Below are positions 1 to 64,000 of a stretch of 64,000 nt of DNA, one piece after another; the stretch's first letter is position 1, and every line of letters starts with the position of its first letter. The translations under genes were made by a program, and so were the position numbers. The notes below the pieces were generated by a model. The model did not search any database, had not been told where the DNA came from, and saw nothing but the letters and a program-made list of their open reading frames with translations. The DNA is from Variovorax sp. MHTC-1 (lineage in GTDB: Bacteria; Pseudomonadota; Gammaproteobacteria; Burkholderiales; Burkholderiaceae_C). The stretch is from positions 186,001 through 250,000 of the forward strand of contig NZ_RWKI01000005.1 in the NCBI RefSeq assembly GCF_003984645.1. The letters run 5' to 3'.

Positions 1-401
1 CGCGCCTTCACGAAGATCTGGGTGCGCTCTTCCTTGACGTGGTGATCGATGTACTCGCCGAGCACCGTGACCTTGGCGTCGAATTTGTCGTCGATGTCGG
101 TGGCTTCCTGGATCTGGGCAATCAGGTCCTTGGCGCTGGCGTGCTCGACTTCCGCTTCATCGAGCAGATCGCTTTCCTTGATGGCTTGGCGCAATCCGGG
201 ATAGAAGATCTCTTCCTCGATCTGCGCGTGGACGGTCAGCTCCATGCAGATCTCGTTGGCAAGTTCGCGCTTCTTCTGCGAGCTGCTCGCCGCCTTGGAC
301 TGGGTGAGTTCCTCGTAGGCCTTGAACAACTTCTTGACGTTGCGGTGATCTGTGTCGAGCAGGCTGCAGGCGTCGGACTCTGCGCGCTTGGTGGTGGGCA
401 T
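1..401 (-). CDS. hemerythrin (HHE) domain protein, partial
   Basis: Read leftward from an ATG at 399-401, the first 133 codons form an alpha-helical hemerythrin-like domain, and the C-terminus lies beyond the left edge. Candidate metal ligands are visible: a DTDHRNVKK segment near residue 17, VHAQIEEEIFYP near residue 58 (HxxxE) and YIDHHVKEE near residue 118. Such proteins carry a non-haem di-iron centre and are linked to oxygen, nitric oxide or iron-sulfur stress sensing. The opposite strand is also open here but encodes nothing family-like. The next gene, a response regulator, diverges; no shared function is evident. Confidence 0.85.
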   Translation of the reverse strand, partial: MPTTKRAESDACSLLDTDHRNVKKLFKAYEELTQSKAASSSQKKRELANEICMELTVHAQIEEEIFYPGLRQAIKESDLLDEAEVEHASAKDLIAQIQEATDIDDKFDAKVTVLGEYIDHHVKEERTQIFVKA

Positions 402-621
402 CGTGGGCTCCAGGTTGATAAGTTTGGGGACTGCAGAGTGCGATGCGTGCATGCCTGTCCACGTAGGATTTACTCGCATGCCGCTGGCGGCCAAGCCTTG
501 CCGTATGTCTTATGACGTAGGGGTACGCAGGCGATGGCGGAGAAGATCTCGATCGTCCTACTCGCGCACGGTGCCGGTGATCGTTAGATCCCCCCATGCC
601 AAGCTTTCAAGGAGCGCAGCG

Positions 622-1251
622 ATGATCAGAATCGGAATCGTCGATGACCACGCCATCGTGCGTCTGGGCCTGCGCGAGTTCTTCCATGAGCAGGAAGATC
701 TGCAGGTCGTCGGGGAAGCCGCCGACGGGCGCGAAGCGATCGAGCTGGTTCGCCGGACGAAGGTCGACGTGCTGATGATGGATCTGAACATGCCGGGGCA
801 AAGCGGCGTCGACGCGCTCATCAGGATCCGGGCGGCGGCACCCGAAGTGGCGATCCTGGTCTTCACCGCCTATCCGCAGGAGCAGTACGCAGCCATTCTT
901 TTCCAGCTCGGCGCGGGCGGCTTTCTCTGCAAGGAATGCAATCCCGTCGAGATCGTCCGGGCGATTCGCGAACTCGGGCTCGGGCGCCGCCACGTCACAC
1001 CGGCCCTGGCCTCCTTGCTCGCGAATCGGCTGGAAGGGCGAGGCGAGGCACCTCACAACCGTCTTTCGGAGCGCGAATTTCAAGTCTTCCTGAAACTCGC
1101 CAGCGGGATGAGGCCGTCCGCCATCGCACCCGATCTGTCGCTGTCGGCCAAGACCGTCAGCAGCTACAGGGGGCGCGTCATGGCGAAGCTGCACCTGTCG
1201 TCCACCAGCGATCTCACCTACTACGCGTTGAAGCATCAGCTGCTGAGCTGA
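622..1251 (+). CDS. NarL/FixJ-family response regulator
   Basis: A 209-residue two-domain response regulator. The receiver domain (about 1-120) has the acidic pair D8-D9, the phospho-acceptor D54 in MMDLNMPG, T82 and K104. A LuxR-type helix-turn-helix lies at about 145-205 (LSEREFQVFLKLASG). The start at 622 is chosen because AAGGAG lies at 609-614 and the receiver fold begins there; the open frame extends further upstream without homology. No sensor kinase gene is adjacent, so the partner is unknown. By family it would be a phosphorylation-controlled DNA-binding transcription factor. Confidence 0.9.
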   Translation: MIRIGIVDDHAIVRLGLREFFHEQEDLQVVGEAADGREAIELVRRTKVDVLMMDLNMPGQSGVDALIRIRAAAPEVAILVFTAYPQEQYAAILFQLGAGGFLCKECNPVEIVRAIRELGLGRRHVTPALASLLANRLEGRGEAPHNRLSEREFQVFLKLASGMRPSAIAPDLSLSAKTVSSYRGRVMAKLHLSSTSDLTYYALKHQLLS

Positions 1252-1356
1252 GCCGGGTGCGGACCAACAAATTCACGACTTCGCCTTTTGGCTAGGTAGC
1301 GAAAAAGTAATACTGGGGCATGATACTTGCGGTAACTAAAAAGACCTCAAGTTTCA

Positions 1357-1731
1357 ATGACGCTCTCCACCTTCTCGATCATTTTCGCCGGCGTGCTGCT
1401 CAATTCCGCGGCACAGCTCATGCTCAAGGCCGGTGCCAAGACGCTCGGATCGGTGGCGATCGGCAGCAGCGCGTCGCTCTTCGCGGCGGGGTGGGGCGCC
1501 GCCACGCAGCCCTGGATCATCGTTGGGCTGGGCTGCTACTTCGTCAGCGCCGGCCTCTGGATCCTGGCGCTGACCCGGGTCGACGTGACGGTGGCCTATC
1601 CGATGCTTTCGATGGGCTACGTGATCGCCGCGCTGTTCGCCTGGCAGCTCTTCGGCGAGGCGCTGACCGGCACGCGGATCGCGGGTATCGCCATCATCCT
1701 GGTCGGCGTCGCGGTGCTGGGCCGCAGCTGA
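1357..1731 (+). CDS. small DMT/SMR-type membrane transporter
   Basis: A 124-residue protein with four predicted transmembrane helices and little else. It fits the small multidrug resistance/EamA class, closer in style to the ArnE/ArnF lipid-linked sugar flippase subunits than to drug pumps. It ends one base before the start of the HAD-UbiA gene, so the two are probably co-transcribed and translationally coupled. Its neighbours act on polyprenyl phosphate and sugars, so flipping a lipid-linked sugar across the inner membrane is a reasonable inference. Substrate cannot be read from the sequence. Confidence 0.8.
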   Translation: MTLSTFSIIFAGVLLNSAAQLMLKAGAKTLGSVAIGSSASLFAAGWGAATQPWIIVGLGCYFVSAGLWILALTRVDVTVAYPMLSMGYVIAALFAWQLFGEALTGTRIAGIAIILVGVAVLGRS

Positions 1732-1732
1732 G

Positions 1733-3154
1733 ATGGCGCTCCTTCCTCTCTACGTCGATCTCGACGGGACCCTGATCGCGACCGACTCGCTGCACGAGTC
1801 GCTGCTCAAGCTGGTGCGCGCCGCGCCGCTTGCGCTGCTGAGCCTGCCGCAGTGGCTGCTGCAAGGCAGGGCCGCGCTCAAGCGCGAAGTGGCGCTGCGC
1901 ACCACGATCGACGTGAGTACCTTGCCCTACCGGCCCGAAGTGCTCGAATTCGTGCGCAGCGCGCGCAAGGCCGGGCGCCGCATCGTGCTGGCGACGGCCA
2001 GCGACGCCCGGCTGGCGCGCCGGGTTGCCGATCACCTGGGCCTTTTCGACGCTGTGCTGGCCTCCGACGGCGAACACAACGTCAAAGGCGCCGGCAAGCT
2101 GGCCGCCATCCGGGCCGATGCCGGCGGCGAGGCTTTCAGCTACGCGGGAGACCATGCGGTCGACCTCGAGGTCTGGCGCGGTGCCGATGCGGCCGTGGTG
2201 GTCAGCCGCTCCGGCTCGCTGGCCCGGCGCGCGGCCGGCCTCACCGAGGTGGAGGCGGTGATCAAGCCCACACGGGTGGGGCTGGGCCGCTACCTCTATG
2301 GCCTGCGACTGCACCAATGGCTGAAGAACCTCCTGGTCTTCCTGCCCCTGATGCCGGTGCTGCACCACCTGAGCGGGCCGCTGGTCGTCAATGCAACGCT
2401 GGCCTTCGTCGCCTTCGGCCTGATGGCCTCGGGCATCTATGTGCTCAACGACCTGTTGGACCTCGAATCGGACCGGCGGCACCACCGCAAGCGACGACGA
2501 CCTTTCGCCGCCGGGGACATCCAGCCTGCCACGGGGCTGGCGATGTCGGTGCTGCTGGGCGCCGCCTCGCTCGCCTTGTCGATCGCGCTGCTGCCCCTGG
2601 CCTTCGTGGGCGTTCTGCTGGCCTATGCCGCGCTGACCACCGCCTACTCGGTCTTCCTCAAGCGACGCGCGGTGGTGGACGTGTTCTCGCTCGCGGCCCT
2701 CTACACACTCCGCGTGGCGGCCGGCACCCAGGCGACGGGGCAGCCGCTTTCCTTCTGGATCCTTTCGTTCTCGCTCTTCATCTTCCTCAGCCTGGCGCTG
2801 GCGAAGCGCTACGTGGAACTCACCGCAGCCAGCGGCGACACCGTCCAGCTCAAGCGCGACCGCGGCTACGTGCCCGCCGACGCGCCTTTCGTGCTGTGCA
2901 CCGGCGTCGCGGCCGGGCAGATGTCGGTGCTGCTGCTGAGTCTCTACCTGCAGGACCAGCAGATGCTCGCACGCTACGAGCACCCGACCTGGTTGTGGGT
3001 GCTGGTCCCGGTCTTCCTGTTCTGGACCGTGCGCATCTGGCTCAAGGCCATTCGCGGCGTGCTGCATGACGACCCCGTGGTCTTCGCCGCGCGCGACTGG
3101 GTCAGCCGGCTGGCGGTGGCGATCGGCGCGATCGCGCTGTGGATGGCCGACTAG
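1733..3154 (+). CDS. HAD phosphatase-UbiA prenyltransferase fusion
   Basis: A 473-residue fusion. Residues about 1-190 are a HAD-type phosphatase (DLDGT with D9 and D11, then an ATASD motif near 86 and YAGDHAVD near 140). From about 195 on it is a UbiA-family membrane prenyltransferase: LRLHQWLKNLLVF near 195 is typical of decaprenyl-phosphate phosphoribosyltransferases, and NDLLDLESDRRH near 240 is the Mg/diphosphate-binding motif. In mycobacteria the transferase and the phosphatase that follows it are separate proteins; here both activities could be on one chain. It lies between a small flippase-like protein and a GT87 glycosyltransferase. The family call is firm; the exact polyprenyl and sugar substrates are inferred. 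Confidence 0.88.
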   Translation: MALLPLYVDLDGTLIATDSLHESLLKLVRAAPLALLSLPQWLLQGRAALKREVALRTTIDVSTLPYRPEVLEFVRSARKAGRRIVLATASDARLARRVADHLGLFDAVLASDGEHNVKGAGKLAAIRADAGGEAFSYAGDHAVDLEVWRGADAAVVVSRSGSLARRAAGLTEVEAVIKPTRVGLGRYLYGLRLHQWLKNLLVFLPLMPVLHHLSGPLVVNATLAFVAFGLMASGIYVLNDLLDLESDRRHHRKRRRPFAAGDIQPATGLAMSVLLGAASLALSIALLPLAFVGVLLAYAALTTAYSVFLKRRAVVDVFSLAALYTLRVAAGTQATGQPLSFWILSFSLFIFLSLALAKRYVELTAASGDTVQLKRDRGYVPADAPFVLCTGVAAGQMSVLLLSLYLQDQQMLARYEHPTWLWVLVPVFLFWTVRIWLKAIRGVLHDDPVVFAARDWVSRLAVAIGAIALWMAD

Positions 3155-3203
3155 GGCCGCTGCGCTCTCCGTTCCCTCGCTCTCCCTTTTTCCTGAAGAC
3201 GAC

Positions 3204-4682
3204 ATGAAGATGCTGATCCTGGTCGTGGCCGCGACCATTTGCTCCGCGCTGCTGCTGTTCGTGCTGTGGCGCTACCAGCCGGGCATTCCGGGCCTTCCGC
3301 GCACGCCGCAGGCGCGGCGGCTCGGGGCGGCGTGGCGGCTGTGGCTGGTCTTCATGCTGAGCGGCCTGGTGGTGAGCGCGATCGTCGCGCTCGCGGTCGG
3401 CGAGCCGCGCGAGAGCTCGCTGGGCTATCTGCGCTTCGTGCTGTCGTCCCACAACGGCGACGACTCGTGGATGCCGATGCTGCGTGCCTCCGCCTTCCTG
3501 CGCGAGCACCCGGACCTGCCGCTCTACCAGTCGGTCTTCTTCGGCCAGCACGTGAAGTTCCAGTACCCGCTCACTGCGCTGCTGCCGCTGGACCTGCCGC
3601 AGCGGCTCCTGGGCCTCGAGCCGGATTCGGTGGTGCTGATCTTCAAGATCCTGTCGCGCCTCAGCCTCGTCGCGATCGCTGTCGTGTTCCTCAAGCTGTT
3701 CATGGGCACCGTCCAGGGGCCGGCCGCAGTGCGCGAGCCGCTGCAGTTCCCGCGCGTCTCCACCCGCACGCTGCTCGCCCTGAGCCTGTTGAGCGTGGCG
3801 CTCTTCTATCCGATCCTGCGCTCCGAATACCACGGCCAGATCCAGACCGCGATGACGCTGGCTGCAGGCCTCGCGCTGCTCGCTTGGCAGCGCGGCCAGC
3901 CCCGCATGGCCGGCCTGATGCTGGCCCTGTGCTGCATCATCAAACCGCAGTGGGTCATCGTCATCCTCTGGGCCTTGCTGCGGCGGCAGTGGAGATTCGC
4001 GTGGACCGCGACCTGGGTCACCGGGGCCTTCGGCCTGCTCGCGATCGCCGTCTACGGCCCGCGCAATGTGTTCGACTACGTGCCCGTCGTGTCCTTTCTG
4101 AGCAGGCATGGCGAGAGCTACTTCATCAACCAGTCGGTCAACGGGCTGCTGCATCGGCTGCTCTTCAACGGCGTGAACCTGCAGGGCGCGGGCCTCGTGT
4201 GGTCCGGCACCGACTTCCCGCCTTTCCACCCGATCGTGTATGTCGCGACCACGGTGTCGTCGGCGTTGCTGCTGGGTTCGGCGCTGCTCTGGAAGCTTGG
4301 GAAGCGGCCCAGCGCCGTCGACCTCTCGCTGGTCATGCTGAGCCTGACCCTGGCCTCGCCGATCGCCTGGGACCACCACTACGGCGTGCTGCTGCCGATC
4401 TTCGCCGTGCTCTTTCCCGCTGCATGGCGCCGGCAGCCGTGGGGCGTGTGGACGATGCCCCTGATGTGGATCGCGTTCGTGCTGTCCAGCGAATCGTTCG
4501 TCGGCGCGACCAATCCGCTGGCCGGCACGACATGGAACGTGCTGCAGTCCTACCAGCTGTTCGGCGCACTGATGGTGCTGGGCCTGTTGTACCGCCTCTC
4601 CTGGCAGGAGCAGCACTCGTTCGCCGGGCTCCGGGCCAGACGCGGCGAAGCCCTGGACACCGGGCTGGGCCGCCTAGCCTGA
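3204..4682 (+). CDS. GT87-family (DUF2029) membrane glycosyltransferase
   Basis: A 492-residue polytopic inner-membrane protein with about ten hydrophobic segments and the acidic periplasmic loop plus the KFQYPLTALLPL segment typical of GT87/DUF2029 enzymes, which use polyprenyl-phosphate sugars as donors (mycobacterial PimE and AftC are relatives in style). Start 3204 (ATGAAGATG) is preferred over upstream in-frame options because it begins a membrane helix. It lies 49 bp after the HAD-UbiA gene and is likely in the same transcript. It probably transfers a pentose or hexose from a polyprenyl-phosphate carrier to a periplasmic acceptor that cannot be named. Confidence 0.82.
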   Translation: MKMLILVVAATICSALLLFVLWRYQPGIPGLPRTPQARRLGAAWRLWLVFMLSGLVVSAIVALAVGEPRESSLGYLRFVLSSHNGDDSWMPMLRASAFLREHPDLPLYQSVFFGQHVKFQYPLTALLPLDLPQRLLGLEPDSVVLIFKILSRLSLVAIAVVFLKLFMGTVQGPAAVREPLQFPRVSTRTLLALSLLSVALFYPILRSEYHGQIQTAMTLAAGLALLAWQRGQPRMAGLMLALCCIIKPQWVIVILWALLRRQWRFAWTATWVTGAFGLLAIAVYGPRNVFDYVPVVSFLSRHGESYFINQSVNGLLHRLLFNGVNLQGAGLVWSGTDFPPFHPIVYVATTVSSALLLGSALLWKLGKRPSAVDLSLVMLSLTLASPIAWDHHYGVLLPIFAVLFPAAWRRQPWGVWTMPLMWIAFVLSSESFVGATNPLAGTTWNVLQSYQLFGALMVLGLLYRLSWQEQHSFAGLRARRGEALDTGLGRLA

Positions 4683-4750
4683 GGGCGGCCGATAACCTTC
4701 ATACTCCATGGGTCTTTGAACAGGCCGGGCGCCAAAGGGCTGCAAAATAG

Positions 4751-4764
4751 AACGACCGTTCGTT
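4751..4764. promoter_or_regulatory. putative TetR operator
   Basis: An inverted repeat AACGA-N4-TCGTT lies 20 bp before the start of the TetR gene, inside its likely promoter. Position and symmetry suggest autoregulation; binding is inferred. Confidence 0.55.
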
Positions 4765-4783
4765 TTATTCGAAGTCCTTTTCC

Positions 4784-5461
4784 ATGCCAGCAGCCCCTTC
4801 CAAGATCGCCCGTGCGCCCCAGAAAGGCCAGCAGACCAAGGCCGTCATCGTCGATGCGGCGCTGAACCTGGCCGCGCAAATCGGGCTCGAGGGGCTGTCG
4901 ATCGGCGCGCTGGCCGAGGTCACGGGCATGAGCAAGTCGGGCGTGTTCGCGCATTTCGGCTCGCGAGAGGAACTGCAGATCTCGGTGGTTCGCGAATACC
5001 ACACGCGCTTCGAGCAGGAAGTCTTCTACACCGCCCTGCAGGCGCCGCGCGGCCTGCCGAGGCTGCGCGCGCTGTTCGCCAACTGGATGAAGCGCACCTC
5101 CGCCGAGATCGACTCGGGCTGCATCTACATCAGCGGCGCGGTCGAGTTCGACGACCGGCCCGGCCCGGTGCGCGATGCGCTGGCCGAGTCGGTGAACATC
5201 TGGCTCGCGGCCATGCTGCGCGCCGTGACGCAGGCCCAGGAGGAGGGGCACCTGCACGCCGATGCCGACGCGAAGCAGATCTCCTTCGAGATCCACGCGC
5301 TGATCCTGGCCCTGCACTACGAAGCGCGCTTCCTGCGCTCGCCCGATTCGCTGGCGCGCGCCAACGCAGGCTTCGACAACATCCTTGCGCGCTGCGCCAC
5401 GCCGGAAGCCCTGGCCGGCGATACCGCGACGGCTGCGCGCCGGCTCAAGACCGTGCGCTGA
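4784..5461 (+). CDS. TetR/AcrR-family regulator of the acyl-CoA cluster
   Basis: A 225-residue regulator with an N-terminal helix-turn-helix (LSIGALAEVTGMSKSGVFAHF, about residues 38-58) and an all-helical C-terminal ligand domain. It is the first gene of a same-strand run of fatty-acid genes, 53 bp ahead of an acyl-CoA dehydrogenase. TetR proteins in this position usually repress beta-oxidation genes and respond to acyl-CoA. A dyad at 4751-4764 in its promoter is a candidate operator. Ligand and regulon are inferred from context. Confidence 0.9.
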   Translation: MPAAPSKIARAPQKGQQTKAVIVDAALNLAAQIGLEGLSIGALAEVTGMSKSGVFAHFGSREELQISVVREYHTRFEQEVFYTALQAPRGLPRLRALFANWMKRTSAEIDSGCIYISGAVEFDDRPGPVRDALAESVNIWLAAMLRAVTQAQEEGHLHADADAKQISFEIHALILALHYEARFLRSPDSLARANAGFDNILARCATPEALAGDTATAARRLKTVR

Positions 5462-5514
5462 AGCAGCCACCCATCCGTTTTCCTTTCCCCTTTTTCTTTC
5501 CCGGAGAGCTTTCC

Positions 5515-7311
5515 ATGCCCGCCTACACCCCACCCCTTCGCGACATGCAGTTCGTGATGCACGAAGTGCTCAAGGTCACCGAAGAACTCAAGGTGCTTCC
5601 CAAGCACGCCGACGTCGATGCCGAAACCATCAACGCGGTGCTCGAAGAGGGCGGCAAGTTCGCCTCCGAAGTGACCTTCCCGCTCAACATCAACGGCGAC
5701 GAAGAGGGCTGCGTGCTCGACAAGAACACGCACGAGGTGAAGACGCCGAAGGGCTTCAAGGAAGCCTATGCGAAGTACGTCGAAGGCGGCTGGGCGGCGC
5801 TGTCGTGCGACCCGCAGTACGGCGGCCAGGGCCTGCCCTTCGTCGTGAACCAGTGCTTCTACGAGATGCTCAATTCGGCCAACCAGGCCTGGACCATGTA
5901 CCCCGGCCTCTCGCACGGCGCCTACGAGGCGCTGGCGGCGCACGGCACCGAGGAGCAGAAGAAGACCTACCTGCCCAAGCTCACCAGCGGCGAATGGACC
6001 GGCACCATGTGCCTGACCGAGCCGCATTGCGGCACCGACCTCGGCCTCTTGCGCACCAAGGCCGAGCCGCAGCCCGACGGAAGCTACCGCATCACCGGCA
6101 ACAAGATCTTCATTTCGGCCGGCGAGCACGACATGGCCGAGAACATCATCCACTTGGTGCTGGCCCGCCTGCCGGACGCGCCGAAGGGCAGCAAGGGCAT
6201 CAGCCTGTTCGTCGTGCCGAAGTTCAACGTCAAGCCCGACGGTTCGCTCGGCAGCCGCAACGGCGTCTACTGCGGCGGTCTCGAGCACAAGATGGGCATC
6301 CACGGCAACGCGACGGCGCAGATCGTGCTCGAAGGCGCCGCCGGCACGCTGGTCGGCGAGCCCAACAAGGGACTGGCCGCGATGTTCGTGATGATGAACG
6401 CGGCTCGCCTGGGCGTGGGCAACCAGTCGCTGGGCCTGACGGAGGTGGCCTTCCAGAACGCGCTGGCCTACGCCAAGGACCGCATCCAGATGCGCTCGCT
6501 CTCGGGCGTGAAGGCCAAGGACAAGGAAGCCGATCCGATCATCGTGCACCCTGACGTGCGCAAGATGCTGATGACCGCCAAGGCTTACGCCGAAGGCGGC
6601 CGCGCGCTCGCGATCTACTGCACGCTTCTGCTCGACAAGGAGCACCACCATCCCGACGAGAAGGTTCGCAAGGATTCGGGCGAGATCGTCGCGCTGCTGA
6701 CGCCGATCGTGAAGGCCTTCATCACCGACAACGGCCACATCTCGACCAACGCCTGCATGCAGGTCTTCGGCGGCCACGGCTTCATCAAGGAATGGGGCAT
6801 GGAGCAGTTCGTGCGCGACAACCGCATCAACATGATCTACGAAGGCACGAACACCGTGCAGTCGCTGGACCTGCTGGGCCGCAAGGTGCTGGGCAACAAC
6901 GGCGCCACGCTCAAGAAGTTCGGCAAGCTGGTCGCGAAGCTGGTGGAGGAAGAAGGCGTGAACGAGAAGATGAGCGAGTTCATCACGCCGATCGCGGTGC
7001 TCGGCGAGCAGCTCACCAAGTTCACCACCGAGCTCGGCTTCAAGGGCCTCCAGAATCCCGACGAAGTGGGCGCGGCCGCGGTGGACTACCTGCGCGTGGC
7101 GGGCCACTTCGTGTTCGGCTACTTCTTCGCGTTGATGGCGCGCGCGGCGCTCGCAGAGATCGCGGCCGGCAACACCGACCCGTTCTACCAGGCCAAGCTG
7201 CAGACCGCGCGCTTCTACTTCGCCAAGCTGTTCCCAGAGACCGCGACGCTGATGCGCACCGCGCGTACGGGGGCTGCCCCCTTGATGAACACCGACGCCG
7301 CGCTGGCCTGA
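5515..7311 (+). CDS. acyl-CoA dehydrogenase, long C-terminal-domain type
   Basis: A 598-residue FAD enzyme that would oxidise an acyl-CoA to the trans-2-enoyl-CoA. It has the acyl-CoA dehydrogenase N, middle (MCLTEPHCGTDLGLLRT near 165) and C-terminal domains, with MIYEGTNTVQSLDLLGRK near 440, the usual site of the catalytic Glu in this subclass, plus an extra C-terminal domain (about 470-590). Length agrees with the roughly 600-residue type common in proteobacteria. A GGAGAG ribosome site precedes the ATG. DUF2147 and dehydrogenase/hydratase genes follow in the same direction. Confidence 0.93.
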   Translation: MPAYTPPLRDMQFVMHEVLKVTEELKVLPKHADVDAETINAVLEEGGKFASEVTFPLNINGDEEGCVLDKNTHEVKTPKGFKEAYAKYVEGGWAALSCDPQYGGQGLPFVVNQCFYEMLNSANQAWTMYPGLSHGAYEALAAHGTEEQKKTYLPKLTSGEWTGTMCLTEPHCGTDLGLLRTKAEPQPDGSYRITGNKIFISAGEHDMAENIIHLVLARLPDAPKGSKGISLFVVPKFNVKPDGSLGSRNGVYCGGLEHKMGIHGNATAQIVLEGAAGTLVGEPNKGLAAMFVMMNAARLGVGNQSLGLTEVAFQNALAYAKDRIQMRSLSGVKAKDKEADPIIVHPDVRKMLMTAKAYAEGGRALAIYCTLLLDKEHHHPDEKVRKDSGEIVALLTPIVKAFITDNGHISTNACMQVFGGHGFIKEWGMEQFVRDNRINMIYEGTNTVQSLDLLGRKVLGNNGATLKKFGKLVAKLVEEEGVNEKMSEFITPIAVLGEQLTKFTTELGFKGLQNPDEVGAAAVDYLRVAGHFVFGYFFALMARAALAEIAAGNTDPFYQAKLQTARFYFAKLFPETATLMRTARTGAAPLMNTDAALA

Positions 7312-7316
7312 ACGTC

Positions 7317-7748
7317 ATGAAGCGCCTTCTTGCAGCCATCGCACTCGCGTCGGCCGGCTCGGCCTTCGCACAGATGACGCCCGTCGGCGTCTGGCAGAGC
7401 ATCGACGACAAGACCCACGAGGCCAAGTCGCAGATCCGCATCGCCGAATCGAACGGCGCGCTCAACGGCCGCATCGAGAAGCTGCTGCGCAAGGATGCGA
7501 AGCAGGACGCGGTGTGCGACGAGTGCACCGACGACCGCAAGGGCAAGCCACTGGTCGGTCTCGAGATCATCCGCGGCGCGAAGAAGGCCGAGGGCCGCGA
7601 GGTCTGGGAGGACGGAAAGATCCTCGACCCCGAAAACGGCAAGACCTACGCGCTGCGGCTCACGCCGATCGACGGCGGCAAGAAGCTCGAAGTGCGCGGC
7701 TCGGTGTTCGGCATCGGCCGCACGCAGACCTGGGTTCGAGTCCAGTAG
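7317..7748 (+). CDS. DUF2147 family secreted protein
   Basis: A 143-residue protein with a clear signal peptide (MKRLLAAIALASAGSAFAQ) followed by a DUF2147 domain (PVGVWQSIDDKTHEAKS, then GKILDPENGKTYALRL). It starts 5 bp after the acyl-CoA dehydrogenase stop, so it is almost certainly in the same operon. It would be periplasmic. DUF2147 proteins have no settled function; members often sit beside fatty-acid genes. A Cys pair (CDEC near residue 63) could form a disulfide. Confidence 0.85.
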   Translation: MKRLLAAIALASAGSAFAQMTPVGVWQSIDDKTHEAKSQIRIAESNGALNGRIEKLLRKDAKQDAVCDECTDDRKGKPLVGLEIIRGAKKAEGREVWEDGKILDPENGKTYALRLTPIDGGKKLEVRGSVFGIGRTQTWVRVQ

Positions 7749-7775
7749 CAAGAACACATCATTGTTGGAAATTCC

Positions 7776-10175
7776 ATGTCCAGATTTCAAGTGAAGAAGG
7801 TCGCCGTGCTCGGCGCCGGCGTGATGGGCGCGCAGATCGCGGCCCACCTCGTCAATGTGCGCGTGCCGGTGGTGCTGTTCGACCTGCCCGCAAAAGAGGG
7901 CTCGAAGAACGGCATCGTGAGCCGCGCCATCGACAACCTCAAGAAGCAGAAGCCTGCGCCGCTCGGCGACGCGGCCGACGCCGTGCTCATCGAGCAGGCC
8001 AACTACGAAGACGATCTGGCCAAGCTCGACGAGTGCGACCTGGTGATCGAAGCGATTGCCGAGCGCATGGACTGGAAGCTCGATCTGTACAGGAAGATCG
8101 CGCCGCATGTCGCGAAGCATGCCATCCTGGCCTCGAACACCTCTGGCCTGTCGATCACCAAGCTCAGCGAGGCGCTGCCCGAGGCGCTGAAGCCGCGCTT
8201 CTGCGGCATCCACTTCTTCAACCCGCCGCGCTACATGTTCCTGGTCGAGCTGATCGATACGCCGACTACCGAGCCCGAGGTGCTGGACCAGCTCGAAGCC
8301 TTCGTCACCAGCACGCTCGGCAAGGGCGTGGTGCGCGCGCACGACACGCCCAACTTCATCGCCAACCGCGTCGGCATCGCCGGCATGCTGGCGACCCTGA
8401 AGGAAGTCGAGAAGTTCGGCCTTACGCCCGATGTGGTGGACGACCTCACCGGCAAGAAGCTGGGCCGCGCAAGCTCGGGCACCTTCCGCACCGCGGATGT
8501 GGTGGGCCTGGACACCATGGCCCACGTGGTCAAGACGCTGCAGGACAACCTGAGCGCGGAAACCGATCCCTTCTACGCCAACTTCGCGACGCCGCCCGTG
8601 CTCGCCAAGCTGCTGGAGCTCGGCCACCTGGGCCAGAAGACCAAGGCCGGCTTCTACAAGAAGTCCGGCCGCGACATCTTGCGCTTCGATCTGGCCAAGA
8701 GCGAGTACGTGCCCTCGGGCGACAAGGCCGACGAGGTCTACGGCCGCATGCTCAAGAAGCCCGCGCCGGAGCGCCTGAAGCTGCTGCGCGAGAGCGAAGG
8801 CGCGCAGGGCCGCTTCCTCTGGGCCATCCTGCGCGACAGCTTCCACTACGCGGCCGTGCACCTCGAAACCATCGCCGAGAGCGCACGCGACGTCGACTTC
8901 GCGATGCGCTGGGGCTTCGGCATGAAGCAGGGCCCCTTCGAGCTCTGGCAGGAAGCCGGCTGGGCGCAGATCGCCAAGTGGATCCAGGAAGACATCGATG
9001 CCGGCGAAGCGCTCTCCACGGCGCCGCTGCCGACGTGGGTGTTCGAAGGCCCGGTTGCAGAAGCCGGCGGCGTGCACACGCCCGAGGGCTCGTGGAGCGC
9101 TTCGCAGAGCAAGTTCGTCCCGCCACGCCACCTGCCCGTGCATGAACGCCAGCTGTTCCCCGAGAGCGTGCTGGGCAGCCATGCGCCGGATGCGAACAAG
9201 GCCGGCACCACGATCCAGGACGAAGGCGACGTGCGCCTCTGGACGCTGGACGGCGAGGTGCTGATCGCGAGCATCCATTCGAAGATGCACGCCATCAGCC
9301 CCGACGTGGCCGATGCGCTGGCGGCCGGCGTCGATCTGGCCGAGCGCGAATACAAGGCGATGGTGATCTGGTCCCCCGACGAGATGTTTTCGGTCGGCGC
9401 CGATTTGCAGGCGATGCTGCCGGCCTTCGTGGTCGCCGGCATCGGTGCGGTCGAAGGTGCGGAAGAAGAGCTGCAGAACGTGATGCTCAAGATCCGCTAT
9501 GCCGGCGTGCCGGTGGTCTCTGCCGTGCGCGGCATGGCGCTGGGCGGCGGCTGCGAGCTGGCCATCCATTCGGCCAGGCGCGTCGCGGCGATGGAAAGCT
9601 ATATCGGCCTGGTCGAAGTCGGCGTCGGCCTAGTGCCCGGCGCCGGCGGCTTGACCTATATCGCGCGCCGGGCGGCCGAGAACGCCGAAGCCTCCACCGG
9701 CACCGACCTGCTGCCCTTCCTGACCGAAGGCTTCACCGCCGCGGCCATGGCCAAGGTCGGCACCAGCGCGCTGGAATCGAAGAAGCTGGGCTACCTGCTC
9801 GACAGCGACGTGATCGTGCCGAACAAGGACGAGCTGCTCTACGTCGCGCTGCAGCAGGCCAAGGCCATGGCCGACGCCGGCTGGCGAGCGCCGCTGCGTC
9901 GCCGGTTCAGAGTCGCTGGCCGCAGCGGCGCAGCGACGATCAAGGGGCAGCTGGTCAACATGCGAGACGGCGGCTTCATCAGCGAGCACGACTTCCACAT
10001 CGCCGGCCTGATCGCGGGCGTGGTGACGGGCGGCGACGTCGATGCCGGCAGCCTGGTCACGGAGGAATACCTGATGGCGCTGGAGCGCAAGGCCTTCTGT
10101 TCGCTGATCCTGCATCCGAAGACGCAGGAGCGGATCATGGGGATGTTGAGTACGGGCAAGCCGCTACGCAACTGA
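7776..10175 (+). CDS. 3-hydroxyacyl-CoA dehydrogenase/enoyl-CoA hydratase fusion
   Basis: A 799-residue bifunctional beta-oxidation enzyme. The N-terminal half is the NAD-dependent 3-hydroxyacyl-CoA dehydrogenase (GAGVMGAQIAAHLVN near 13, then HFFNPPRYMFLVELI near 148); the C-terminal half, from about 480, is an enoyl-CoA hydratase/crotonase fold (GMALGGGCELAIHSARR, then ESYIGLVEVGVGLVPGAGG with acidic catalytic residues). This order is the reverse of classical FadB. It lies between DUF2147 and a thiolase, separated from the thiolase by a DUF559 cassette. It would hydrate enoyl-CoA and oxidise the 3-hydroxyacyl-CoA with NAD+. Confidence 0.93.
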   Translation: MSRFQVKKVAVLGAGVMGAQIAAHLVNVRVPVVLFDLPAKEGSKNGIVSRAIDNLKKQKPAPLGDAADAVLIEQANYEDDLAKLDECDLVIEAIAERMDWKLDLYRKIAPHVAKHAILASNTSGLSITKLSEALPEALKPRFCGIHFFNPPRYMFLVELIDTPTTEPEVLDQLEAFVTSTLGKGVVRAHDTPNFIANRVGIAGMLATLKEVEKFGLTPDVVDDLTGKKLGRASSGTFRTADVVGLDTMAHVVKTLQDNLSAETDPFYANFATPPVLAKLLELGHLGQKTKAGFYKKSGRDILRFDLAKSEYVPSGDKADEVYGRMLKKPAPERLKLLRESEGAQGRFLWAILRDSFHYAAVHLETIAESARDVDFAMRWGFGMKQGPFELWQEAGWAQIAKWIQEDIDAGEALSTAPLPTWVFEGPVAEAGGVHTPEGSWSASQSKFVPPRHLPVHERQLFPESVLGSHAPDANKAGTTIQDEGDVRLWTLDGEVLIASIHSKMHAISPDVADALAAGVDLAEREYKAMVIWSPDEMFSVGADLQAMLPAFVVAGIGAVEGAEEELQNVMLKIRYAGVPVVSAVRGMALGGGCELAIHSARRVAAMESYIGLVEVGVGLVPGAGGLTYIARRAAENAEASTGTDLLPFLTEGFTAAAMAKVGTSALESKKLGYLLDSDVIVPNKDELLYVALQQAKAMADAGWRAPLRRRFRVAGRSGAATIKGQLVNMRDGGFISEHDFHIAGLIAGVVTGGDVDAGSLVTEEYLMALERKAFCSLILHPKTQERIMGMLSTGKPLRN

Positions 10176-10188
10176 CGCACTGCCTTCC

Positions 10189-10223
10189 TCCTTCCCCCTC
10201 CGGGGGAAGGCCGGGATGGGGGC
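10189..10223. repeat. left 35-bp inverted repeat of DUF559 cassette
   Basis: This 35-bp segment matches the reverse complement of 10588-10622 at 33 of 35 positions. It contains an internal hairpin (CCTTCCCC paired with GGGGAAGG). Similarity stops abruptly at both ends. It starts 13 bp after the stop of the dehydrogenase/hydratase gene. Confidence 0.85.
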
Positions 10224-10230
10224 ACGCACC

Positions 10231-10626
10231 ATGCGAAACCAGTCCACAACCACAGCGCAGAAGAACGCCCGCACCCTGCGGCGCGAAATGACCGATTCCG
10301 AGCGCAAGCTCTGGTCCGGCCTGCGCATGGAACAGCTGGGCGTGAAGTTCCGTCGTCAACATCCTTTGGGCCACTACATCGCGGACTTCGCCTGCCTCGA
10401 ACCGAAACTGATCGTCGAGCTCGATGGATCGCAGCATCTCGCGCAGGAAGACTACGACGCGCGGCGCGACGCCTTCTTTCGCAACCAGGGCTTCGACGTG
10501 ATGCGCTTCGCGTCGAACGCTCCGTTCATTCAATTCGATGGGGTGCTGCAGGCAATTGCGAACCGGCTGCACGAGCTAACGCTGGCTGCCCCCATCCCTG
10601 CCTTCCCCCAGAGGGGGAAGGAGTAA
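10231..10626 (+). CDS. DUF559 (Vsr-like endonuclease fold) protein
   Basis: A 131-residue DUF559 protein, a family with the very-short-patch-repair-like PD-(D/E)XK nuclease fold. Visible features are LRREMTDSERKLWSGLR near the start, KFRRQHPLGHYIADFAC, LIVELDGSQH with acidic metal-binding residues, and FFRNQGFDVMRF. An in-frame ATG at 10216 lies inside the left repeat; 10231 is the likelier start. The last residues (APIPAFPQRGKE) are encoded by the right inverted repeat. The gene sits between two beta-oxidation genes with which it has no obvious link, so it looks inserted. Its cellular role is unknown. Confidence 0.85.
   Translation: MRNQSTTTAQKNARTLRREMTDSERKLWSGLRMEQLGVKFRRQHPLGHYIADFACLEPKLIVELDGSQHLAQEDYDARRDAFFRNQGFDVMRFASNAPFIQFDGVLQAIANRLHELTLAAPIPAFPQRGKE
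10588..10622. repeat. right 35-bp inverted repeat of DUF559 cassette
   Basis: Mirror copy of 10189-10223 (33 of 35 identical as reverse complement). It forms the 3' end of the DUF559 reading frame, the stop codon following at 10624-10626. The ribosome site of the thiolase (AGAAGGAG) begins 10 bp further on. Confidence 0.85.
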
Positions 10627-10647
10627 TACCCAGAAGGAGCATCCTCC

Positions 10648-11844
10648 ATGAAGCAAATCCAAGACGCCTACATCGTCTCCGCCACCCGCACCCCCATCGG
10701 CCGCTCGCACCGCGGCTTCTTCCGCAATACGCGCCCCGACGACCTGCTCGCGACCACGCTGAAGGCGGCGCTCGCGGCGGTGCCGGGGCTCGATCCGAAG
10801 GCGATCGAGGACATCATCTGCGGCTGCGCGATACCCGAGGCGCAGCAGGGCCTCAACGTCGCGCGCATCGGCGCCGTGCTCGCTGGCCTGCCGACCAGCA
10901 TCGGCGGCATCACGGTCAACCGCTTCTGCGCATCCGGCCTGTCGGCGGTGCAGATGGCGGCCGACCGCATCCGCGTCGGCGAGGCCGAGGTGATGATCGC
11001 GGCCGGCGTCGAGAGCATGAGCATGGTGCCGATGATGGGCAATTCGCCTTCGCTGTCGCCATCGATTTTCGAGCGCGACGGCGATGTCGGCATCGCCTAC
11101 GGCATGGGCCTGACGGCCGAGAAGGTGGCGCAGCAGTGGAAGGTGAGCCGCGAGGCGCAGGATGCCTTCGCGCTGCAGTCGCACCAGCGCGCCCTCGCCG
11201 CGCAGCAGGCCGGCGAGTTCGCGAGCGAGATCACGCCCATCGAGGTGACGGACCGCGCGCCGAACCTCGAGACCGGCGAGGCGATTGCCAAGACCCGCAC
11301 CGTGAACCTCGACGAAGGCGCGCGCCCGGACACCAGCCTCGAAGGCCTGGCGAAGCTGCGCACGGTGTTCGCCGCGCGCGGCTCGGTCACCGCGGGCAAC
11401 AGCTCGCAGACCTCCGACGGCGCGGGCGCGCTGATCCTCGCGAGCGAGAAGGCCTGCAAGCAGTTCGATCTGAAGCCGCTCGCGCGCTTCGTGAGCTTCG
11501 CGAGCAAGGGCGTGCCGCCGCACATCATGGGCATCGGCCCGATCGAGGCGATTCCGGCGGCGCTGCGCTACGCGGGGCTCACGCAGGATGCGATCGACTG
11601 GATCGAGCTCAACGAAGCTTTCGCCGCGCAGTCGCTGGCGGTGATCAACACGCTGGGACTCGATCCGGCCAAGGTCAACCCGATGGGCGGCGCGATCGCG
11701 CTGGGCCATCCTCTGGGCGCGACCGGTGCCATCCGCTCGGCGACCGTGATCCATGCGCTGCAGCGCAAGAAGCTCAAGTACGGCATGGTCACGATGTGCG
11801 TGGGCATGGGGCAGGGCGCCGCCGGCATCTTCGAGCGGGTCTGA
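10648..11844 (+). CDS. acetyl-CoA C-acyltransferase (thiolase)
   Basis: A 398-residue type II thiolase that would cleave 3-ketoacyl-CoA with CoA. The acylated cysteine lies in [17 protein letters not shown] near residue 94; the C-terminal GGAIALGHPLGATGAI and MCVGMGQGAAGIFE carry the catalytic His and Cys. The start has a strong upstream AGAAGGAG. It completes the beta-oxidation set formed with the acyl-CoA dehydrogenase and the dehydrogenase/hydratase fusion upstream, although the DUF559 cassette lies in between. Confidence 0.94.
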   Translation: MKQIQDAYIVSATRTPIGRSHRGFFRNTRPDDLLATTLKAALAAVPGLDPKAIEDIICGCAIPEAQQGLNVARIGAVLAGLPTSIGGITVNRFCASGLSAVQMAADRIRVGEAEVMIAAGVESMSMVPMMGNSPSLSPSIFERDGDVGIAYGMGLTAEKVAQQWKVSREAQDAFALQSHQRALAAQQAGEFASEITPIEVTDRAPNLETGEAIAKTRTVNLDEGARPDTSLEGLAKLRTVFAARGSVTAGNSSQTSDGAGALILASEKACKQFDLKPLARFVSFASKGVPPHIMGIGPIEAIPAALRYAGLTQDAIDWIELNEAFAAQSLAVINTLGLDPAKVNPMGGAIALGHPLGATGAIRSATVIHALQRKKLKYGMVTMCVGMGQGAAGIFERV

Positions 11845-11887
11845 CGTTCGAGCAGTGCTTGCTCGAAAAGAAAAAAAGGAGACAAGC

Positions 11888-12793
11888 GTGAGACAAGAGA
11901 CATTGCAGCTCGCCGACGGCACGCAGCTCGCGCTGCGCATCTACGAGCCCATCGGCCCGCAGCGCGCCAGCGTCGTGATCGGCGGCGCGATGGGCGTGCG
12001 CCAGGCCTTCTACGAGCCCTTCGCGCGCTGGCTGACGCGGGAGGGCATCTGCGTCTGGACCTTCGACTACCGCGGCTCGGGCGATTCGCGGCCGGCAACG
12101 GCCGGCGCTTCGCTGCGCGGTTTCGAGGCCGATCTGTTCGACTGGGCGCGCGACTACGAAGCCGTGATCGACGCCGCCAAGGCCGCGCGCTCCGACCGGC
12201 CCCTCTACCTGCTGGGCCACAGCCTGGGCGCGCAGCTGCCGGGCTTTCTCGAACGGCCGCAGCAGGTCGACGGCCTCATCGGCATCGCGGCGGGCAGCGG
12301 CTACTGGCGCGAGAACGCGCCGCGCCTCAAGCGCAGCATCCTCTACTTCTGGTTCTTCCTGGTGCCGCTGGCCACGCGGCTCTGGGGCTACTTTCCGGGG
12401 CGCAAGTTCAGGAAGGTGGGCGACCTGCCGCGCGGCGTGATCCTGCAGTGGCGGCGCTGGTGCCTGAACCCGCGCTACAGCATGGGCGCAGAGGGCGATG
12501 CGGCGGTGCGCAGCTACGGGCGCGTGCGTTTCCCGGTGTTGGCCCTGTCGATGACCGACGACGAGCTCATGACGCTCGAGGGCACGCAAAGCTTGCTGAG
12601 TTTCTACGCCGGCGCTCCGCGTGCGATGCAGCGCATCTCGCCGGCGGACGTGCAGGCCCGGCGCATCGGTCATTTCGGCTTCTTCCGCGAGCAGTTCAGC
12701 CCGAGCCTGTGGCCGCGCCTGGCCGACAGCCTGCACCGGCTCGCGGCGCTGACCTCTGCGGCGCCGGCGGGCGTCCCGCACACGACTGCATGA
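11888..12793 (+). CDS. alpha/beta hydrolase
   Basis: A 301-residue alpha/beta hydrolase read from a GTG at 11888, preceded by AAAGGAGAC. Motifs are TFDYRGSGDSRP near 56 and the nucleophile elbow GHSLGAQLPG near 106. A late HFGFFREQF segment near 258 probably holds the catalytic His. A hydrophobic stretch near 144 (SILYFWFFLVPL) may be a lid or membrane contact. It follows the thiolase by 43 bp and precedes a thioesterase. Ester or thioester hydrolysis is inferred from family; substrate unknown. Confidence 0.85.
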   Translation: MRQETLQLADGTQLALRIYEPIGPQRASVVIGGAMGVRQAFYEPFARWLTREGICVWTFDYRGSGDSRPATAGASLRGFEADLFDWARDYEAVIDAAKAARSDRPLYLLGHSLGAQLPGFLERPQQVDGLIGIAAGSGYWRENAPRLKRSILYFWFFLVPLATRLWGYFPGRKFRKVGDLPRGVILQWRRWCLNPRYSMGAEGDAAVRSYGRVRFPVLALSMTDDELMTLEGTQSLLSFYAGAPRAMQRISPADVQARRIGHFGFFREQFSPSLWPRLADSLHRLAALTSAAPAGVPHTTA

Positions 12794-12821
12794 TCCGACG
12801 TCACGGAGGCACACTGCCATC

Positions 12822-13652
12822 ATGAGCACACATCCTCTGGATAAGGCCCTCGCGCTCGCGCACAGCGACATCCGCGCCGGGCTTTTCACCGGCGCCACGA
12901 GCCCGGACTACTGGAACATGGTCGGGCCCTTCGGCGGCACGACCGCTGCGGTGATGCTGCAGTCGGTGCTGAAGCATCCGGAGCTGCTCGGCGCCCCGGT
13001 GGCGCTGACGGTGAACTACGCCGCGGCGCTGGAAGCAGGCGCCTTCGAGGTGCTGGCCATACCGGTGCGCACCAACCGCTCGACGCAGCACTGGACCATC
13101 CAGATGTCGCAAGCCGGCGCCGGCGGCCAGCCGCATATCACGACCACCGCGACCGCGGTCACGGCGCTGCGCCGCGAGACCTGGGGCGCCAACGACCTGC
13201 CGATGCCGCAGGTGCCGTCGCCCGAAGAGGTCGAGCGCGTGAGCATCGGCCCGGCGCGCGTGGCTTGGATCTCGCAGTACGAGATGCGTCCGATCAGCGG
13301 TGCGATCCCCACCAAGTGGGACGGCAGCGGCGATCACAGCGAAACGCGCATGTGGCTGAGGGATGCGCAGCCGCGTGCCCTCGACTTCGCCTCGCTCGCC
13401 GCCTTGAGCGACACCTTCTATCCGCGCGTCTGGCTGCGTCGCGCCAAGCCGGTGCCGATCGGCACGGTGTCGATCACGACCTACTTCCATGCCGACGCGG
13501 CACACCTGGCCGAGATCGGCTACGGCTACCTGCTGGGCCGCGCGACCGGTCAGCAGTTCCAGAACGGCTACTTCGACCAGTCGGCGCAGCTGTGGAGCGA
13601 GGCGGGCGCGTTGCTGGCGACCAGCAACCAGATCGTCTACTTCAAGGAGTGA
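12822..13652 (+). CDS. TesB-like double-hotdog acyl-CoA thioesterase
   Basis: A 276-residue protein with two hotdog repeats. The first begins near FTGATSPDYWNMVGPFGGTTAAVML and the second near ALDFASLAALSDTFYPR, as in the TesB/acyl-CoA thioesterase II-like group. It would release free acid from acyl-CoA or act as a hydratase-like paralogue. It lies 28 bp after the alpha/beta hydrolase and 4 bp before an SDR gene in the same orientation, so it belongs to the acyl-CoA cluster. Confidence 0.87.
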   Translation: MSTHPLDKALALAHSDIRAGLFTGATSPDYWNMVGPFGGTTAAVMLQSVLKHPELLGAPVALTVNYAAALEAGAFEVLAIPVRTNRSTQHWTIQMSQAGAGGQPHITTTATAVTALRRETWGANDLPMPQVPSPEEVERVSIGPARVAWISQYEMRPISGAIPTKWDGSGDHSETRMWLRDAQPRALDFASLAALSDTFYPRVWLRRAKPVPIGTVSITTYFHADAAHLAEIGYGYLLGRATGQQFQNGYFDQSAQLWSEAGALLATSNQIVYFKE

Positions 13653-13656
13653 TTCG

Positions 13657-14385
13657 ATGTCTTCTAGAAAAGCCGCCTTGATCGTCGGCGCCGGCGATGC
13701 CACCGGCGGCGCCATCGCGCGCCGCTTCGCGCGCGAGGGCTACGCGGCCTGCGTCACGCGCCGCAGCCTCGACAAGCTGCAGCCGCTGGTCGCGCAGATC
13801 GAAGCCGAAGGCGGCACCGCGCATGCCTTCGCCAGCGACGCGCGCAAGGAAGAGGAAGTGGTCGCGCTCGTCGAGCGGATCGAATCGACCATCGGGCTGA
13901 TCGAGGTGCTGGTGTTCAATATTGGCGCCAACGTGCCCGAGAGCATCCTCGACGAGACCGCACGCAAGTACTTCAAGGTCTGGGAGATGGCCTGCTTCTC
14001 GGGCTTCCTGAACGGGCGCGAAGTCGCCAAGCGCATGGTGGCGCGCGAGCGCGGCACCATCCTCTTCACCGGCGCGACGGCCTCGCTGCGCGGCAGCGCG
14101 AACTTCGGTGCCTTCTCGGGCGCCAAGATGGCGCTGCGCGCGCTGGCCCAGAGCATGGCGCGCGAGCTCGGGCCGCGTGGCATCCACGTGGCGCACACGG
14201 TGATCGACGGCGCCATCGACACCGAATTCATCCGCAGCAATTTCCCCGAGCGCTATGCGCTGAAGGCGGAGGACGGCATCCTCAACCCCGAGCACATCGC
14301 CGACGCCTACTGGATGCTGCACGCGCAGCCGCGCGACGCCTGGACGCACGAGCTCGACCTGCGCCCGTGGTCCGAGAAGTTCTGA
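13657..14385 (+). CDS. SDR-family protein lacking the usual catalytic Tyr
   Basis: A 242-residue short-chain dehydrogenase/reductase fold. The Rossmann start is LIVGAGDATGGAIARRFARE. Asn is present in FNIGAN near 88. At the usual YxxxK site the sequence is FSGAK, so F153 replaces Tyr while K157 is kept, and the usual Ser position falls in GATAS. The protein may use a different mechanism, or only bind cofactor. It is packed between a thioesterase and an isomerase gene. Confidence 0.85.
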   Translation: MSSRKAALIVGAGDATGGAIARRFAREGYAACVTRRSLDKLQPLVAQIEAEGGTAHAFASDARKEEEVVALVERIESTIGLIEVLVFNIGANVPESILDETARKYFKVWEMACFSGFLNGREVAKRMVARERGTILFTGATASLRGSANFGAFSGAKMALRALAQSMARELGPRGIHVAHTVIDGAIDTEFIRSNFPERYALKAEDGILNPEHIADAYWMLHAQPRDAWTHELDLRPWSEKF

Positions 14386-14395
14386 GGAGACCGGC

Positions 14396-14995
14396 ATGAC
14401 GACAACGCGATCGGTCGAGTTCTATTTCGACTTCGGCAGCCCCGCCTCCTACCTGGCCGCCACCCAGCTGCCGCACCTGTGCGCCGACACCGGCGCCGAG
14501 CTGGTGTGGAAGCCGATGCTGCTGGGCGGCGTGTTCCAGGCCACAGGCAACCAGTCGCCGGCCGCCATTCCGGCCAAGGGCCCTTACGTGTTCGAGGACC
14601 TGGCGCGTTTCGCACGTCGCTATGGCGTGCCCTTGCAGCGGAATCCGAATTTCCCGATCAACACGCTGCTGCTGATGCGTGGCGCCACCGGCATGCAGAT
14701 GCGCGAGCCGGAGCGCTTTCGCGCCTACGTCGATGCCGTGTACCACGCGATGTGGGTCGAGCCGCGCAACCTCAACGACCCGGCCACGTTGGCGGCAGCC
14801 CTGGCCGAGGCCGGCTTCGACCCGGCATCGATGATCGCGCTGGCCAACGCGCAGGAGGTCAAGGATCGCCTCAAGGCCACGACGCAGGAGGCGGTCGCGC
14901 GCGGCGTCTTCGGCGCGCCCACCATGTTCGTCGGCGACCAGATGTACTGGGGCCAGGACCGGCTCGATTTCGTGCGCGAGGCACTCGGCGCCTGA
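14396..14995 (+). CDS. 2-hydroxychromene-2-carboxylate isomerase family protein
   Basis: A 199-residue DsbA-like/GST-kappa-like protein. The N-terminal EFYFDFGSPASYLA holds the Ser that replaces thioredoxin-type Cys in this family, and GVFGAPTMFVGDQMYWGQDR near the C-terminus is the matching cis-Pro loop. Family members isomerise hydroxychromene carboxylates with glutathione in naphthalene breakdown, but many homologues sit in unrelated acyl-CoA clusters. No other aromatic pathway gene is near, so the true substrate is open. Confidence 0.88.
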   Translation: MTTTRSVEFYFDFGSPASYLAATQLPHLCADTGAELVWKPMLLGGVFQATGNQSPAAIPAKGPYVFEDLARFARRYGVPLQRNPNFPINTLLLMRGATGMQMREPERFRAYVDAVYHAMWVEPRNLNDPATLAAALAEAGFDPASMIALANAQEVKDRLKATTQEAVARGVFGAPTMFVGDQMYWGQDRLDFVREALGA

Positions 14996-15033
14996 TCGCC
15001 CGATACTTTCATTTCTTTGAGCAAGGAACTCCC

Positions 15034-15798
15034 ATGAGCGACATCCTCGTCCACACCGAAGCCGGTGTGATGACCCTCACCTTCAACCGCCTCGACAAGA
15101 AGAATTCCATCACGCGCGCGATGTATGCCGAGCTCGCCGATGCGCTGGCCAAGGCCGCCGAAGACGGTGCGCTGCGCGCCGTGCTGATCCAGGGCGACGC
15201 CACCATCTTCAGCGCCGGCAACGACATCGGCGACTTCCTGGAAGCGCCGCCCTCGACGCCCGAGTCGCCGGTGTTCCGCTTCCTGCATGGCATCGCGACC
15301 TTCCCGAAACCGCTCGTGGCCGCGGTCTGCGGCCCGGCCGTGGGCATCGGCACCACGATGCTGTTCCATTGCGACCTGGTCTACGCGGGCGACAACGCGG
15401 CCTTCTCGATGCCATTCGTCAACCTGGGCCTGTGTCCCGAGGCGGCCTCCAGCCTGCTGGTGCCGCAGATGCTGGGCTACCACCGCGCAGCCGAGGCGCT
15501 GCTGCTGGGCGAACCTTTCATGGCCGAGGCGGCGCTCGAAGTCGGGCTGGTCAACCGCGTTGTGCCGCCCACCGAGGCCAACGCCATCGCCCAGGCGCAG
15601 GCGCGCAAGCTGGCGGCCAAGCCGCTCACGGCCCTGATCGAAACCAAGCGCCTGATGAAGAAGTCGCAGCAGCCGGCGGTGCTCGAACGCATGGGCGAAG
15701 AGGGCCAGAGCTTCGGCCGCATGCTGCGCGAGCCGGCGGCGCGCGAGGCCTTCACGGCATTCATGGAAAAGCGGCGGCCGGATTTCTCGAAGGTTTGA
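15034..15798 (+). CDS. enoyl-CoA hydratase/isomerase
   Basis: A 254-residue crotonase-fold protein. The oxyanion-hole segment is IFSAGNDIGDFLE near 67, and the second is VCGPAVGIGTTMLFHCDLVYA near 106. The region FVNLGLCPEAASSLLVPQ near 128 has E at one of the two catalytic positions, so it may be an isomerase rather than a true hydratase. The start at 15034 follows GCAAGGAAC. It is the last gene of the run that began at the TetR gene; a short gap and an unrelated ORF6N gene follow. Confidence 0.9.
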   Translation: MSDILVHTEAGVMTLTFNRLDKKNSITRAMYAELADALAKAAEDGALRAVLIQGDATIFSAGNDIGDFLEAPPSTPESPVFRFLHGIATFPKPLVAAVCGPAVGIGTTMLFHCDLVYAGDNAAFSMPFVNLGLCPEAASSLLVPQMLGYHRAAEALLLGEPFMAEAALEVGLVNRVVPPTEANAIAQAQARKLAAKPLTALIETKRLMKKSQQPAVLERMGEEGQSFGRMLREPAAREAFTAFMEKRRPDFSKV

Positions 15799-15861
15799 GG
15801 TCGATAGGGTTCGTGCGTCCCAGCCTTATAGTGAAGGCAAAGCAATAAGAGGGAGCGCACC

Positions 15862-16469
15862 ATGGACGTCGACAGTCCGGCCTTGTTGCCGTGCATAGAG
15901 GGCCGCATTCTCGCAATGCGCGGCCAGAAGGTCATCATCGATGCGGATCTGGCTGCGCTGTACGGCGTAACGACCAAGGCATTGAATCAGGCGATTAAGC
16001 GCAATTTGGAGCGCTTTCCTGCCGACTTCATGTTCGCGCTCACGCCGGGCGAGAAGGCCGAGGTGGTCACAAACTGTGACCACCTTCGAAACCTGAAATA
16101 CTCACGAACGCTGCCGTTCGCTTTCACGGAGTACGGCGCCATCCAGGCCGCCAACGTACTCGGTTCAGCCCAAGCGTCGAGATGGGCGTCTACGTGGTGC
16201 GCACCTTCATACGCTTGCGTGAACTGGCCGTCACTCACCAAGACCTGGCCAAGCGACTTGTTGAGCTGGAGGAGAAGACGGAGTCGCTTGCGATGCAGCT
16301 CGACACTTTCAGCCGAAACACGCGCAATCAACTCCGGCAGGTCTTCGATGCTCTGCGCGAGCTGATGGTGCCGCCCGATCCGCCAAGGCGACCGATTGGA
16401 TTCGTGCCTCCCAGTGACGGCAACGGGAGCAAAGAGAGGAAGAGCGGGCGAGGCCGAAAGGCGGACTAG
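15862..16469 (+). pseudogene. ORF6N-domain protein, frameshifted
   Basis: The first frame (from ATG 15862) gives an ORF6N domain: GRILAMRGQKVIIDADLAAL, then YGVTTKALNQAIKRN, ERFPADFMFAL and AFTEYGAIQAANVL. The expected continuation (EMGVYVVRTFIRLRELAVTH and a coiled-coil tail) is present but one base out of phase from about 16177, running to 16469. Restoring one base between 16176 and 16177 would rejoin them, giving a protein of about 200 residues. ORF6N proteins are phage- and antirepressor-related DNA-binding proteins. Either the gene is broken or there is a sequence error. Confidence 0.82.
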
Positions 16470-16479
16470 TGCGGCTCGC

Positions 16480-16902
16480 TCAGTCCTTGACGATCGGCCG
16501 CGGCCGCCCGTTGTCGTCGATCGCGACATAGGTGAAGGTGGCCTCGGTCACCTTGATGTACTCGCCCTGGGCCTTGAAGCGCTCGGCGTACACCTCGACC
16601 GTGACGGTGACCGAGGTGCGCCCGATCCGCACCAGCTTCGAATAGAAGGACAGGATGTCGCCCAGCCGCACCGGCTGCTTGAAGACGAATTCGTTGACCG
16701 CGACGGTCGCCATGCGGCCCTTGGCGTAGCGCGCGGGGATCACGGAGCCGGCCAGGTCGCACTGGGCCATGACCCAGCCGCCGAAAATATCGCCGTTGGC
16801 GTTGACGTCGGCCGGCAGCGGGATCACCTTGAGCACCAGCTCCATGTCGGTGGGCAGGCTCTTGAGGGTGGCAGCCACATTGGCGCTTGGAGATTCGGAC
16901 AT
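16480..16902 (-). CDS. YciA-like acyl-CoA thioesterase
   Basis: A 140-residue single-hotdog thioesterase. The start is placed at MSESPSAN (16902), within a slightly longer open frame. Motifs are IPLPADVNANGDIFGGWVMAQ, with the conserved N and D of the acyl-CoA thioesterase group, and AVNEFVFKQPVRLGDIL. It would hydrolyse short or medium acyl-CoA in the cytoplasm. It diverges from the ABC exporter gene with 41 bp between the starts, so the two promoters overlap. Confidence 0.9.
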   Translation of the reverse strand: MSESPSANVAATLKSLPTDMELVLKVIPLPADVNANGDIFGGWVMAQCDLAGSVIPARYAKGRMATVAVNEFVFKQPVRLGDILSFYSKLVRIGRTSVTVTVEVYAERFKAQGEYIKVTEATFTYVAIDDNGRPRPIVKD

Positions 16903-16943
16903 GGGCACAATCTGAGAACAACAAACAGCCACGATTGTCTCCG

Positions 16944-18860
16944 ATGCGCCGCAGCGGCGAAGCCCTTTCCTCCCCCCATCATGCCTCCGCGGGCCAGCCC
17001 GCGCGCAGCGACCGCTCCGACTGGGCCACGCTGCGCCGTCTGTTCCCCTACCTCTGGCGCTACAAGTGGCGCGTGATGGCCGCGCTCGCCTTCATGGTGG
17101 GCGCCAAGGTGGCCAACGTCGGCGTGCCGGTGCTGCTCAAGAACCTGGTCGACACCATGACGCCCAAGCCCGACATGGCGCAGGCACTGCTGGTGGTGCC
17201 GATCGCGCTGCTGGTGGCCTACGGGCTGCTGCGCTTCTCGACCTCGCTGTTCGGCGAGCTGCGCGAGCTGGTCTTCGCCAAGGCGACCGAGGGCGCGGCG
17301 CGCAGCATCTCGCTGGAGGTGTTCCGGCACCTGCATGCGCTGTCGCTGCGCTTCCATCTCGAGCGGCAGACCGGGGGCATGACGCGCGACATCGAGCGCG
17401 GCACGCGCGGCGTGCACTCGCTGATCTCGATGTCGCTCTACAGCATCGTGCCGACCATCATCGAGCTGACGCTGGTGCTGACCATCCTGGGCGTCAAGTT
17501 CGATTCGCTCTTCGTCTGGATCACCGCGGTCGCGCTGCTGCTCTACATCGTCTTCACCGTCACGGTGACGGAGTGGCGCACGCAGTTCCGCAAGACCATG
17601 AACGAGCTCGACTCGGTGGCTCAGAGCCGCGCCGTCGATTCCTTGCTGAACTACGAGACCGTCAAGTACTTCAACAACGAGGAGTTCGAGGCCGGGCGCT
17701 ACGACGCCAGCCTGGACCGCTACCGGAAGGCGGCCATCAAGAGCCAGCGCACGCTCTCCCTGCTCAATACCGGCCAGCAGCTGCTGATCGCGGTCAGCCT
17801 GGTGCTGATGCTGTGGCGCGCGACGGCCGGCGTGGTCGAGGGACGCATGACCTTGGGCGACCTGGTGATGGTCAACGCCTTCATGATCCAGCTCTACATC
17901 CCGCTCAACTTCCTGGGTGTGATCTATCGCGAGATCAAGCAGAGCCTGACCGACCTCGACAAGATGTTCGTGCTGATGGAAAAGGAGCGCGAGGTGCGCG
18001 ATGCGCCCGATGCGAAGCCCTTGGCCGGCATCGATTCGACCGTGCGCTTCGAGGACGTGAGCTTCGCCTACGAGCCCGCGCGCCCGATCCTCAAGCACGT
18101 GAGCTTCGAGATTCCGGCCGGCAAGACGGTGGCGGTGGTCGGCCCCTCGGGCTCGGGCAAGTCCACGCTCGCGCGTCTTCTCTACCGCTTCTACGACGTC
18201 GGCATCGAGCCCCCGCGGTCGCCCGCTGCGCGTGGCTCCCTGCCCCCCGAGGGGGGCGCCCCCGGCTTGGGGCGGCCCGGCGCCGGCGGGGGGCGCATCA
18301 CCATCGGCGGCGAAGACATCCGCGAGGTCACGCAGGCGAGCGTCAGGCAGGCCATCGGCATCGTGCCGCAGGACACCGTGCTCTTCAACGACACCATCGA
18401 ATACAACATCGCGTACGGTCGCCCGGGTGCCAGCCGCGCCGAGGTGGAAGAGGCCGCGCGCGCGGCGCGCATCCACGACTTCATTGCAAGCACGCCGAAG
18501 GGCTACGAAACCATGGTCGGCGAGCGCGGCCTCAAGCTCTCGGGCGGCGAGAAGCAGCGCGTGGCGATCGCGCGCACGCTGCTCAAGAACCCTCCGATCG
18601 TGATCTTCGACGAGGCCACCTCGGCGCTCGACTCGGCCAACGAGCGCGCGATCCAGTTCGAGCTCAAGAGCGCCGCGCGCAACAAGACCACGCTGGTGAT
18701 CGCGCACCGCCTCTCGACGGTGGTCGACGCGCACGAGATCCTCGTACTCGAAGGCGGCGTGATCGTCGAGCGCGGCACGCATGCGGCCCTGCTCGCACGG
18801 AAGGGCAAGTACGCGCAGATGTGGGCCTTGCAGAAGATCGAGGCCCAGCCCGTTCTTTGA
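16944..18860 (+). CDS. ATM1/HMT1-type ABC exporter with repeat-derived insertion
   Basis: A 638-residue half-transporter with six N-terminal membrane segments (about 40-340) and a C-terminal ATPase. Walker A is [20 protein letters not shown] near 398, the Q-loop VPQDTVLFNDTIEYN, the signature LSGGEKQRVAIARTLL and Walker B VIFDEATSALDS. It resembles the ATM1/HMT1 group (SSLLNYETVKYFNNEEFE-like linker), which exports glutathione-linked or metal-related compounds. Residues about 420-449, between Walker A and the Q-loop, are a Gly/Pro-rich stretch encoded by a dispersed repeat, absent from the family consensus. It should dimerise in the inner membrane. Confidence 0.9.
   Translation: MRRSGEALSSPHHASAGQPARSDRSDWATLRRLFPYLWRYKWRVMAALAFMVGAKVANVGVPVLLKNLVDTMTPKPDMAQALLVVPIALLVAYGLLRFSTSLFGELRELVFAKATEGAARSISLEVFRHLHALSLRFHLERQTGGMTRDIERGTRGVHSLISMSLYSIVPTIIELTLVLTILGVKFDSLFVWITAVALLLYIVFTVTVTEWRTQFRKTMNELDSVAQSRAVDSLLNYETVKYFNNEEFEAGRYDASLDRYRKAAIKSQRTLSLLNTGQQLLIAVSLVLMLWRATAGVVEGRMTLGDLVMVNAFMIQLYIPLNFLGVIYREIKQSLTDLDKMFVLMEKEREVRDAPDAKPLAGIDSTVRFEDVSFAYEPARPILKHVSFEIPAGKTVAVVGPSGSGKSTLARLLYRFYDVGIEPPRSPAARGSLPPEGGAPGLGRPGAGGGRITIGGEDIREVTQASVRQAIGIVPQDTVLFNDTIEYNIAYGRPGASRAEVEEAARAARIHDFIASTPKGYETMVGERGLKLSGGEKQRVAIARTLLKNPPIVIFDEATSALDSANERAIQFELKSAARNKTTLVIAHRLSTVVDAHEILVLEGGVIVERGTHAALLARKGKYAQMWALQKIEAQPVL
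18208..18293 (+). repeat. in-frame intergenic-type repeat inside ABC exporter
   Basis: A GC-rich segment with the pattern of the repeats near 25.75 kb: CGCTGCGCGTGGCTCC, then CCCCCCGAGGGGGGCG, then GGCTTGGGGCGGCCCGGCG. All of it is translated in frame as about 30 Gly/Pro/Arg-rich residues. Confidence 0.7.
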
Positions 18861-18891
18861 ACCTCTTTATCGATCCAGGAGCCATTCGAGA

Positions 18892-19830
18892 ATGCCGGAA
18901 AAGATTCCCCTGCTGGTGCTCAACAGCCTGTCGAGCGCCCACCAGGCCCAGATCGCCGCGGTCTACGACATGACTTACGCGCCCACGCAGGCCGAGCGCG
19001 CAGCGGCCATCGCCGCGAACGGCGCGAAGTACCGCGCGGTGCTGACCATCGGCGTGATCGGCCTCACGCCCCAGGAGTTGGCGGCGATGCCGAAGGTGGA
19101 GCTCATCTGCGCGATGGGCGCCGGCTACGAGGGCTTGCCGCTCGAGGCGGCGCGTGCACGCGGCATCGCGCTCGCCAACGGCGCCGGCACCAACGACGAC
19201 TGCGTGGCCGACCACGCCTTCGGCCTCCTGATCGGCGCGGTGCGCGGCATCCGCACGCTCGACCGGCTGTGCCGCGAGGGCGTGTGGCGCGAAGAGATTC
19301 CGCAGCCGCCCAATGTCTCGGGCAAGCGGCTGGGCATCCTGGGCCTGGGCACCATCGGCCAGAAGATCGCCAAGCGCGCCGTGGGCTTCGACATGGAGAT
19401 CGGCTACCACAACCGCAAGCCGCGCGAGGGCGCGGCGCACCGCTACTTCGAAAGCCTGAAGGCCCTGGCCGAATGGTGCGACGTGCTGGTGATCGCGACG
19501 CCGGGCGGGCCGGGCACGCGGCACATGGTCGATGCCGGAATTCTCGATGCGCTGGGGCCGCAGGGCTTCCTGGTCAATATCTCGCGCGGCAGCGTGGTCG
19601 ACACCGATGCGCTCGCCGCCGCGCTGCGCGACAGGCGCATCGCCGGCGCCGGCATCGACGTCTACGAAAGCGAGCCGAAGCGCCCCGAACCGCTGATCGG
19701 CCTCGACAACGTGCTGCTCACGCCGCACATGGCGGGCTGGTCGCCGGAGGCGACGCGGGCCTCGGTGAACCGCTTCATGGCCAATGCCGAAGGGCATTTC
19801 GCGGGGCGCGGCGTGGTGTCGCCCATATAG
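18892..19830 (+). CDS. D-2-hydroxyacid dehydrogenase family protein
   Basis: A 312-residue NAD(P)-dependent 2-hydroxyacid dehydrogenase. The cofactor motif is GILGLGTIGQKIAKRA near 143. The catalytic Arg lies in VNISRGSVVDTDAL, the Glu in DVYESEPK and the His in LTPHMAGWSPEA, all in the normal order. It would reduce a 2-keto acid such as glyoxylate or hydroxypyruvate, or oxidise the hydroxyacid. It follows the ABC exporter by 31 bp and precedes a LysR gene by 43 bp. Confidence 0.9.
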   Translation: MPEKIPLLVLNSLSSAHQAQIAAVYDMTYAPTQAERAAAIAANGAKYRAVLTIGVIGLTPQELAAMPKVELICAMGAGYEGLPLEAARARGIALANGAGTNDDCVADHAFGLLIGAVRGIRTLDRLCREGVWREEIPQPPNVSGKRLGILGLGTIGQKIAKRAVGFDMEIGYHNRKPREGAAHRYFESLKALAEWCDVLVIATPGGPGTRHMVDAGILDALGPQGFLVNISRGSVVDTDALAAALRDRRIAGAGIDVYESEPKRPEPLIGLDNVLLTPHMAGWSPEATRASVNRFMANAEGHFAGRGVVSPI

Positions 19831-19873
19831 GGCAGACACGGCCGCCGCCGGGCCGCAGACATAATCGGCTTCC

Positions 19874-20854
19874 ATGGAAACCAAGTGGCTTGAAGACTTC
19901 GTCAGCCTTGCCGAGACCCGCAGCTTCAGCCGCTCGGCCCAATTGCGCCACGTGACGCAGCCCGCCTTCTCGCGCCGCATCCAGGCGCTCGAAGGCTGGG
20001 CCGGCACCGACCTTGTCGATCGCAGCTCCTACCCCACGCGCCTCACGCCTGCCGGCCAGACCTTGTACGGGCAGGCCATCGAGATGCTGCAGGCGCTGCA
20101 AAGCACGCGCGCCATGCTGCGCGGCCACTCGGCCGCCGCGCAGGACGTGATCGAGTTCGCGGTGCCGCACACGCTGGCTTTCACCTTCTTTCCGGCCTGG
20201 GTCACGAGCCTGCGCGAACAGTTCGGGCCGATGAAGAGCCGGCTCATCGCACTCAACGTGCATGACGCGGTGCTGCGGCTGGTCGAAGGCAGCTGCGACC
20301 TGCTGATCGCCTACAACCATCCCTCGCAGCCGCTGCCGCTGGATGCCACCCGCTACGAGATGGTGAGCCTCGGCCAGGAAGTGGTCGCGCCCTGGGTCAA
20401 GCCCGATGCCGACGGCGCGCCGCGCTATCGCCTGCCGGGCCGGCCCGGCCAGCCGCTGCCTTACCTGGGCTATGCGCCGGGCGCCTATCTCGGCCGCGTG
20501 GTCGACCAGCTGCTCAAGGAGTCCGGCACCGCCATCCATCTCGATCGCGTCTACGAGACCGACATGGCCGAAGGCCTCAAGGTGATGGCGCTCGAAGGCC
20601 ATGGCATCGCCTTCCTGCCGCAGAGCGCGGTGCGAAGAGAAGTGCGCGCCCGGACGCTGGTGAGTGCATTGCCGCCCGAGATCGAGAGTCTCGAAGCGAC
20701 GATGGAGATCCGCGCCTATCGCGAGCGGCCGGCCGCATCGACGCCTGCCAAGGCCGGTGCGCGTGCGGTTAAGAACGAAGCCGCCGACCCGCGGGCCAAG
20801 GGCACGGTCGAGGCGCTGTGGGCCTATCTGGTCGGGACCCAGCCGGCGTCTTGA
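19874..20854 (+). CDS. LysR-family transcriptional regulator
   Basis: A 326-residue LysR protein. The helix-turn-helix (FVSLAETRSFSRSAQLRHVT) is at about 9-28, followed by the linker helix and the periplasmic-binding-like effector domain. The C-terminus is longer than usual, with an Ala/Lys-rich stretch (about 289-310) before the final helix. It is on the same strand as the preceding dehydrogenase rather than divergent from a target, so the regulated gene is not obvious. Confidence 0.9.
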   Translation: METKWLEDFVSLAETRSFSRSAQLRHVTQPAFSRRIQALEGWAGTDLVDRSSYPTRLTPAGQTLYGQAIEMLQALQSTRAMLRGHSAAAQDVIEFAVPHTLAFTFFPAWVTSLREQFGPMKSRLIALNVHDAVLRLVEGSCDLLIAYNHPSQPLPLDATRYEMVSLGQEVVAPWVKPDADGAPRYRLPGRPGQPLPYLGYAPGAYLGRVVDQLLKESGTAIHLDRVYETDMAEGLKVMALEGHGIAFLPQSAVRREVRARTLVSALPPEIESLEATMEIRAYRERPAASTPAKAGARAVKNEAADPRAKGTVEALWAYLVGTQPAS

Positions 20855-20868
20855 ACGGCTGCAGTTTC

Positions 20869-20883
20869 TTGTGCACTGCACAA
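20869..20883. promoter_or_regulatory. perfect 15-bp palindromic operator candidate
   Basis: TTGTGCACTGCACAA, a perfect 7-bp inverted repeat about one central base, lies 15 bp after the LysR stop in the 359-bp gap before gltI. It has the shape of a homodimer binding site. The regulator is not known; a PhaR-like TGC-N-GCA site is one possibility. Confidence 0.5.
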
Positions 20884-20988
20884 ATCTATGACGCCGCGGC
20901 ATGCCGAGCTCCGCATTGCGCATTTGCCTCCGCATGATCGGCGCTCTACAGTCGGGCCCCAAGATTTGCTGTCGCACACGGTTTTGAT

Positions 20989-21014
20989 GCACGCGTCCGC
21001 GCGTGCTTTTTTTT
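20989..21014 (+). terminator. rho-independent terminator
   Basis: GCACGCG (20989-20995), loop TCCG, CGCGTGC (21000-21006) and eight T. It lies 135 bp past the LysR stop, so it ends either the LysR mRNA or a separate short transcript. Confidence 0.8.
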
Positions 21015-21116
21015 AGCCGGGCCTTCGGGCACAAAGGCTGCTTAGTCGAATGCGATCACAGCGAAACTCACGCAACGCACCAGCGCGGAACTCCTGCACA
21101 CTCGGCGTGTCCGCCG

Positions 21117-21135
21117 CCGGTGCAGAGCGCACCGG
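21117..21135 (+). other. leader hairpin upstream of gltI
   Basis: CCGGTGC (21117-21123) pairs with GCACCGG (21129-21135) about 80 bp before the gltI start. No T-run follows, so it is more likely leader structure or a protein site than a terminator. No other feature was recognised between 21015 and 21213. Confidence 0.35.
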
Positions 21136-21213
21136 GTTGGTCCGGGTATTCCCGCAAAACGTGAATGTCTAGAATTTCGTTGTATCTCTCTCAGTCACTC
21201 AGGAGTTCTCTAT

Positions 21214-22113
21214 ATGAAGAAGCAAGTATTGGCAATGGCAGTGATGGCGCTCGTCGCGGGCGGCGCTTTCGCGCAAGCCAATGACACTCTGGCGAAGATC
21301 AAGGCCTCTGGCGTCATCACCGAGGGCGTGCGCGAGTCCTCCGGTCTTTCTTACACGCTGGGTGGCGGCCAGTACACCGGCTTCCACTACGACATCTGCG
21401 CCAACATCATCAAGGACATCGAGAAGGCCGTCGGCAAGAAGCTGGAAGTCAAGTACCAGCCCGTGACCTCGCAGAACCGCATTCCCCTGGTGCAGAACGG
21501 CACCGTCGACCTCGAGTGCGGCTCGACCACCAACAACGCCACGCGCCAGAAGGACGTCGCCTTCGCCGTCACCACCTACGTCGAGGAAGTGCGCATCGCC
21601 GTCAAGGCCAACTCGGGCATCAACAAGATCGCCGACCTGAACGGCAAGACCGTTGCCACCACCACCGGCACCACCTCGGTCCAGACTCTGCGCAAGAACG
21701 AACGCGCCACCGGCGTCGACTTCAAGGAGCTCTACGGCAAGGACCACTCCGACAGCTTCCTGCTGCTCGAATCGGGCCGCGCGGATGCCTTCGTGATGGA
21801 CGGCTCGATCCTCGCCTCCAACATCGCCAAGTCGAAGAACCCGGCCGACTACAAGATCGTCGGCGAAGTCCTGAGCGTCGAGCCGATCGCGATCATGATG
21901 CGCAAGGACGACCCGGCCTTCAAGAAGGTGGTCGACGACAGCATCAAGGCGCAGATCAAGTCCGGCGAGCTCAACAAGCTCTGGGACAAGTGGTTCCTGC
22001 AGCCGATCCCGCCGTCGAACGTCAAGATCGGCCTGGCCCTGTCGGACGCCACCAAGAACGCGTGGGCGAATCCGAACGACAAGCCGATGGAAGACTACGT
22101 CGTCAAGAAGTAA
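21214..22113 (+). CDS. gltI: glutamate/aspartate ABC transporter binding protein
   Basis: A 299-residue periplasmic solute-binding protein. The signal peptide is MKKQVLAMAVMALVAGGAFAQ. The mature part follows the GltI family: YTGFHYDICANIIKDIEKAV, VDLECGSTTNNATRQKDVAF and ATTTGTTSVQTLRKNE near 145, with an ESGRADAFVMDGSIL segment. It captures glutamate/aspartate-type amino acids for GltJKL. AGGAG lies 11 bp before the ATG. A hairpin terminator after its stop probably lets this gene be expressed above the membrane genes. Confidence 0.93.
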   Translation: MKKQVLAMAVMALVAGGAFAQANDTLAKIKASGVITEGVRESSGLSYTLGGGQYTGFHYDICANIIKDIEKAVGKKLEVKYQPVTSQNRIPLVQNGTVDLECGSTTNNATRQKDVAFAVTTYVEEVRIAVKANSGINKIADLNGKTVATTTGTTSVQTLRKNERATGVDFKELYGKDHSDSFLLLESGRADAFVMDGSILASNIAKSKNPADYKIVGEVLSVEPIAIMMRKDDPAFKKVVDDSIKAQIKSGELNKLWDKWFLQPIPPSNVKIGLALSDATKNAWANPNDKPMEDYVVKK

Positions 22114-22138
22114 ATTCCGCGCCCGTCACCGCGCGCAA

Positions 22139-22168
22139 CGCCCGCCGCACCCGGCGGGCGTTTGTTTT
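22139..22168 (+). terminator. intra-operon hairpin between gltI and gltJ
   Basis: CGCCCGCCG (22139-22147), loop CACC, CGGCGGGCG (22152-22160), then TTTGTTTT. It would partly stop transcription after the binding-protein gene. Confidence 0.75.
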
Positions 22169-22208
22169 AACGCCCAACAGAACAATCAGGTAGAGAAGGA
22201 GAGTCCCG

Positions 22209-22937
22209 ATGGGATCGAACTGGGATTGGCAGGTCTTCTTGCAAGACCCCGGGGGGAAGTACCCGACGTACTGGGAATGGATGCTGTCGGCCTGGGGCTG
22301 GACCGTGTCCGTGGCCCTCTTGGCGTTGATCGTGGCGCTCGTGCTGGGCTCGCTGATCGGCATCATCCGCACCTTGCCCGACAGCCCCTGGCTGATCCGC
22401 TTCGGCAACGCATGGGTCGAGCTCTTCCGCAACATCCCGCTCCTGGTGCAGATCTTCCTCTGGTACCACGTCATCCCGGCCATGGTCCCGGTCCTGAAGG
22501 ATGTGCCGAGCTTCATCCTGGTGGTGCTCGCGCTGGGCTTCTTCACCTCGGCGCGGATCGCCGAGCAAGTGCGCTCCGGCATCCAGGCGCTGCCCAAGGG
22601 CCAGCGCTATGCGGGCATGGCGGTGGGCTTCACCACGCCGCAGTACTACCGCTACGTGATCCTGCCGATGGCCTACCGCATCATCATCCCGCCGCTCACC
22701 AGCGAGACGATGAACATCTTCAAGAACTCGTCGGTCGCCTTCGCGGTGTCGGTGACCGAACTCACCATGTTCGCGATGCAGGCGCAGGAAGAAACCTCGC
22801 GCGGCATCGAGGTCTACCTGGCGGTCACCGCGCTGTATGTGATCTCGGCCTTCACGATCAACCGGCTGATGGCCTTCATCGAGAAGAAGACCCGCGTGCC
22901 GGGCTTCATCGTCTCGGCCGGCGGCGGAGGACACTAG
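22209..22937 (+). CDS. gltJ: glutamate/aspartate ABC transporter permease GltJ
   Basis: A 242-residue inner-membrane permease of the HisM/GltJ type with several hydrophobic segments and the N-terminal NWDWQVFLQDPGG stretch typical of GltJ. The ATPase-contact loop is EQVRSGIQALPKGQRYAGMA near 117. It pairs with GltK to form the channel. A repeat element begins 2 bp after its stop and separates it from gltK by 160 bp, although the four genes should form one transport operon. Confidence 0.93.
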   Translation: MGSNWDWQVFLQDPGGKYPTYWEWMLSAWGWTVSVALLALIVALVLGSLIGIIRTLPDSPWLIRFGNAWVELFRNIPLLVQIFLWYHVIPAMVPVLKDVPSFILVVLALGFFTSARIAEQVRSGIQALPKGQRYAGMAVGFTTPQYYRYVILPMAYRIIIPPLTSETMNIFKNSSVAFAVSVTELTMFAMQAQEETSRGIEVYLAVTALYVISAFTINRLMAFIEKKTRVPGFIVSAGGGGH

Positions 22938-22939
22938 AA

Positions 22940-23035
22940 ATGACACTCACCCCCATGCTTGCCCGCTTCGTGTGGCCGCAGCCCCCCTCACCAGGGGCAA
23001 CACCAGCGGCCCGACAAAGCCGGCTCCGCGGTGTT
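22940..23035 (-). repeat. type I post-stop repeat, gltJ-gltK gap
   Basis: About 95 bp. On the minus strand it reads ACACCGCGGAGCCGGCTTTG, GGGCCGCTGGTGTTGCCCC, a G-run module, CACACGAAGCGGGC and a GGGGGTGAGTGTCAT end. That last end abuts the gltJ stop. It matches the copies at 33763-33859 and 47953-48047 along its whole length. Confidence 0.85.
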
Positions 23036-23097
23036 CCTGAAACAGACCTCGCACTTGCTGCGTCGTCGGCGACATTGGATGCCATGGAGTCCCAGCG

Positions 23098-23787
23098 ATG
23101 ATGAATTTGGATCTTTCGTTCTACAACTGGGACGTCATCAGCAACTTCGTCGTCAAGGGCTTCTACTTCAGCATCATGCTGACCATCGTCGCCACCATCG
23201 GTGGCGTGATCTTCGGCACCATCCTGGCGCTGATGCGGCTGTCGGGCAAGAAGTGGCTCGATGCACCCGCGGCCATCTACGTCAACGGCATGCGCAGCAT
23301 TCCGCTGGTAATGGTGATCCTGTGGTTCTTCCTCCTGGTGCCGGGCTCGTTCTACGCCTCCTTCGGCGCGGTGGGCAGCAACTACCGCTCCGAGATCTCG
23401 GCCGTGATCACCTTCATCGCCTTCGAGGCGGCCTACTTCAGCGAGATCATGCGCGCGGGCATCCAGTCGATCCCGCGCGGCCAGGTCTACGCCGGCCAGG
23501 CGGTGGGCATGACCTACGGCCAGAACATGAAGCTGGTGATCCTGCCGCAGGCCTTCCGCAACATGCTGCCGGTGCTGCTCACGCAGACCATCATCCTGTT
23601 CCAGGACACCTCGCTGGTCTATGCCATCGGCGCCTACGACATGCTCAAGGGCTTCGAGACCGCCGGCAAGAACTTCGGCCGCCCGATCGAGGCCTACCTG
23701 CTCGCGGCGGTCGTGTACTTCATCATGTGTTATGCCTTGTCCTGGCTGGTCAAACGCCTGCACAAGAAAATCGCGATCATTCGCTGA
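23098..23787 (+). CDS. gltK: glutamate/aspartate ABC transporter permease GltK
   Basis: A 229-residue permease of the GltK type. It begins [20 protein letters not shown] (the second ATG at 23101 is equally possible) and carries the EAA loop [18 protein letters not shown]-like segment near 118 (read here as [20 protein letters not shown]). It forms the membrane pore with GltJ. It ends 11 bp before the ATPase gene. A GGAG sequence 8 bp upstream is a fair ribosome site despite the repeat insertion before it. Confidence 0.92.
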
Positions 23788-23798
23788 GGAGAGAAAAG

Positions 23799-24548
<750 letters not shown>

Positions 24549-24563
24549 GCGCGCGTTCTCAAG

Positions 24564-24591
24564 AAAAAGCCCCGCGGCGCGGGGCTTTTTT
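24564..24591. terminator. bidirectional terminator after gltL
   Basis: AAAAAGCCCCGC (24564-24575), loop GGC, GCGGGGCTTTTT (24579-24590). The A-run before and T-run after let it work on both strands, between converging gltL and the TRAP binding-protein gene. Confidence 0.88.
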
Positions 24592-24597
24592 GTTCCA

Positions 24598-24691
24598 GGG
24601 GTGCCGCCGATCCGGCTTTGCCGGTCGGCAGGCGCCGCCCCCGGTAGGGGGTGGCGAAGCGACACGCAGTGCGCGAAGCCTGGGGGCGAGC
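24598..24691 (+). repeat. type I post-stop repeat after TRAP binding-protein gene
   Basis: Diverged copy of the type I element. It keeps CCGGCTTTGCCGG, CCCCCGGTAGGGGGTGGCG, AGCGACACGCAGTGCGCGAA and the GGGGG end. The minus-strand gene's stop codon (24692-24694) begins at the next base. Confidence 0.78.
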
Positions 24692-25726
24692 CTACTTCTT
24701 GCGGCTAGCAATCGCCTGCTCGGCCTTCGTCACCAGCTCGTTCCCGATCGTCGGCTTCCACTTCGCATACACCGGCCGCGTCGCCTTCACGAAGGCCTCG
24801 CGCTCGGCCGGCGACAGTTTCGTGATCGTCACGCCGAGCGCGGCGATGTCCTTGAGCAGGGGCTGGTCGGGTTCTACGAGCCCCTTGCGCGCGATGGCGA
24901 TCTCTTCCTTGCCGGCGTCGATCGCCGCCTGGCGCACGATCGCCTGGTCGGCCGGTGTCCACGAGTTCCAGACCTCCTTGTTGACCACGAAGACCAGCGG
25001 ATCGGCCACGTAGCCCCACATCGTCACGTTCTTCTGGCCCACGGTGTGCAGCTTGGCTGCGGTGAAGATCGACATCGGGTTCTCCTGCCCGTCGACCGCG
25101 CCGCTGGCAAAGGCGGGCTGCGCATCGGCCCAGCTCATCTGCGTGGGATTGGCGCCCAGCGCGGTGAAGGTGTCGACGAAGAGCGGCGAGCCCACCACGC
25201 GGATCTTCAGGCCCTTCAGGTCTTCCGGCGTCTTGATGGGCCGCTTGGAATTCGTGATCTCGCGGTAGCCGTTCTCGCCCCAGGCGAGCGGCACCACGCC
25301 GGCCTTCTCGAGCGTCGCGAAGATGTCCTTGCCCACCTGGCCTTGCGTCAGCGCATCCACCGCCGCGTAGTCGGGCATCAAGAAGGGCAGCGAGAACAGA
25401 TTGAGCTGCTTGACCTGCGGCGACCAGTTGATGGTCGAGCCGATGGCCATGTCGATCACGCCCTGGCGCAGCGCGCTGAATTCGCGCGTCTGGTCGCCCT
25501 GGATCAGCGAGACGCCGGGGTAGAGCTTGATGTTGATGCGGCCCTGGGTTCGCTCGCGAACCAGATTGGCCCAGATCTCTCCGCCCTTGCCCCAGGGGAA
25601 GGCGGTGCCGACCACGAGCGACATCTTGTATTCGGACTTGTAGGTCTGCGCCGGTGCGGCCGCAGAGAAGCCGCCGAGCGTGGCGGCGACGGCCAAGAGG
25701 CCGAGCAGGGAACGACGAAGTTTCAT
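24692..25726 (-). CDS. TRAP transporter solute-binding protein (DctP family)
   Basis: A 344-residue periplasmic protein with signal peptide MKLRRSLLGLLAVAATLGG (start at 25726, preceded by AAAGGAGAC). The mature part shows the DctP hallmarks: VVGTAFPWGKGGEIWANLV near the start, the ligand-contact Arg in LKGLKIRVVGSPLFVDTF, and ALGANPTQMSWADAQPAF. It binds an organic acid for the DctQM permease encoded upstream. Order in transcription is dctQ, dctM, dctP, with a repeat between dctM and this gene. Substrate not predictable. Confidence 0.92.
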   Translation of the reverse strand: MKLRRSLLGLLAVAATLGGFSAAAPAQTYKSEYKMSLVVGTAFPWGKGGEIWANLVRERTQGRINIKLYPGVSLIQGDQTREFSALRQGVIDMAIGSTINWSPQVKQLNLFSLPFLMPDYAAVDALTQGQVGKDIFATLEKAGVVPLAWGENGYREITNSKRPIKTPEDLKGLKIRVVGSPLFVDTFTALGANPTQMSWADAQPAFASGAVDGQENPMSIFTAAKLHTVGQKNVTMWGYVADPLVFVVNKEVWNSWTPADQAIVRQAAIDAGKEEIAIARKGLVEPDQPLLKDIAALGVTITKLSPAEREAFVKATRPVYAKWKPTIGNELVTKAEQAIASRKK

Positions 25727-25749
25727 GGGTCTGTCTCCTTTAAAAAAAA

Positions 25750-25843
25750 TGCGGACGCCGCCGGGCCGCCCCAAGGCGGCCGCGCCTCCCCCTTGGGGGG
25801 TGGAGTTACACGCAGCGAAGCGAAGTGAAAAGTCGGGGGGCAT
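25750..25843 (-). repeat. type II post-stop repeat after dctM
   Basis: On the minus strand: CACTTCGCTTCGCTGCGTG, CTCCACCCCCCAAGGGGG, then GGCCGCCTTGGGGCGGCC and GCGGCGTCCGC. It starts 3 bp after the DctM stop and ends 23 bp before the dctP start. It matches the copy inside the ABC exporter at 18.2 kb. Confidence 0.75.
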
Positions 25844-25846
25844 TTT

Positions 25847-27145
25847 TTAGTAGCCCAGCTTACGGGGTAGCCACAGGGCGAGTTCCGGCCAGGCAATCAC
25901 GGCCACCATCACGAGGAACATCGCAAACAGCATCCAGCCGACCCAGCGCACGGTTTCTTCCATGCGCACGCCGGCGATGCGGCACGAGACCATCAGGTTC
26001 ACCGCCAGCGGCGGCGTGAACTGGCCCAGCGCCACCTTGAGCGTGAGGATGACGCCGAACCACACCGGGTCCCACTTGTAGTACTGCACGATCGGCCACA
26101 AGAGCGGCACGAAGATCAGGAAGATCGACACCCCGTCGAGGAACATGCCGACCGTGATGAGCAGCAGGATCAAGAGCGACAGCACGCCGTACTCGCCCAG
26201 CCCCGAGTTCACGATCGCGCGCGTGACCGGATCGATCACGCCCAGCGTCGAGAGCGAGTAGGCGAAGATGCCCGCCAGCGACACCACCAGCAGGATCACG
26301 GCCGAGAGCTCGCCCGATTCGCGCAGGATCAGGAACAGGTCGCGGACCTTGATGGTGCGGTGGATCGCCATGCCGACGAAGAGCCCGTAGAACACCGCGA
26401 CCACCGCGGCCTCGGTGGGCGTGAACCACCCGGCGCGCATGCCGCCGAGGATGAGCACCGGCGCCGCCAGGCCCCACACGGCATCGCGAAAACTCTTCCA
26501 GAAGGGCGGGCGCGGCAGGGTGGATTCGAGCGCACCCATCTTGTGCTTGCGCGCCAGCCACACGGCCGGAACGATCAGCGCGATGCCGGCCAGCACGCCG
26601 GGCACCATGCCGGCGGCGAACAGCGCCGGCACCGAGGCGCCCGGCACCAGCACCGAGTAGACGATGAAGGCCACCGAGGGCGGGATCAGGATGTCGGTGG
26701 CCGCGGCCGCCCCGACCACGCTGGCGGAGAAGGCGCTGGGATAGCCTGCGCGCGACATCGCGCCGATCATCACCGCGCCCACGGCCGCCGCGTTGGCCGG
26801 GCCCGAGCCCGAGATGCCGCCCAGGAACATCGCCACCATGATCGCCACCAGCGGCAGCATGCCGCTCCCGCGCCCGACGATCGCGATCGCGAAATTGACG
26901 AGGCGCAGCGCCACGCCCGAGCGGTCGAAGATCGAGCCCACCAGCACGAACATCGGGATCGCGAGCAGCGGGTACTTGCCGAGGCCGGCATAGAAGTTCT
27001 GCGGCACCGCGAGCAGGCCGAACCATTGCGCCTCGGCATTGGCGAGTCCGATGGCGACCGCCCCCGCGAGGCCGAGCGCCGCGCCGATCGGCACGCCGAC
27101 CAGCATCATCAGGATGAAGGCGACGAAGAGCAGCGTCGGGATCAT
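25847..27145 (-). CDS. TRAP transporter large permease (DctM family)
   Basis: A 432-residue membrane protein with about twelve hydrophobic helices. Typical DctM segments are LLAIPMFVLVGSIFDRSGVA, then MFLGGISGSGPANAAAVGAV and FTPTEAAVVAVFYGLFVG near 275. It is the sodium-linked transport subunit. The ATG at 27143-27145 overlaps the dctQ stop (ATGA), so translation is coupled. A longer upstream open frame exists but belongs to dctQ in another phase. Confidence 0.93.
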   Translation of the reverse strand: MIPTLLFVAFILMMLVGVPIGAALGLAGAVAIGLANAEAQWFGLLAVPQNFYAGLGKYPLLAIPMFVLVGSIFDRSGVALRLVNFAIAIVGRGSGMLPLVAIMVAMFLGGISGSGPANAAAVGAVMIGAMSRAGYPSAFSASVVGAAAATDILIPPSVAFIVYSVLVPGASVPALFAAGMVPGVLAGIALIVPAVWLARKHKMGALESTLPRPPFWKSFRDAVWGLAAPVLILGGMRAGWFTPTEAAVVAVFYGLFVGMAIHRTIKVRDLFLILRESGELSAVILLVVSLAGIFAYSLSTLGVIDPVTRAIVNSGLGEYGVLSLLILLLITVGMFLDGVSIFLIFVPLLWPIVQYYKWDPVWFGVILTLKVALGQFTPPLAVNLMVSCRIAGVRMEETVRWVGWMLFAMFLVMVAVIAWPELALWLPRKLGY

Positions 27146-27702
27146 TCGCCCGAACCCCCGGCGCGCATCTCGCGGCCGCGCCGGACGAACAGGCCCACGG
27201 CGCGCAGCGCGATTGCAGAGCACACGATCGGCAGCCAGATCGTGTACCACCACTGCGGCACGCCGATGCCGGGCGAGGTTTCCTCGAAGCGCCAGGCGTC
27301 CCAGACCACGCGCACGCTCAGGCCGGCGATCAGGAAGAACAGCAGCGCCACCATCAGCGCGCCGAAGCGCGCGAGCCGCTTGCGGCGAGCCATCGATCCG
27401 CCCTCCGCGAAGTACTCGATGCGGATGTGGCGGTCGCGCGCCACGGCGGCGGAGCCCGCGACCATGGCCAGCAGGATCATGAGGAAGACCGAGAACTCCT
27501 CGGTCCACGCGAAGGAGGAATCGGTGAAGTAGCGCACCAGCACGTTGGCGAAGGTGATGCAGGCCAGCAGGCCCATGATGATCACCGTGGCCCAGTCCTC
27601 GATGGCGAGCGGCACGCGCGTGGGCTCGTCGGCGGCTGCTATCTCGGGAGGATGCGGGCTGGCGGCGTCCAGCACGGGGCCGGACTCGGGGGGAGAGGAC
27701 AT
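27142..27702 (-). CDS. TRAP transporter small permease (DctQ family)
   Basis: A 186-residue protein with four predicted membrane helices (about 35-55, 75-95, 110-130, 150-170), as expected for DctQ. The conserved FAWTEEFSVFLMILLAMVAGS segment begins near residue 62. The start at 27702 is used; a GTG at 27738 would add 12 residues. It is the first gene of the TRAP operon and helps assemble the DctM subunit with its binding protein. Confidence 0.9.
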   Translation of the reverse strand: MSSPPESGPVLDAASPHPPEIAAADEPTRVPLAIEDWATVIIMGLLACITFANVLVRYFTDSSFAWTEEFSVFLMILLAMVAGSAAVARDRHIRIEYFAEGGSMARRKRLARFGALMVALLFFLIAGLSVRVVWDAWRFEETSPGIGVPQWWYTIWLPIVCSAIALRAVGLFVRRGREMRAGGSGE

Positions 27703-27802
27703 CGGGGGAACGGTCAGCGGCCGGAATTCGACCAGCACGGATCGTAACGATCCATAACCGTTCCCCCATCGGGGCTTTCCTTAGCTGCCTCCTGGATGGC
27801 CG

Positions 27803-28969
27803 CTATCGGTAGACCAGCCCCGAGAGGCGCCACGCGAGCCGCTCGCGGACCATCGGCAAGCGCGACAGTGTCCGCAGCAGGAGATTGCGCGCGGCCCGCA
27901 AGCCTGGGCGGGCCGTCGCCATGCGCGTGAGGCGATCGGCCAGCGCGATCACCTGCTGTGCCACGGGACGGCGCGCGCTGCCGTAGGCATCGAGCGCCGC
28001 TTCGTTTCCGGCCAGCGCTTGCCTCAGTGCGCGGGCGAGGGCGATCGCATCGAGGATGCCGACGTTCATCCCCTGGCCGCCGGCCGGGCTGTGCACGTGA
28101 GCCGCATCGCCGACCAGCAGCACGCGCCCGGAGCGGTACGCATCGGCCAGCTTGTGATGGACCCTGAAGCGCGAGCCCCAAAGAACGTCGTGTACCACGG
28201 CCCTCTCGCTCGCCGGGCCGCGCGCGTCCAGAAGGGCCTGCACGTACTCGATGTCCGGCTGCTCCGGCGCGTCTGCCACGGTTGCGACGATGCGGTGCGC
28301 GCCGTCCGGCAAGGGCGCCACGACGACCATGCCCGCGGGAGAGAAGTAGAGGATCACCTCGTCGCGCGGTACCCCGCCCGTCAGCCGCACATCGGCCAGC
28401 ACGAAGGACTCGCCGTAGCTCCCGCCGGTAAAGCCGATGCCGGCACGTTCGCGCACCGTGCTGTGCATGCCGTCGGCCCCGACGACGTAGCGTGCCCGCA
28501 ATTGCGTGCCGTCGTCGAGCGTCGCGGTGGCGCCGGACGCGTCCTGGCGCACGTCGACCAGCACGCGGGGTCGAAGCACCTGGCCGCCCAGTTCGCGCAG
28601 CCGCTCGAGCAGCACGCTTTCGGTGACCGCCTGTGAAACCATCAGGGTGTAAGGGAAGCGCGTGGGCAAATGCGCGAAGGTGATCGGCATCAGCACGCGG
28701 TCCCGGTCGCGAATCGTGAAGCGCTGTGCCTGCAGGCCGCGCTCGACCAGCCGCGCAGCGACCTTCAGCGGCTCGAGGACCTCCAGGGTGCGGGCATGCA
28801 CCACCGCGGCGCGCGACGTGTTGGCGCCTTCGGCCTGGCGGTCGATCAGCATGATGTTCACGTCACGAGCGGCGAGCGCAGTGGCCAGCGTCAGGCCGGC
28901 GGGCCCTGCACCGACGATCAGGACGTCGGTGTCGAAGGAGGGAGAAGACGTTGCCGGGAGGGTGGACAT
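27803..28969 (-). CDS. FAD-dependent monooxygenase (PheA/TetX-like)
   Basis: A 388-residue flavoprotein hydroxylase. The FAD motif is VLIVGAGPAGLTLATALAAR near 16, the DG motif is VVGADGMHSTVRE near 165, and GDAAHVHSPAGGQGMN near 290 is the second FAD-binding site. Such enzymes hydroxylate aromatic or polyketide-like substrates with NAD(P)H. It diverges from a TetR gene; three operator-like repeats lie between them, so it is probably the regulator's target and could serve detoxification. Confidence 0.92.
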   Translation of the reverse strand: MSTLPATSSPSFDTDVLIVGAGPAGLTLATALAARDVNIMLIDRQAEGANTSRAAVVHARTLEVLEPLKVAARLVERGLQAQRFTIRDRDRVLMPITFAHLPTRFPYTLMVSQAVTESVLLERLRELGGQVLRPRVLVDVRQDASGATATLDDGTQLRARYVVGADGMHSTVRERAGIGFTGGSYGESFVLADVRLTGGVPRDEVILYFSPAGMVVVAPLPDGAHRIVATVADAPEQPDIEYVQALLDARGPASERAVVHDVLWGSRFRVHHKLADAYRSGRVLLVGDAAHVHSPAGGQGMNVGILDAIALARALRQALAGNEAALDAYGSARRPVAQQVIALADRLTRMATARPGLRAARNLLLRTLSRLPMVRERLAWRLSGLVYR

Positions 28970-28987
28970 GGTTTGCTCCTAAAAAGT

Positions 28988-29053
28988 CAACAGATGTTGG
29001 TCAACAAGTGTTGGCAATGTAGTGCCGATAACGAGGAATGTCAACATCTGTTG
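28988..29053. promoter_or_regulatory. triple CAACA-N2-TGTTG operator cluster
   Basis: Three 12-bp dyads of the form CAACA-N2-TGTTG at 28988-28999, 29002-29013 and 29042-29053 fill the intergenic space between the divergent monooxygenase and TetR genes. A further half-site (TTGTTGACA) overlaps the TetR ribosome-site region. This is a likely TetR binding region controlling both genes. Confidence 0.7.
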
Positions 29054-29069
29054 GCCTATACTTGTTGAC

Positions 29070-29642
29070 ATGACTGATGAACTTCTCCCGCCCGCCCGGC
29101 GCTCGGACGCAACCAAGGCCACGATCCTCGCGGCCGCTCGCGCGCAATTCGCAGCCGTGGGCTATCAAGCCACGACCATTCGCGCAGTCGCCAACGCCGC
29201 CGACATCGATCCGGCCATGGTGATGCGCTACTTCGGCAACAAGGAGGGGCTGTTCGCCGCCGCAGCCGATTTCGACTTGCGCTTGCCGGATCTGGGCGCC
29301 GTGCCGCGCAATGCGCTGGGTGCTGCGCTGGTGTCGCACTTCCTGGATCGTTGGGAAGGCGACGAGACGCTGATGGCACTGCTGCGCACCGCATCGACCA
29401 ACGAAGCCGCGGCAGCGCGCATGCAGGCGCTCTTCTCGACGCAGATGGCGCCATTGATCGCGCGCCTGAGCGGCGACTCGCGTGCAGGCGCGGCCGCGCG
29501 CGCGGGGCTGATCGCGACCCAGATCCTCGGCCTTGCCCTGTGCCGCTATGTGCTGAAGTTGCCGCCGGTGGTCGCGCTCAAGCGGGCGGAGATCGTCCGC
29601 CGCATCGGCGCGACCGTTCAGTCCTACCTGTTCGACGCCTGA
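29070..29642 (+). CDS. TetR-family regulator of divergent monooxygenase
   Basis: A 190-residue TetR protein. The helix-turn-helix (TTIRAVANAADIDPAMVMRYF) covers about residues 35-55, and the C-terminal part is the helical ligand domain. It is divergent from an FAD monooxygenase with a cluster of CAACA-N2-TGTTG dyads between the two starts. By analogy with TetR/TetX and similar pairs it would repress both genes until a toxic or aromatic ligand binds. The start at 29070 is the one directly after the last half-site. Confidence 0.9.
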   Translation: MTDELLPPARRSDATKATILAAARAQFAAVGYQATTIRAVANAADIDPAMVMRYFGNKEGLFAAAADFDLRLPDLGAVPRNALGAALVSHFLDRWEGDETLMALLRTASTNEAAAARMQALFSTQMAPLIARLSGDSRAGAAARAGLIATQILGLALCRYVLKLPPVVALKRAEIVRRIGATVQSYLFDA

Positions 29643-29651
29643 GGCGCAGCC

Positions 29652-30647
29652 TCACTCGAGCTTGGCGCCCGACTGCTTGATCAGCCGCTCCCACACCGGG
29701 CGCTCGGCCTTGTAGGCGGCGGCGAAGGCTTCGGGCGAGCTGTCCTTGAGCTCGAAGCCCATGGTCGCGACCTTCTGCTGCACGTCGGGCTGCTGCGTGG
29801 CCTTGCGGATCTCGTCGGCGAGCCGCTGCACGATCGGCTTGGGCGTCCCGGCGGGTGCCGCGACCGCCAGCCAGCCGGTTAGGCGATAGGCCTCGTCTTT
29901 CAGGCCCTGCTCGGCCAGCGTGGGCACGTTGGGCAGGGTGCTCATGCGGCGCTCGCCTGTCACGCCGATGGCCTTGAGCTTGCCGGCCTCGATGTGCGGC
30001 TTGGCCTGCAGCGCGCTCGCGTAGGCCATCTGGATCTGGCCGCCGATCAGGTCCTGCACCATCGGTGCCTCGCCCTTGTAGGCGACGTGGTTCATGTCGG
30101 CGTCTTGCGTGAGGCTCATGTGCGCGCCGGCCAGGTGCGGATAGGCGCCCAGGCCGTAGGAACCGTAGGCCAGCTTGCTCTTGTTGGCCGCCACGTATTT
30201 CAGCAGCTCGGGCGCGGTCTTGGCCGGCACGCTGGGATGCACCACCAGCACCAGCGGGCCCATCGCGACCTGGTAGACCAGCGTCAGGTCGCGCTCGGGG
30301 TGGTAGGGCAGCTTCTCGTAGAGGAACTGGTTGGTGAGCAGCGCATTGGAGAGCGACATCACGATGGTGTAGCCATCGGGCGCGGCCTTGGCGACCGCGT
30401 CGGTGCCGATGATGCCGGCCGCGCCGGGCTTGTTGTCGATCACCACCGGCTGGCCCAGGCCGGCTGCCAGCTTCTCGCCGATCACGCGCGCCAGCACGTC
30501 GGTGCCGCCGCCGGCGGCGAAGGGGACGACCATCTTGATCGGCTTGGTGGGATAGGTCTGGGCGTGGGCGGCGCTGCCCGCGCCCAGCGCGAGGGCCGAG
30601 GCCGCGGCGCAGAGCCAGGCGCGGCGGTTCAGGGAGTGGGTGTTCAT
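29652..30647 (-). CDS. Bug/TctC-family periplasmic binding protein
   Basis: A 331-residue binding protein of the tripartite tricarboxylate transporter type. The signal peptide has a twin-Arg-like start (LNRRAWLCAAASALALG). Conserved Bug segments are MVVPFAAGGGTDVLARVIGE, then IDNKPGAAGIIGTDAVAKA and PDGYTIVMS. No TctAB membrane genes are adjacent, as is common for the many Bug proteins of this bacterial group. It is the last gene of the leftward acyl-CoA operon, 32 bp after the acyl-CoA synthetase, so it may bind an acid the operon degrades. Confidence 0.92.
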   Translation of the reverse strand: MNTHSLNRRAWLCAAASALALGAGSAAHAQTYPTKPIKMVVPFAAGGGTDVLARVIGEKLAAGLGQPVVIDNKPGAAGIIGTDAVAKAAPDGYTIVMSLSNALLTNQFLYEKLPYHPERDLTLVYQVAMGPLVLVVHPSVPAKTAPELLKYVAANKSKLAYGSYGLGAYPHLAGAHMSLTQDADMNHVAYKGEAPMVQDLIGGQIQMAYASALQAKPHIEAGKLKAIGVTGERRMSTLPNVPTLAEQGLKDEAYRLTGWLAVAAPAGTPKPIVQRLADEIRKATQQPDVQQKVATMGFELKDSSPEAFAAAYKAERPVWERLIKQSGAKLE

Positions 30648-30679
30648 GTGTGTCTCCTGTACGGTTTTGGAATGGGGGC

Positions 30680-32605
30680 TTATCGCAGAACGACCTGCGT
30701 CTTGAAGGGCAGGCGTCCGAGTGCCTCCGTAAGCCGCGCCTGCAGCGCCGCGGCCTGCGCTCCGGCAGCGGCCGCATCGATGACGACCTGGAGCGCGCTC
30801 TCGCCATCGGCCTGCACCTCGGGCCGCGCCGTCAGTCCCAGCGCGGCACAGGCCTCGTCGACCAGCGCCTCGGCGACCTTGCGCGCCGCGAGCGCGCGCA
30901 GTTCGGGCTTGTAGATCTTGCCGACATTGGTCATCGGCATGTGCTCGATCACGACCACCGACTTCGGCTTGGCCGGCGCTTCGTCGACGCGCGCGGCGGC
31001 GAAGGCCAGCAGCTCGGCTTCGCTCGCCTTCATGCCAGGCACCAGCGTGGCGAAGGCCACCGGCAACTCGCCGGCATAGGCATCGGGCGCGCCGACTGCA
31101 GCGCACAGCTGCACCGCCGGGTGCGCGCCCAGCGCGTCCTCGATGGTCTTCGGGTCGATGTTGTGGCCGCTGCGGATGATCAAATCCTTGGAGCGGCCGC
31201 TCAGGTTGAGCCGCTCCTCGCCGTCGATCCAGCCGAGGTCGCCGGTGGCGAGCCAGCCGTCGGCCGTGAAGGCACGGGCCGTGTCGGCCGGATCGACGAA
31301 GCCCGAGAACAGGTTGGGCGACTTGAAGAGCACCATGCCCTGCTCGCCCGGCGGCAGCTCGCGGTCGCCCGGGTTGCCGTGCTCGTCGAGCGCCACGATG
31401 CGCAGCTGCGAATAGGGCAGCCGGAAACCCACGCAGCCCGCCGGCCCGATCACGCCCGGCGGCGTGATGGTCGAGATGCCGGCCATCTCGGTCATGCCCA
31501 GGCTCTCGTGCACATGCAGGCCGAACAGCCGCTCGAAGCGGGCCGCGAGCTCGGGCGCCAGCACTGCGGCGCCGGTGCGGCAGTACTTGATCGAGGAGAT
31601 GTCGGCGCCGTTGAGCGGTACATTGGCCAGCGCCGCCAGCACCGTGGGCACGGCCGACAGCGAGGTCGGCCGGTATTTTTCGACCAGGCGCCAGTAGTTG
31701 GCCAGCACCTGCTTGTTGCGCATCAGTTGCGTGGTGGGAATGATCACCTCGACGCCGGCCGACAGCGCCGACAGCGAGGCCGGCAGCACGCCCGCCACGT
31801 GGAACAGCGGATAGCCGTTGATGGTGATGTCGCTGCTCTTCAGGCCTTGCAGCTTCACGCTGGCCCAGGCGGTGAAGACCTGTGCGCCATGGCTGTGGCG
31901 CGCGAGCTTGGGCGCGCCGGTGGTGCCGCCGGTGTGGAAGTACGCGGCGATGTCGGTCGGCGCGATGTCCCGGCCGTTCGCGAGGCGGTCGGCCGGCACG
32001 TGTGCGCACATCGCGTTGAAGTCGGCCACGCCCTGGGGCAGATCGCCTGCGCTGCCCACGGGCTCGTCGTGCGGCGCCACGCGCAGCACGGTGCTGAGGG
32101 TGGGCACCTGGCCGCGCAGGCGCATCGCCTTCGACCACATGCCGGATTCGTCGTCCGAGCCGTAGGCGATCAGCACCTTGGCGCGGCCGGCCGTCATCAG
32201 CGAGACCAGCTTCTCGTCGCTGAGCAGCGGATTGAGCGGCTGCACGATGCCGGCCGCCTCGCCGCCCCACAGCGCCAGGTGGTATTCGAGGCAGCCCGGC
32301 AGCAGAACGGCCACCGCGTCCTCCGGCCCGACGCCGAGCGCGTGCAGCATGTTGGCCGTCTGGTGGATGCCGGCCAGTAGCTCGGCGTAGGACCAGCGGA
32401 TCGGCTCGTCGGCCGGGTCGGCCGTGCGCAGGAAGGTCAGCGCCGTCTTGTCGCCGAAGGCCGCCGCGGCATTGCGGAAGATCTCATAGGTGCTGCGGAC
32501 GGTCAGCGCCTCGGCAAGCGGCGTCTCCTCGAGCTTTTGCACGTCCTCGATGCTGCGGACGGGGAAGGAGGGGCTGAAGGGCGCGGCGGCCCGGATCGCG
32601 CTCAT
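30680..32605 (-). CDS. acyl-CoA synthetase (AMP-forming)
   Basis: A 641-residue ANL-superfamily ligase. The P-loop is AAYFHTGGTTGAPKLARHSH near 215, the A5 motif HESLGMTEMAGIST, the hinge GWLATGDLGWIDGEERLNL and the catalytic Lys in TNVGKIYKPELR near 575. It would activate a carboxylic acid to its CoA thioester with ATP. It overlaps the preceding acyl-CoA dehydrogenase by 4 bp (ATGA), so the operon is tightly coupled. Chain length cannot be read. Confidence 0.92.
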   Translation of the reverse strand: MSAIRAAAPFSPSFPVRSIEDVQKLEETPLAEALTVRSTYEIFRNAAAAFGDKTALTFLRTADPADEPIRWSYAELLAGIHQTANMLHALGVGPEDAVAVLLPGCLEYHLALWGGEAAGIVQPLNPLLSDEKLVSLMTAGRAKVLIAYGSDDESGMWSKAMRLRGQVPTLSTVLRVAPHDEPVGSAGDLPQGVADFNAMCAHVPADRLANGRDIAPTDIAAYFHTGGTTGAPKLARHSHGAQVFTAWASVKLQGLKSSDITINGYPLFHVAGVLPASLSALSAGVEVIIPTTQLMRNKQVLANYWRLVEKYRPTSLSAVPTVLAALANVPLNGADISSIKYCRTGAAVLAPELAARFERLFGLHVHESLGMTEMAGISTITPPGVIGPAGCVGFRLPYSQLRIVALDEHGNPGDRELPPGEQGMVLFKSPNLFSGFVDPADTARAFTADGWLATGDLGWIDGEERLNLSGRSKDLIIRSGHNIDPKTIEDALGAHPAVQLCAAVGAPDAYAGELPVAFATLVPGMKASEAELLAFAAARVDEAPAKPKSVVVIEHMPMTNVGKIYKPELRALAARKVAEALVDEACAALGLTARPEVQADGESALQVVIDAAAAGAQAAALQARLTEALGRLPFKTQVVLR

Positions 32606-33744
32606 GATGTCGCCTGCCTACCGAACGAGATGAAGCGCTGCAGATGATGGTCCTCGTCGCCCAGCTGATGGTCGATCATCACGAGGCGCTTGGCATAGTG
32701 GGCCAGCGGCAGCTCCCAGGTCATGCCGATGCCGCCGTGCAGCTGGATGCTCTCTTCGGCCACCAGCGCGCCGATGCGGCCGATGCTGGCCTTGGCCGCC
32801 GACAGCGCGCGCTCGCGCGTGGCGCGGTCGGCATCGTCGACGGCGGCGGCCGCGTTGATCACGGCCGAGCGGGCCTGCTCGATCTCGAGCAGCAGGTCCG
32901 CCATGCGGTGCTGCAGCGCCTGGAAGCTGCCGATCAGCATGCCGAATTGCTTGCGCGTGCGCAGGTACTCGAGCGTCGCCGTCTTGGCGGCTTCCATGGC
33001 ACCCAGGCTTTCGGCGCTGAGGGCCAGCACGCCGCGCCCGACGGCGCGTTCCAGCACGGCATGGCCCTGGCCTTCGGCGCCGAGCAGCGCGGCGGCGGGG
33101 AGCGTCACGCCGTCCAGCACCACTTCGGCCACGCGGCCGCCGTCGATGGCCGGTGCGCCGCGCACGTAGACGCCCTCGGTCTTCGCGGGCACCAGGAACA
33201 ACGAGATGCCGGCTTCGTCGTCGGGCGCGCCCGAGCTGCGGGCTGAGACCAGGAACACATTCGCCTGCTCGCCCTGCAGCACCACGGCCTTGGCGCCGTT
33301 GAGCAGCCAGCTGTCGCCGCTGCGGTCGGCGCGGGTCTGCACATGCGCCAGCTCATAGTGCGTGCCGGGCTCGTCGTGCGCGAGCGCCGCGATGGTGCCG
33401 CCGCCGATGATTTCGGCCAGTGTTTCCTTCTGCGCCTCGCTGCCGGCGGCTGCGATGGCGTCGCCGACCATGACCGCGCCGAGCAGAGGCTCGACCACCA
33501 GGCCGCGGCCCAGCGCCTCGAAGACCACCGCGATGTCGAAGCCGCCGCCGCCGAAGCCGCCGTCGGCTTCGAGGAAGAGGGCGCCGATCACGCCGAGCTC
33601 GGCGAACTGCTGCCAGATCTCGGAGCTGAAGCCATGGGCCGACTTCGCGATGCGGTCGCGCGTCTCGAAGGCGTACTGCTCGGCGATGAAGCGGTTCAGG
33701 CTGTCGGCGAGCATGCGCCGGTCTTCGGTGTGTTCGAAATTCAT
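32602..33744 (-). CDS. acyl-CoA dehydrogenase
   Basis: A 380-residue acyl-CoA dehydrogenase. The start is at MNFEHTEDRRML (33744). It shows the N, middle and C domains with LRTRKQFGMLIGSFQALQHR near 270 and QLHGGIGMTWELPLAHYAKR near 340. Substrate loops are less conserved than in the 402-residue paralogue next to it; paired dehydrogenases like these often form heteromeric enzymes for branched, steroid-like or unusual acyl chains. That pairing is inference. A repeat separates it from the paralogue. Confidence 0.9.
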   Translation of the reverse strand: MNFEHTEDRRMLADSLNRFIAEQYAFETRDRIAKSAHGFSSEIWQQFAELGVIGALFLEADGGFGGGGFDIAVVFEALGRGLVVEPLLGAVMVGDAIAAAGSEAQKETLAEIIGGGTIAALAHDEPGTHYELAHVQTRADRSGDSWLLNGAKAVVLQGEQANVFLVSARSSGAPDDEAGISLFLVPAKTEGVYVRGAPAIDGGRVAEVVLDGVTLPAAALLGAEGQGHAVLERAVGRGVLALSAESLGAMEAAKTATLEYLRTRKQFGMLIGSFQALQHRMADLLLEIEQARSAVINAAAAVDDADRATRERALSAAKASIGRIGALVAEESIQLHGGIGMTWELPLAHYAKRLVMIDHQLGDEDHHLQRFISFGRQATS

Positions 33745-33762
33745 GTCAGGTCTCCTTTTCAG

Positions 33763-33859
33763 AAACACCGCGGAACCGGCTTTGCCGGGCCGCTGGTGTT
33801 GCCCCCGGTGAGGGGGTGGCGTAGCGACACGAAGTGCGCGAAGCCTGGGGGTGAGTCAT
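33763..33859 (+). repeat. type I post-stop repeat between two acyl-CoA dehydrogenases
   Basis: Best-preserved type I copy. It has nested stems ACACC-GCGG...CCGG/CCGG...CCGC-GGTGT (33765-33800), then CCCCCGGTGAGGGGG, then GCGACACGAAGTGCGC, ending GGGGGTGAGTCAT. The minus-strand gene's stop codon begins at 33860. Confidence 0.88.
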
Positions 33860-35068
33860 CTACAGGCCGAGAATCATCTTGGAGATGATGTTCTTCTGGA
33901 TTTCATTGGAACCGCCGAAGATCGACAGCTTGCGGTTGTTGAAGTACTTGGCTGCCGCGGGCGCCGCGTAGTCGGGGCCGATTGCTACGCCGTCGAAGCC
34001 TTCTTCGAGCGCCTCGGCGACGAAGGGCCGCGCATAGGGGCCCATTGCGCGCCGGATCAGCGACGAGATCTCCTGCCGGATCTCGGTGCCGCGGATCTTG
34101 AGCATCGAGCTCTCGGCGCCCGGCACGCCGCCGCCGGCCACGGCTGCGATCACGCGCAGGTTGGTGGTCAACATGTTCTCCAGGTCGATCTCGACGCGGG
34201 CCATGCGCGCGGCGAAGGCCGGGTCTTCGGCGAGCGGCCGGCCGTTCTTCGTTTGCTTCGCGGCAATGGCCTTGAGCTGTTCCAGCGCCGCCACCGAGAA
34301 GCCCACGCCTGCGATGTTGGTGCGCTCGTAGGTCAAGAGGTACTTGGCGCAGGTCCAGCCCTTGTCTTCCTCGCCCACCAGGTTCTCGGCCGGCACGCGC
34401 ACGTCGGAGAAGAACACTTCGTTGACCTCATGCTCGCCGTCGAGCGTGATGATCGGCCGCACCTCGACGCCGGGCGACTTCATGTCGATCAGGAGGAAGC
34501 TGATGCCTTCCTGCTTCTTGGCCTCGCGGTTGGTGCGCACCAGGCAGAAGATCATGTTGGCATGCTGGCCCAGCGTGGTCCAGGTCTTCTGGCCGTTGAC
34601 GATGTAGTGATCGCCCTGCGCATCGCTGCCGCGCACTGCGGAAGTCTTGACCGAAGCGAGGTCCGAGCCCGCGCCCGGCTCCGAGTAGCCCTGGCACCAC
34701 CAGTCGGAGCCGTCGAGGATGCGCGGCAGCCAGTAGCGCTTCTGCGCCTCGCTGCCGTACTTGATCAGCACCGGCCCCAGCATGTTGACGCCGAAGGGCA
34801 CGATGCGCGGCGCGTGGGCGAGCGCGCATTCGTTCTCGAAAATGAACTTCTCGACCGCGGTCCAGCCCGGGCCGCCGTACTCTTCGGGCCAGTGGTTGGC
34901 CAACCAGCCGCGCGCATTCAGGATGGCATGCCATTCCTCCATGTCGGCCTTGCCCAGGTGCTTGCCGCTCGCCACCTTGTCGGAGAGGCGCCGGGGCAGC
35001 TTCTCGGCGAGGAAGCTGCGTACCTCGTCGCGAAAGGCTTCTTCTTCGGAGGTGAAGTTGAGGTCCAT
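33860..35068 (-). CDS. acyl-CoA dehydrogenase
   Basis: A 402-residue acyl-CoA dehydrogenase with well-kept motifs: CQGYSEPGAGSDLASVKTSA near 125, WTTLGQHANMIFCLVRTN near 160 and KLSIFGGSNEIQKNIISKM at the C-terminus. The start at 35068 is preferred over 35074 because GGGAGG lies 7 bp before it. It follows the thiolase gene in the leftward operon and probably acts with the 380-residue paralogue. Repeats lie on both sides of it. Confidence 0.91.
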   Translation of the reverse strand: MDLNFTSEEEAFRDEVRSFLAEKLPRRLSDKVASGKHLGKADMEEWHAILNARGWLANHWPEEYGGPGWTAVEKFIFENECALAHAPRIVPFGVNMLGPVLIKYGSEAQKRYWLPRILDGSDWWCQGYSEPGAGSDLASVKTSAVRGSDAQGDHYIVNGQKTWTTLGQHANMIFCLVRTNREAKKQEGISFLLIDMKSPGVEVRPIITLDGEHEVNEVFFSDVRVPAENLVGEEDKGWTCAKYLLTYERTNIAGVGFSVAALEQLKAIAAKQTKNGRPLAEDPAFAARMARVEIDLENMLTTNLRVIAAVAGGGVPGAESSMLKIRGTEIRQEISSLIRRAMGPYARPFVAEALEEGFDGVAIGPDYAAPAAAKYFNNRKLSIFGGSNEIQKNIISKMILGL

Positions 35069-35074
35069 GCTCAT

Positions 35075-35155
35075 GCCTCCCGACGAGCCGCCTCTAGGGA
35101 GGCATGCGCCCCCTTGGGGGGCAGTGAACGAATGTGAACTTTGGGGGTCATGATC
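35075..35155 (-). repeat. type II post-stop repeat after thiolase gene
   Basis: Contains GCCTCCC (35075-35081) pairing with GGGAGGC (35097-35103), CCCCCTTGGGGGG (35110-35122) and a TTGGGGGTCATG end 10 bp from the thiolase stop. It also supplies the ribosome site of the next gene. It is more diverged than the other copies. Confidence 0.6.
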
Positions 35156-35159
35156 ATCC

Positions 35160-36350
35160 TCAGAAGATTTCGAACAGCCCCGCGGCGCCCATGCCGCCGG
35201 CGATGCACATCGTGACCACGGCGTACTTCGCGCCGCGCCGCCTGCCTTCGATCAGCACATGGCCCGTGAGCCGCGCGCCCGTCATGCCGAAGGGGTGGCC
35301 GATCGAGATCGCGCCGCCGTCGACATTGAGCCGCTCGGCCGGAATGCCCAGCTTCTGCTGGCAGTAGATGGACTGCGAAGCAAAGGCTTCGTTGAGTTCC
35401 CAGAGATCGATATCGTCGACCTTCAGGCCGTTGCGCGCCAGCAGTTTCGGCACCGCGAACACCGGGCCGATGCCCATCTCGTCGGGCTCGCAGCCCGCGA
35501 TCGCGAGGCCGCGGAAGGCGCCCAGCGGCTGCAGGTTGGCGCGCTCGGCCTCCTTGGCTTCCATCAGCACGCAGGCCGAGGCGCCGTCGGAGAGCTGGGA
35601 GGCATTGCCGGCGGTGACGAACTTGTCGGCGCCCATCACCGGCTGCAGCTTGGCCAGCGCCTCGTAGGTGGTGCCGCGGCGGTTGCAGGTGTCGACGTCG
35701 ATCGTCACTTCGCGTTGGCTCACTTCCTTCGTGTCCTTGTCGGTCACGGCCATGGTCGTGGTGCAAGCCACGATCTCTTCCTTGTAGCGGCCGGCGAGCT
35801 GCGCCTCCTCGGTCTTGCGCTGGCTGTCGGCGGAGAAGCGGTCCTGCGCCTCGCGGCTGATGCCATAGCGCTTGGCGACGATGTCGGCGGTCTCGATCAT
35901 CGCCATGTAGAGCGCGGGCTTGTGTTCGACGATCCACGGGTCCATGCCGCTGTCACCGCTGTCGGTGGCGCTGCGGGTGCGGATCTGCGAAATGCTCTCC
36001 ACGCCGCCCGCGATCATGGCCGGCGCGCCTTCCACCACGATGCGGCCCGCGGCCATCGCGATCGCCTGCAGGCCCGAGGCGCAGAAGCGGTTGACCGTGG
36101 TGCCGGCGATGCTGATCGGGAGGCCTGCGCGCACGATGCTCTGGCGCGCGACGTTGCGGCCGGTCGTGCCCTCTGGGTAGCCGCAGCCGAGGATCGCGTC
36201 CTCGATCAGCGCCGGGTCCAGCCCCGAGCGCTCGACCGCGGCGCGCACCGCGAAGGCGGCTAGCGTCGGGCCGGGCGTGATGTTGAACTCGCCGCGGTGC
36301 GCCTTGGTGAGCGGCGTGCGGGCGGTGGAAACGATGACGGCTTCGCGCAT
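35160..36350 (-). CDS. acetyl-CoA C-acyltransferase (thiolase)
   Basis: A 396-residue thiolase. The active Cys lies in [17 protein letters not shown] near residue 88; [17 protein letters not shown] and [16 protein letters not shown] give the catalytic His and second Cys. The start at 36350 is chosen because the family begins [16 protein letters not shown]. It lies 11 bp after the hydratase/dehydrogenase gene in the leftward operon and performs the final thiolytic step there. Confidence 0.93.
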
Positions 36351-36361
36351 GGCGTGTCTCC

Positions 36362-38491
<2,130 letters not shown>

Positions 38492-38538
38492 GGTCTTTGT
38501 CTCCGGGTGAACCCAGCATTCTTCGCCCGGCTCGCCGC

Positions 38539-38586
38539 TTTGACAATTGCATGGACGATTGACAGACTGTCAAAGAATATTTGACA
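38539..38586. promoter_or_regulatory. LysR/fadB intergenic operator with TTTGACA repeats
   Basis: A perfect dyad TTGACA-GAC-TGTCAA at 38559-38573, flanked by two TTTGACA copies at 38539-38545 and 38580-38586, in the 111-bp gap between divergent genes. This arrangement fits a multi-site regulator binding region; TTGACA may also serve as a -35 element. Confidence 0.6.
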
Positions 38587-38602
38587 CAATGCGCGCCTCA
38601 TC

Positions 38603-39523
38603 ATGGATTTGCAATCGCTGACCCTGCTGGTCGAGATCCTCGATGCCGGCAACCTGAGCGCGGCCGCGCGCCGGCTCAAGATGAGCCGCGCCAACGTGAG
38701 CTACCACCTGAACCAGCTCGAGCGCTCGGTCGGCGCGCAGCTCGTGCGGCGCACCACGCGGCGCGCCGAAGCCACGGAGATCGGCCAGCGCCTCTACCAG
38801 CACGGCCTCGCGATCCAGAGCGAGCTGCAGGCCGCGCGCGAGTCTGCGTCCGCGCTGGGCCAGGGGCTGGTCGGCCGTGTGCGGCTCAGCGTGCCCAGCG
38901 GCTATGGGCAACTGGTCATGTCCGACTGGCTGATCGAGTTCAAGCGCCAGTACCCGGGCATCGTGCTCGACGTGCTGTTCGAGAACCGCATCGAGGACCT
39001 GCTGCGCGACGAGGTCGACATCGCGGTCCGCGTGATCCCCGAGCCGCCGCAGAACCTGGTGGCGCGCGAACTCGGGCCGGTGCGCTATGTCGCCTGTGCT
39101 TCGCGGGCATATGCCGAGGCGCATGCGCTGCCCACGCAGCTCGACGAGCTGGCGAGCGCGCCGGTGGTCACCGCGGCCGTGGTCGGCCGCCAACTGCGCA
39201 TGTCGGCCTACCAGGGCGAGGAGCGGCGCGAGGTGATCCTGGAACCGACGCTGATCTCCGAGAACTTCCTGTTCCTGCGCCAGGCCATCCTGGCCGGCCT
39301 CGGCATCGGGCTGGTGCCCGACTACGTGGTGCAGGAAGACGTGCGGCGCGGCGAAGTCTTGACCGCGCTGGACGACTGGCGGCTCAGCATCTTCGGTACC
39401 AGGATGTTCATGCTCTACATGCCGAACCGGCAGCACACGCGGGCGACGCGGACCTTCATCGACTTCATCCTGGAGCGGGCGCGGGGCACGGCGGCCGCGC
39501 AGGCGCCGGACCCTCAGGCCTGA
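38603..39523 (+). CDS. LysR-family transcriptional regulator
   Basis: A 306-residue LysR protein with its helix-turn-helix at about residues 16-36 (NLSAAARRLKMSRANVSYHL) and a standard effector domain. It is divergent from the fadB-type gene and its acyl-CoA operon, the usual arrangement for a LysR activator and its target. The shared 111-bp intergenic space holds a TTGACA dyad. The effector is probably an acyl-CoA or the free acid degraded by the operon; that is inference. Confidence 0.92.
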   Translation: MDLQSLTLLVEILDAGNLSAAARRLKMSRANVSYHLNQLERSVGAQLVRRTTRRAEATEIGQRLYQHGLAIQSELQAARESASALGQGLVGRVRLSVPSGYGQLVMSDWLIEFKRQYPGIVLDVLFENRIEDLLRDEVDIAVRVIPEPPQNLVARELGPVRYVACASRAYAEAHALPTQLDELASAPVVTAAVVGRQLRMSAYQGEERREVILEPTLISENFLFLRQAILAGLGIGLVPDYVVQEDVRRGEVLTALDDWRLSIFGTRMFMLYMPNRQHTRATRTFIDFILERARGTAAAQAPDPQA

Positions 39524-39538
39524 CCGCGTGCGAAGCGC

Positions 39539-40000
39539 CTATCTCGAGGTTGCGTTGGCGGGCTGCGCGCTGAACACTTCGCGCAATGCTTGAGCCGCTT
39601 CGATAGCGCGCGGAAAGCCTGCCGTAACGGTCGTCAAGTAGACGATTTCCTTGAGTTCGTCCGGCTTGACGCCCAATTTCAGCGCGTAGCCAGCGTGAAT
39701 CTTCAAGACTTGAATGTTGCCTGTGGCTGCGAATGCCGCCACTGCGGTGAGCTGTCGCGTGCGGTCGTCGAGGCCCGGCCTGGCCCACACATCTCCCAGG
39801 GAGTAGTCCACGATTGCGTCGGCGAGAAAGGGAAAGTCCTGGCGCATGGCATTCAGAACAGGCTGACCCGCGCCGCCGGACAGCTTTGACATCGTGGCCT
39901 CTCCCTGAGCGCGCCGCGGGCTCTTGTCGGCTTGGGCGTGAGACATCGAGCCGACAAGCGAAAGCGCGACGGCGAAAGAGAGAGATAAAGCATGCTTCAT
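39539..40000 (-). CDS. secreted carboxymuconolactone-decarboxylase-family protein
   Basis: A 153-residue protein with a signal peptide (MKHALSLSFAVALSLVGSMSHAQ-like, cleaved near residue 23) and a CMD/AhpD-type helical domain (TAVAAFAATGNIQVLKIHAG near 85, LGVKPDELKEIVYLTTV near 108). It contains no cysteine, so it cannot act as an AhpD-type peroxidase reductase. Export to the periplasm is uncommon for this fold. Function unknown. It converges with the LysR gene. Confidence 0.82.
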   Translation of the reverse strand: MKHALSLSFAVALSLVGSMSHAQADKSPRRAQGEATMSKLSGGAGQPVLNAMRQDFPFLADAIVDYSLGDVWARPGLDDRTRQLTAVAAFAATGNIQVLKIHAGYALKLGVKPDELKEIVYLTTVTAGFPRAIEAAQALREVFSAQPANATSR

Positions 40001-40217
40001 TCGAGGCTCCGGAAAGTTGGAAAAAAAGGCCTGAGCTGGTCGATCACTTGAATCGATGCCGCTGCGTCCTGAACGCCTGCGATCACTTTAGGGATCCGCT
40101 CACTCCGAGCGCTAACCCGTTTCCGCAAAGTTCTTGCCTATACGTCCAGAGGCATCCGCAGCGGCCGCGTGTCGGCCGGCGTTGGATCCCGGGCATGCTT
40201 TCTGCTGTACTCCCGGC

Positions 40218-41513
40218 ATGAACGACTTTGCGACCTCACCCATGGCCCTTGCGGCCGGCAGCCCCGCCAAGCTCTCGATCGACTCGCAGCGCCTCTGGGA
40301 TTCGCTGATGCAGCTCGCGCAGATCGGCGCCACCGACAAGGGCGGCGTGTGCCGGCTCGCGTTGACCGATCTCGACCGCCAGGGCCGCGAGCTCTTCGTG
40401 CGCTGGATGAAGGAAGCGGGCTGCAGCGTGCGCGTCGATGCCATCGGCAACCTGTTCGCGCGCCGCGAAGGGCAGGACGCGAGCCTGCCGGCCGTGGCCA
40501 CCGGCAGCCACATCGACACCCAGCCGACCGGCGGCAAGTTCGACGGCAACTACGGCGTGCTCGCAGGCCTGGAAGTGCTGCGCACCTTGAACGATGCCGG
40601 CATCCGCACCGTGGCACCGCTCGAAGTCTGCGTCTGGACCAATGAGGAAGGGTCGCGCTTCGTGCCGGTGATGATGGGCTCGGGCGTCTATGCCGGCGCC
40701 TTCACCCTGGCGCACGCGCTCGCCGCCACCGACCGCGAAGGCGTGACGGTCGCGGACGCCCTGAACGCGATCGGCTTCGCGGGCGATGCGCCGGCCGCAG
40801 TGGACGACGGCGCGCCCCGCTTCGGCGCGTATTTCGAAGCCCACATCGAGCAGGGCCCGGTGCTGGAAGAGGCCGACATTCCGCTCGGCGTGGTCACCGG
40901 CGCGCTGGGCCAGCGCTGGTACGACGTGGTCGTGACCGGCCAGGAAGCGCATGCCGGCCCGACGCCGATGCAGCTGCGCCGCGACGCGCTGCAGGGCGCC
41001 ACCGGCCTCATGCAGACCGTGCAGCAGATTGCGATGGGCGAGCAGCCCAACGCCCGCGGCACCGTCGGCTATGTGCAGGTGCATCCCAACTCGCGCAACG
41101 TGATTCCCGGCCGCGTGACCTTCACGGTCGACCTGCGCCATGCGGACGACGAGGGCCTCGCCCGCATGGACGCGCGCCTGCGCGCGGCTTGCGCGGCCGT
41201 GCAGGCGCAGGGCGGTCTCACGGTCGAGCTCGAGCAGACCGTCTACTTCCCGCCGGCCCGCTTCGCCGAGCCGCTGGTGCGCGCGGTACGCGACGGCGCC
41301 GAACGAGCCGGGCTCGCGCACCTCGACATCGTGAGCGGCGCCGGGCATGACGCGGTGTACGTCGCGCGTACCGCGCCGACCGCGATGATCTTCGTGCCCT
41401 GCAAGGACGGCATCTCGCACAACGAGATCGAGGATGCCAAGCCCGAGCACCTCGCGGCCGGCGCCAACGTGCTGCTGCACGCCATGCTGGACCGCGCAGG
41501 GATCGCGCAGTGA
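40218..41513 (+). CDS. M20-family Zn-dependent amidohydrolase (allantoate amidohydrolase-like)
   Basis: A 431-residue member of the N-carbamoyl-amino-acid hydrolase/allantoate amidohydrolase group. Metal ligands are visible in ATGSHIDTQPTGGKFDGNYG near 95, CVWTNEEGSRFVPVM near 140 and YFEAHIEQGPVLEEADIPLG near 210, with GHDAVYVARTAPTAMIFVPC late. It removes ammonia or a carbamoyl group from a ureido substrate. Its stop overlaps the start of a ureidoglycolate lyase gene (TGATG), which favours allantoate as the substrate. Confidence 0.9.
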   Translation: MNDFATSPMALAAGSPAKLSIDSQRLWDSLMQLAQIGATDKGGVCRLALTDLDRQGRELFVRWMKEAGCSVRVDAIGNLFARREGQDASLPAVATGSHIDTQPTGGKFDGNYGVLAGLEVLRTLNDAGIRTVAPLEVCVWTNEEGSRFVPVMMGSGVYAGAFTLAHALAATDREGVTVADALNAIGFAGDAPAAVDDGAPRFGAYFEAHIEQGPVLEEADIPLGVVTGALGQRWYDVVVTGQEAHAGPTPMQLRRDALQGATGLMQTVQQIAMGEQPNARGTVGYVQVHPNSRNVIPGRVTFTVDLRHADDEGLARMDARLRAACAAVQAQGGLTVELEQTVYFPPARFAEPLVRAVRDGAERAGLAHLDIVSGAGHDAVYVARTAPTAMIFVPCKDGISHNEIEDAKPEHLAAGANVLLHAMLDRAGIAQ

Positions 41514-42004
41514 TGCTGCTTGCGCAGCCGCTCACCGCAGAAGCCTTTGCGCCCTACGGCACCGTGCTCGCGGCACCTGCGGGCGCGGGGTGCCTCATCA
41601 ACGGCGGCAACGCCGAGCGCTTCGATCTCGTCGACGACCTGCAGCTCGGCGCCGACGGCGGCCGGCCGATGTTGGCGCTGTTCCGCGCGCAGGCGCGCAG
41701 CTTTCCGCATGCAGTGACGGAGCTGGAGCGGCACGCGCTGGGCAGCCAAAGCTTCGTGCCGCTCGGCGAGCGCCGCTTCGTGATCGTGGTCGCGGCCGCA
41801 GGTGCCGCGCCTGCGGCCGAGTCGCTCGCCGCCTTCGTCACCGACGGCCGCCAGGGCGTGACGCTCGCGCCCGGCACCTGGCATCACGCCCTGCTGGCGG
41901 TGGACACGGGCGACTTCGTGGTGGTGGAGCGGGCCGGCGCAGCGGTCGACTGCGACACCGTGGCATTGGCAGCGCCGGCAGATATCGGGCTCATGCCACG
42001 TTGA
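41513..42004 (+). CDS. allA: ureidoglycolate lyase
   Basis: A 163-residue AllA-family protein with LTAEAFAPYGTVL at the start and FVTDGRQGVTLAPGTWHHAL near 110, the core metal-binding jelly-roll segment. It would split ureidoglycolate into glyoxylate and urea, the step after allantoate hydrolysis in purine breakdown. The ATG overlaps the stop of the amidohydrolase gene. Its last 14 bp overlap the end of the converging SRPBCC gene. Confidence 0.9.
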   Translation: MLLAQPLTAEAFAPYGTVLAAPAGAGCLINGGNAERFDLVDDLQLGADGGRPMLALFRAQARSFPHAVTELERHALGSQSFVPLGERRFVIVVAAAGAAPAAESLAAFVTDGRQGVTLAPGTWHHALLAVDTGDFVVVERAGAAVDCDTVALAAPADIGLMPR

Positions 42005-42455
42005 CTACCTCTGCGGCGAGGCGATCGAGGTTCTGCTCGTTCGCCTCGACCACGACCTTGGCAATGCGCTGCCGTTCAGCCTCGGTGTCCAGCACCTGGC
42101 GCCATCCGACCAGTGTCTTGGCTCCTCGCGCCTCGAACGTGATGGTCAACTGGAAGTGATGCTCGGATATGTGCTCGAAGACGATTCGCTCCGGCTCGAC
42201 GACTTCGACGAAGACGCTTTCGTTCGGGTAGTTCGCTCCGTCGGGTCCGTGCATGACGAAGCGCCAGGCGCCACCGGGACGCAGGTCGAACTCGTCGAAC
42301 GTGCTGCTGAATCCGTTCGGACCCCACCAGCGTGCCAGGTGAGCGGGATCGCTGAAGGCCTTGAAGACGCGCTCGCGCGGCGCGTCGATCAAGCGCGCGT
42401 GGACGAACGCTCGGTCCGCGGTGGATTCTTCATCGGCAGTGGGCTTTTCGCTCAT
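41991..42455 (-). CDS. SRPBCC/AHSA1-family protein
   Basis: A 154-residue START-like lipid-binding fold of the AHSA1/YndB type: ARLIDAPRERVFKAFSDPAH near 20, LARWWGPNGFSSTF and FDLRPGGAWRFVMHGPDG. Such proteins bind hydrophobic ligands and often have no assigned role. It converges on allA with a 14-bp overlap, unrelated in function as far as can be seen. ATG at 42455 is taken as the start. Confidence 0.87.
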   Translation of the reverse strand: MSEKPTADEESTADRAFVHARLIDAPRERVFKAFSDPAHLARWWGPNGFSSTFDEFDLRPGGAWRFVMHGPDGANYPNESVFVEVVEPERIVFEHISEHHFQLTITFEARGAKTLVGWRQVLDTEAERQRIAKVVVEANEQNLDRLAAEVVNVA

Positions 42456-42552
42456 GTGCAAATCCTCAGAAAGCGCGGCAACGTGTCGTCGATGCCCTCT
42501 TGTGCGCTGTTGCGTTCAAAATCCAGGGCCATTCCCCACATCGAGGTTTCCC

Positions 42553-43380
42553 ATGACCCGCACTGTCGCCGAAAAACGCGCCATTTTTCGCGCCCTCCAC
42601 ACCGAAGGCTGCTTCGTGCTGCCGAATCCCTGGGATGTGGGCAGCGCGCGCTTCCTGCAAGGCCTGGGCTTCAAGGCGCTGGCCACCACGAGTTCGGGCT
42701 TCGCCTGGTCGCGGGGGCATGCCGACGGCGCCCTCTCGCGGGAGACGATCCTCGCTCATCTGCGCGAGATGGTGGTTGCGACCGATCTGCCGGTGAACGC
42801 GGACTTCGAGAGCGGCTTCGCGCCCGATCCGCAAGGCGTTGCAGAAAGCGTGCGGATGGCCATCGAGGCCGGGGTGGCGGGGCTGTCGATCGAGGATTCG
42901 ACGGGCGACCCGGCGAATCCGCTGCATGCCATCGATGTCGCGGTCGCGCGGCTGCGTGCGGCACGCCGGGCGATCGACGAGGCGGGCGGCGACACCCTGC
43001 TGGTAGGACGCGCGGAGAACTTCTTTCAAGGCCGGCCGGACCTCGACGACACGATCGCCAGGCTCAAGGCCTATGCAGCGGCCGGCGCCGACTGCCTCTA
43101 CGCGCCGGGCATCCGCACGCGCGAGCAGATCGCGGCCGTGGTGGCGGCCGTCGCGCCCAAGCCGGTCAACCTGCTTGTCGGATCGACCAGCGAGCTCACG
43201 CTGCAGGACATCGCCGAGCTCGGCGTGCGACGCGTCAGCGTCGGCGGCGCGCTGGCGCGCGCGGCCTGGGGCGGATTCATGCGTGCGGCCCGCACGCTGT
43301 CGGAACAGGGCCGTTTCGACGGCTTCGCGGACGCCGCCTCGGGCGTGGAACTCAACGCCTTTTTTGCAAGGTCGTCCTAG
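42553..43380 (+). CDS. isocitrate lyase/PEP mutase family protein
   Basis: A 275-residue (beta/alpha)8 enzyme of the ICL/PEPM superfamily. It keeps the metal-site VNADFESGFAPDP near 88 and GVAGLSIEDSTGDPANP near 110. The catalytic KKCGH loop of isocitrate lyases is absent, so it is more likely an oxaloacetate decarboxylase-, phosphonopyruvate hydrolase- or related-type enzyme. Its stop codon lies inside a 19-bp inverted repeat shared with the converging small gene. Confidence 0.87.
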   Translation: MTRTVAEKRAIFRALHTEGCFVLPNPWDVGSARFLQGLGFKALATTSSGFAWSRGHADGALSRETILAHLREMVVATDLPVNADFESGFAPDPQGVAESVRMAIEAGVAGLSIEDSTGDPANPLHAIDVAVARLRAARRAIDEAGGDTLLVGRAENFFQGRPDLDDTIARLKAYAAAGADCLYAPGIRTREQIAAVVAAVAPKPVNLLVGSTSELTLQDIAELGVRRVSVGGALARAAWGGFMRAARTLSEQGRFDGFADAASGVELNAFFARSS

Positions 43381-43425
43381 ACATCATGGTCGCTCACTTG
43401 CCTAGCGAGCGACCATGATGTCTAG
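43377..43425. repeat. 19-bp perfect inverted repeat holding two stop codons
   Basis: CTAGACATCATGGTCGCTC at 43377-43395 is repeated inverted at 43407-43425 with an 11-bp spacer. Each arm contains the TAG stop of one converging gene. There is no T-run, so termination by itself is uncertain, but the transcript would form a very stable hairpin. Confidence 0.85.
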
Positions 43426-43631
43426 CCCGCTTGCTGCGCCCGTGTCAGGACCGTTCGCACGGCGTAGCCGTCGCGGTACACGCCCTCGATCGTTCCCATG
43501 ACCGGGTCGTTCGGGGCCGCCGTCACGAACTTCTCGTCGTCGGTCCTGTAGACGACGATGGTGCGCGCCGAACGCGCACTCAGTGTGCGGGCGACGCCGG
43601 TGGCTTGATTCAACGTGCGATAGGTATTCAT
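43422..43631 (-). CDS. hypothetical small protein
   Basis: A 69-residue reading frame starting MNTYRTLNQATGVARTLSAR at 43631, preceded by AAGGGGAC as a plausible ribosome site. No family is recognised. It is mildly basic with a central acidic patch (YRTDDEKFVTAAPNDP), no membrane segment or signal peptide. The stop lies in the right arm of the 43377-43425 inverted repeat. Codon use resembles neighbouring genes. Confidence 0.6.
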   Translation of the reverse strand: MNTYRTLNQATGVARTLSARSARTIVVYRTDDEKFVTAAPNDPVMGTIEGVYRDGYAVRTVLTRAQQAG

Positions 43632-43751
43632 GCAAGTCCCCTTTGGCGCGCGAATGCTAACGCGAAGGTACTCATGCAGGGCTGTGCCGAAGATCGGGCG
43701 CGGTCCAATACGGCAAAAGGCCACACTTTTCGCGACTAAGTGAGCCGGACG

Positions 43752-44930
43752 CTACCTCGCCATGCCCTCCGCCAGCGCGATCAAGGACCGATCCGTCCCC
43801 GCCGGCCCCAGCAGCGAAATGCCCAGAGGCGCGCCACCGCGCTGCGCCAGCGGCATCGACAGCTGCGGAAAACCGCTGAGCCCGGCCACGCACAGCATGC
43901 GGATCGCGCGGTTGCGGTAGTCCTCGAGGCTGTCGTCGGCGGCATCGCGCCGCGGCGCGATGTCCGGCATGGTGGGCATCAGCAGGACGCCGTCGGTGCC
44001 GAGCAGTTCCGCGAGCTGCGTTCGGAAAGCGACGCGGAAGGCGCGCGCAGCGTTGACCTGATCGTCCGTCACGTCGCGCGACCAGGCGAAGCGCTCGGCG
44101 ACGCCGGGGCCGAGCGGCGGCGCATGGCGCTCGATCAGCGGGCCGTCGGTGAGCCATGACTCGCGCCCCTGCAGGTAGCGGAAGTTCCAGTACATCGCGT
44201 CCCAGGATTCCAGCGCGACCTCGACCGGCGACGCCTTGCCGAGCAGCGACTGCACGCGCTCGGCCGCGCCGTCGAGCGCCTCCTTGACCGGCGCCTCCAG
44301 CATCGCCCACAGGTCCGTCGGCCACAAGAGCCGGGGCGTGGCCGGCAGCGGCAAGGCATCGGCTCCGAGCAGCACGTCGGCCACGCGCGCGAAGGTGCCG
44401 GCATCGCGCGCGAACCAGCCGCAGGTGTCGAGGCTGGGCGCGAGGTCGAGTGCGCCTTCGAGGCTGACGCGGCCGTGCGTGGGGCGCAGGCCGTACAGGC
44501 CGCAGTGGTTGGCCGGCGCGCGCACCGAGCCGCCGGTATCGGTGCCGAGCGCGAAGTCGCACAGGCCCGAGGACACGGCGGAGGCCGAGCCCGAGGACGA
44601 TCCACCCGTGATCCGGTCCCTGGCCGCACCGTTGATCGGCGCGCCGAAGTGCGCGTTGTTGCCGTTCATCGAGAACGCGAGCTCGTCGGTCACGGTCTTG
44701 CCGGCGAAGCGGGCGCCGGCATCGAGCAGCTTCTGCACCGTCGGCGCGGTGTGCGTCTTGATGCCAGACATCGCGAGCACGATCGGACTGCCGCCGCCGG
44801 TCGGGTAGCCAGCCACGTCGAACAAGTCCTTGACGCCGAAGCGCAGGTCGGCCAGCGGTCCGGTCGGCGCGCTGCGGACGGGCACGTCGGGGTAGGGGAC
44901 GAAGGCGTGGGCGGGATCGTGCAATGGCAT
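43752..44930 (-). CDS. amidase (amidase-signature family)
   Basis: A 392-residue amidase with the Ser-cisSer-Lys triad visible: K34 in RFGVKDLFDV, the cis-Ser in ITGGSSSGSASAV near 112, and nucleophile S135 in GTDTGGSVRAPANHCGLYG. It hydrolyses a carboxamide to acid and ammonia. It is the last gene of the leftward peptide-type ABC operon, 21 bp after the ATPase gene, suggesting that the imported compound is an amide or short peptide. Substrate unknown. Confidence 0.92.
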   Translation of the reverse strand: MPLHDPAHAFVPYPDVPVRSAPTGPLADLRFGVKDLFDVAGYPTGGGSPIVLAMSGIKTHTAPTVQKLLDAGARFAGKTVTDELAFSMNGNNAHFGAPINGAARDRITGGSSSGSASAVSSGLCDFALGTDTGGSVRAPANHCGLYGLRPTHGRVSLEGALDLAPSLDTCGWFARDAGTFARVADVLLGADALPLPATPRLLWPTDLWAMLEAPVKEALDGAAERVQSLLGKASPVEVALESWDAMYWNFRYLQGRESWLTDGPLIERHAPPLGPGVAERFAWSRDVTDDQVNAARAFRVAFRTQLAELLGTDGVLLMPTMPDIAPRRDAADDSLEDYRNRAIRMLCVAGLSGFPQLSMPLAQRGGAPLGISLLGPAGTDRSLIALAEGMAR

Positions 44931-44951
44931 GGTGAAGTGCTGAAGTGAGGT

Positions 44952-45971
44952 TCAGGCGACCACCACCGGCGCGATGGCCGCGGCGGCGCCGGTATGGATG
45001 CAGCGCGCGCGGTGGCCGGGTGCGAGTTCGACCACCGGCGGCTGCGCTGCGCGGCAGGCCTCGCTCGCGAGCGCGCAGCGCTCGGCAAAGGCGCAGCCCG
45101 GCGGCAGCGCCGACAGGTCGGGCGGCGCGCCGCCGATCGTTTCGAGGCGGCTGCCGCGCGCCAGCGCACCATGGGCTCGGCTCTTCAAGAGCGCGATCGT
45201 GTACGGATGGCGCGGCGAACGGATCAGCTCGCGCGCCGTGCCTTCCTCGACGATGCGCCCGGCATACATCACTGCGATGCGGTCGGCCACCTCGACGGCG
45301 GCGCCGATGTCGTGCGTGACGAAGACCACCGAGAGGCCCAGGTCGCGCTGCAGCTCGCGCAGGAGCAGCAGGATCTGGATCTGCACCGTGGCGTCGAGCG
45401 CGGTGGTGGGTTCGTCGGCCAGAAGCAGCTGCGGCCGGCAGGCCAGGGCCAGCGCGATCATCGCGCGCTGCCGCATGCCGCCCGACATCTCGTGCGGATA
45501 GGCCGCAAGACGGCGCTCGGGGCTCGGGATGCGCACGCGTTCGAACAGTTCCAGCGCGCGTTGCCGTGCCTCGGCCGCGGACACGGGCTCGTGCCGGCGG
45601 ATCGATTCGACGATCTGCGCGCCGACCGAATAGACCGGGTCCAGCGCCAAGAGCGGCTCCTGGAAGATCATCGAGGCCACCTTGCCGCGGAAATCCACGA
45701 GCTCGGCCTGCGTCATCGCCAGCACGTCGCGGCCGGCGACGCGAACCTGGCCGCCGATGCGCGTGCGGCGCTCCGGATGCAGGCGCAGCAGGGTGCGCAG
45801 GGTCACGCTCTTGCCGGAGCCCGATTCGCCGATCAGCGCAACCACTTCACCGCGCTGCACCTCGAGGCTCACGCCGCTCACGGCATGCACGGGCTTGCGG
45901 CCGCCTGCGAAGCTGACGCTGAGCTCGCGCAGGCTCACCATGGGTTCGGGGTACGAGAGGGATGCATCCAT
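44952..45971 (-). CDS. peptide ABC transporter ATPase (DppD/OppD type)
   Basis: A 339-residue ABC ATPase. Walker A is [17 protein letters not shown] near 43, the Q-loop [18 protein letters not shown], the signature [15 protein letters not shown] and Walker [16 protein letters not shown]. The C-terminal Cys-bearing domain ([14 protein letters not shown] near 295) is the usual Opp/Dpp extension. It pairs with the DppF-type ATPase to drive uptake. It follows that gene by 9 bp. Confidence 0.93.
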
Positions 45972-45980
45972 TGCGTTCGA

Positions 45981-47000
45981 TCAAGAGGAGGCCGGGTGCC
46001 CGCTGCCCGGCTCGTGGATCAGGCAGCTCACGGCCTGCTGGGCGCCGGCGGCCACGCGCGCAGGCACGCGCTGGCTGCACACCGGTGCGGCCAGCGCACA
46101 GCGCGGATGGAAGCGGCAACCCGAGGGTGGATCGATCGGGTTCGGCGGATCGCCGGCCAGCGCCGCTTCCTCGGTGCGGTGGTCGGGGTCCATCGAGGGC
46201 ATCGACGACAGCAAGGCGCGCGTGTAGGGATGCGCCGGCGCCTCGTAGAGCGCGTTCGAGGGACCGATCTCGGCCACCTGGCCCAGGTACATCACCATCA
46301 CGCGGTCGCTCATGTAGCGCACCACGTTCAGGTCGTGGCTGATGAAGAGGTAGGTGAGGCCGAACTCGGCCTTCAGATCCAGGAGCAGGTTGATGACCTG
46401 CGCCTCGACCGACTTGTCGAGCGCCGACACGGCCTCGTCGAGGATCACCATGCGCGGCTGCAGGGCCAGTGCGCGCGCGATGTTGACGCGCTGGCGCTGG
46501 CCGCCGGAGAGCTCGTGCGGGTAGCGCTCGGCGAAGCGCTGCGGCTCCAGGCCCACGCGCGCGAGCAGATCGCGCGCGCGGTGCACCGCCTCGCTGCGCG
46601 CCACGCCGTGCACCTGCGGCCCGAAGGCGACCGAGTCCTCGATCGTGAGGCGCGGGTTCAGCGAGGCATAGCTGTCCTGGAACACCATCTGCACCTGGCG
46701 GCGGAATTCCTTCAGCGGCAGGTCGCGGCTGCCCACGGCGCGGCCGTCGAAGATCACCTCGCCGGCGGTCGGCGCGATGAGCTGCATCAGGAGCCGCGCG
46801 GTGGTCGACTTGCCGCAGCCCGATTCGCCGACCACGCCGAGCGTCTCGCCCTTCAGCACCTCGAAATCCACGCCGTCGACCGCGCGCACCACGCCGCCGC
46901 CGCGGCCCAGCGGGTCTTTCTTGAGCGGGAAGTGCTTCTGCAGCCCGCGGATCGTGAGCAGGGGTTGCGCGGGGCCGCCGATGTCGTTGGTTGCGTCCAT
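45981..47000 (-). CDS. peptide ABC transporter ATPase (DppF/OppF type)
   Basis: A 339-residue ABC ATPase. Walker A is VVGESGCGKSTTARLLM near 55, the Q-loop MVFQDSYASLNPRLTI, the signature LSGGQRQRVNIARAL and Walker B MVILDEAVSALDKSV. The C-terminal CRFHPRCALAAPVC is the oligopeptide-type extension. It lies 4 bp after the DppC-type permease gene and completes the nucleotide-binding pair with the DppD-type protein. Confidence 0.93.
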   Translation of the reverse strand: MDATNDIGGPAQPLLTIRGLQKHFPLKKDPLGRGGGVVRAVDGVDFEVLKGETLGVVGESGCGKSTTARLLMQLIAPTAGEVIFDGRAVGSRDLPLKEFRRQVQMVFQDSYASLNPRLTIEDSVAFGPQVHGVARSEAVHRARDLLARVGLEPQRFAERYPHELSGGQRQRVNIARALALQPRMVILDEAVSALDKSVEAQVINLLLDLKAEFGLTYLFISHDLNVVRYMSDRVMVMYLGQVAEIGPSNALYEAPAHPYTRALLSSMPSMDPDHRTEEAALAGDPPNPIDPPSGCRFHPRCALAAPVCSQRVPARVAAGAQQAVSCLIHEPGSGHPASS

Positions 47001-47004
47001 CGGA

Positions 47005-47904
47005 TCAGCTCTTGTTGTCCATCGCCGAGCGCAGCCCGTCGGAGAGGAGGTTGAAGGAAATCGAGGTGATGAAGATCATCGCGCCCGGCAGGGCAGCCAC
47101 CCAAGGCTGCACGTAGATCGCGGTGCGCAGGGTGTTGAGCATCAGGCCCCACTCGGGCTCCGGCGGCTTCACGCCCAGGCCCAGGAAGGAGAGGCCCGAG
47201 GCCAGGATCATCGAGACCGCGATCAGGCTGGTGGCGTAGACGAAGATGGGCCCCAGCACATTGCCCAGCACGTGCACGCGCACGATGGTGAAGGCGCTGG
47301 CCCCCGAGGCCCGTGCGGCCTCCACGTAGTCGCGGCCGCGCACCTGCGTGGTCACGCTCTCGGCCACGCGCGCGATCTGCGGGATGAACACGATGGTCAG
47401 CGAGATCAGCGAATTGACCACGCCCGCGCCGAGCACGCCCGACAGCGCGATCGCCAGCAGCACCGAGGGGAAGGCATAGAACACGTCGATGGTGCGCATG
47501 ATCGCGGTGTTGACGATGCCGCCCGCGTAGCCCGCGAGGATGCCGATCGCCGCGCCGAGCACGAAGGCGCAGACGACCGGCGTGATGCCGATGAAGAGCG
47601 AGAGCCGCGCGCCGACGATCAGGCGCGAGAGCATGTCGCGCCCCAGCTCGTCGCTGCCCAGCGGCAGGCCCTCGGTGCCGATCGGCTTGAGCCGCTTCAG
47701 CATAGACGACTGGTACGGATCGGCCGGCGCGAGCCACGGGCCGAACACGGCCAGCGCGATCAAGAGCAGCACGACCAGCGCTGCGCCCATCGCGACCGGG
47801 TCGCGCGTGAAGCGCAGCATGGCAGAGGTCCAGTAGCCGCGCGAGCGCTGCATGGGCAGCGCTTGCGCCGCGGCGGAGGGAATGGCGGGAATGATGGCGG
47901 ACAT
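47005..47904 (-). CDS. peptide ABC transporter permease (DppC type)
   Basis: A 299-residue permease with an N-terminal cytoplasmic stretch, a first helix at about 40-60 and five more after residue 95. The ATPase-contact loop is DYVEAARASGASAFTIVRVH near 192, and GLSFLGLGVKPPEPEWGLML near 230 is typical of DppC/OppC. It forms the channel with the DppB-type permease. A type I repeat of about 95 bp separates the two permease genes. Confidence 0.93.
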   Translation of the reverse strand: MSAIIPAIPSAAAQALPMQRSRGYWTSAMLRFTRDPVAMGAALVVLLLIALAVFGPWLAPADPYQSSMLKRLKPIGTEGLPLGSDELGRDMLSRLIVGARLSLFIGITPVVCAFVLGAAIGILAGYAGGIVNTAIMRTIDVFYAFPSVLLAIALSGVLGAGVVNSLISLTIVFIPQIARVAESVTTQVRGRDYVEAARASGASAFTIVRVHVLGNVLGPIFVYATSLIAVSMILASGLSFLGLGVKPPEPEWGLMLNTLRTAIYVQPWVAALPGAMIFITSISFNLLSDGLRSAMDNKS

Positions 47905-47952
47905 CGGTTCAATCGGCTGGGGCGCGGCGAGCGAAGCAAAGCCCGTTCGGGG

Positions 47953-48047
47953 AACACCGCGGAACCGGCTTTGCTGGGCCGCCGGTGTTGCCCCCTTGAG
48001 GGCGGATTCGGCTACACGAAGTGAGCAAGAAACGGGGGTGGGTCATC
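47953..48047 (+). repeat. type I post-stop repeat between dppB- and dppC-type genes
   Basis: ACACCGCGGAACCGGCTTTG, GGGCCGCCGGTGTTGCCCC, CCCTTGAGGGCGG, GCTACACGAAGTGAGC and the GGGGGTGGGTCAT end. The stop codon of the minus-strand DppB-type gene begins at 48048. Confidence 0.86.
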
Positions 48048-49001
48048 TCAGGCGCGCGCTATGCGGGGATCGAGCAGCGTTTGCAGCACGTCGACCACCA
48101 GGTTCAGCAGCACGAAGAACAGCGCCAGCACGAGAATCGTGCCCTGCAAGAGCGGCAGGTCGCGCTGGAAGATCGCAGAGTTCAAGAGGAAGCCGGTGCC
48201 GGGCCAGGAGAACACGGTCTCGATCAGGATCGAGCCGCCGAGCAGGTAGCCCAGCTGCAGGCCCATCACCGCCAGCGCGGTGGGCGCCGCGTTCTTCACC
48301 ATGTGGCGGAACACGCCGAAGTGCGTGAGGCCCTTGGCGCGCAGTCCGACGATGAACTCCTGCTCGAGGATCTCGGCCACCAGCGCGCGCACCGTGCGCG
48401 CGATGATGCCCATCGGGATCACCGACATCGTGAGCGCAGGCAGCACGAGGAACTGCAGGTGTTCCCAGTCCCAGGCCCAATCGCTCGAGCCGCCGGGGCC
48501 GGCGCCGGTGGCGGGCAGCCACATGAGCTGCGAGGAGAACACGATCACCATCACCATGCCCAGCCAGTAGTGCGGCACGCTCACGCCCAGCACCGACAGC
48601 ATGGAGGCCGCGCGGTCGAGCCAGGAGTTGCGGAAATAGCCGGCGACGAAGCCGAACAGGCAGCCGAGCACGAAGCCGATCGCGGTTGCCACCACCGCCA
48701 GGCGCAGCGTGTTGCCGACCGCGGTCAGCACCTCGCCCGCCACCGCGCGGTTGCTCGCGATGGAGACGCCCAGGTCGCCGTGCATCGCGCGCCACACCCA
48801 CAGCGCGAACTGCTCGGGCAGCGTGCGGTTGAAGCCGTAGAGCTCGCGCAGCTGCGCCTGCAGGTCGGCCGAGGCATCGGGCGGCAGGATCGACACCAGC
48901 GGATCGCCCGGCGCCAGGTGCACGAGCGCGAAGCACACGAAGGCCACGCCGATCATGATCGGAATGGCGTAGAAGACGCGGCGCAACAGGTAGGCGAGCA
49001 T
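48048..49001 (-). CDS. peptide ABC transporter permease (DppB type)
   Basis: A 317-residue permease starting MLAYLLRRVFYAIPIMIGVA with six membrane helices. The conserved APGDPL box is at about 30, and the EAA loop VRALVAEILEQEFIVGLRAK lies near 205. It forms the pore with the DppC-type partner. It starts 15 bp after the binding-protein gene stop. Gene order in transcription is binding protein, B, C, F, D, amidase. Confidence 0.93.
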   Translation of the reverse strand: MLAYLLRRVFYAIPIMIGVAFVCFALVHLAPGDPLVSILPPDASADLQAQLRELYGFNRTLPEQFALWVWRAMHGDLGVSIASNRAVAGEVLTAVGNTLRLAVVATAIGFVLGCLFGFVAGYFRNSWLDRAASMLSVLGVSVPHYWLGMVMVIVFSSQLMWLPATGAGPGGSSDWAWDWEHLQFLVLPALTMSVIPMGIIARTVRALVAEILEQEFIVGLRAKGLTHFGVFRHMVKNAAPTALAVMGLQLGYLLGGSILIETVFSWPGTGFLLNSAIFQRDLPLLQGTILVLALFFVLLNLVVDVLQTLLDPRIARA

Positions 49002-49016
49002 GAAGCGGGCGGGGGA

Positions 49017-50684
49017 TCAGTCCATGGACATGGTCGCGATATCGATGAACCAGCTCTTCGGCTGCACCACGTTCTTGACCTTGGCCGACAGCGCGCGCGG
49101 CCCGACGTCGTGCGCGATCCAGACGAAGGGCGCGTCGTCCACGATGTACGCATGCAGCTTGGCCAGCGCGGCGTCGCGCGCCTTGTCGTCGAAGCTGGTG
49201 CGGGCGTCGGCCACCAGCTTGTCGACCTCGGGGCTGCCGTAGTAGCCCCAGTTGTTCGACACCGGCGGAAACGCCTTGGTGCTCACGAAGCGCACCATCG
49301 CGAAGAAGGGGTCCATCGCGGCGAAGCTCACGTTGGTGGCGTTGGCGCCGTTGGCCGACGCGTCCTTGGCGCCCTTGCGCCAGTTGGTGAACAGCGTGTT
49401 CCATTCGATCACGTCGAACTGCACGTCGAAGAAGCATTGCTTCAGCGACTGCTGCACGAACTCGTTCATCGGCAGCGGCTGCATCTGGCCCGAGCCCGAG
49501 GCCGAGATCTGCACCTTGACCTTCACCGGCTTGGCGGCCGAGAAGCCGGCCTGCGTCATGAGCGCCTGCGCGGCCTTTACGTCGTACTTCATGTCGAACT
49601 TGGGATTGCCCCACCACGGATGGCCCGGCGCCACCGTGCCCTTGGGCTCGGCCATCATGCCGCCCAGCAATTGCTTCAGGCCGCCGCGGTCGACGCAGAG
49701 GTTGGCCGCCTGGCGCACGCGCTTGTCGAGCCAGGGCGAGCCTTCGACGAAGGACAGCTGCCAGGGCCACACGTGCGGCTGCGCGTTCGAGTAGATCTTG
49801 AAGCCGCGCTGCGTGATCTGCGGCATCGCATCCGGCGCGGGCGCCTCGATCCAGTCGACCTGGCCGCCCAGCAGCGCGGCCGTGCGCGCATTGGCCTCGG
49901 GCATCGGCAGCATCACGACCTTGTCGATCTTCGGCACGCGCTTGGCATCCCAGTAAGTCTTGTTGGCCGCCAGCTCCAGGCGCTCGCGCGCGACGAAGCG
50001 CGTGACCTTGAAGGGCCCCGAGCCCGCCGGGTCGGCCGCGAAGGCGGTCCATGCGGCCTTGGAGCGCTCGGCCGGCACCGTCACGCTGGCCGGCACTGCC
50101 TTCAGCTTGGCGTCCCACTGGGCCGGCGAGGCCATGAACAGGTTGGTGAGGTTGATCGGCAGGAAGGCGTCGGGCTCGCTGGTCGTGAGCTCGATCGTCA
50201 GGTCGTCGATCTTGCGGGCGCTCTTGAGCGTGGGCATGCGCGAGGCCGTCACGCCGACCTGGCTGGGGTCGAACTGGGGCGCTTCCTTGTCGAGCACCTT
50301 GGCCACGTTCCAGGCCACCGCGTCGGCGTTGAGGGCCGAGCCGTCATGGAACTTGACGCCGGGGCGCAGCTTGAAGACCCACTTGGTCTTGTCCTTCGCG
50401 TCCACCGCCCAGGAAGTGGCCAGCGCGGGGATCACCACGCTGGGCGCTTCGGCCTTGGAGAGGTCCCATTGCGTGAGCGAGTCGTAGATCGGGATGCCGG
50501 TGAATCGGTTGCCCTCGAAGCCCTGGTCGGGCTGGCCCAGCGTGCGTGGAATGTCGGCAGCGGTCATCGCGATGCGCAGCGTTTTTTCCTGCGCAGAGGC
50601 GGCGGGGTGCGCCAGAGCCAGCGTCAGCAGGGCGGCGCAGGCGGCCAGGGGTTTCAGGGGCAGTTGGACAATCGCACGCTTCAC
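49017..50684 (-). CDS. peptide/nickel-type ABC transporter binding protein
   Basis: A 555-residue family-5 solute-binding protein with a signal peptide ending near ALAHPAASAQ (residue 31). Typical segments are LRPGVKFHDGSALNADAVAW near 130, FVARERLELAANKTYWDAKR near 225 and NLCVDRGGLKQLLGGMM near 330. It delivers peptides or similar compounds to the permease. Its gene leads the leftward transport operon and diverges from pyrC with 90 bp between the starts. Confidence 0.92.
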   Translation of the reverse strand: MKRAIVQLPLKPLAACAALLTLALAHPAASAQEKTLRIAMTAADIPRTLGQPDQGFEGNRFTGIPIYDSLTQWDLSKAEAPSVVIPALATSWAVDAKDKTKWVFKLRPGVKFHDGSALNADAVAWNVAKVLDKEAPQFDPSQVGVTASRMPTLKSARKIDDLTIELTTSEPDAFLPINLTNLFMASPAQWDAKLKAVPASVTVPAERSKAAWTAFAADPAGSGPFKVTRFVARERLELAANKTYWDAKRVPKIDKVVMLPMPEANARTAALLGGQVDWIEAPAPDAMPQITQRGFKIYSNAQPHVWPWQLSFVEGSPWLDKRVRQAANLCVDRGGLKQLLGGMMAEPKGTVAPGHPWWGNPKFDMKYDVKAAQALMTQAGFSAAKPVKVKVQISASGSGQMQPLPMNEFVQQSLKQCFFDVQFDVIEWNTLFTNWRKGAKDASANGANATNVSFAAMDPFFAMVRFVSTKAFPPVSNNWGYYGSPEVDKLVADARTSFDDKARDAALAKLHAYIVDDAPFVWIAHDVGPRALSAKVKNVVQPKSWFIDIATMSMD

Positions 50685-50774
50685 GTAGAACTCCTGTTGA
50701 GGGCAAAAACGAATTCATGAGGAGTCATGCACGAGCCGTGCCAGCGCGGGTTTCCGCGGGTGACAATCCCCCTC

Positions 50775-51815
50775 ATGAAAAGCCCTGCCGATACCCTCAC
50801 CATCACCCGCCCCGACGACTGGCATCTGCACGTGCGCGACGGCGCCGCGCTCGAGGCCGTGGTGCCGCATTCGGCGCGCCAGTTCGGGCGGGCGCTGATC
50901 ATGCCCAATCTGCGGCCGCCGGTGACGAACGCCGACCAGGCCATCGCCTACCGCGACCGCATCCGCGCCGCCGTGCCGGAGGGCCTGAGCTTCGAGCCGG
51001 TCATGTCGCTGTACCTGACCGACAAGCTGCCGCCCGAGGAAATCGCACGCGCCGCCGCGGCCGGCGTGTGCGCCCTCAAGCTCTACCCGGCCGGCGCCAC
51101 CACCAACAGCGATGCCGGCGTGACCGACATCCGCAACACCTACAAGACGCTCGAAGCGATGCAGAAGCACGACCTGCTGCTGCTGGTGCACGGCGAGGTG
51201 ACGGACCCGGCGGTCGACCTTTTCGACCGCGAGGCCGTGTTCATCGACCGCGTCATGATTCCACTGCGCCGCGACTTCCCGGAGCTCAAGGTGGTGTTCG
51301 AGCACCTGACGACCAAGGAGGGCGCCCACTACGTGCGCGATGCCGGCCGCTTCACGGCCGCCACCATCACCGCCCACCACCTGCTCTACAACCGCAACGC
51401 CATCTTCACCGGCGGCATTCGGCCGCACTACTACTGCCTGCCGGTGCTCAAGCGCGAGACGCACCGCGTCGCGCTGGTCGAGGCCGCCACCAGCGGCAGC
51501 GACCGCTTCTTCCTCGGCACCGACAGCGCGCCGCATCCGGCGCACCTCAAGGAACATGCGCTGGGCTGCGCCGGCTGCTACACCGCGCTGACTGCGCTCG
51601 AGCTCTATGCCGAAGCCTTCGACCATGCCGGCGCGCTCGACAAGCTCGAAGGCTTCGCGAGCTTCCACGGCCCCGACTTCTACGGCCTGCCGCGCAACAC
51701 CGACACCGTGACGCTGAAGCGCGAAAGCTGGACCGTGCCGGAAGCGGTGCCCTACGGCGATGCCACCTTGAAACCCTTGCGCGGCGGCGAAACCGTCGCC
51801 TGGAGACTCGCATGA
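50775..51815 (+). CDS. pyrC: dihydroorotase
   Basis: A 346-residue class II dihydroorotase, the third step of pyrimidine synthesis. Zn ligands H17 and H19 lie in [11 protein letters not shown]102 in [17 protein letters not shown] is the carboxylated Lys; [19 protein letters not shown] holds the catalytic Asp. Length matches E. coli PyrC. The ATG at 50775 is chosen as the family start. Its stop overlaps the next gene's start (ATGA), so the following NYN gene is translationally coupled. Confidence 0.96.
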
Positions 51816-52561
51816 ACCCCTCGTCGCCGCGCGTGATGCTCCTGATCGACGCCGACAATGTTTCGTCCGACGTGATCGAGCAGGCCGTGCAGCGCACGAT
51901 GGCCGAGCACGGCGCCATCCACGTGCGGCGCGCCTACTGCAACGCCGAGACTGCGCTCAAGCAGCAGGCGATGTTCAAGCGGCTCTCGGTGCGGCCGATG
52001 GTCAACCTGTCGGCCGGCAAGAACAGCACCGACATCGCGCTCGCGGTCGATGCCATGGATCTGGCGGTGGCCGAGCGTCCCGACATCGTGGTGCTGGTTT
52101 CCTCCGATTCCGACTTCGCGCCGCTGGTGATCCGGCTGCGCGAAAAAGGGTGCCGCGTCTGCGGCATCGGCCAGCAGGGCAAGACCGGCGACGAGACCGT
52201 CGCGGTCTACGACAGTTTCATCGACCTCCAGCACCATCAGTCCGACCGGGCTGCCGCCGCCAAGCCGGCGGCCAAGCGGGCGCCGCGCGCACCGCGCCGC
52301 GCCAAGGCAACGCCGGCGCCCGCGGTGGCGCGCGTGCCCGTGCTGCCGGAGGACGTGCTGCGCATCCTCGACGCCGTGCCCGAACTCGGTGCAGGCGGCA
52401 AGATCGAACTCAACCACGCGGCCGAGCGGCTGCGCGGCGCCAAGCTGCTGGGCAAGAGCGCGAGCTCGCCCAAGCTGTTCAAGAAATACCCCGAGCTGTT
52501 CGCGCTGACGCCGGAGAAGACGCCCAACAAGGTGCAGTACGTCGGCCCGCTGGCGTCGTGA
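51812..52561 (+). CDS. NYN-domain (LabA/MARF1-like) protein with C-terminal OST-HTH
   Basis: A 249-residue protein. Residues about 1-145 form a NYN/PIN-like nuclease domain: [19 protein letters not shown] near 9, the [13 protein letters not shown] acidic motif and [19 protein letters not shown] with further metal-binding Asp residues. A basic Ala/Lys/Arg linker (about 147-175) leads to a predicted OST-HTH/LOTUS RNA-binding domain. The combination suggests RNA cleavage or turnover. It overlaps pyrC and the DUF3025 gene by 4 bp each. Confidence 0.87.
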
Positions 52562-53334
52562 ACCCTGCCTGGCCGCTCGATATGGCGCGGCCATGGCTCG
52601 CGCCCTATGCACGGCGCGCGGCCGTTGCCGGCGCGGCGGTGGCCCAGGGCCTCGGCGTGGCAGAGGCGCTGTCGAGCGAACCCGCGCCCATCGAGCTGCC
52701 GGCCGGCCCCCTGCGCTTCGTGCCCGCACATGCGGCGCCGGACGACGAGGCCTACGAAGCCTTCATCTTCCGCACCGCGCAGGTGCCCACGCGCGACAAC
52801 CTGCACGACTTCTTCAACGGCCTCGTGTGGCTGCATTTCCCCGCGGCCAAACGGCGCCTCAACGCGCTGCAAGCGGCCGAGATTGCGCGCGCCGGCGTCG
52901 GCGCCGTGCGCGGGCCGCTGCGCGATGCGCTCACGCTATTCGACGAGAACGGCGCCGTGCTCGATGCGCCGCCTGCCTTGTGGGAAGCCTTGCTCGCGCG
53001 CGACTGGCAGCGGCTCTTCGTGGCCGAGCGGGTCTTGTGGCGCGAGGCGCGGCTGCTGGTCTTCGGCCATGCGCTGCTCGAAAAACTGAGCTCGCCGCGC
53101 AAGCCGATGACGGCGCATGTGCTCTGTGCGCCGGGCGCCAGCCGATCGATCGCGATCGACGATGCGGCGATCGCAGCAGCGCTGGACGCTGCCCATCTCG
53201 CGAGCAAGCCCTTCGCTGCGCTGCCCGTGCTCGGCGTGCCCGGCTGGTGGGCGCCGAACGAGGCACCCGGTTTCTATGACGATACCGAGGTCTTCAGGCC
53301 ACCGCGGCCGGCGGGCCGGCTTTACCCGGAGTGA
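52558..53334 (+). CDS. DUF3025 family protein
   Basis: A 258-residue cytoplasmic protein read from GTG 52558, which overlaps the previous stop (GTGA). The DUF3025 core is recognisable: FRTAQVPTRDNLHDFFNGLV, then WLHFPAAKRRLNALQAAEI and LFDENGAVL. Homologues are common in beta- and gammaproteobacteria with no assigned biochemical role. The C-terminus LPVLGVPGWWAPNEAPGFYD is also conserved. It ends the pyrC transcript. Confidence 0.88.
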   Translation: MNPAWPLDMARPWLAPYARRAAVAGAAVAQGLGVAEALSSEPAPIELPAGPLRFVPAHAAPDDEAYEAFIFRTAQVPTRDNLHDFFNGLVWLHFPAAKRRLNALQAAEIARAGVGAVRGPLRDALTLFDENGAVLDAPPALWEALLARDWQRLFVAERVLWREARLLVFGHALLEKLSSPRKPMTAHVLCAPGASRSIAIDDAAIAAALDAAHLASKPFAALPVLGVPGWWAPNEAPGFYDDTEVFRPPRPAGRLYPE

Positions 53335-53350
53335 GCGTGGTGGCGTGCAC

Positions 53351-53377
53351 TTGACGCCGAACTTTTGCTCCTATCAT
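53351..53377 (+). promoter_or_regulatory. candidate promoter upstream of htpX
   Basis: TTGACG (53351-53356) and TATCAT (53372-53377) with a 15-bp spacer. The CTTGA start overlaps what could be a heat-shock sigma-32 -35 element, which would suit htpX, but the -10 match is weak. Confidence 0.3.
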
Positions 53378-53517
53378 CACTCTGTACGCCTGAGCCGCAT
53401 GGGGCTCCACAACCAAGAACAACTGCCCGCCCCGACCGTCCACCGCTTGAAACCAGGGTGGCGGCCCTCATTTGCTCGCCACGGCGAGCCATCGTCTGCA
53501 CCCACGGAGAAATCAAC

Positions 53518-54390
53518 TTGAAACGCATCCTTCTGTTTGTCCTGACCAACGTCCTGGTGGTCGCGGTGCTCGGCGTCGTCGCCAGCCTGCTCGGCGTCAA
53601 CCGCTACCTCACGGCCAACGGACTCAATCTCACCGCCCTGTTGGGCTTTTCGCTGGTCATCGGCTTCGGCGGCGCGATCATCTCGCTCTTGATCAGCAAG
53701 CCGATGGCCAAGTGGAGCGCCGGCGTGCGCATCATCAACGAGCCGCAGTCGCCCGACGAGGCCTGGATCGTGCAGACCGTGCGCAAGTTCGCCGACAAGG
53801 CCGGCATCGGCATGCCCGAGGTCGGCATCTTCGAGGGCGACCCCAATGCCTTCGCCACCGGCGCGTTCAAGAACTCCTCGCTGGTCGCGGTGTCGACGGG
53901 CCTCCTGGCCAACATGACGCGCGAAGAAGTCGAGGCCGTGATCGGCCACGAAGTGGCGCACGTGGCCAACGGCGACATGGTCACCATGACGCTGATCCAG
54001 GGCGTGATGAACACCTTCGTCGTGTTCCTCTCGCGCGTGATCGGCTATGTGGTCGACGGCTTCCTGCGCCGCGGCAGCGACAGCACCGGCCCGGGCATCG
54101 GCTACATGATCACCACGCTGGTGCTCGACATCGTGCTCGGTTTCGCCGCCGCGATCGTGGTGGCCTGGTTCTCGCGCCAGCGCGAATTCCGCGCCGACGC
54201 CGGCGCGGCCCAGTTGATGGGCCGCAAGCAGCCGATGATGAACGCGCTCGCGCGCCTCGGCGGCCTGCCGCCCGGCGAGTTGCCGAAGGCGGTCGAGGCC
54301 ATGGGCATCACGGGCAGCATCGGCAAGCTCTTTGCGACGCACCCGCCGATCGAAGAGCGCATCGCGGCGCTGCAGAGCGCGCCGGGCTGA
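53518..54390 (+). CDS. htpX: heat-shock membrane protease HtpX
   Basis: A 290-residue M48 metalloprotease that degrades damaged inner-membrane proteins. Two N-terminal helices ([20 protein letters not shown] and the next near 38) precede the zinc motif [13 protein letters not shown] near 142, with the third ligand in [12 protein letters not shown]. The start is a TTG at 53518, with ACGGAGAA upstream, giving a length close to E. coli HtpX (293). Neither neighbour is functionally linked. Confidence 0.95.
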
Positions 54391-54408
54391 TCCGCCGCGC
54401 GATCACTG

Positions 54409-54435
54409 AAAAAGCCGCCCTCAGGCGGCTTTTTT
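54409..54435. terminator. bidirectional terminator between htpX and FAD oxidoreductase
   Basis: AAAAAGCCGCC (54409-54419), loop CTCA, GGCGGCTTTTTT (54424-54435). The stop codon of the minus-strand gene lies in the loop. Confidence 0.9.
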
Positions 54436-56058
54436 CATGGGCGCCGCGAGCTCGCGCGCGACCGCTTCCGCCACCTTGATGCCGTCGACGCCGGCCGAGA
54501 GGATGCCGCCCGCATAGCTCGCGCCTTCGCCGGCCGGATAGAGGCCGCGCACGTTGAGGCTCTGGAAATCGTCGCCGCGCGTGATCCTGATCGGCGAGGA
54601 GGTGCGCGTCTCGACGCCGGTCAGCACCGCGTCGTGCAGGTCGAAGCCCTTGATCTTTCGGCCGAAGGCTGGGAAGGCCTCGCGCATCGCCTCGATCGCA
54701 TAGCCGGGCAGGGCGGCATGCAGGTCGCCCGGCGTCACGCCCGGCTTGTACGAGGGCTCGACGCTGCCCAGCGCGGCGGAGGGCTTGCCGGCCACGAAAT
54801 CGCCGACCAGCTGGCCCGGCGCGCGGTAGTCGCCGCCGCCGAGCACGAAGGCATTGGATTCGAGTTCGCGCTGCAGCGCGATGCCCGCGAGCGCGTCGCC
54901 GGGGAAGTCGCGCGGGTCGATGCCCACCACGATGCCCGCGTTCGCGTTGCGCTCGTTGCGCGAGTACTGGCTCATGCCGTTGGTCACCACGCGGCCCGGC
55001 TCGCTGGTGGCGGCCACCACCGTGCCGCCCGGACACATGCAGAAGCTGTACACCGAGCGGCCGTTGCTCGCGTGGTGCACCAGCTTGTAGTCGGCCGCGC
55101 CCAGGAGCGGATGGCCGGCATGCCGGCCCCAGCGCGCGCGGTCGATCAAACCCTGCGGGTGCTCGACGCGAAATCCGATCGAGAAGGGCTTGGCCTCGAT
55201 GTGCACGCCGCGCGCATGCAGCATCTCGAAGGTGTCGCGCGAACTGTGGCCGAGCGCCATCACCACGTGGTCGGCGCGCAGCTCGCTCTGCTCGCCGGTG
55301 CGCTGGTCGAGCACGCTCAGGCCGCGGAGCTGCCCGTCCTCGATCAGCACGTCGGTCACGCGCTGCTCGAAGCGGATCTCGCCGCCCAGGGCTGTGATCT
55401 GCTCGCGCATGTGCTCCACCACCTTCACCAGCTTGAAGGTGCCGATGTGCGGATGCGCGACGTAGAGGATCTCGGGCGGCGCGCCGGCCTTGACGAACTC
55501 CTCCATCACCTTGCGGCCGAGGAAGCGCGGGTCCTTGATCTGGCTGTAGAGCTTGCCGTCCGAGAAGGTGCCGGCGCCGCCCTCGCCGAACTGCACGTTC
55601 GACTCGGGGTTCAGCACGCTCTTGCGCCACAGGCCCCAGGTGTCCTTGGTGCGCTCGCGCACGGTCTTGCCGCGCTCCAGCACGATGGGTTTGAAGCCCA
55701 TCTGCGCCAACATCAGCGCGCAGAAGATGCCGCAGGGGCCGAAGCCGACGACCACGGGGCGCAGCGGTAGTCCGGCCGGTGCCTGGACCGGTGCGCGCCA
55801 CACCATGTCGGGCGAAGGGCCGATGTGGGGATGCCCGGCGAACTTCGCGAGCAGCGCGGCTTCGAGCGCCGGACCCGCGATCGTCGCGTCGACGATGTAG
55901 ACCTGAAAGAGCTGCGGTTTGCGCGCATCGAAACTGCGCTTGAAGACCTTGAAGCCGGCGATCGCGGCCACAGGCGTGCCGAGGGCGGTTGCGACGGCTT
56001 GGGGAAGGGCCGCATCGTCGTGGTCGAGCGGCAGTTTGATTTCGGAGATTCTCAGCAT
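54421..56058 (-). CDS. NAD(P)/FAD-dependent oxidoreductase (COG2509-like)
   Basis: A 545-residue flavoprotein. An N-terminal domain (about 1-95) with KVFKRSFDARKPQ precedes the FAD-binding VVVGFGPCGIFCALMLAQMG near 106. Later segments are FGEGGAGTFSDGKLYSQIKD near 155, YSFCMCPGGTVVAATSEPG near 345 and LYPAGEGASYAGGILSAGVD near 510. Homologues are widespread uncharacterised FAD dehydrogenases. No neighbouring gene suggests a pathway. Confidence 0.88.
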   Translation of the reverse strand: MLRISEIKLPLDHDDAALPQAVATALGTPVAAIAGFKVFKRSFDARKPQLFQVYIVDATIAGPALEAALLAKFAGHPHIGPSPDMVWRAPVQAPAGLPLRPVVVGFGPCGIFCALMLAQMGFKPIVLERGKTVRERTKDTWGLWRKSVLNPESNVQFGEGGAGTFSDGKLYSQIKDPRFLGRKVMEEFVKAGAPPEILYVAHPHIGTFKLVKVVEHMREQITALGGEIRFEQRVTDVLIEDGQLRGLSVLDQRTGEQSELRADHVVMALGHSSRDTFEMLHARGVHIEAKPFSIGFRVEHPQGLIDRARWGRHAGHPLLGAADYKLVHHASNGRSVYSFCMCPGGTVVAATSEPGRVVTNGMSQYSRNERNANAGIVVGIDPRDFPGDALAGIALQRELESNAFVLGGGDYRAPGQLVGDFVAGKPSAALGSVEPSYKPGVTPGDLHAALPGYAIEAMREAFPAFGRKIKGFDLHDAVLTGVETRTSSPIRITRGDDFQSLNVRGLYPAGEGASYAGGILSAGVDGIKVAEAVARELAAPMKKAA

Positions 56059-56127
56059 GTCGTGGGCTTGTGTTTATCAAGCAGGAACACCGATTATCGA
56101 CAATGCGCCGGTCTTGCCGGCGTGCAC

Positions 56128-57048
56128 TCAGGCCGGCAGGAAGCCGTCGACCGACAGATAGCGCTCGCCGGTGTCGTAGTTGAAGCCCAGCACCACCGCA
56201 TCGGGCGCCAGTTCCGGCAGTTTCTGCGCAATCGCGGTGAGCGTGGCGCCCGAGGAGATGCCGACCAGCATGCCCTCTTCGGCGGCGCAGCGGCGCGCCA
56301 TCTCGCGCGCCGGTTCGGCATCGACCAGGATCACGCCGTCGAGCAGTTCGGTGTCGAGGTTCTTCGGAATGAAGCCGGCGCCGATGCCCTGGATCGGGTG
56401 CGGCGAAGGCGCGCCGCCCGAGATCACTGGCGAGGCCACGGGCTCGACCGCAAACACCTTGAGCTGGGGCCACTTCTTCTTGAGCACCCGTGCGCAGCCC
56501 GTGATGTGGCCGCCGGTGCCGACGCCGGTGATCAGCACATCCAGCCCATCGGGAAAGTCGGCCGCGATCTCCTCTGCCGTGGTGCGCGCATGCACCTCGA
56601 CGTTGGCCGGGTTGTTGAACTGCTGCGGCATCCAGGCGCCGGGCGTGCCGGCGACGATCTCCTCGGCACGTGCGATCGATCCCTTCATGCCCTTCTCGCG
56701 CGGTGTCAGGTCGAAGATTGCGCCGTAAGCCAGCATGAGGCGGCGGCGCTCGAGCGACATGCTGTCGGGCATCACGAGAACGAGCTTGTAGCCCTTGACG
56801 GCTGCGACCATCGCGAGCCCGATGCCGGTATTGCCCGAAGTCGGCTCGACGATGGTGCCGCCGGGCTTGAGCGCGCCGGACTTCTCGGCATCCTCGACCA
56901 TCGCGAGCGCGATGCGGTCCTTGATCGAGCCGCCGGGATTGGCGCGCTCGGACTTGATCCACACCTGCTGCGTCGCCCGGCCGAACAGCCGCTGGATGCG
57001 GATGTGCGGCGTGTTGCCGATGGTCTGCAGGATGTTCTGGGCTTTCAT
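56128..57048 (-). CDS. cysK: cysteine synthase A
   Basis: A 306-residue PLP enzyme that makes cysteine from O-acetylserine and sulfide. The PLP Lys lies in [19 protein letters not shown] near 40; [14 protein letters not shown] and [14 protein letters not shown] bind the substrate and phosphate, and [13 protein letters not shown] is the C-terminal loop. The start is at [18 protein letters not shown] (57048). It diverges from the RNase P RNA gene, whose 5' end is 55 bp away. Confidence 0.93.
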
Positions 57049-57102
57049 GCGGGATTCCTTCGTGTAGCGCCAAGGGGCCGCCATTGTCGCGATAATCGCC
57101 AT

Positions 57103-57431
57103 GTGAAGCACGCCAGACCGCCGCTGGTGCAAGTCTCGAAAGAGCGCACTGGAGGAAGGTCCGGACTGCACAGGACAGCGCAGGAGCTAACGGCTCTCCA
57201 CCGCGAGGTGAGGATCAGAGCAACAGAGACGAGTCGGCCGAGGGCAACTTCGGCCGGGTGAAACGGGCAATCTCTGCGCGCAGCAACACCAAGTAGGCCG
57301 ACGTCGATGTGGTTCCGCAGAGTCGGCGGGTAGGTGGCACCGAGCCGTTTGGCGACAAACGGCCCAGAGTAATGGCGGTCACGTTGGGGGCAACCTCAAT
57401 GCACAGAATCCGGCCTAACGGCGCGCTTCAC
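57103..57431 (+). ncRNA. rnpB: RNase P RNA (type A)
   Basis: About 329 nt with the hallmarks of bacterial RNase P RNA. Helix P1 is GTGAAGC (57103-57109) with GCTTCAC (57425-57431). The 5' core GGAGGAAGGTCCGGAC (57151-57166) and 3' core ACAGAATCCGGCCTAACGG (57403-57421) form P4. The usual AGAGTAATGGCGG segment is present near 57365. Two P4 base pairs differ from the common consensus but are compensated. It cuts the 5' leader from tRNA precursors. A T-run follows at 57434. Confidence 0.95.
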
Positions 57432-58057
57432 ACTTTTTTCGGCGTCGGCTTCTTGCGGCCGATCGCCACCAGCAGCGCGGCGACCAGCGAGAAGCCGATC
57501 AGCACGGCCACCGCATTGAGCGCGGTGCGGCCATAGCCCAGCGCACCCGCGTCGATGAATGGGTAGGGGTAGACGCCAGCGATCGCGCCGCGCACCAGTG
57601 CATAAGCCAGATAGCCCAACGGATAGATCCACCAGTGCGGGAGGTCGCGCCAGCGCAAGCCTCGCGCGGGCACCGCGATCCACCAATAGGCGAGAAAAAG
57701 CACCGGCATCAGGTAGTGCAGCAGCACGTCGGCCAGCCACAGCAGGCCCTCTGGATTCCAGATGTGGCGCAGCACGAAGAAGTAGACGAGGCCCACCACG
57801 GCGATGTTGGCGCCGATTGCGCTCGCCACGCCAGGCCTTCGGAAGAAACGCTGCAACGTGCCCTGCGCGGCGCTCGCCGCGGCCGTCAGCGCCAGCGCCG
57901 CAAGCAGGTTGGTCAGGATGGTGAAGTAGCCGAGGTACATGAAGACGCCCCAGCCGGCCGTTCGCCCGCCGGCCGTGGCCAGCCCGATCGACAGCGCCAG
58001 CTGCAGCGCGAGCGCGGCCCAACCGATGAGTGCAGCGGCGGCGGCAAACAGGCGCAC
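57428..58057 (-). CDS. Pr6Pr-family membrane protein
   Basis: A 209-residue membrane protein with about six hydrophobic helices and conserved FMYLGYFTILTNLLAALAL near 48, VLLHYLMPVLFLAYWWIAVP near 107 and GYLAYALVRGAI. This is the Pr6Pr/FAR-17a-like group, whose function is unclear. A GTG at 58057 is taken as start, 6 bp after the pseudouridine synthase stop codon. Its 3' end overlaps the 3' end of rnpB by 4 bp on the opposite strand. Confidence 0.8.
   Translation of the reverse strand: MRLFAAAAALIGWAALALQLALSIGLATAGGRTAGWGVFMYLGYFTILTNLLAALALTAAASAAQGTLQRFFRRPGVASAIGANIAVVGLVYFFVLRHIWNPEGLLWLADVLLHYLMPVLFLAYWWIAVPARGLRWRDLPHWWIYPLGYLAYALVRGAIAGVYPYPFIDAGALGYGRTALNAVAVLIGFSLVAALLVAIGRKKPTPKKV
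57432..57439 (+). terminator. T-run after rnpB
   Basis: Helix P1 ends at 57431 and is followed by ACTTTTTT, the usual rho-independent end for this RNA. It overlaps the coding end of the next, oppositely oriented gene. Confidence 0.6.
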
Positions 58058-58062
58058 GGGCG

Positions 58063-58773
58063 TCAGAAGCGCTCGTTGGGCAGCAGGTAGCGCCACTGTC
58101 CGGGCAGCAGGCCCGCCAGCGGCACGCGGCCGATGCGGATGCGCTTCATCGCGAGGATGCGCAGGCCCGCCTCGTCGCACAGGTGGGCGATCTGCCCCGG
58201 CCGCGGCCCTTTGATCGCAAAGCGCAGGCCGGTGTGGCCCTCGGCCTGCTGGCCGATGCTAACGCGTGCTGCGGAGGCGCGTTCGAGGCGCGCGAGCACG
58301 TCGGGCCCGACCGGGCCGGCGACGTCGACCATCACTTCGTTCTCGAGGATGCCCGCGTCTTCCTGCAGCTTGCGCTCGATGCGCCACTCCTGCGTGAAGA
58401 CCACCAGCCCGCTGGCGCCGGTTTCGAGCGGCGTCATGCAGCGCTGCGCCGCCACGTGGCGCGGCAGGAAGCGCAGGCCCGCGCGCTCGGGCTCGTGGTG
58501 GTTGGCGGGCACCAGCAGGCGATGCGCGTTGTCGGTCGGGGTGCCGGCCGGCTTGTGCAGCAGCAGCGTGACCGGCACCACCGGCTCGGGCCGCGCGCCG
58601 GCTTCGATCTCGACCTGCTGGTGCGCCTGCACGCGCGTCTGCGGCAGCAGCGCCGGTTCGCCGTCGATGCGCACTGCGCCGTTCTCGATCAGCAGCTCGG
58701 CTTCGCGCCGCGAGCAGCCGGCCATCGCGGCCACGCGCTTGGCCAGGCGGATGCCTTCTTCGGTGTCGGTCAT
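58063..58773 (-). CDS. RsuA/RluF-family pseudouridine synthase homologue, Glu at active site
   Basis: A 236-residue protein with an N-terminal S4 RNA-binding domain (RLAKRVAAMAGCSRREAELL) and a pseudouridine synthase fold (LLLHKPAGTPTDN near 75, then the active-site loop near 117). At the active site the sequence is TPLETGASGLVVFTQ, where the family has RLDxxxxGL, so the otherwise invariant catalytic Asp appears to be Glu. It may be inactive or altered. The ATG overlaps the stop of the upstream Nudix-hydrolase gene. Confidence 0.85.
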   Translation of the reverse strand: MTDTEEGIRLAKRVAAMAGCSRREAELLIENGAVRIDGEPALLPQTRVQAHQQVEIEAGARPEPVVPVTLLLHKPAGTPTDNAHRLLVPANHHEPERAGLRFLPRHVAAQRCMTPLETGASGLVVFTQEWRIERKLQEDAGILENEVMVDVAGPVGPDVLARLERASAARVSIGQQAEGHTGLRFAIKGPRPGQIAHLCDEAGLRILAMKRIRIGRVPLAGLLPGQWRYLLPNERF

Positions 58774-60434
58774 GGCGCCGCCTTTTGCCGGATGCGCTCC
58801 ACGTGCGCGGCCAGCGAGCGTGCCGCCACCGGCCACATGCGTTCGGGTACGTCGTCGTAGGCGAGCGGCAGCCAGTCCTCGGGCGTGCCCTGCGGCAGGC
58901 GCTGCATCGCGGCGGCGATCCTGGCCTCGCGTTTCAGGCGGTGTGCCTTCAGGTAGGCGATCGCGGCGCGCGCCTCGCCGAGCACGTAGCCGTGCGCCGG
59001 CAGGATGAAGCGGACGTCGCCTTCGGCGCAGACCGCGTCGAGCCGGTCGAGCGAGTCGAGATACGCATTCATGTTGCCGTCCGGCGGGTCGACCACCGTG
59101 GTGCTGCCGTTGAGCACATGGTCGCCGGAGAACAAGAGGCCGTCCTCCTCCAGCACCAGGCAGAGGTGGTTGGCCGCGTGGCCGGGGGTGTGGACGGCGC
59201 GCAGCGTGTGCGTGGTGCCGTCCGGGCCTGCCAGCACGAGGCGCTCCTGGTCCTGCAGCGTGCGGTCGGGCGAGAAGCGCGCCGAGGCGCGCGCGGTCGG
59301 CGCCGAGGGCAGGCCGAGGATCGGCGGCCTCGATGCCGTGCACAGCGCCTGCAGCGGCGCCGCGCCCGGCGAATGATCGGCATGCGAATGGGTACACACG
59401 ATCATGCGGATGTCGCCGCCGGTGGCGCGGTGCAGGCGCTCGAGGTGGCTCGCCTCGTTCGGCCCGGGATCGATCACGATGTAGCCGCTGGCCGCATCGC
59501 CCACGATGTAGCTGTTGGTGCCCGGCCCGGTCATTGCACCGGGGTTCGGCGCGGTCAGCCGGTGCACGTTCTTCAGGAGCGCCACCGGAGACTCGCTCTG
59601 CCAGTCGAGCGCATGCACGATCTGGCCGTCGGGGCAGACCAGCGCCAGCTCGCCGTAGGGCGAGTCGTGCTCCATGTAGCGCGCCTCCCGGCCGCGCAGC
59701 AGGCCGGCGCGCGGACAGCTGGTGAACAGCGGGCCTTCGCCGCCCGCGCGGTTCGCGCATGCATCGAGCAGGGCATCGACCGACTCGTAGGCGGCCATGC
59801 GCTCCAGCGTGCGCAGGGTCGGGAAGATCATGAAAAAGCCGCCCGCCTGGTGCCGCGCCAGCGCATCGGCCGGCCGCACCCAGCAGGGCTCGAACTGCTC
59901 GGTCTCGTCGGCGGTCGGCGTCTGGCCCACGGGCATGCGCGCCACCAGGAAGGGGACGTCGAAGCGCTTGGGCAGGTCGCGGTCGGTGATCCAGTGCGCG
60001 AAGGTGAAGACTTCGTCGGTCGCAAGCCGCAGTCCGCGCGCCGCGCACTGGTCGGCCAGGGCGACGGCGCTCGCGGCCGTGCTGCGGTCCATCGCGGCCA
60101 CGTCTTCGGCGCTCACGGGGCGGCCGTCCTCGTGGCGCGCGAGCAGCACGCCGAGCTCCTCGAAGCTTTCACGCACCGCGGCCACGGCCTGCGTGAGCTG
60201 CACCTCGGCTTGCGTGGGCCGACGCAAAGCGATGCGGTGCGCGGCGCGGTCGCCTTCGTCGATGCGCCCGCCGGGAAACACATAGGCGCCGGGCGCAAAG
60301 CTCGCGCCGGAGGAGCGGCGCGTCATCAGGACTTCGATGCCTGCGGGCGTGTCGCGCAGCAGAAGCACGGTGGCGGCGGCGAAGAGCGGCGCCGGTTCGC
60401 GCGGGGGATGGATTTGTTGGGTGGGGCGGACCAT
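58770..60434 (-). CDS. Nudix-metallo-beta-lactamase fusion hydrolase
   Basis: A 554-residue protein with two domains. Residues about 15-235 are Nudix-like: YVFPGGRIDEGDRAAHRIAL near 51, then RESFEELGVLLA near 88, with an insertion within the Nudix box. Residues about 285-550 are a metallo-beta-lactamase fold of the LACTB2 type: CTHSHADHSPGAAP near 348 (HxHxDH), HTPGHAANHLCLVLEE and LFSGDHVLNG. It would bind two zinc ions. The start is at MVRPTQQIHPPREP. Substrate unknown. Confidence 0.88.
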   Translation of the reverse strand: MVRPTQQIHPPREPAPLFAAATVLLLRDTPAGIEVLMTRRSSGASFAPGAYVFPGGRIDEGDRAAHRIALRRPTQAEVQLTQAVAAVRESFEELGVLLARHEDGRPVSAEDVAAMDRSTAASAVALADQCAARGLRLATDEVFTFAHWITDRDLPKRFDVPFLVARMPVGQTPTADETEQFEPCWVRPADALARHQAGGFFMIFPTLRTLERMAAYESVDALLDACANRAGGEGPLFTSCPRAGLLRGREARYMEHDSPYGELALVCPDGQIVHALDWQSESPVALLKNVHRLTAPNPGAMTGPGTNSYIVGDAASGYIVIDPGPNEASHLERLHRATGGDIRMIVCTHSHADHSPGAAPLQALCTASRPPILGLPSAPTARASARFSPDRTLQDQERLVLAGPDGTTHTLRAVHTPGHAANHLCLVLEEDGLLFSGDHVLNGSTTVVDPPDGNMNAYLDSLDRLDAVCAEGDVRFILPAHGYVLGEARAAIAYLKAHRLKREARIAAAMQRLPQGTPEDWLPLAYDDVPERMWPVAARSLAAHVERIRQKAAP

Positions 60435-60478
60435 GGGCGCAATGTAGAGGGATCGATTCAGCCGGCCGTCCGGCATAA

Positions 60479-62947
<2,469 letters not shown>

Positions 62948-63006
62948 GCGCCGCCCGGCCGCCCCGAAGGCGCTCGCACCGAAGTGCGCAGCACGGAGGT
63001 TGCTGA
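62948..63006 (-). repeat. degenerate post-stop repeat remnant between bkdA1 and bkdA2
   Basis: Fifty-nine bases between two genes that normally lie close together. They contain GGCCGCCCCGAAGGCG and CACCGAAGTGCGCAGCACG, resembling the hairpin modules of the type II repeats. The match is partial. Confidence 0.35.
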
Positions 63007-64000
63007 ATGACCGCCATGACCATGATCCAGGCCCTGCGTTCGGCGATGGACGTGATGCTCGAGCGCGACGACAACGTCGTCATCTACGGCCAGGACGTCG
63101 GCTACTTCGGCGGCGTGTTCCGCTGCACCGAGGGCCTGCAGGCCAAGTACGGCCGCTCGCGCGTGTTCGACGCGCCGATCTCCGAAGGCGGCATCGTCGG
63201 CTCGGCCATCGGCATGGGCGCCTACGGCCTGCGCCCGGTGGTCGAGGTGCAGTTCGCCGACTACTTCTATCCCGCCTACGACCAGATCGTTTCCGAAGCG
63301 GCGCGGCTGCGCTTTCGCTCGGCCGGCGACTTCAGCGCGCCGATCACCATCCGCATGCCCTGCGGCGGCGGCATCTACGGCGGCCAGACGCACAGCCAGA
63401 GCCCGGAGGCGCTGTTCACGCACGTCTGCGGCGTGCGCACGGTGATGCCTTCCAATCCGCGCGACGCCAAGGGCCTCTTGATCGCCTCGATCGAGAACGA
63501 CGATCCGGTGATCTTCCTGGAGCCCAAGCGCCTCTACAACGGCCCCTTCGACGGCCACCACGACCGGCCGCTAATCTCCTGGTCGGCCCATCCGCTGGGC
63601 GAGGTGCCCGAGGGCTACTACACGGTGCCGCTCGAATCGGCCAAGGTGTTCCGCCCTGGCGCCGACCTCACGGTTATCAGCTACGGCACCATGGTCTTCG
63701 TCTCGGAAGCGGCCGCGCAGGAGACCGGCATCGACGCCGAGATCATCGACCTGCGCAGCCTGTGGCCGCTGGACCTGGAGACGCTCGTCGCCTCGGTCAG
63801 GAAGACCGGCCGCTGCGTGATCGTGCACGAGGCCACGCGCACCAGCGGCTTCGGCGCCGAGCTGACGGCGCTGGTGCAGGAGCACTGCTTCCATCACCTC
63901 GAGGCGCCGATCGAGCGCGTGACCGGCTGGGACACGCCCTATCCGCACGCGCAGGAGTGGGCCTACTTTCCGGGCCCGGCGCGCGTGGGCGCGGCCTTCC
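63007..64000 (+). CDS. bkdA2: branched-chain 2-oxoacid dehydrogenase E1 beta subunit, partial
   Basis: The first 331 codons of an E1 beta subunit, cut by the right edge. Segments are VVIYGQDVGYFGGVFRCTEG near 24, FDAPISEGGIVGSAIGMGAY near 55, VVEVQFADYFYPAYDQIVSE near 78 and FLEPKRLYNGP near 172. It pairs with BkdA1 to form the alpha2beta2 E1 component. ATG at 63007 starts 59 bp after bkdA1, with GGAGG upstream. Confidence 0.93.
   Translation, partial: MTAMTMIQALRSAMDVMLERDDNVVIYGQDVGYFGGVFRCTEGLQAKYGRSRVFDAPISEGGIVGSAIGMGAYGLRPVVEVQFADYFYPAYDQIVSEAARLRFRSAGDFSAPITIRMPCGGGIYGGQTHSQSPEALFTHVCGVRTVMPSNPRDAKGLLIASIENDDPVIFLEPKRLYNGPFDGHHDRPLISWSAHPLGEVPEGYYTVPLESAKVFRPGADLTVISYGTMVFVSEAAAQETGIDAEIIDLRSLWPLDLETLVASVRKTGRCVIVHEATRTSGFGAELTALVQEHCFHHLEAPIERVTGWDTPYPHAQEWAYFPGPARVGAAF

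Follow-up and report, generated by a model that had tools for sequence, protein, structure and literature searches.

The DUF559 gene that sits between a fadB-like gene and a thiolase gene in Variovorax sp. MHTC-1 is framed by two inverted hairpin repeats, and we regard the resulting cassette, with moderate confidence, as the gene-bearing and presumably mobile member of a REPIN-RAYT-like repeat system driven by the Vsr-fold DUF559 nuclease. The observations comprise the anatomy of the cassette, the near-universal adjacency of DUF559 genes and hairpins, their co-occurrence within families, a covariation between the tail and the arm of the repeats and purifying selection on the gene. They also include the absence of the cassette from the same site in relatives, one duplication of a cassette as a bounded unit and cassettes lying in frame within other genes. 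The nuclease is probably what spreads the hairpin repeats, a movement that we infer from this close association.

The repeats and the protein family were already known; what is new is the DUF559-repeat link, together with the tail-arm covariation seen in different genera and the anatomy of the cassette, and no link of DUF559, COG2852, PF04480 or ycjD to TM/PIT repeats was found in the open-access PubMed Central literature. An earlier interpretation of this DNA (hereafter the sequence-only reading) had overlooked both the membership of the repeat in a known family of triplex formers and the generality of its association with DUF559. Its suggestion of a nuclease-linked element fits the data better than a transposase does.

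Anatomy of the cassette, its repeats and its protein

Throughout, the window denotes the whole stretch of DNA analysed (64 kb). As the sequence-only reading had recognised, the DUF559 gene splits a dehydrogenase/hydratase gene from its thiolase (Table 1). The inverted repeats it had described were recovered (10190-10224 and 10587-10621, identical at 33 of 35 positions), and a repeat search extended them to 40 nt at 93% (10185-10224 and 10587-10626). The sharp edges it had claimed are slightly less so on the outer side, where four of the next five bases pair before the match is lost. Each arm consists of a hairpin, CCTTCCCCC-NNN-GGGGGAAGG, and a purine-rich tail directed toward the gene. With up to three mismatches, the hairpin pattern occurs at two places in the window, both of them cassette arms, and shuffled sequence yields on average 0.01 matches, which rules out a chance origin of the inverted repeat.

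Table 1. Features of the DUF559 cassette and its host genes, in window coordinates
Feature	Position	Strand	Remarks
FadB-like 3-hydroxyacyl-CoA dehydrogenase / enoyl-CoA hydratase, left host gene	7776..10175	+	
Complete cassette (DUF559 gene with both repeats)	10185..10626	+	442 bp
Left hairpin, CCTTCCCCC-TCC-GGGGGAAGG	10190..10210	+	
Left purine-rich tail, CCGGGATGGGGGCA	10211..10224	+	Mirrors the purine arm except for one A -> T; gene-facing
DUF559 (PF04480) gene, putative Vsr-like/PD-(D/E)XK nuclease	10231..10626	+	Alternative ATG at 10216, within the left repeat
Right tail	10587..10600	-	Gene-facing; doubles as coding sequence (APIPA)
Right hairpin	10601..10621	-	Plus strand reads CCTTCCCCC-AGA-GGGGGAAGG; doubles as coding sequence (FPQRGK)
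Acetyl-CoA acyltransferase (thiolase), right host gene	10648..11844	+	

The right repeat encodes the C-terminus of the protein (...APIPAFPQRGKE), as proposed earlier, and its arm stops just short of the TAA codon. On the other side, the earliest possible ATG falls within the left repeat, and the alignment of homologues suggests that the true start is the one at 10231. C-terminal tails of a similar kind, which the sequence-only reading had ascribed to other DUF559 proteins, were found in 44 of 89 homologous loci (one of a set of 90 was unusable), where the reading frame enters or passes the 3' hairpin, with endings such as ...TPLPEGEGL and ...PNPLPGGERA. These data support the view that repeat and gene form a single unit.

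The architecture published for the TM (earlier PIT) motif in PMC4666352 is CCCTCTCCC-loop-GGGAGAGGG-NN-GGGGTGAGGG, exemplified by CCCTCTCCCTGTGGGAGAGGGCCGGGGTGAGGGC, with 23 copies in E. coli MG1655 and inverted pairs at five sites; the E. coli motif is described there as forming a triplex in vitro and no stable triplex in vivo. Judging by sequence architecture, the cassette repeats are members of this intrastrand-triplex family: they combine a pyrimidine/purine hairpin with a purine tail mirroring the purine arm, are present in many copies and frequently occur as inverted pairs. The mirror departs from perfection by one A -> T change, as an intramolecular purine triplex would require.

Two positions can be either A or G, in the arm as well as in the tail, and there arm and tail change together, in 29/31 and 31/31 motifs of the own genome, 126/127 and 127/127 motifs of the genus loci, and 61/62 and 62/62 motifs of the 90 phylum loci and 11 named loci described below, counts that are not independent events since motifs of one genome share descent. 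The search pattern prescribed no base at either position and accepted only tails 1-4 nt from the stem; four E. coli motifs are invariant at these positions and hence uninformative on covariation. A cruder mirror score, computed for 582 hairpins on both strands, exceeded that of shuffled tails by only a little (0.667 vs 0.623, the highest shuffle giving 0.630).

Repeat-only copies of the MITE/REPIN-like kind, for which the sequence-only reading had suggested a search, do exist: the own genome holds 32 hairpins with at most two mismatches, including the two of the cassette, and none of the reversed control pattern. Paired hairpins were present in 14 of 20 further stretches fetched from this genome, with tails facing inward in 12 and outward in two (L076 and L085), and with distances between hairpin starts of 66 to 166 bp, L083 (811 bp) and L086 (821 bp) excepted. 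This paired arrangement is REPIN-like, and the cassette resembles such a dimer whose spacer contains a gene. The two long exceptions (L083, C72:28850-29681; L086, C93:55167-56008) are foldback elements of about 850 bp, 91% identical to each other; each is bounded on either side by triplex-motif hairpins, and the interior consists of long nested inverted repeats in which no gene is obvious.

The gene was assigned to DUF559 by profile search (PF04480, E 1.9e-37, 127.9 bits vs a cut-off of 20.6). In the structure predicted for its product (pLDDT 89), the protein adopts a fold of the Vsr/PD-(D/E)XK kind, and its acidic residues are conserved; the top structural match is the gonococcal NGO0050 (PDB 3hrl, 43% identical, E 6.5e-8), taken as a DUF559 protein, and the nearest solved fold outside DUF559 is the Vsr-like homing endonuclease I-Bth0305I (PDB 3r3p, Foldseek E 1.1e-3, 14% identity), while Vsr itself (1vsr) is a weak match (E 0.2). 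Among 52 sequences, E23, D51, E62, D64 and D75 do not vary and H68 hardly does (aligned 130-residue numbering); such a set of E, D, H and D would make up a Vsr-like active site. With a median dN/dS of 0.136, vs 0.075 for the thiolase (24 genomes), the DUF559 protein is under purifying selection. The E. coli member YcjD served as a PD-(D/E)XK seed and was assigned to that superfamily, according to PMC1189080. Elsewhere in the own genome, a weak DUF559-like match (21.5 bits) lies within a 1869-aa open frame (L002, C42:58831-59076).

Association of DUF559 genes and hairpins across genomes

The surroundings of DUF559 genes were inspected at 90 loci of the window's phylum (Pseudomonadota), of which 30 were returned by search and 60 hand-picked, one per genome, from the listed places. 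Inverted repeats that span the gene and score at least 15 were found at 56 of the 90 loci vs 2 of 300 control windows displaced within these loci, the other 34 lacking a strong bracketing repeat; the cut-off is also attained by 46 of 450 pairings of arms taken from different loci, since the repeats resemble one another from genome to genome. Pyrimidine/purine hairpins (stem >=7) within 300 bp of the gene occur upstream at 71 loci, downstream at 65, on both sides at 49 and on at least one side at 87, vs 8 of 480 control windows. Bracketing and adjacency at these frequencies rule out a vertically inherited gene unrelated to the repeats. They also bear on the notion that the hairpins are transcription terminators accumulating after any small gene, as such repeats were presumed to be in Enterobacter 638 (PMC2869309). 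We find it scarcely credible, given the upstream hairpins and the rarity in control windows, and given that PIT motifs had neither promoter nor terminator activity in earlier work as summarised in PMC4666352.

Eleven named loci outside this set, drawn from plasmid and E. coli collections, showed a graded picture. Clear inverted repeats surround DUF559 in Azospirillum, S. meliloti (114-bp arms) and Sphingomonas; the Deinococcus locus has hairpins on either side with a 14-bp match, and that of N. gonorrhoeae has clear hairpins downstream and, upstream, no more than a degenerate match. One-sided or partial hairpins were seen in Klebsiella, Shinella, Synechocystis and Methylobacterium, and no convincing ones at the Picosynechococcus and Thermoactinomyces loci. 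In S. meliloti Ak57 the cassette region matches at least 39 places in its record (CP090106.1), parts of the region, probably including the repeat arms, being multi-copy there. Three records, NZ_CP119142.1 (2.17 Mb), CP090106.1 (3.72 Mb) and CP125156.1 (5.37 Mb), are labelled as plasmids and have sizes that suggest chromosomes.

Gene and repeats also occur together at the level of whole genomes. Across 398 genomes of the phylum, three or more hairpins (CCTCTCCC-N2-8-GGGAGAGG) were counted in 86 of 108 genomes with DUF559 (E <=1e-15) vs 17 of 290 without (Fisher p 2e-48). When DUF559 status was permuted within families, of which 17 were mixed, the value of 86 was reached in none of 20,000 trials (mean 65), and after subtraction of two hairpins per DUF559 gene the proportions were 65/108 vs 17/290. 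Exceptions run both ways: 22 of the 108 DUF559 genomes hold fewer than three hairpins, and hairpin-rich genomes without the gene include G436 (147 hairpins), G299 (111) and G279 (110). Y1_Tnp (RAYT/IS200; E <=1e-10), used as a control, had neither a positive link (24/156 vs 79/242) nor a within-family effect, which rules out a RAYT as the hidden partner of the repeats.

One might still see the gene as passive cargo, trapped in an element that an ordinary transposase mobilises in trans, with the co-occurrence a matter of shared ancestry. In its favour, no movement was observed and the E. coli repeats at least look old. We nevertheless hold it to be very improbable: the association survives the family-stratified permutation, hairpins lie on both sides of DUF559 in S. 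meliloti, Azospirillum, Sphingomonas and Deinococcus too, and Y1_Tnp, the sole transposase family compared, shows no positive link.

Within the genus, the median number of type-A hairpins (those of the window's type) is 62 in the 52 genomes that carry the gene and 0 in the 49 that do not, gene-bearing being defined by a PF04480 match with E <1e-20 and 13 genomes with weaker matches only being counted as gene-absent. A fadB-thiolase tree taking in 89 of the 101 genomes shows 17 changes of gene state and only nine supported independent contrasts; on average 4.6 of these go in the expected direction, none in the opposite one and 4.4 show no difference (median p 0.0625). Some genomes without DUF559 are rich in hairpins (G136 with 115 and G072 with 51).

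E. coli offers a further view of the pair, YcjD being a DUF559 protein. A relative-derived query matches 3,364 of 5,426 E. coli genomes, all 30 among the matches listed are annotated ycjD, and the fabI-ycjD-sapF stretch is found at >=80% in 3,333 genomes. One exception that was fetched, EC21GDE043 (L293), has a TetR regulator and an efflux operon after fabI, replacing ycjD. In MG1655, a degenerate hairpin overlaps the 3' end of ycjD (1351407-1351760), and TM number 9 of the list in PMC4666352 lies about 170 bp past it; no TM is present on the 5' side. Alleles of E. coli TM sites are shortened between paired hairpins (07_3986) or lack the motifs (E1739, 83972), and the TM-free hrpB-mrcB and lldD-trmL alleles differ in their flanks too, with no readable insertion boundary or target duplication. 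The listed counts show no visible difference in TM number with ycjD presence within E. coli, in a comparison that was not designed for the purpose.

The fadB-thiolase junction and cassettes elsewhere

The DUF559 gene occupies the fadB-thiolase junction in all 52 gene-bearing genomes of the 101 in the genus (45 placed by sequence and seven, G102, G104, G112, G114, G116, G123 and G129, by coordinates), with one strong match (<1e-20) per genome. The gene is thus not freely hopping in the genus now, and a freshly hopping cassette finds no support there. Empty sites, which the sequence-only reading had proposed to look for, are nonetheless common among relatives: the two host genes are separated by at most 43 bp in 35 of 45 gene-lacking genomes. 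The remaining junctions comprise seven with 117-136 bp of other sequence, one with a single type-B hairpin (L161), one with a truncated cassette (L149) and one that is unreadable (L170). This analysis covered 45 of the 49 gene-absent genomes, four having no thiolase match and G021 being represented by one of two thiolase places; the 54 loci fetched came from these 45 and from nine gene-bearing genomes. The outcome named beforehand as speaking against a mobile unit, namely one locus and vertical descent in all relatives with neither empty sites nor repeat-only copies, was thus found in part: the junction is the same in 52 of 52, and relatives without the cassette as well as repeat-only copies exist.

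The other sequence found in the same gap (CCCCCTTGCAGGGGGCAACACC...GCGGTGTT, about 120-135 bp; L126, L131, L144, L159, L160, L164 and L168) is in large part alike among most of its cassette-free carriers, to which the close relative G113 belongs. In G013, one of the nearest relatives (thiolase 95% identical), the cassette is absent, and the junction joins directly to the sequence that follows the right arm; 16 bp that precede the left hairpin have gone as well, which fits ancestral absence and deletion alike.

The junction gene comes in two allelic forms, type A (that of the window) and type B, whose proteins are 44-51% identical in the genomes compared and whose hairpins differ, that of type B being CCCTCTCCCGC-NN-GCGGGAGAGGG. 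Their presence at one site in different species suggests either replacement or a preferred site. Distances for the gene and the thiolase correlate weakly (24 genomes, Mantel r 0.35, a value equalled or exceeded in 50 of 5,000 permutations), which indicates some vertical signal for DUF559, and by inspection the two trees group the species differently.

Away from this junction, genome G334 contains two cassettes about 5.7 kb apart (L312 and L313), 86% identical over 595 bp, and the similarity stops at the repeat arms, the cassette having been duplicated as a bounded unit. No target-site duplication is visible at these two loci or at the junction in the window and, DUF559 being the sole gene, the cassette contains no DDE or other known transposase, these being the two hallmarks of an insertion sequence or its MITE derivatives. 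Others lie in frame within host genes: inside an asparagine synthase (asnB), whose amidotransferase domain is split (L200), inside an HsdM methylase (hsdM, L203), and in CbiG where the middle domain meets the C-terminal one (L182), L184 carrying the same DUF559-CbiG_C fusion. A further CbiG cassette (L181) was read by eye only. In five genomes with several DUF559 genes the copies are divergent (35-66% identical) except for the 90% pair of G334; the repeat variants partly differ, and the best match of a gene's arm is the other arm of its own pair in only 12 of 20 cases.

A gene that homes would also account for part of this picture: DUF559 would cut repeat dimers or intergenic sites and be copied in, the repeats being landing pads spread by other means. 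In its favour are the nearest non-DUF559 fold, the existence of the site without the cassette in relatives, and the position of the gene, which has an inward-facing repeat on each side and so resembles a dimer's spacer. I-Bth0305I is likewise a nuclease gene where relatives have none, but the DUF559 cassette comes without intron or intein and is framed by multi-copy repeats, and the low identity noted above separates the proteins. Homing is at odds with the single strong match in each of 52 genomes, the majority of them with dozens of hairpins, and leaves the scarcity of repeats in the absence of DUF559 unexplained; we judge it rather improbable.

Possible mechanism, known systems and significance

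Under the preferred reading, that of a repeat system driven by the nuclease, DUF559 would recognise the hairpin-plus-tail repeat, most likely in single-stranded or extruded form, and would nick or cut at the repeats, at their targets or at both, during replication or repair. Repair might then copy short repeat dimers into new places, the products being gene-free dimers of about 90-120 bp. In the genus, the gene would be kept as a single resident copy while the repeats populate the genome.

The main rival, which we consider unlikely, makes DUF559 a caretaker that processes repeat hairpins or triplexes during replication or repair and spreads nothing, the repeats at its own gene serving autoregulation. 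The same co-occurrence would be expected, as repeat-full genomes would keep DUF559. Caulobacter VsrA (CCNA_02930) is a DUF559 protein whose phenotype in vivo concerns DNA damage: according to PMC12907096, DNA damage induces it and a methylase mutant requires it for its SOS response, and it is read there as acting in mismatch repair; TM sites, moreover, are tied to instability in E. coli in PMC4666352. A caretaker leaves unexplained why inverted copies bracket the gene with their tails facing it, why a whole cassette was duplicated as a bounded unit and why cassettes lie within host genes.

Several features of a nuclease-driven system recall REPINs and RAYTs: short palindromic, apparently mostly intergenic repeats form inverted dimers and accompany a single-copy resident enzyme gene. 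Repeats are reported to be commoner in E. coli genomes carrying the RAYT enzyme gene (PMC8049555), and RAYT genes to have repeats on their flanks (PMC3733652). In the genus, DUF559 is likewise single-copy and its presence tracks that of the repeats; in other families there are several copies per genome. The enzyme differs, being of the Vsr/PD-(D/E)XK fold by prediction, as does the repeat, whose tail mirrors the stem; by eye, no GTAG tag stands directly at the stem ends of the own-genome repeats, and the flanked gene is DUF559, not a Y1 tyrosine (HUH) transposase. CGTC-tagged REPs, described in PMC3733652, are also dispersed palindromes without a known transposase, mostly in head-to-head dimers, but their stem and tag are unlike those of the cassette repeats, and the different stem rules them out as the identity of this family.

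TM/PIT repeats are on record in E. coli and in over 260 genomes. The 2015 survey (PMC4666352) reports no mobility activity at the E. coli sites and no mobility gene, transposase or integrase remnants near them. The present analysis names a candidate partner for them in ycjD, which sits unexplained beside one TM in E. coli K-12, and it provides a function hypothesis for a widespread DUF as well as an alternative reading of the Caulobacter VsrA phenotype. It also brings the way in which orphan palindromes spread within reach of gene deletion in laboratory strains. If correct, it would reveal a route to dispersed repeats that does not pass through a transposase. More tentatively, and with rather less confidence, DUF559/YcjD proteins may drive a mobile-DNA class of their own, widespread in Bacteria, in which matched nuclease-repeat pairs spread by cut-and-repair copying without transposase, recombinase or intron. 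Such a class would supply the missing mobiliser of TM/PIT repeats and possibly of other orphan palindromes.
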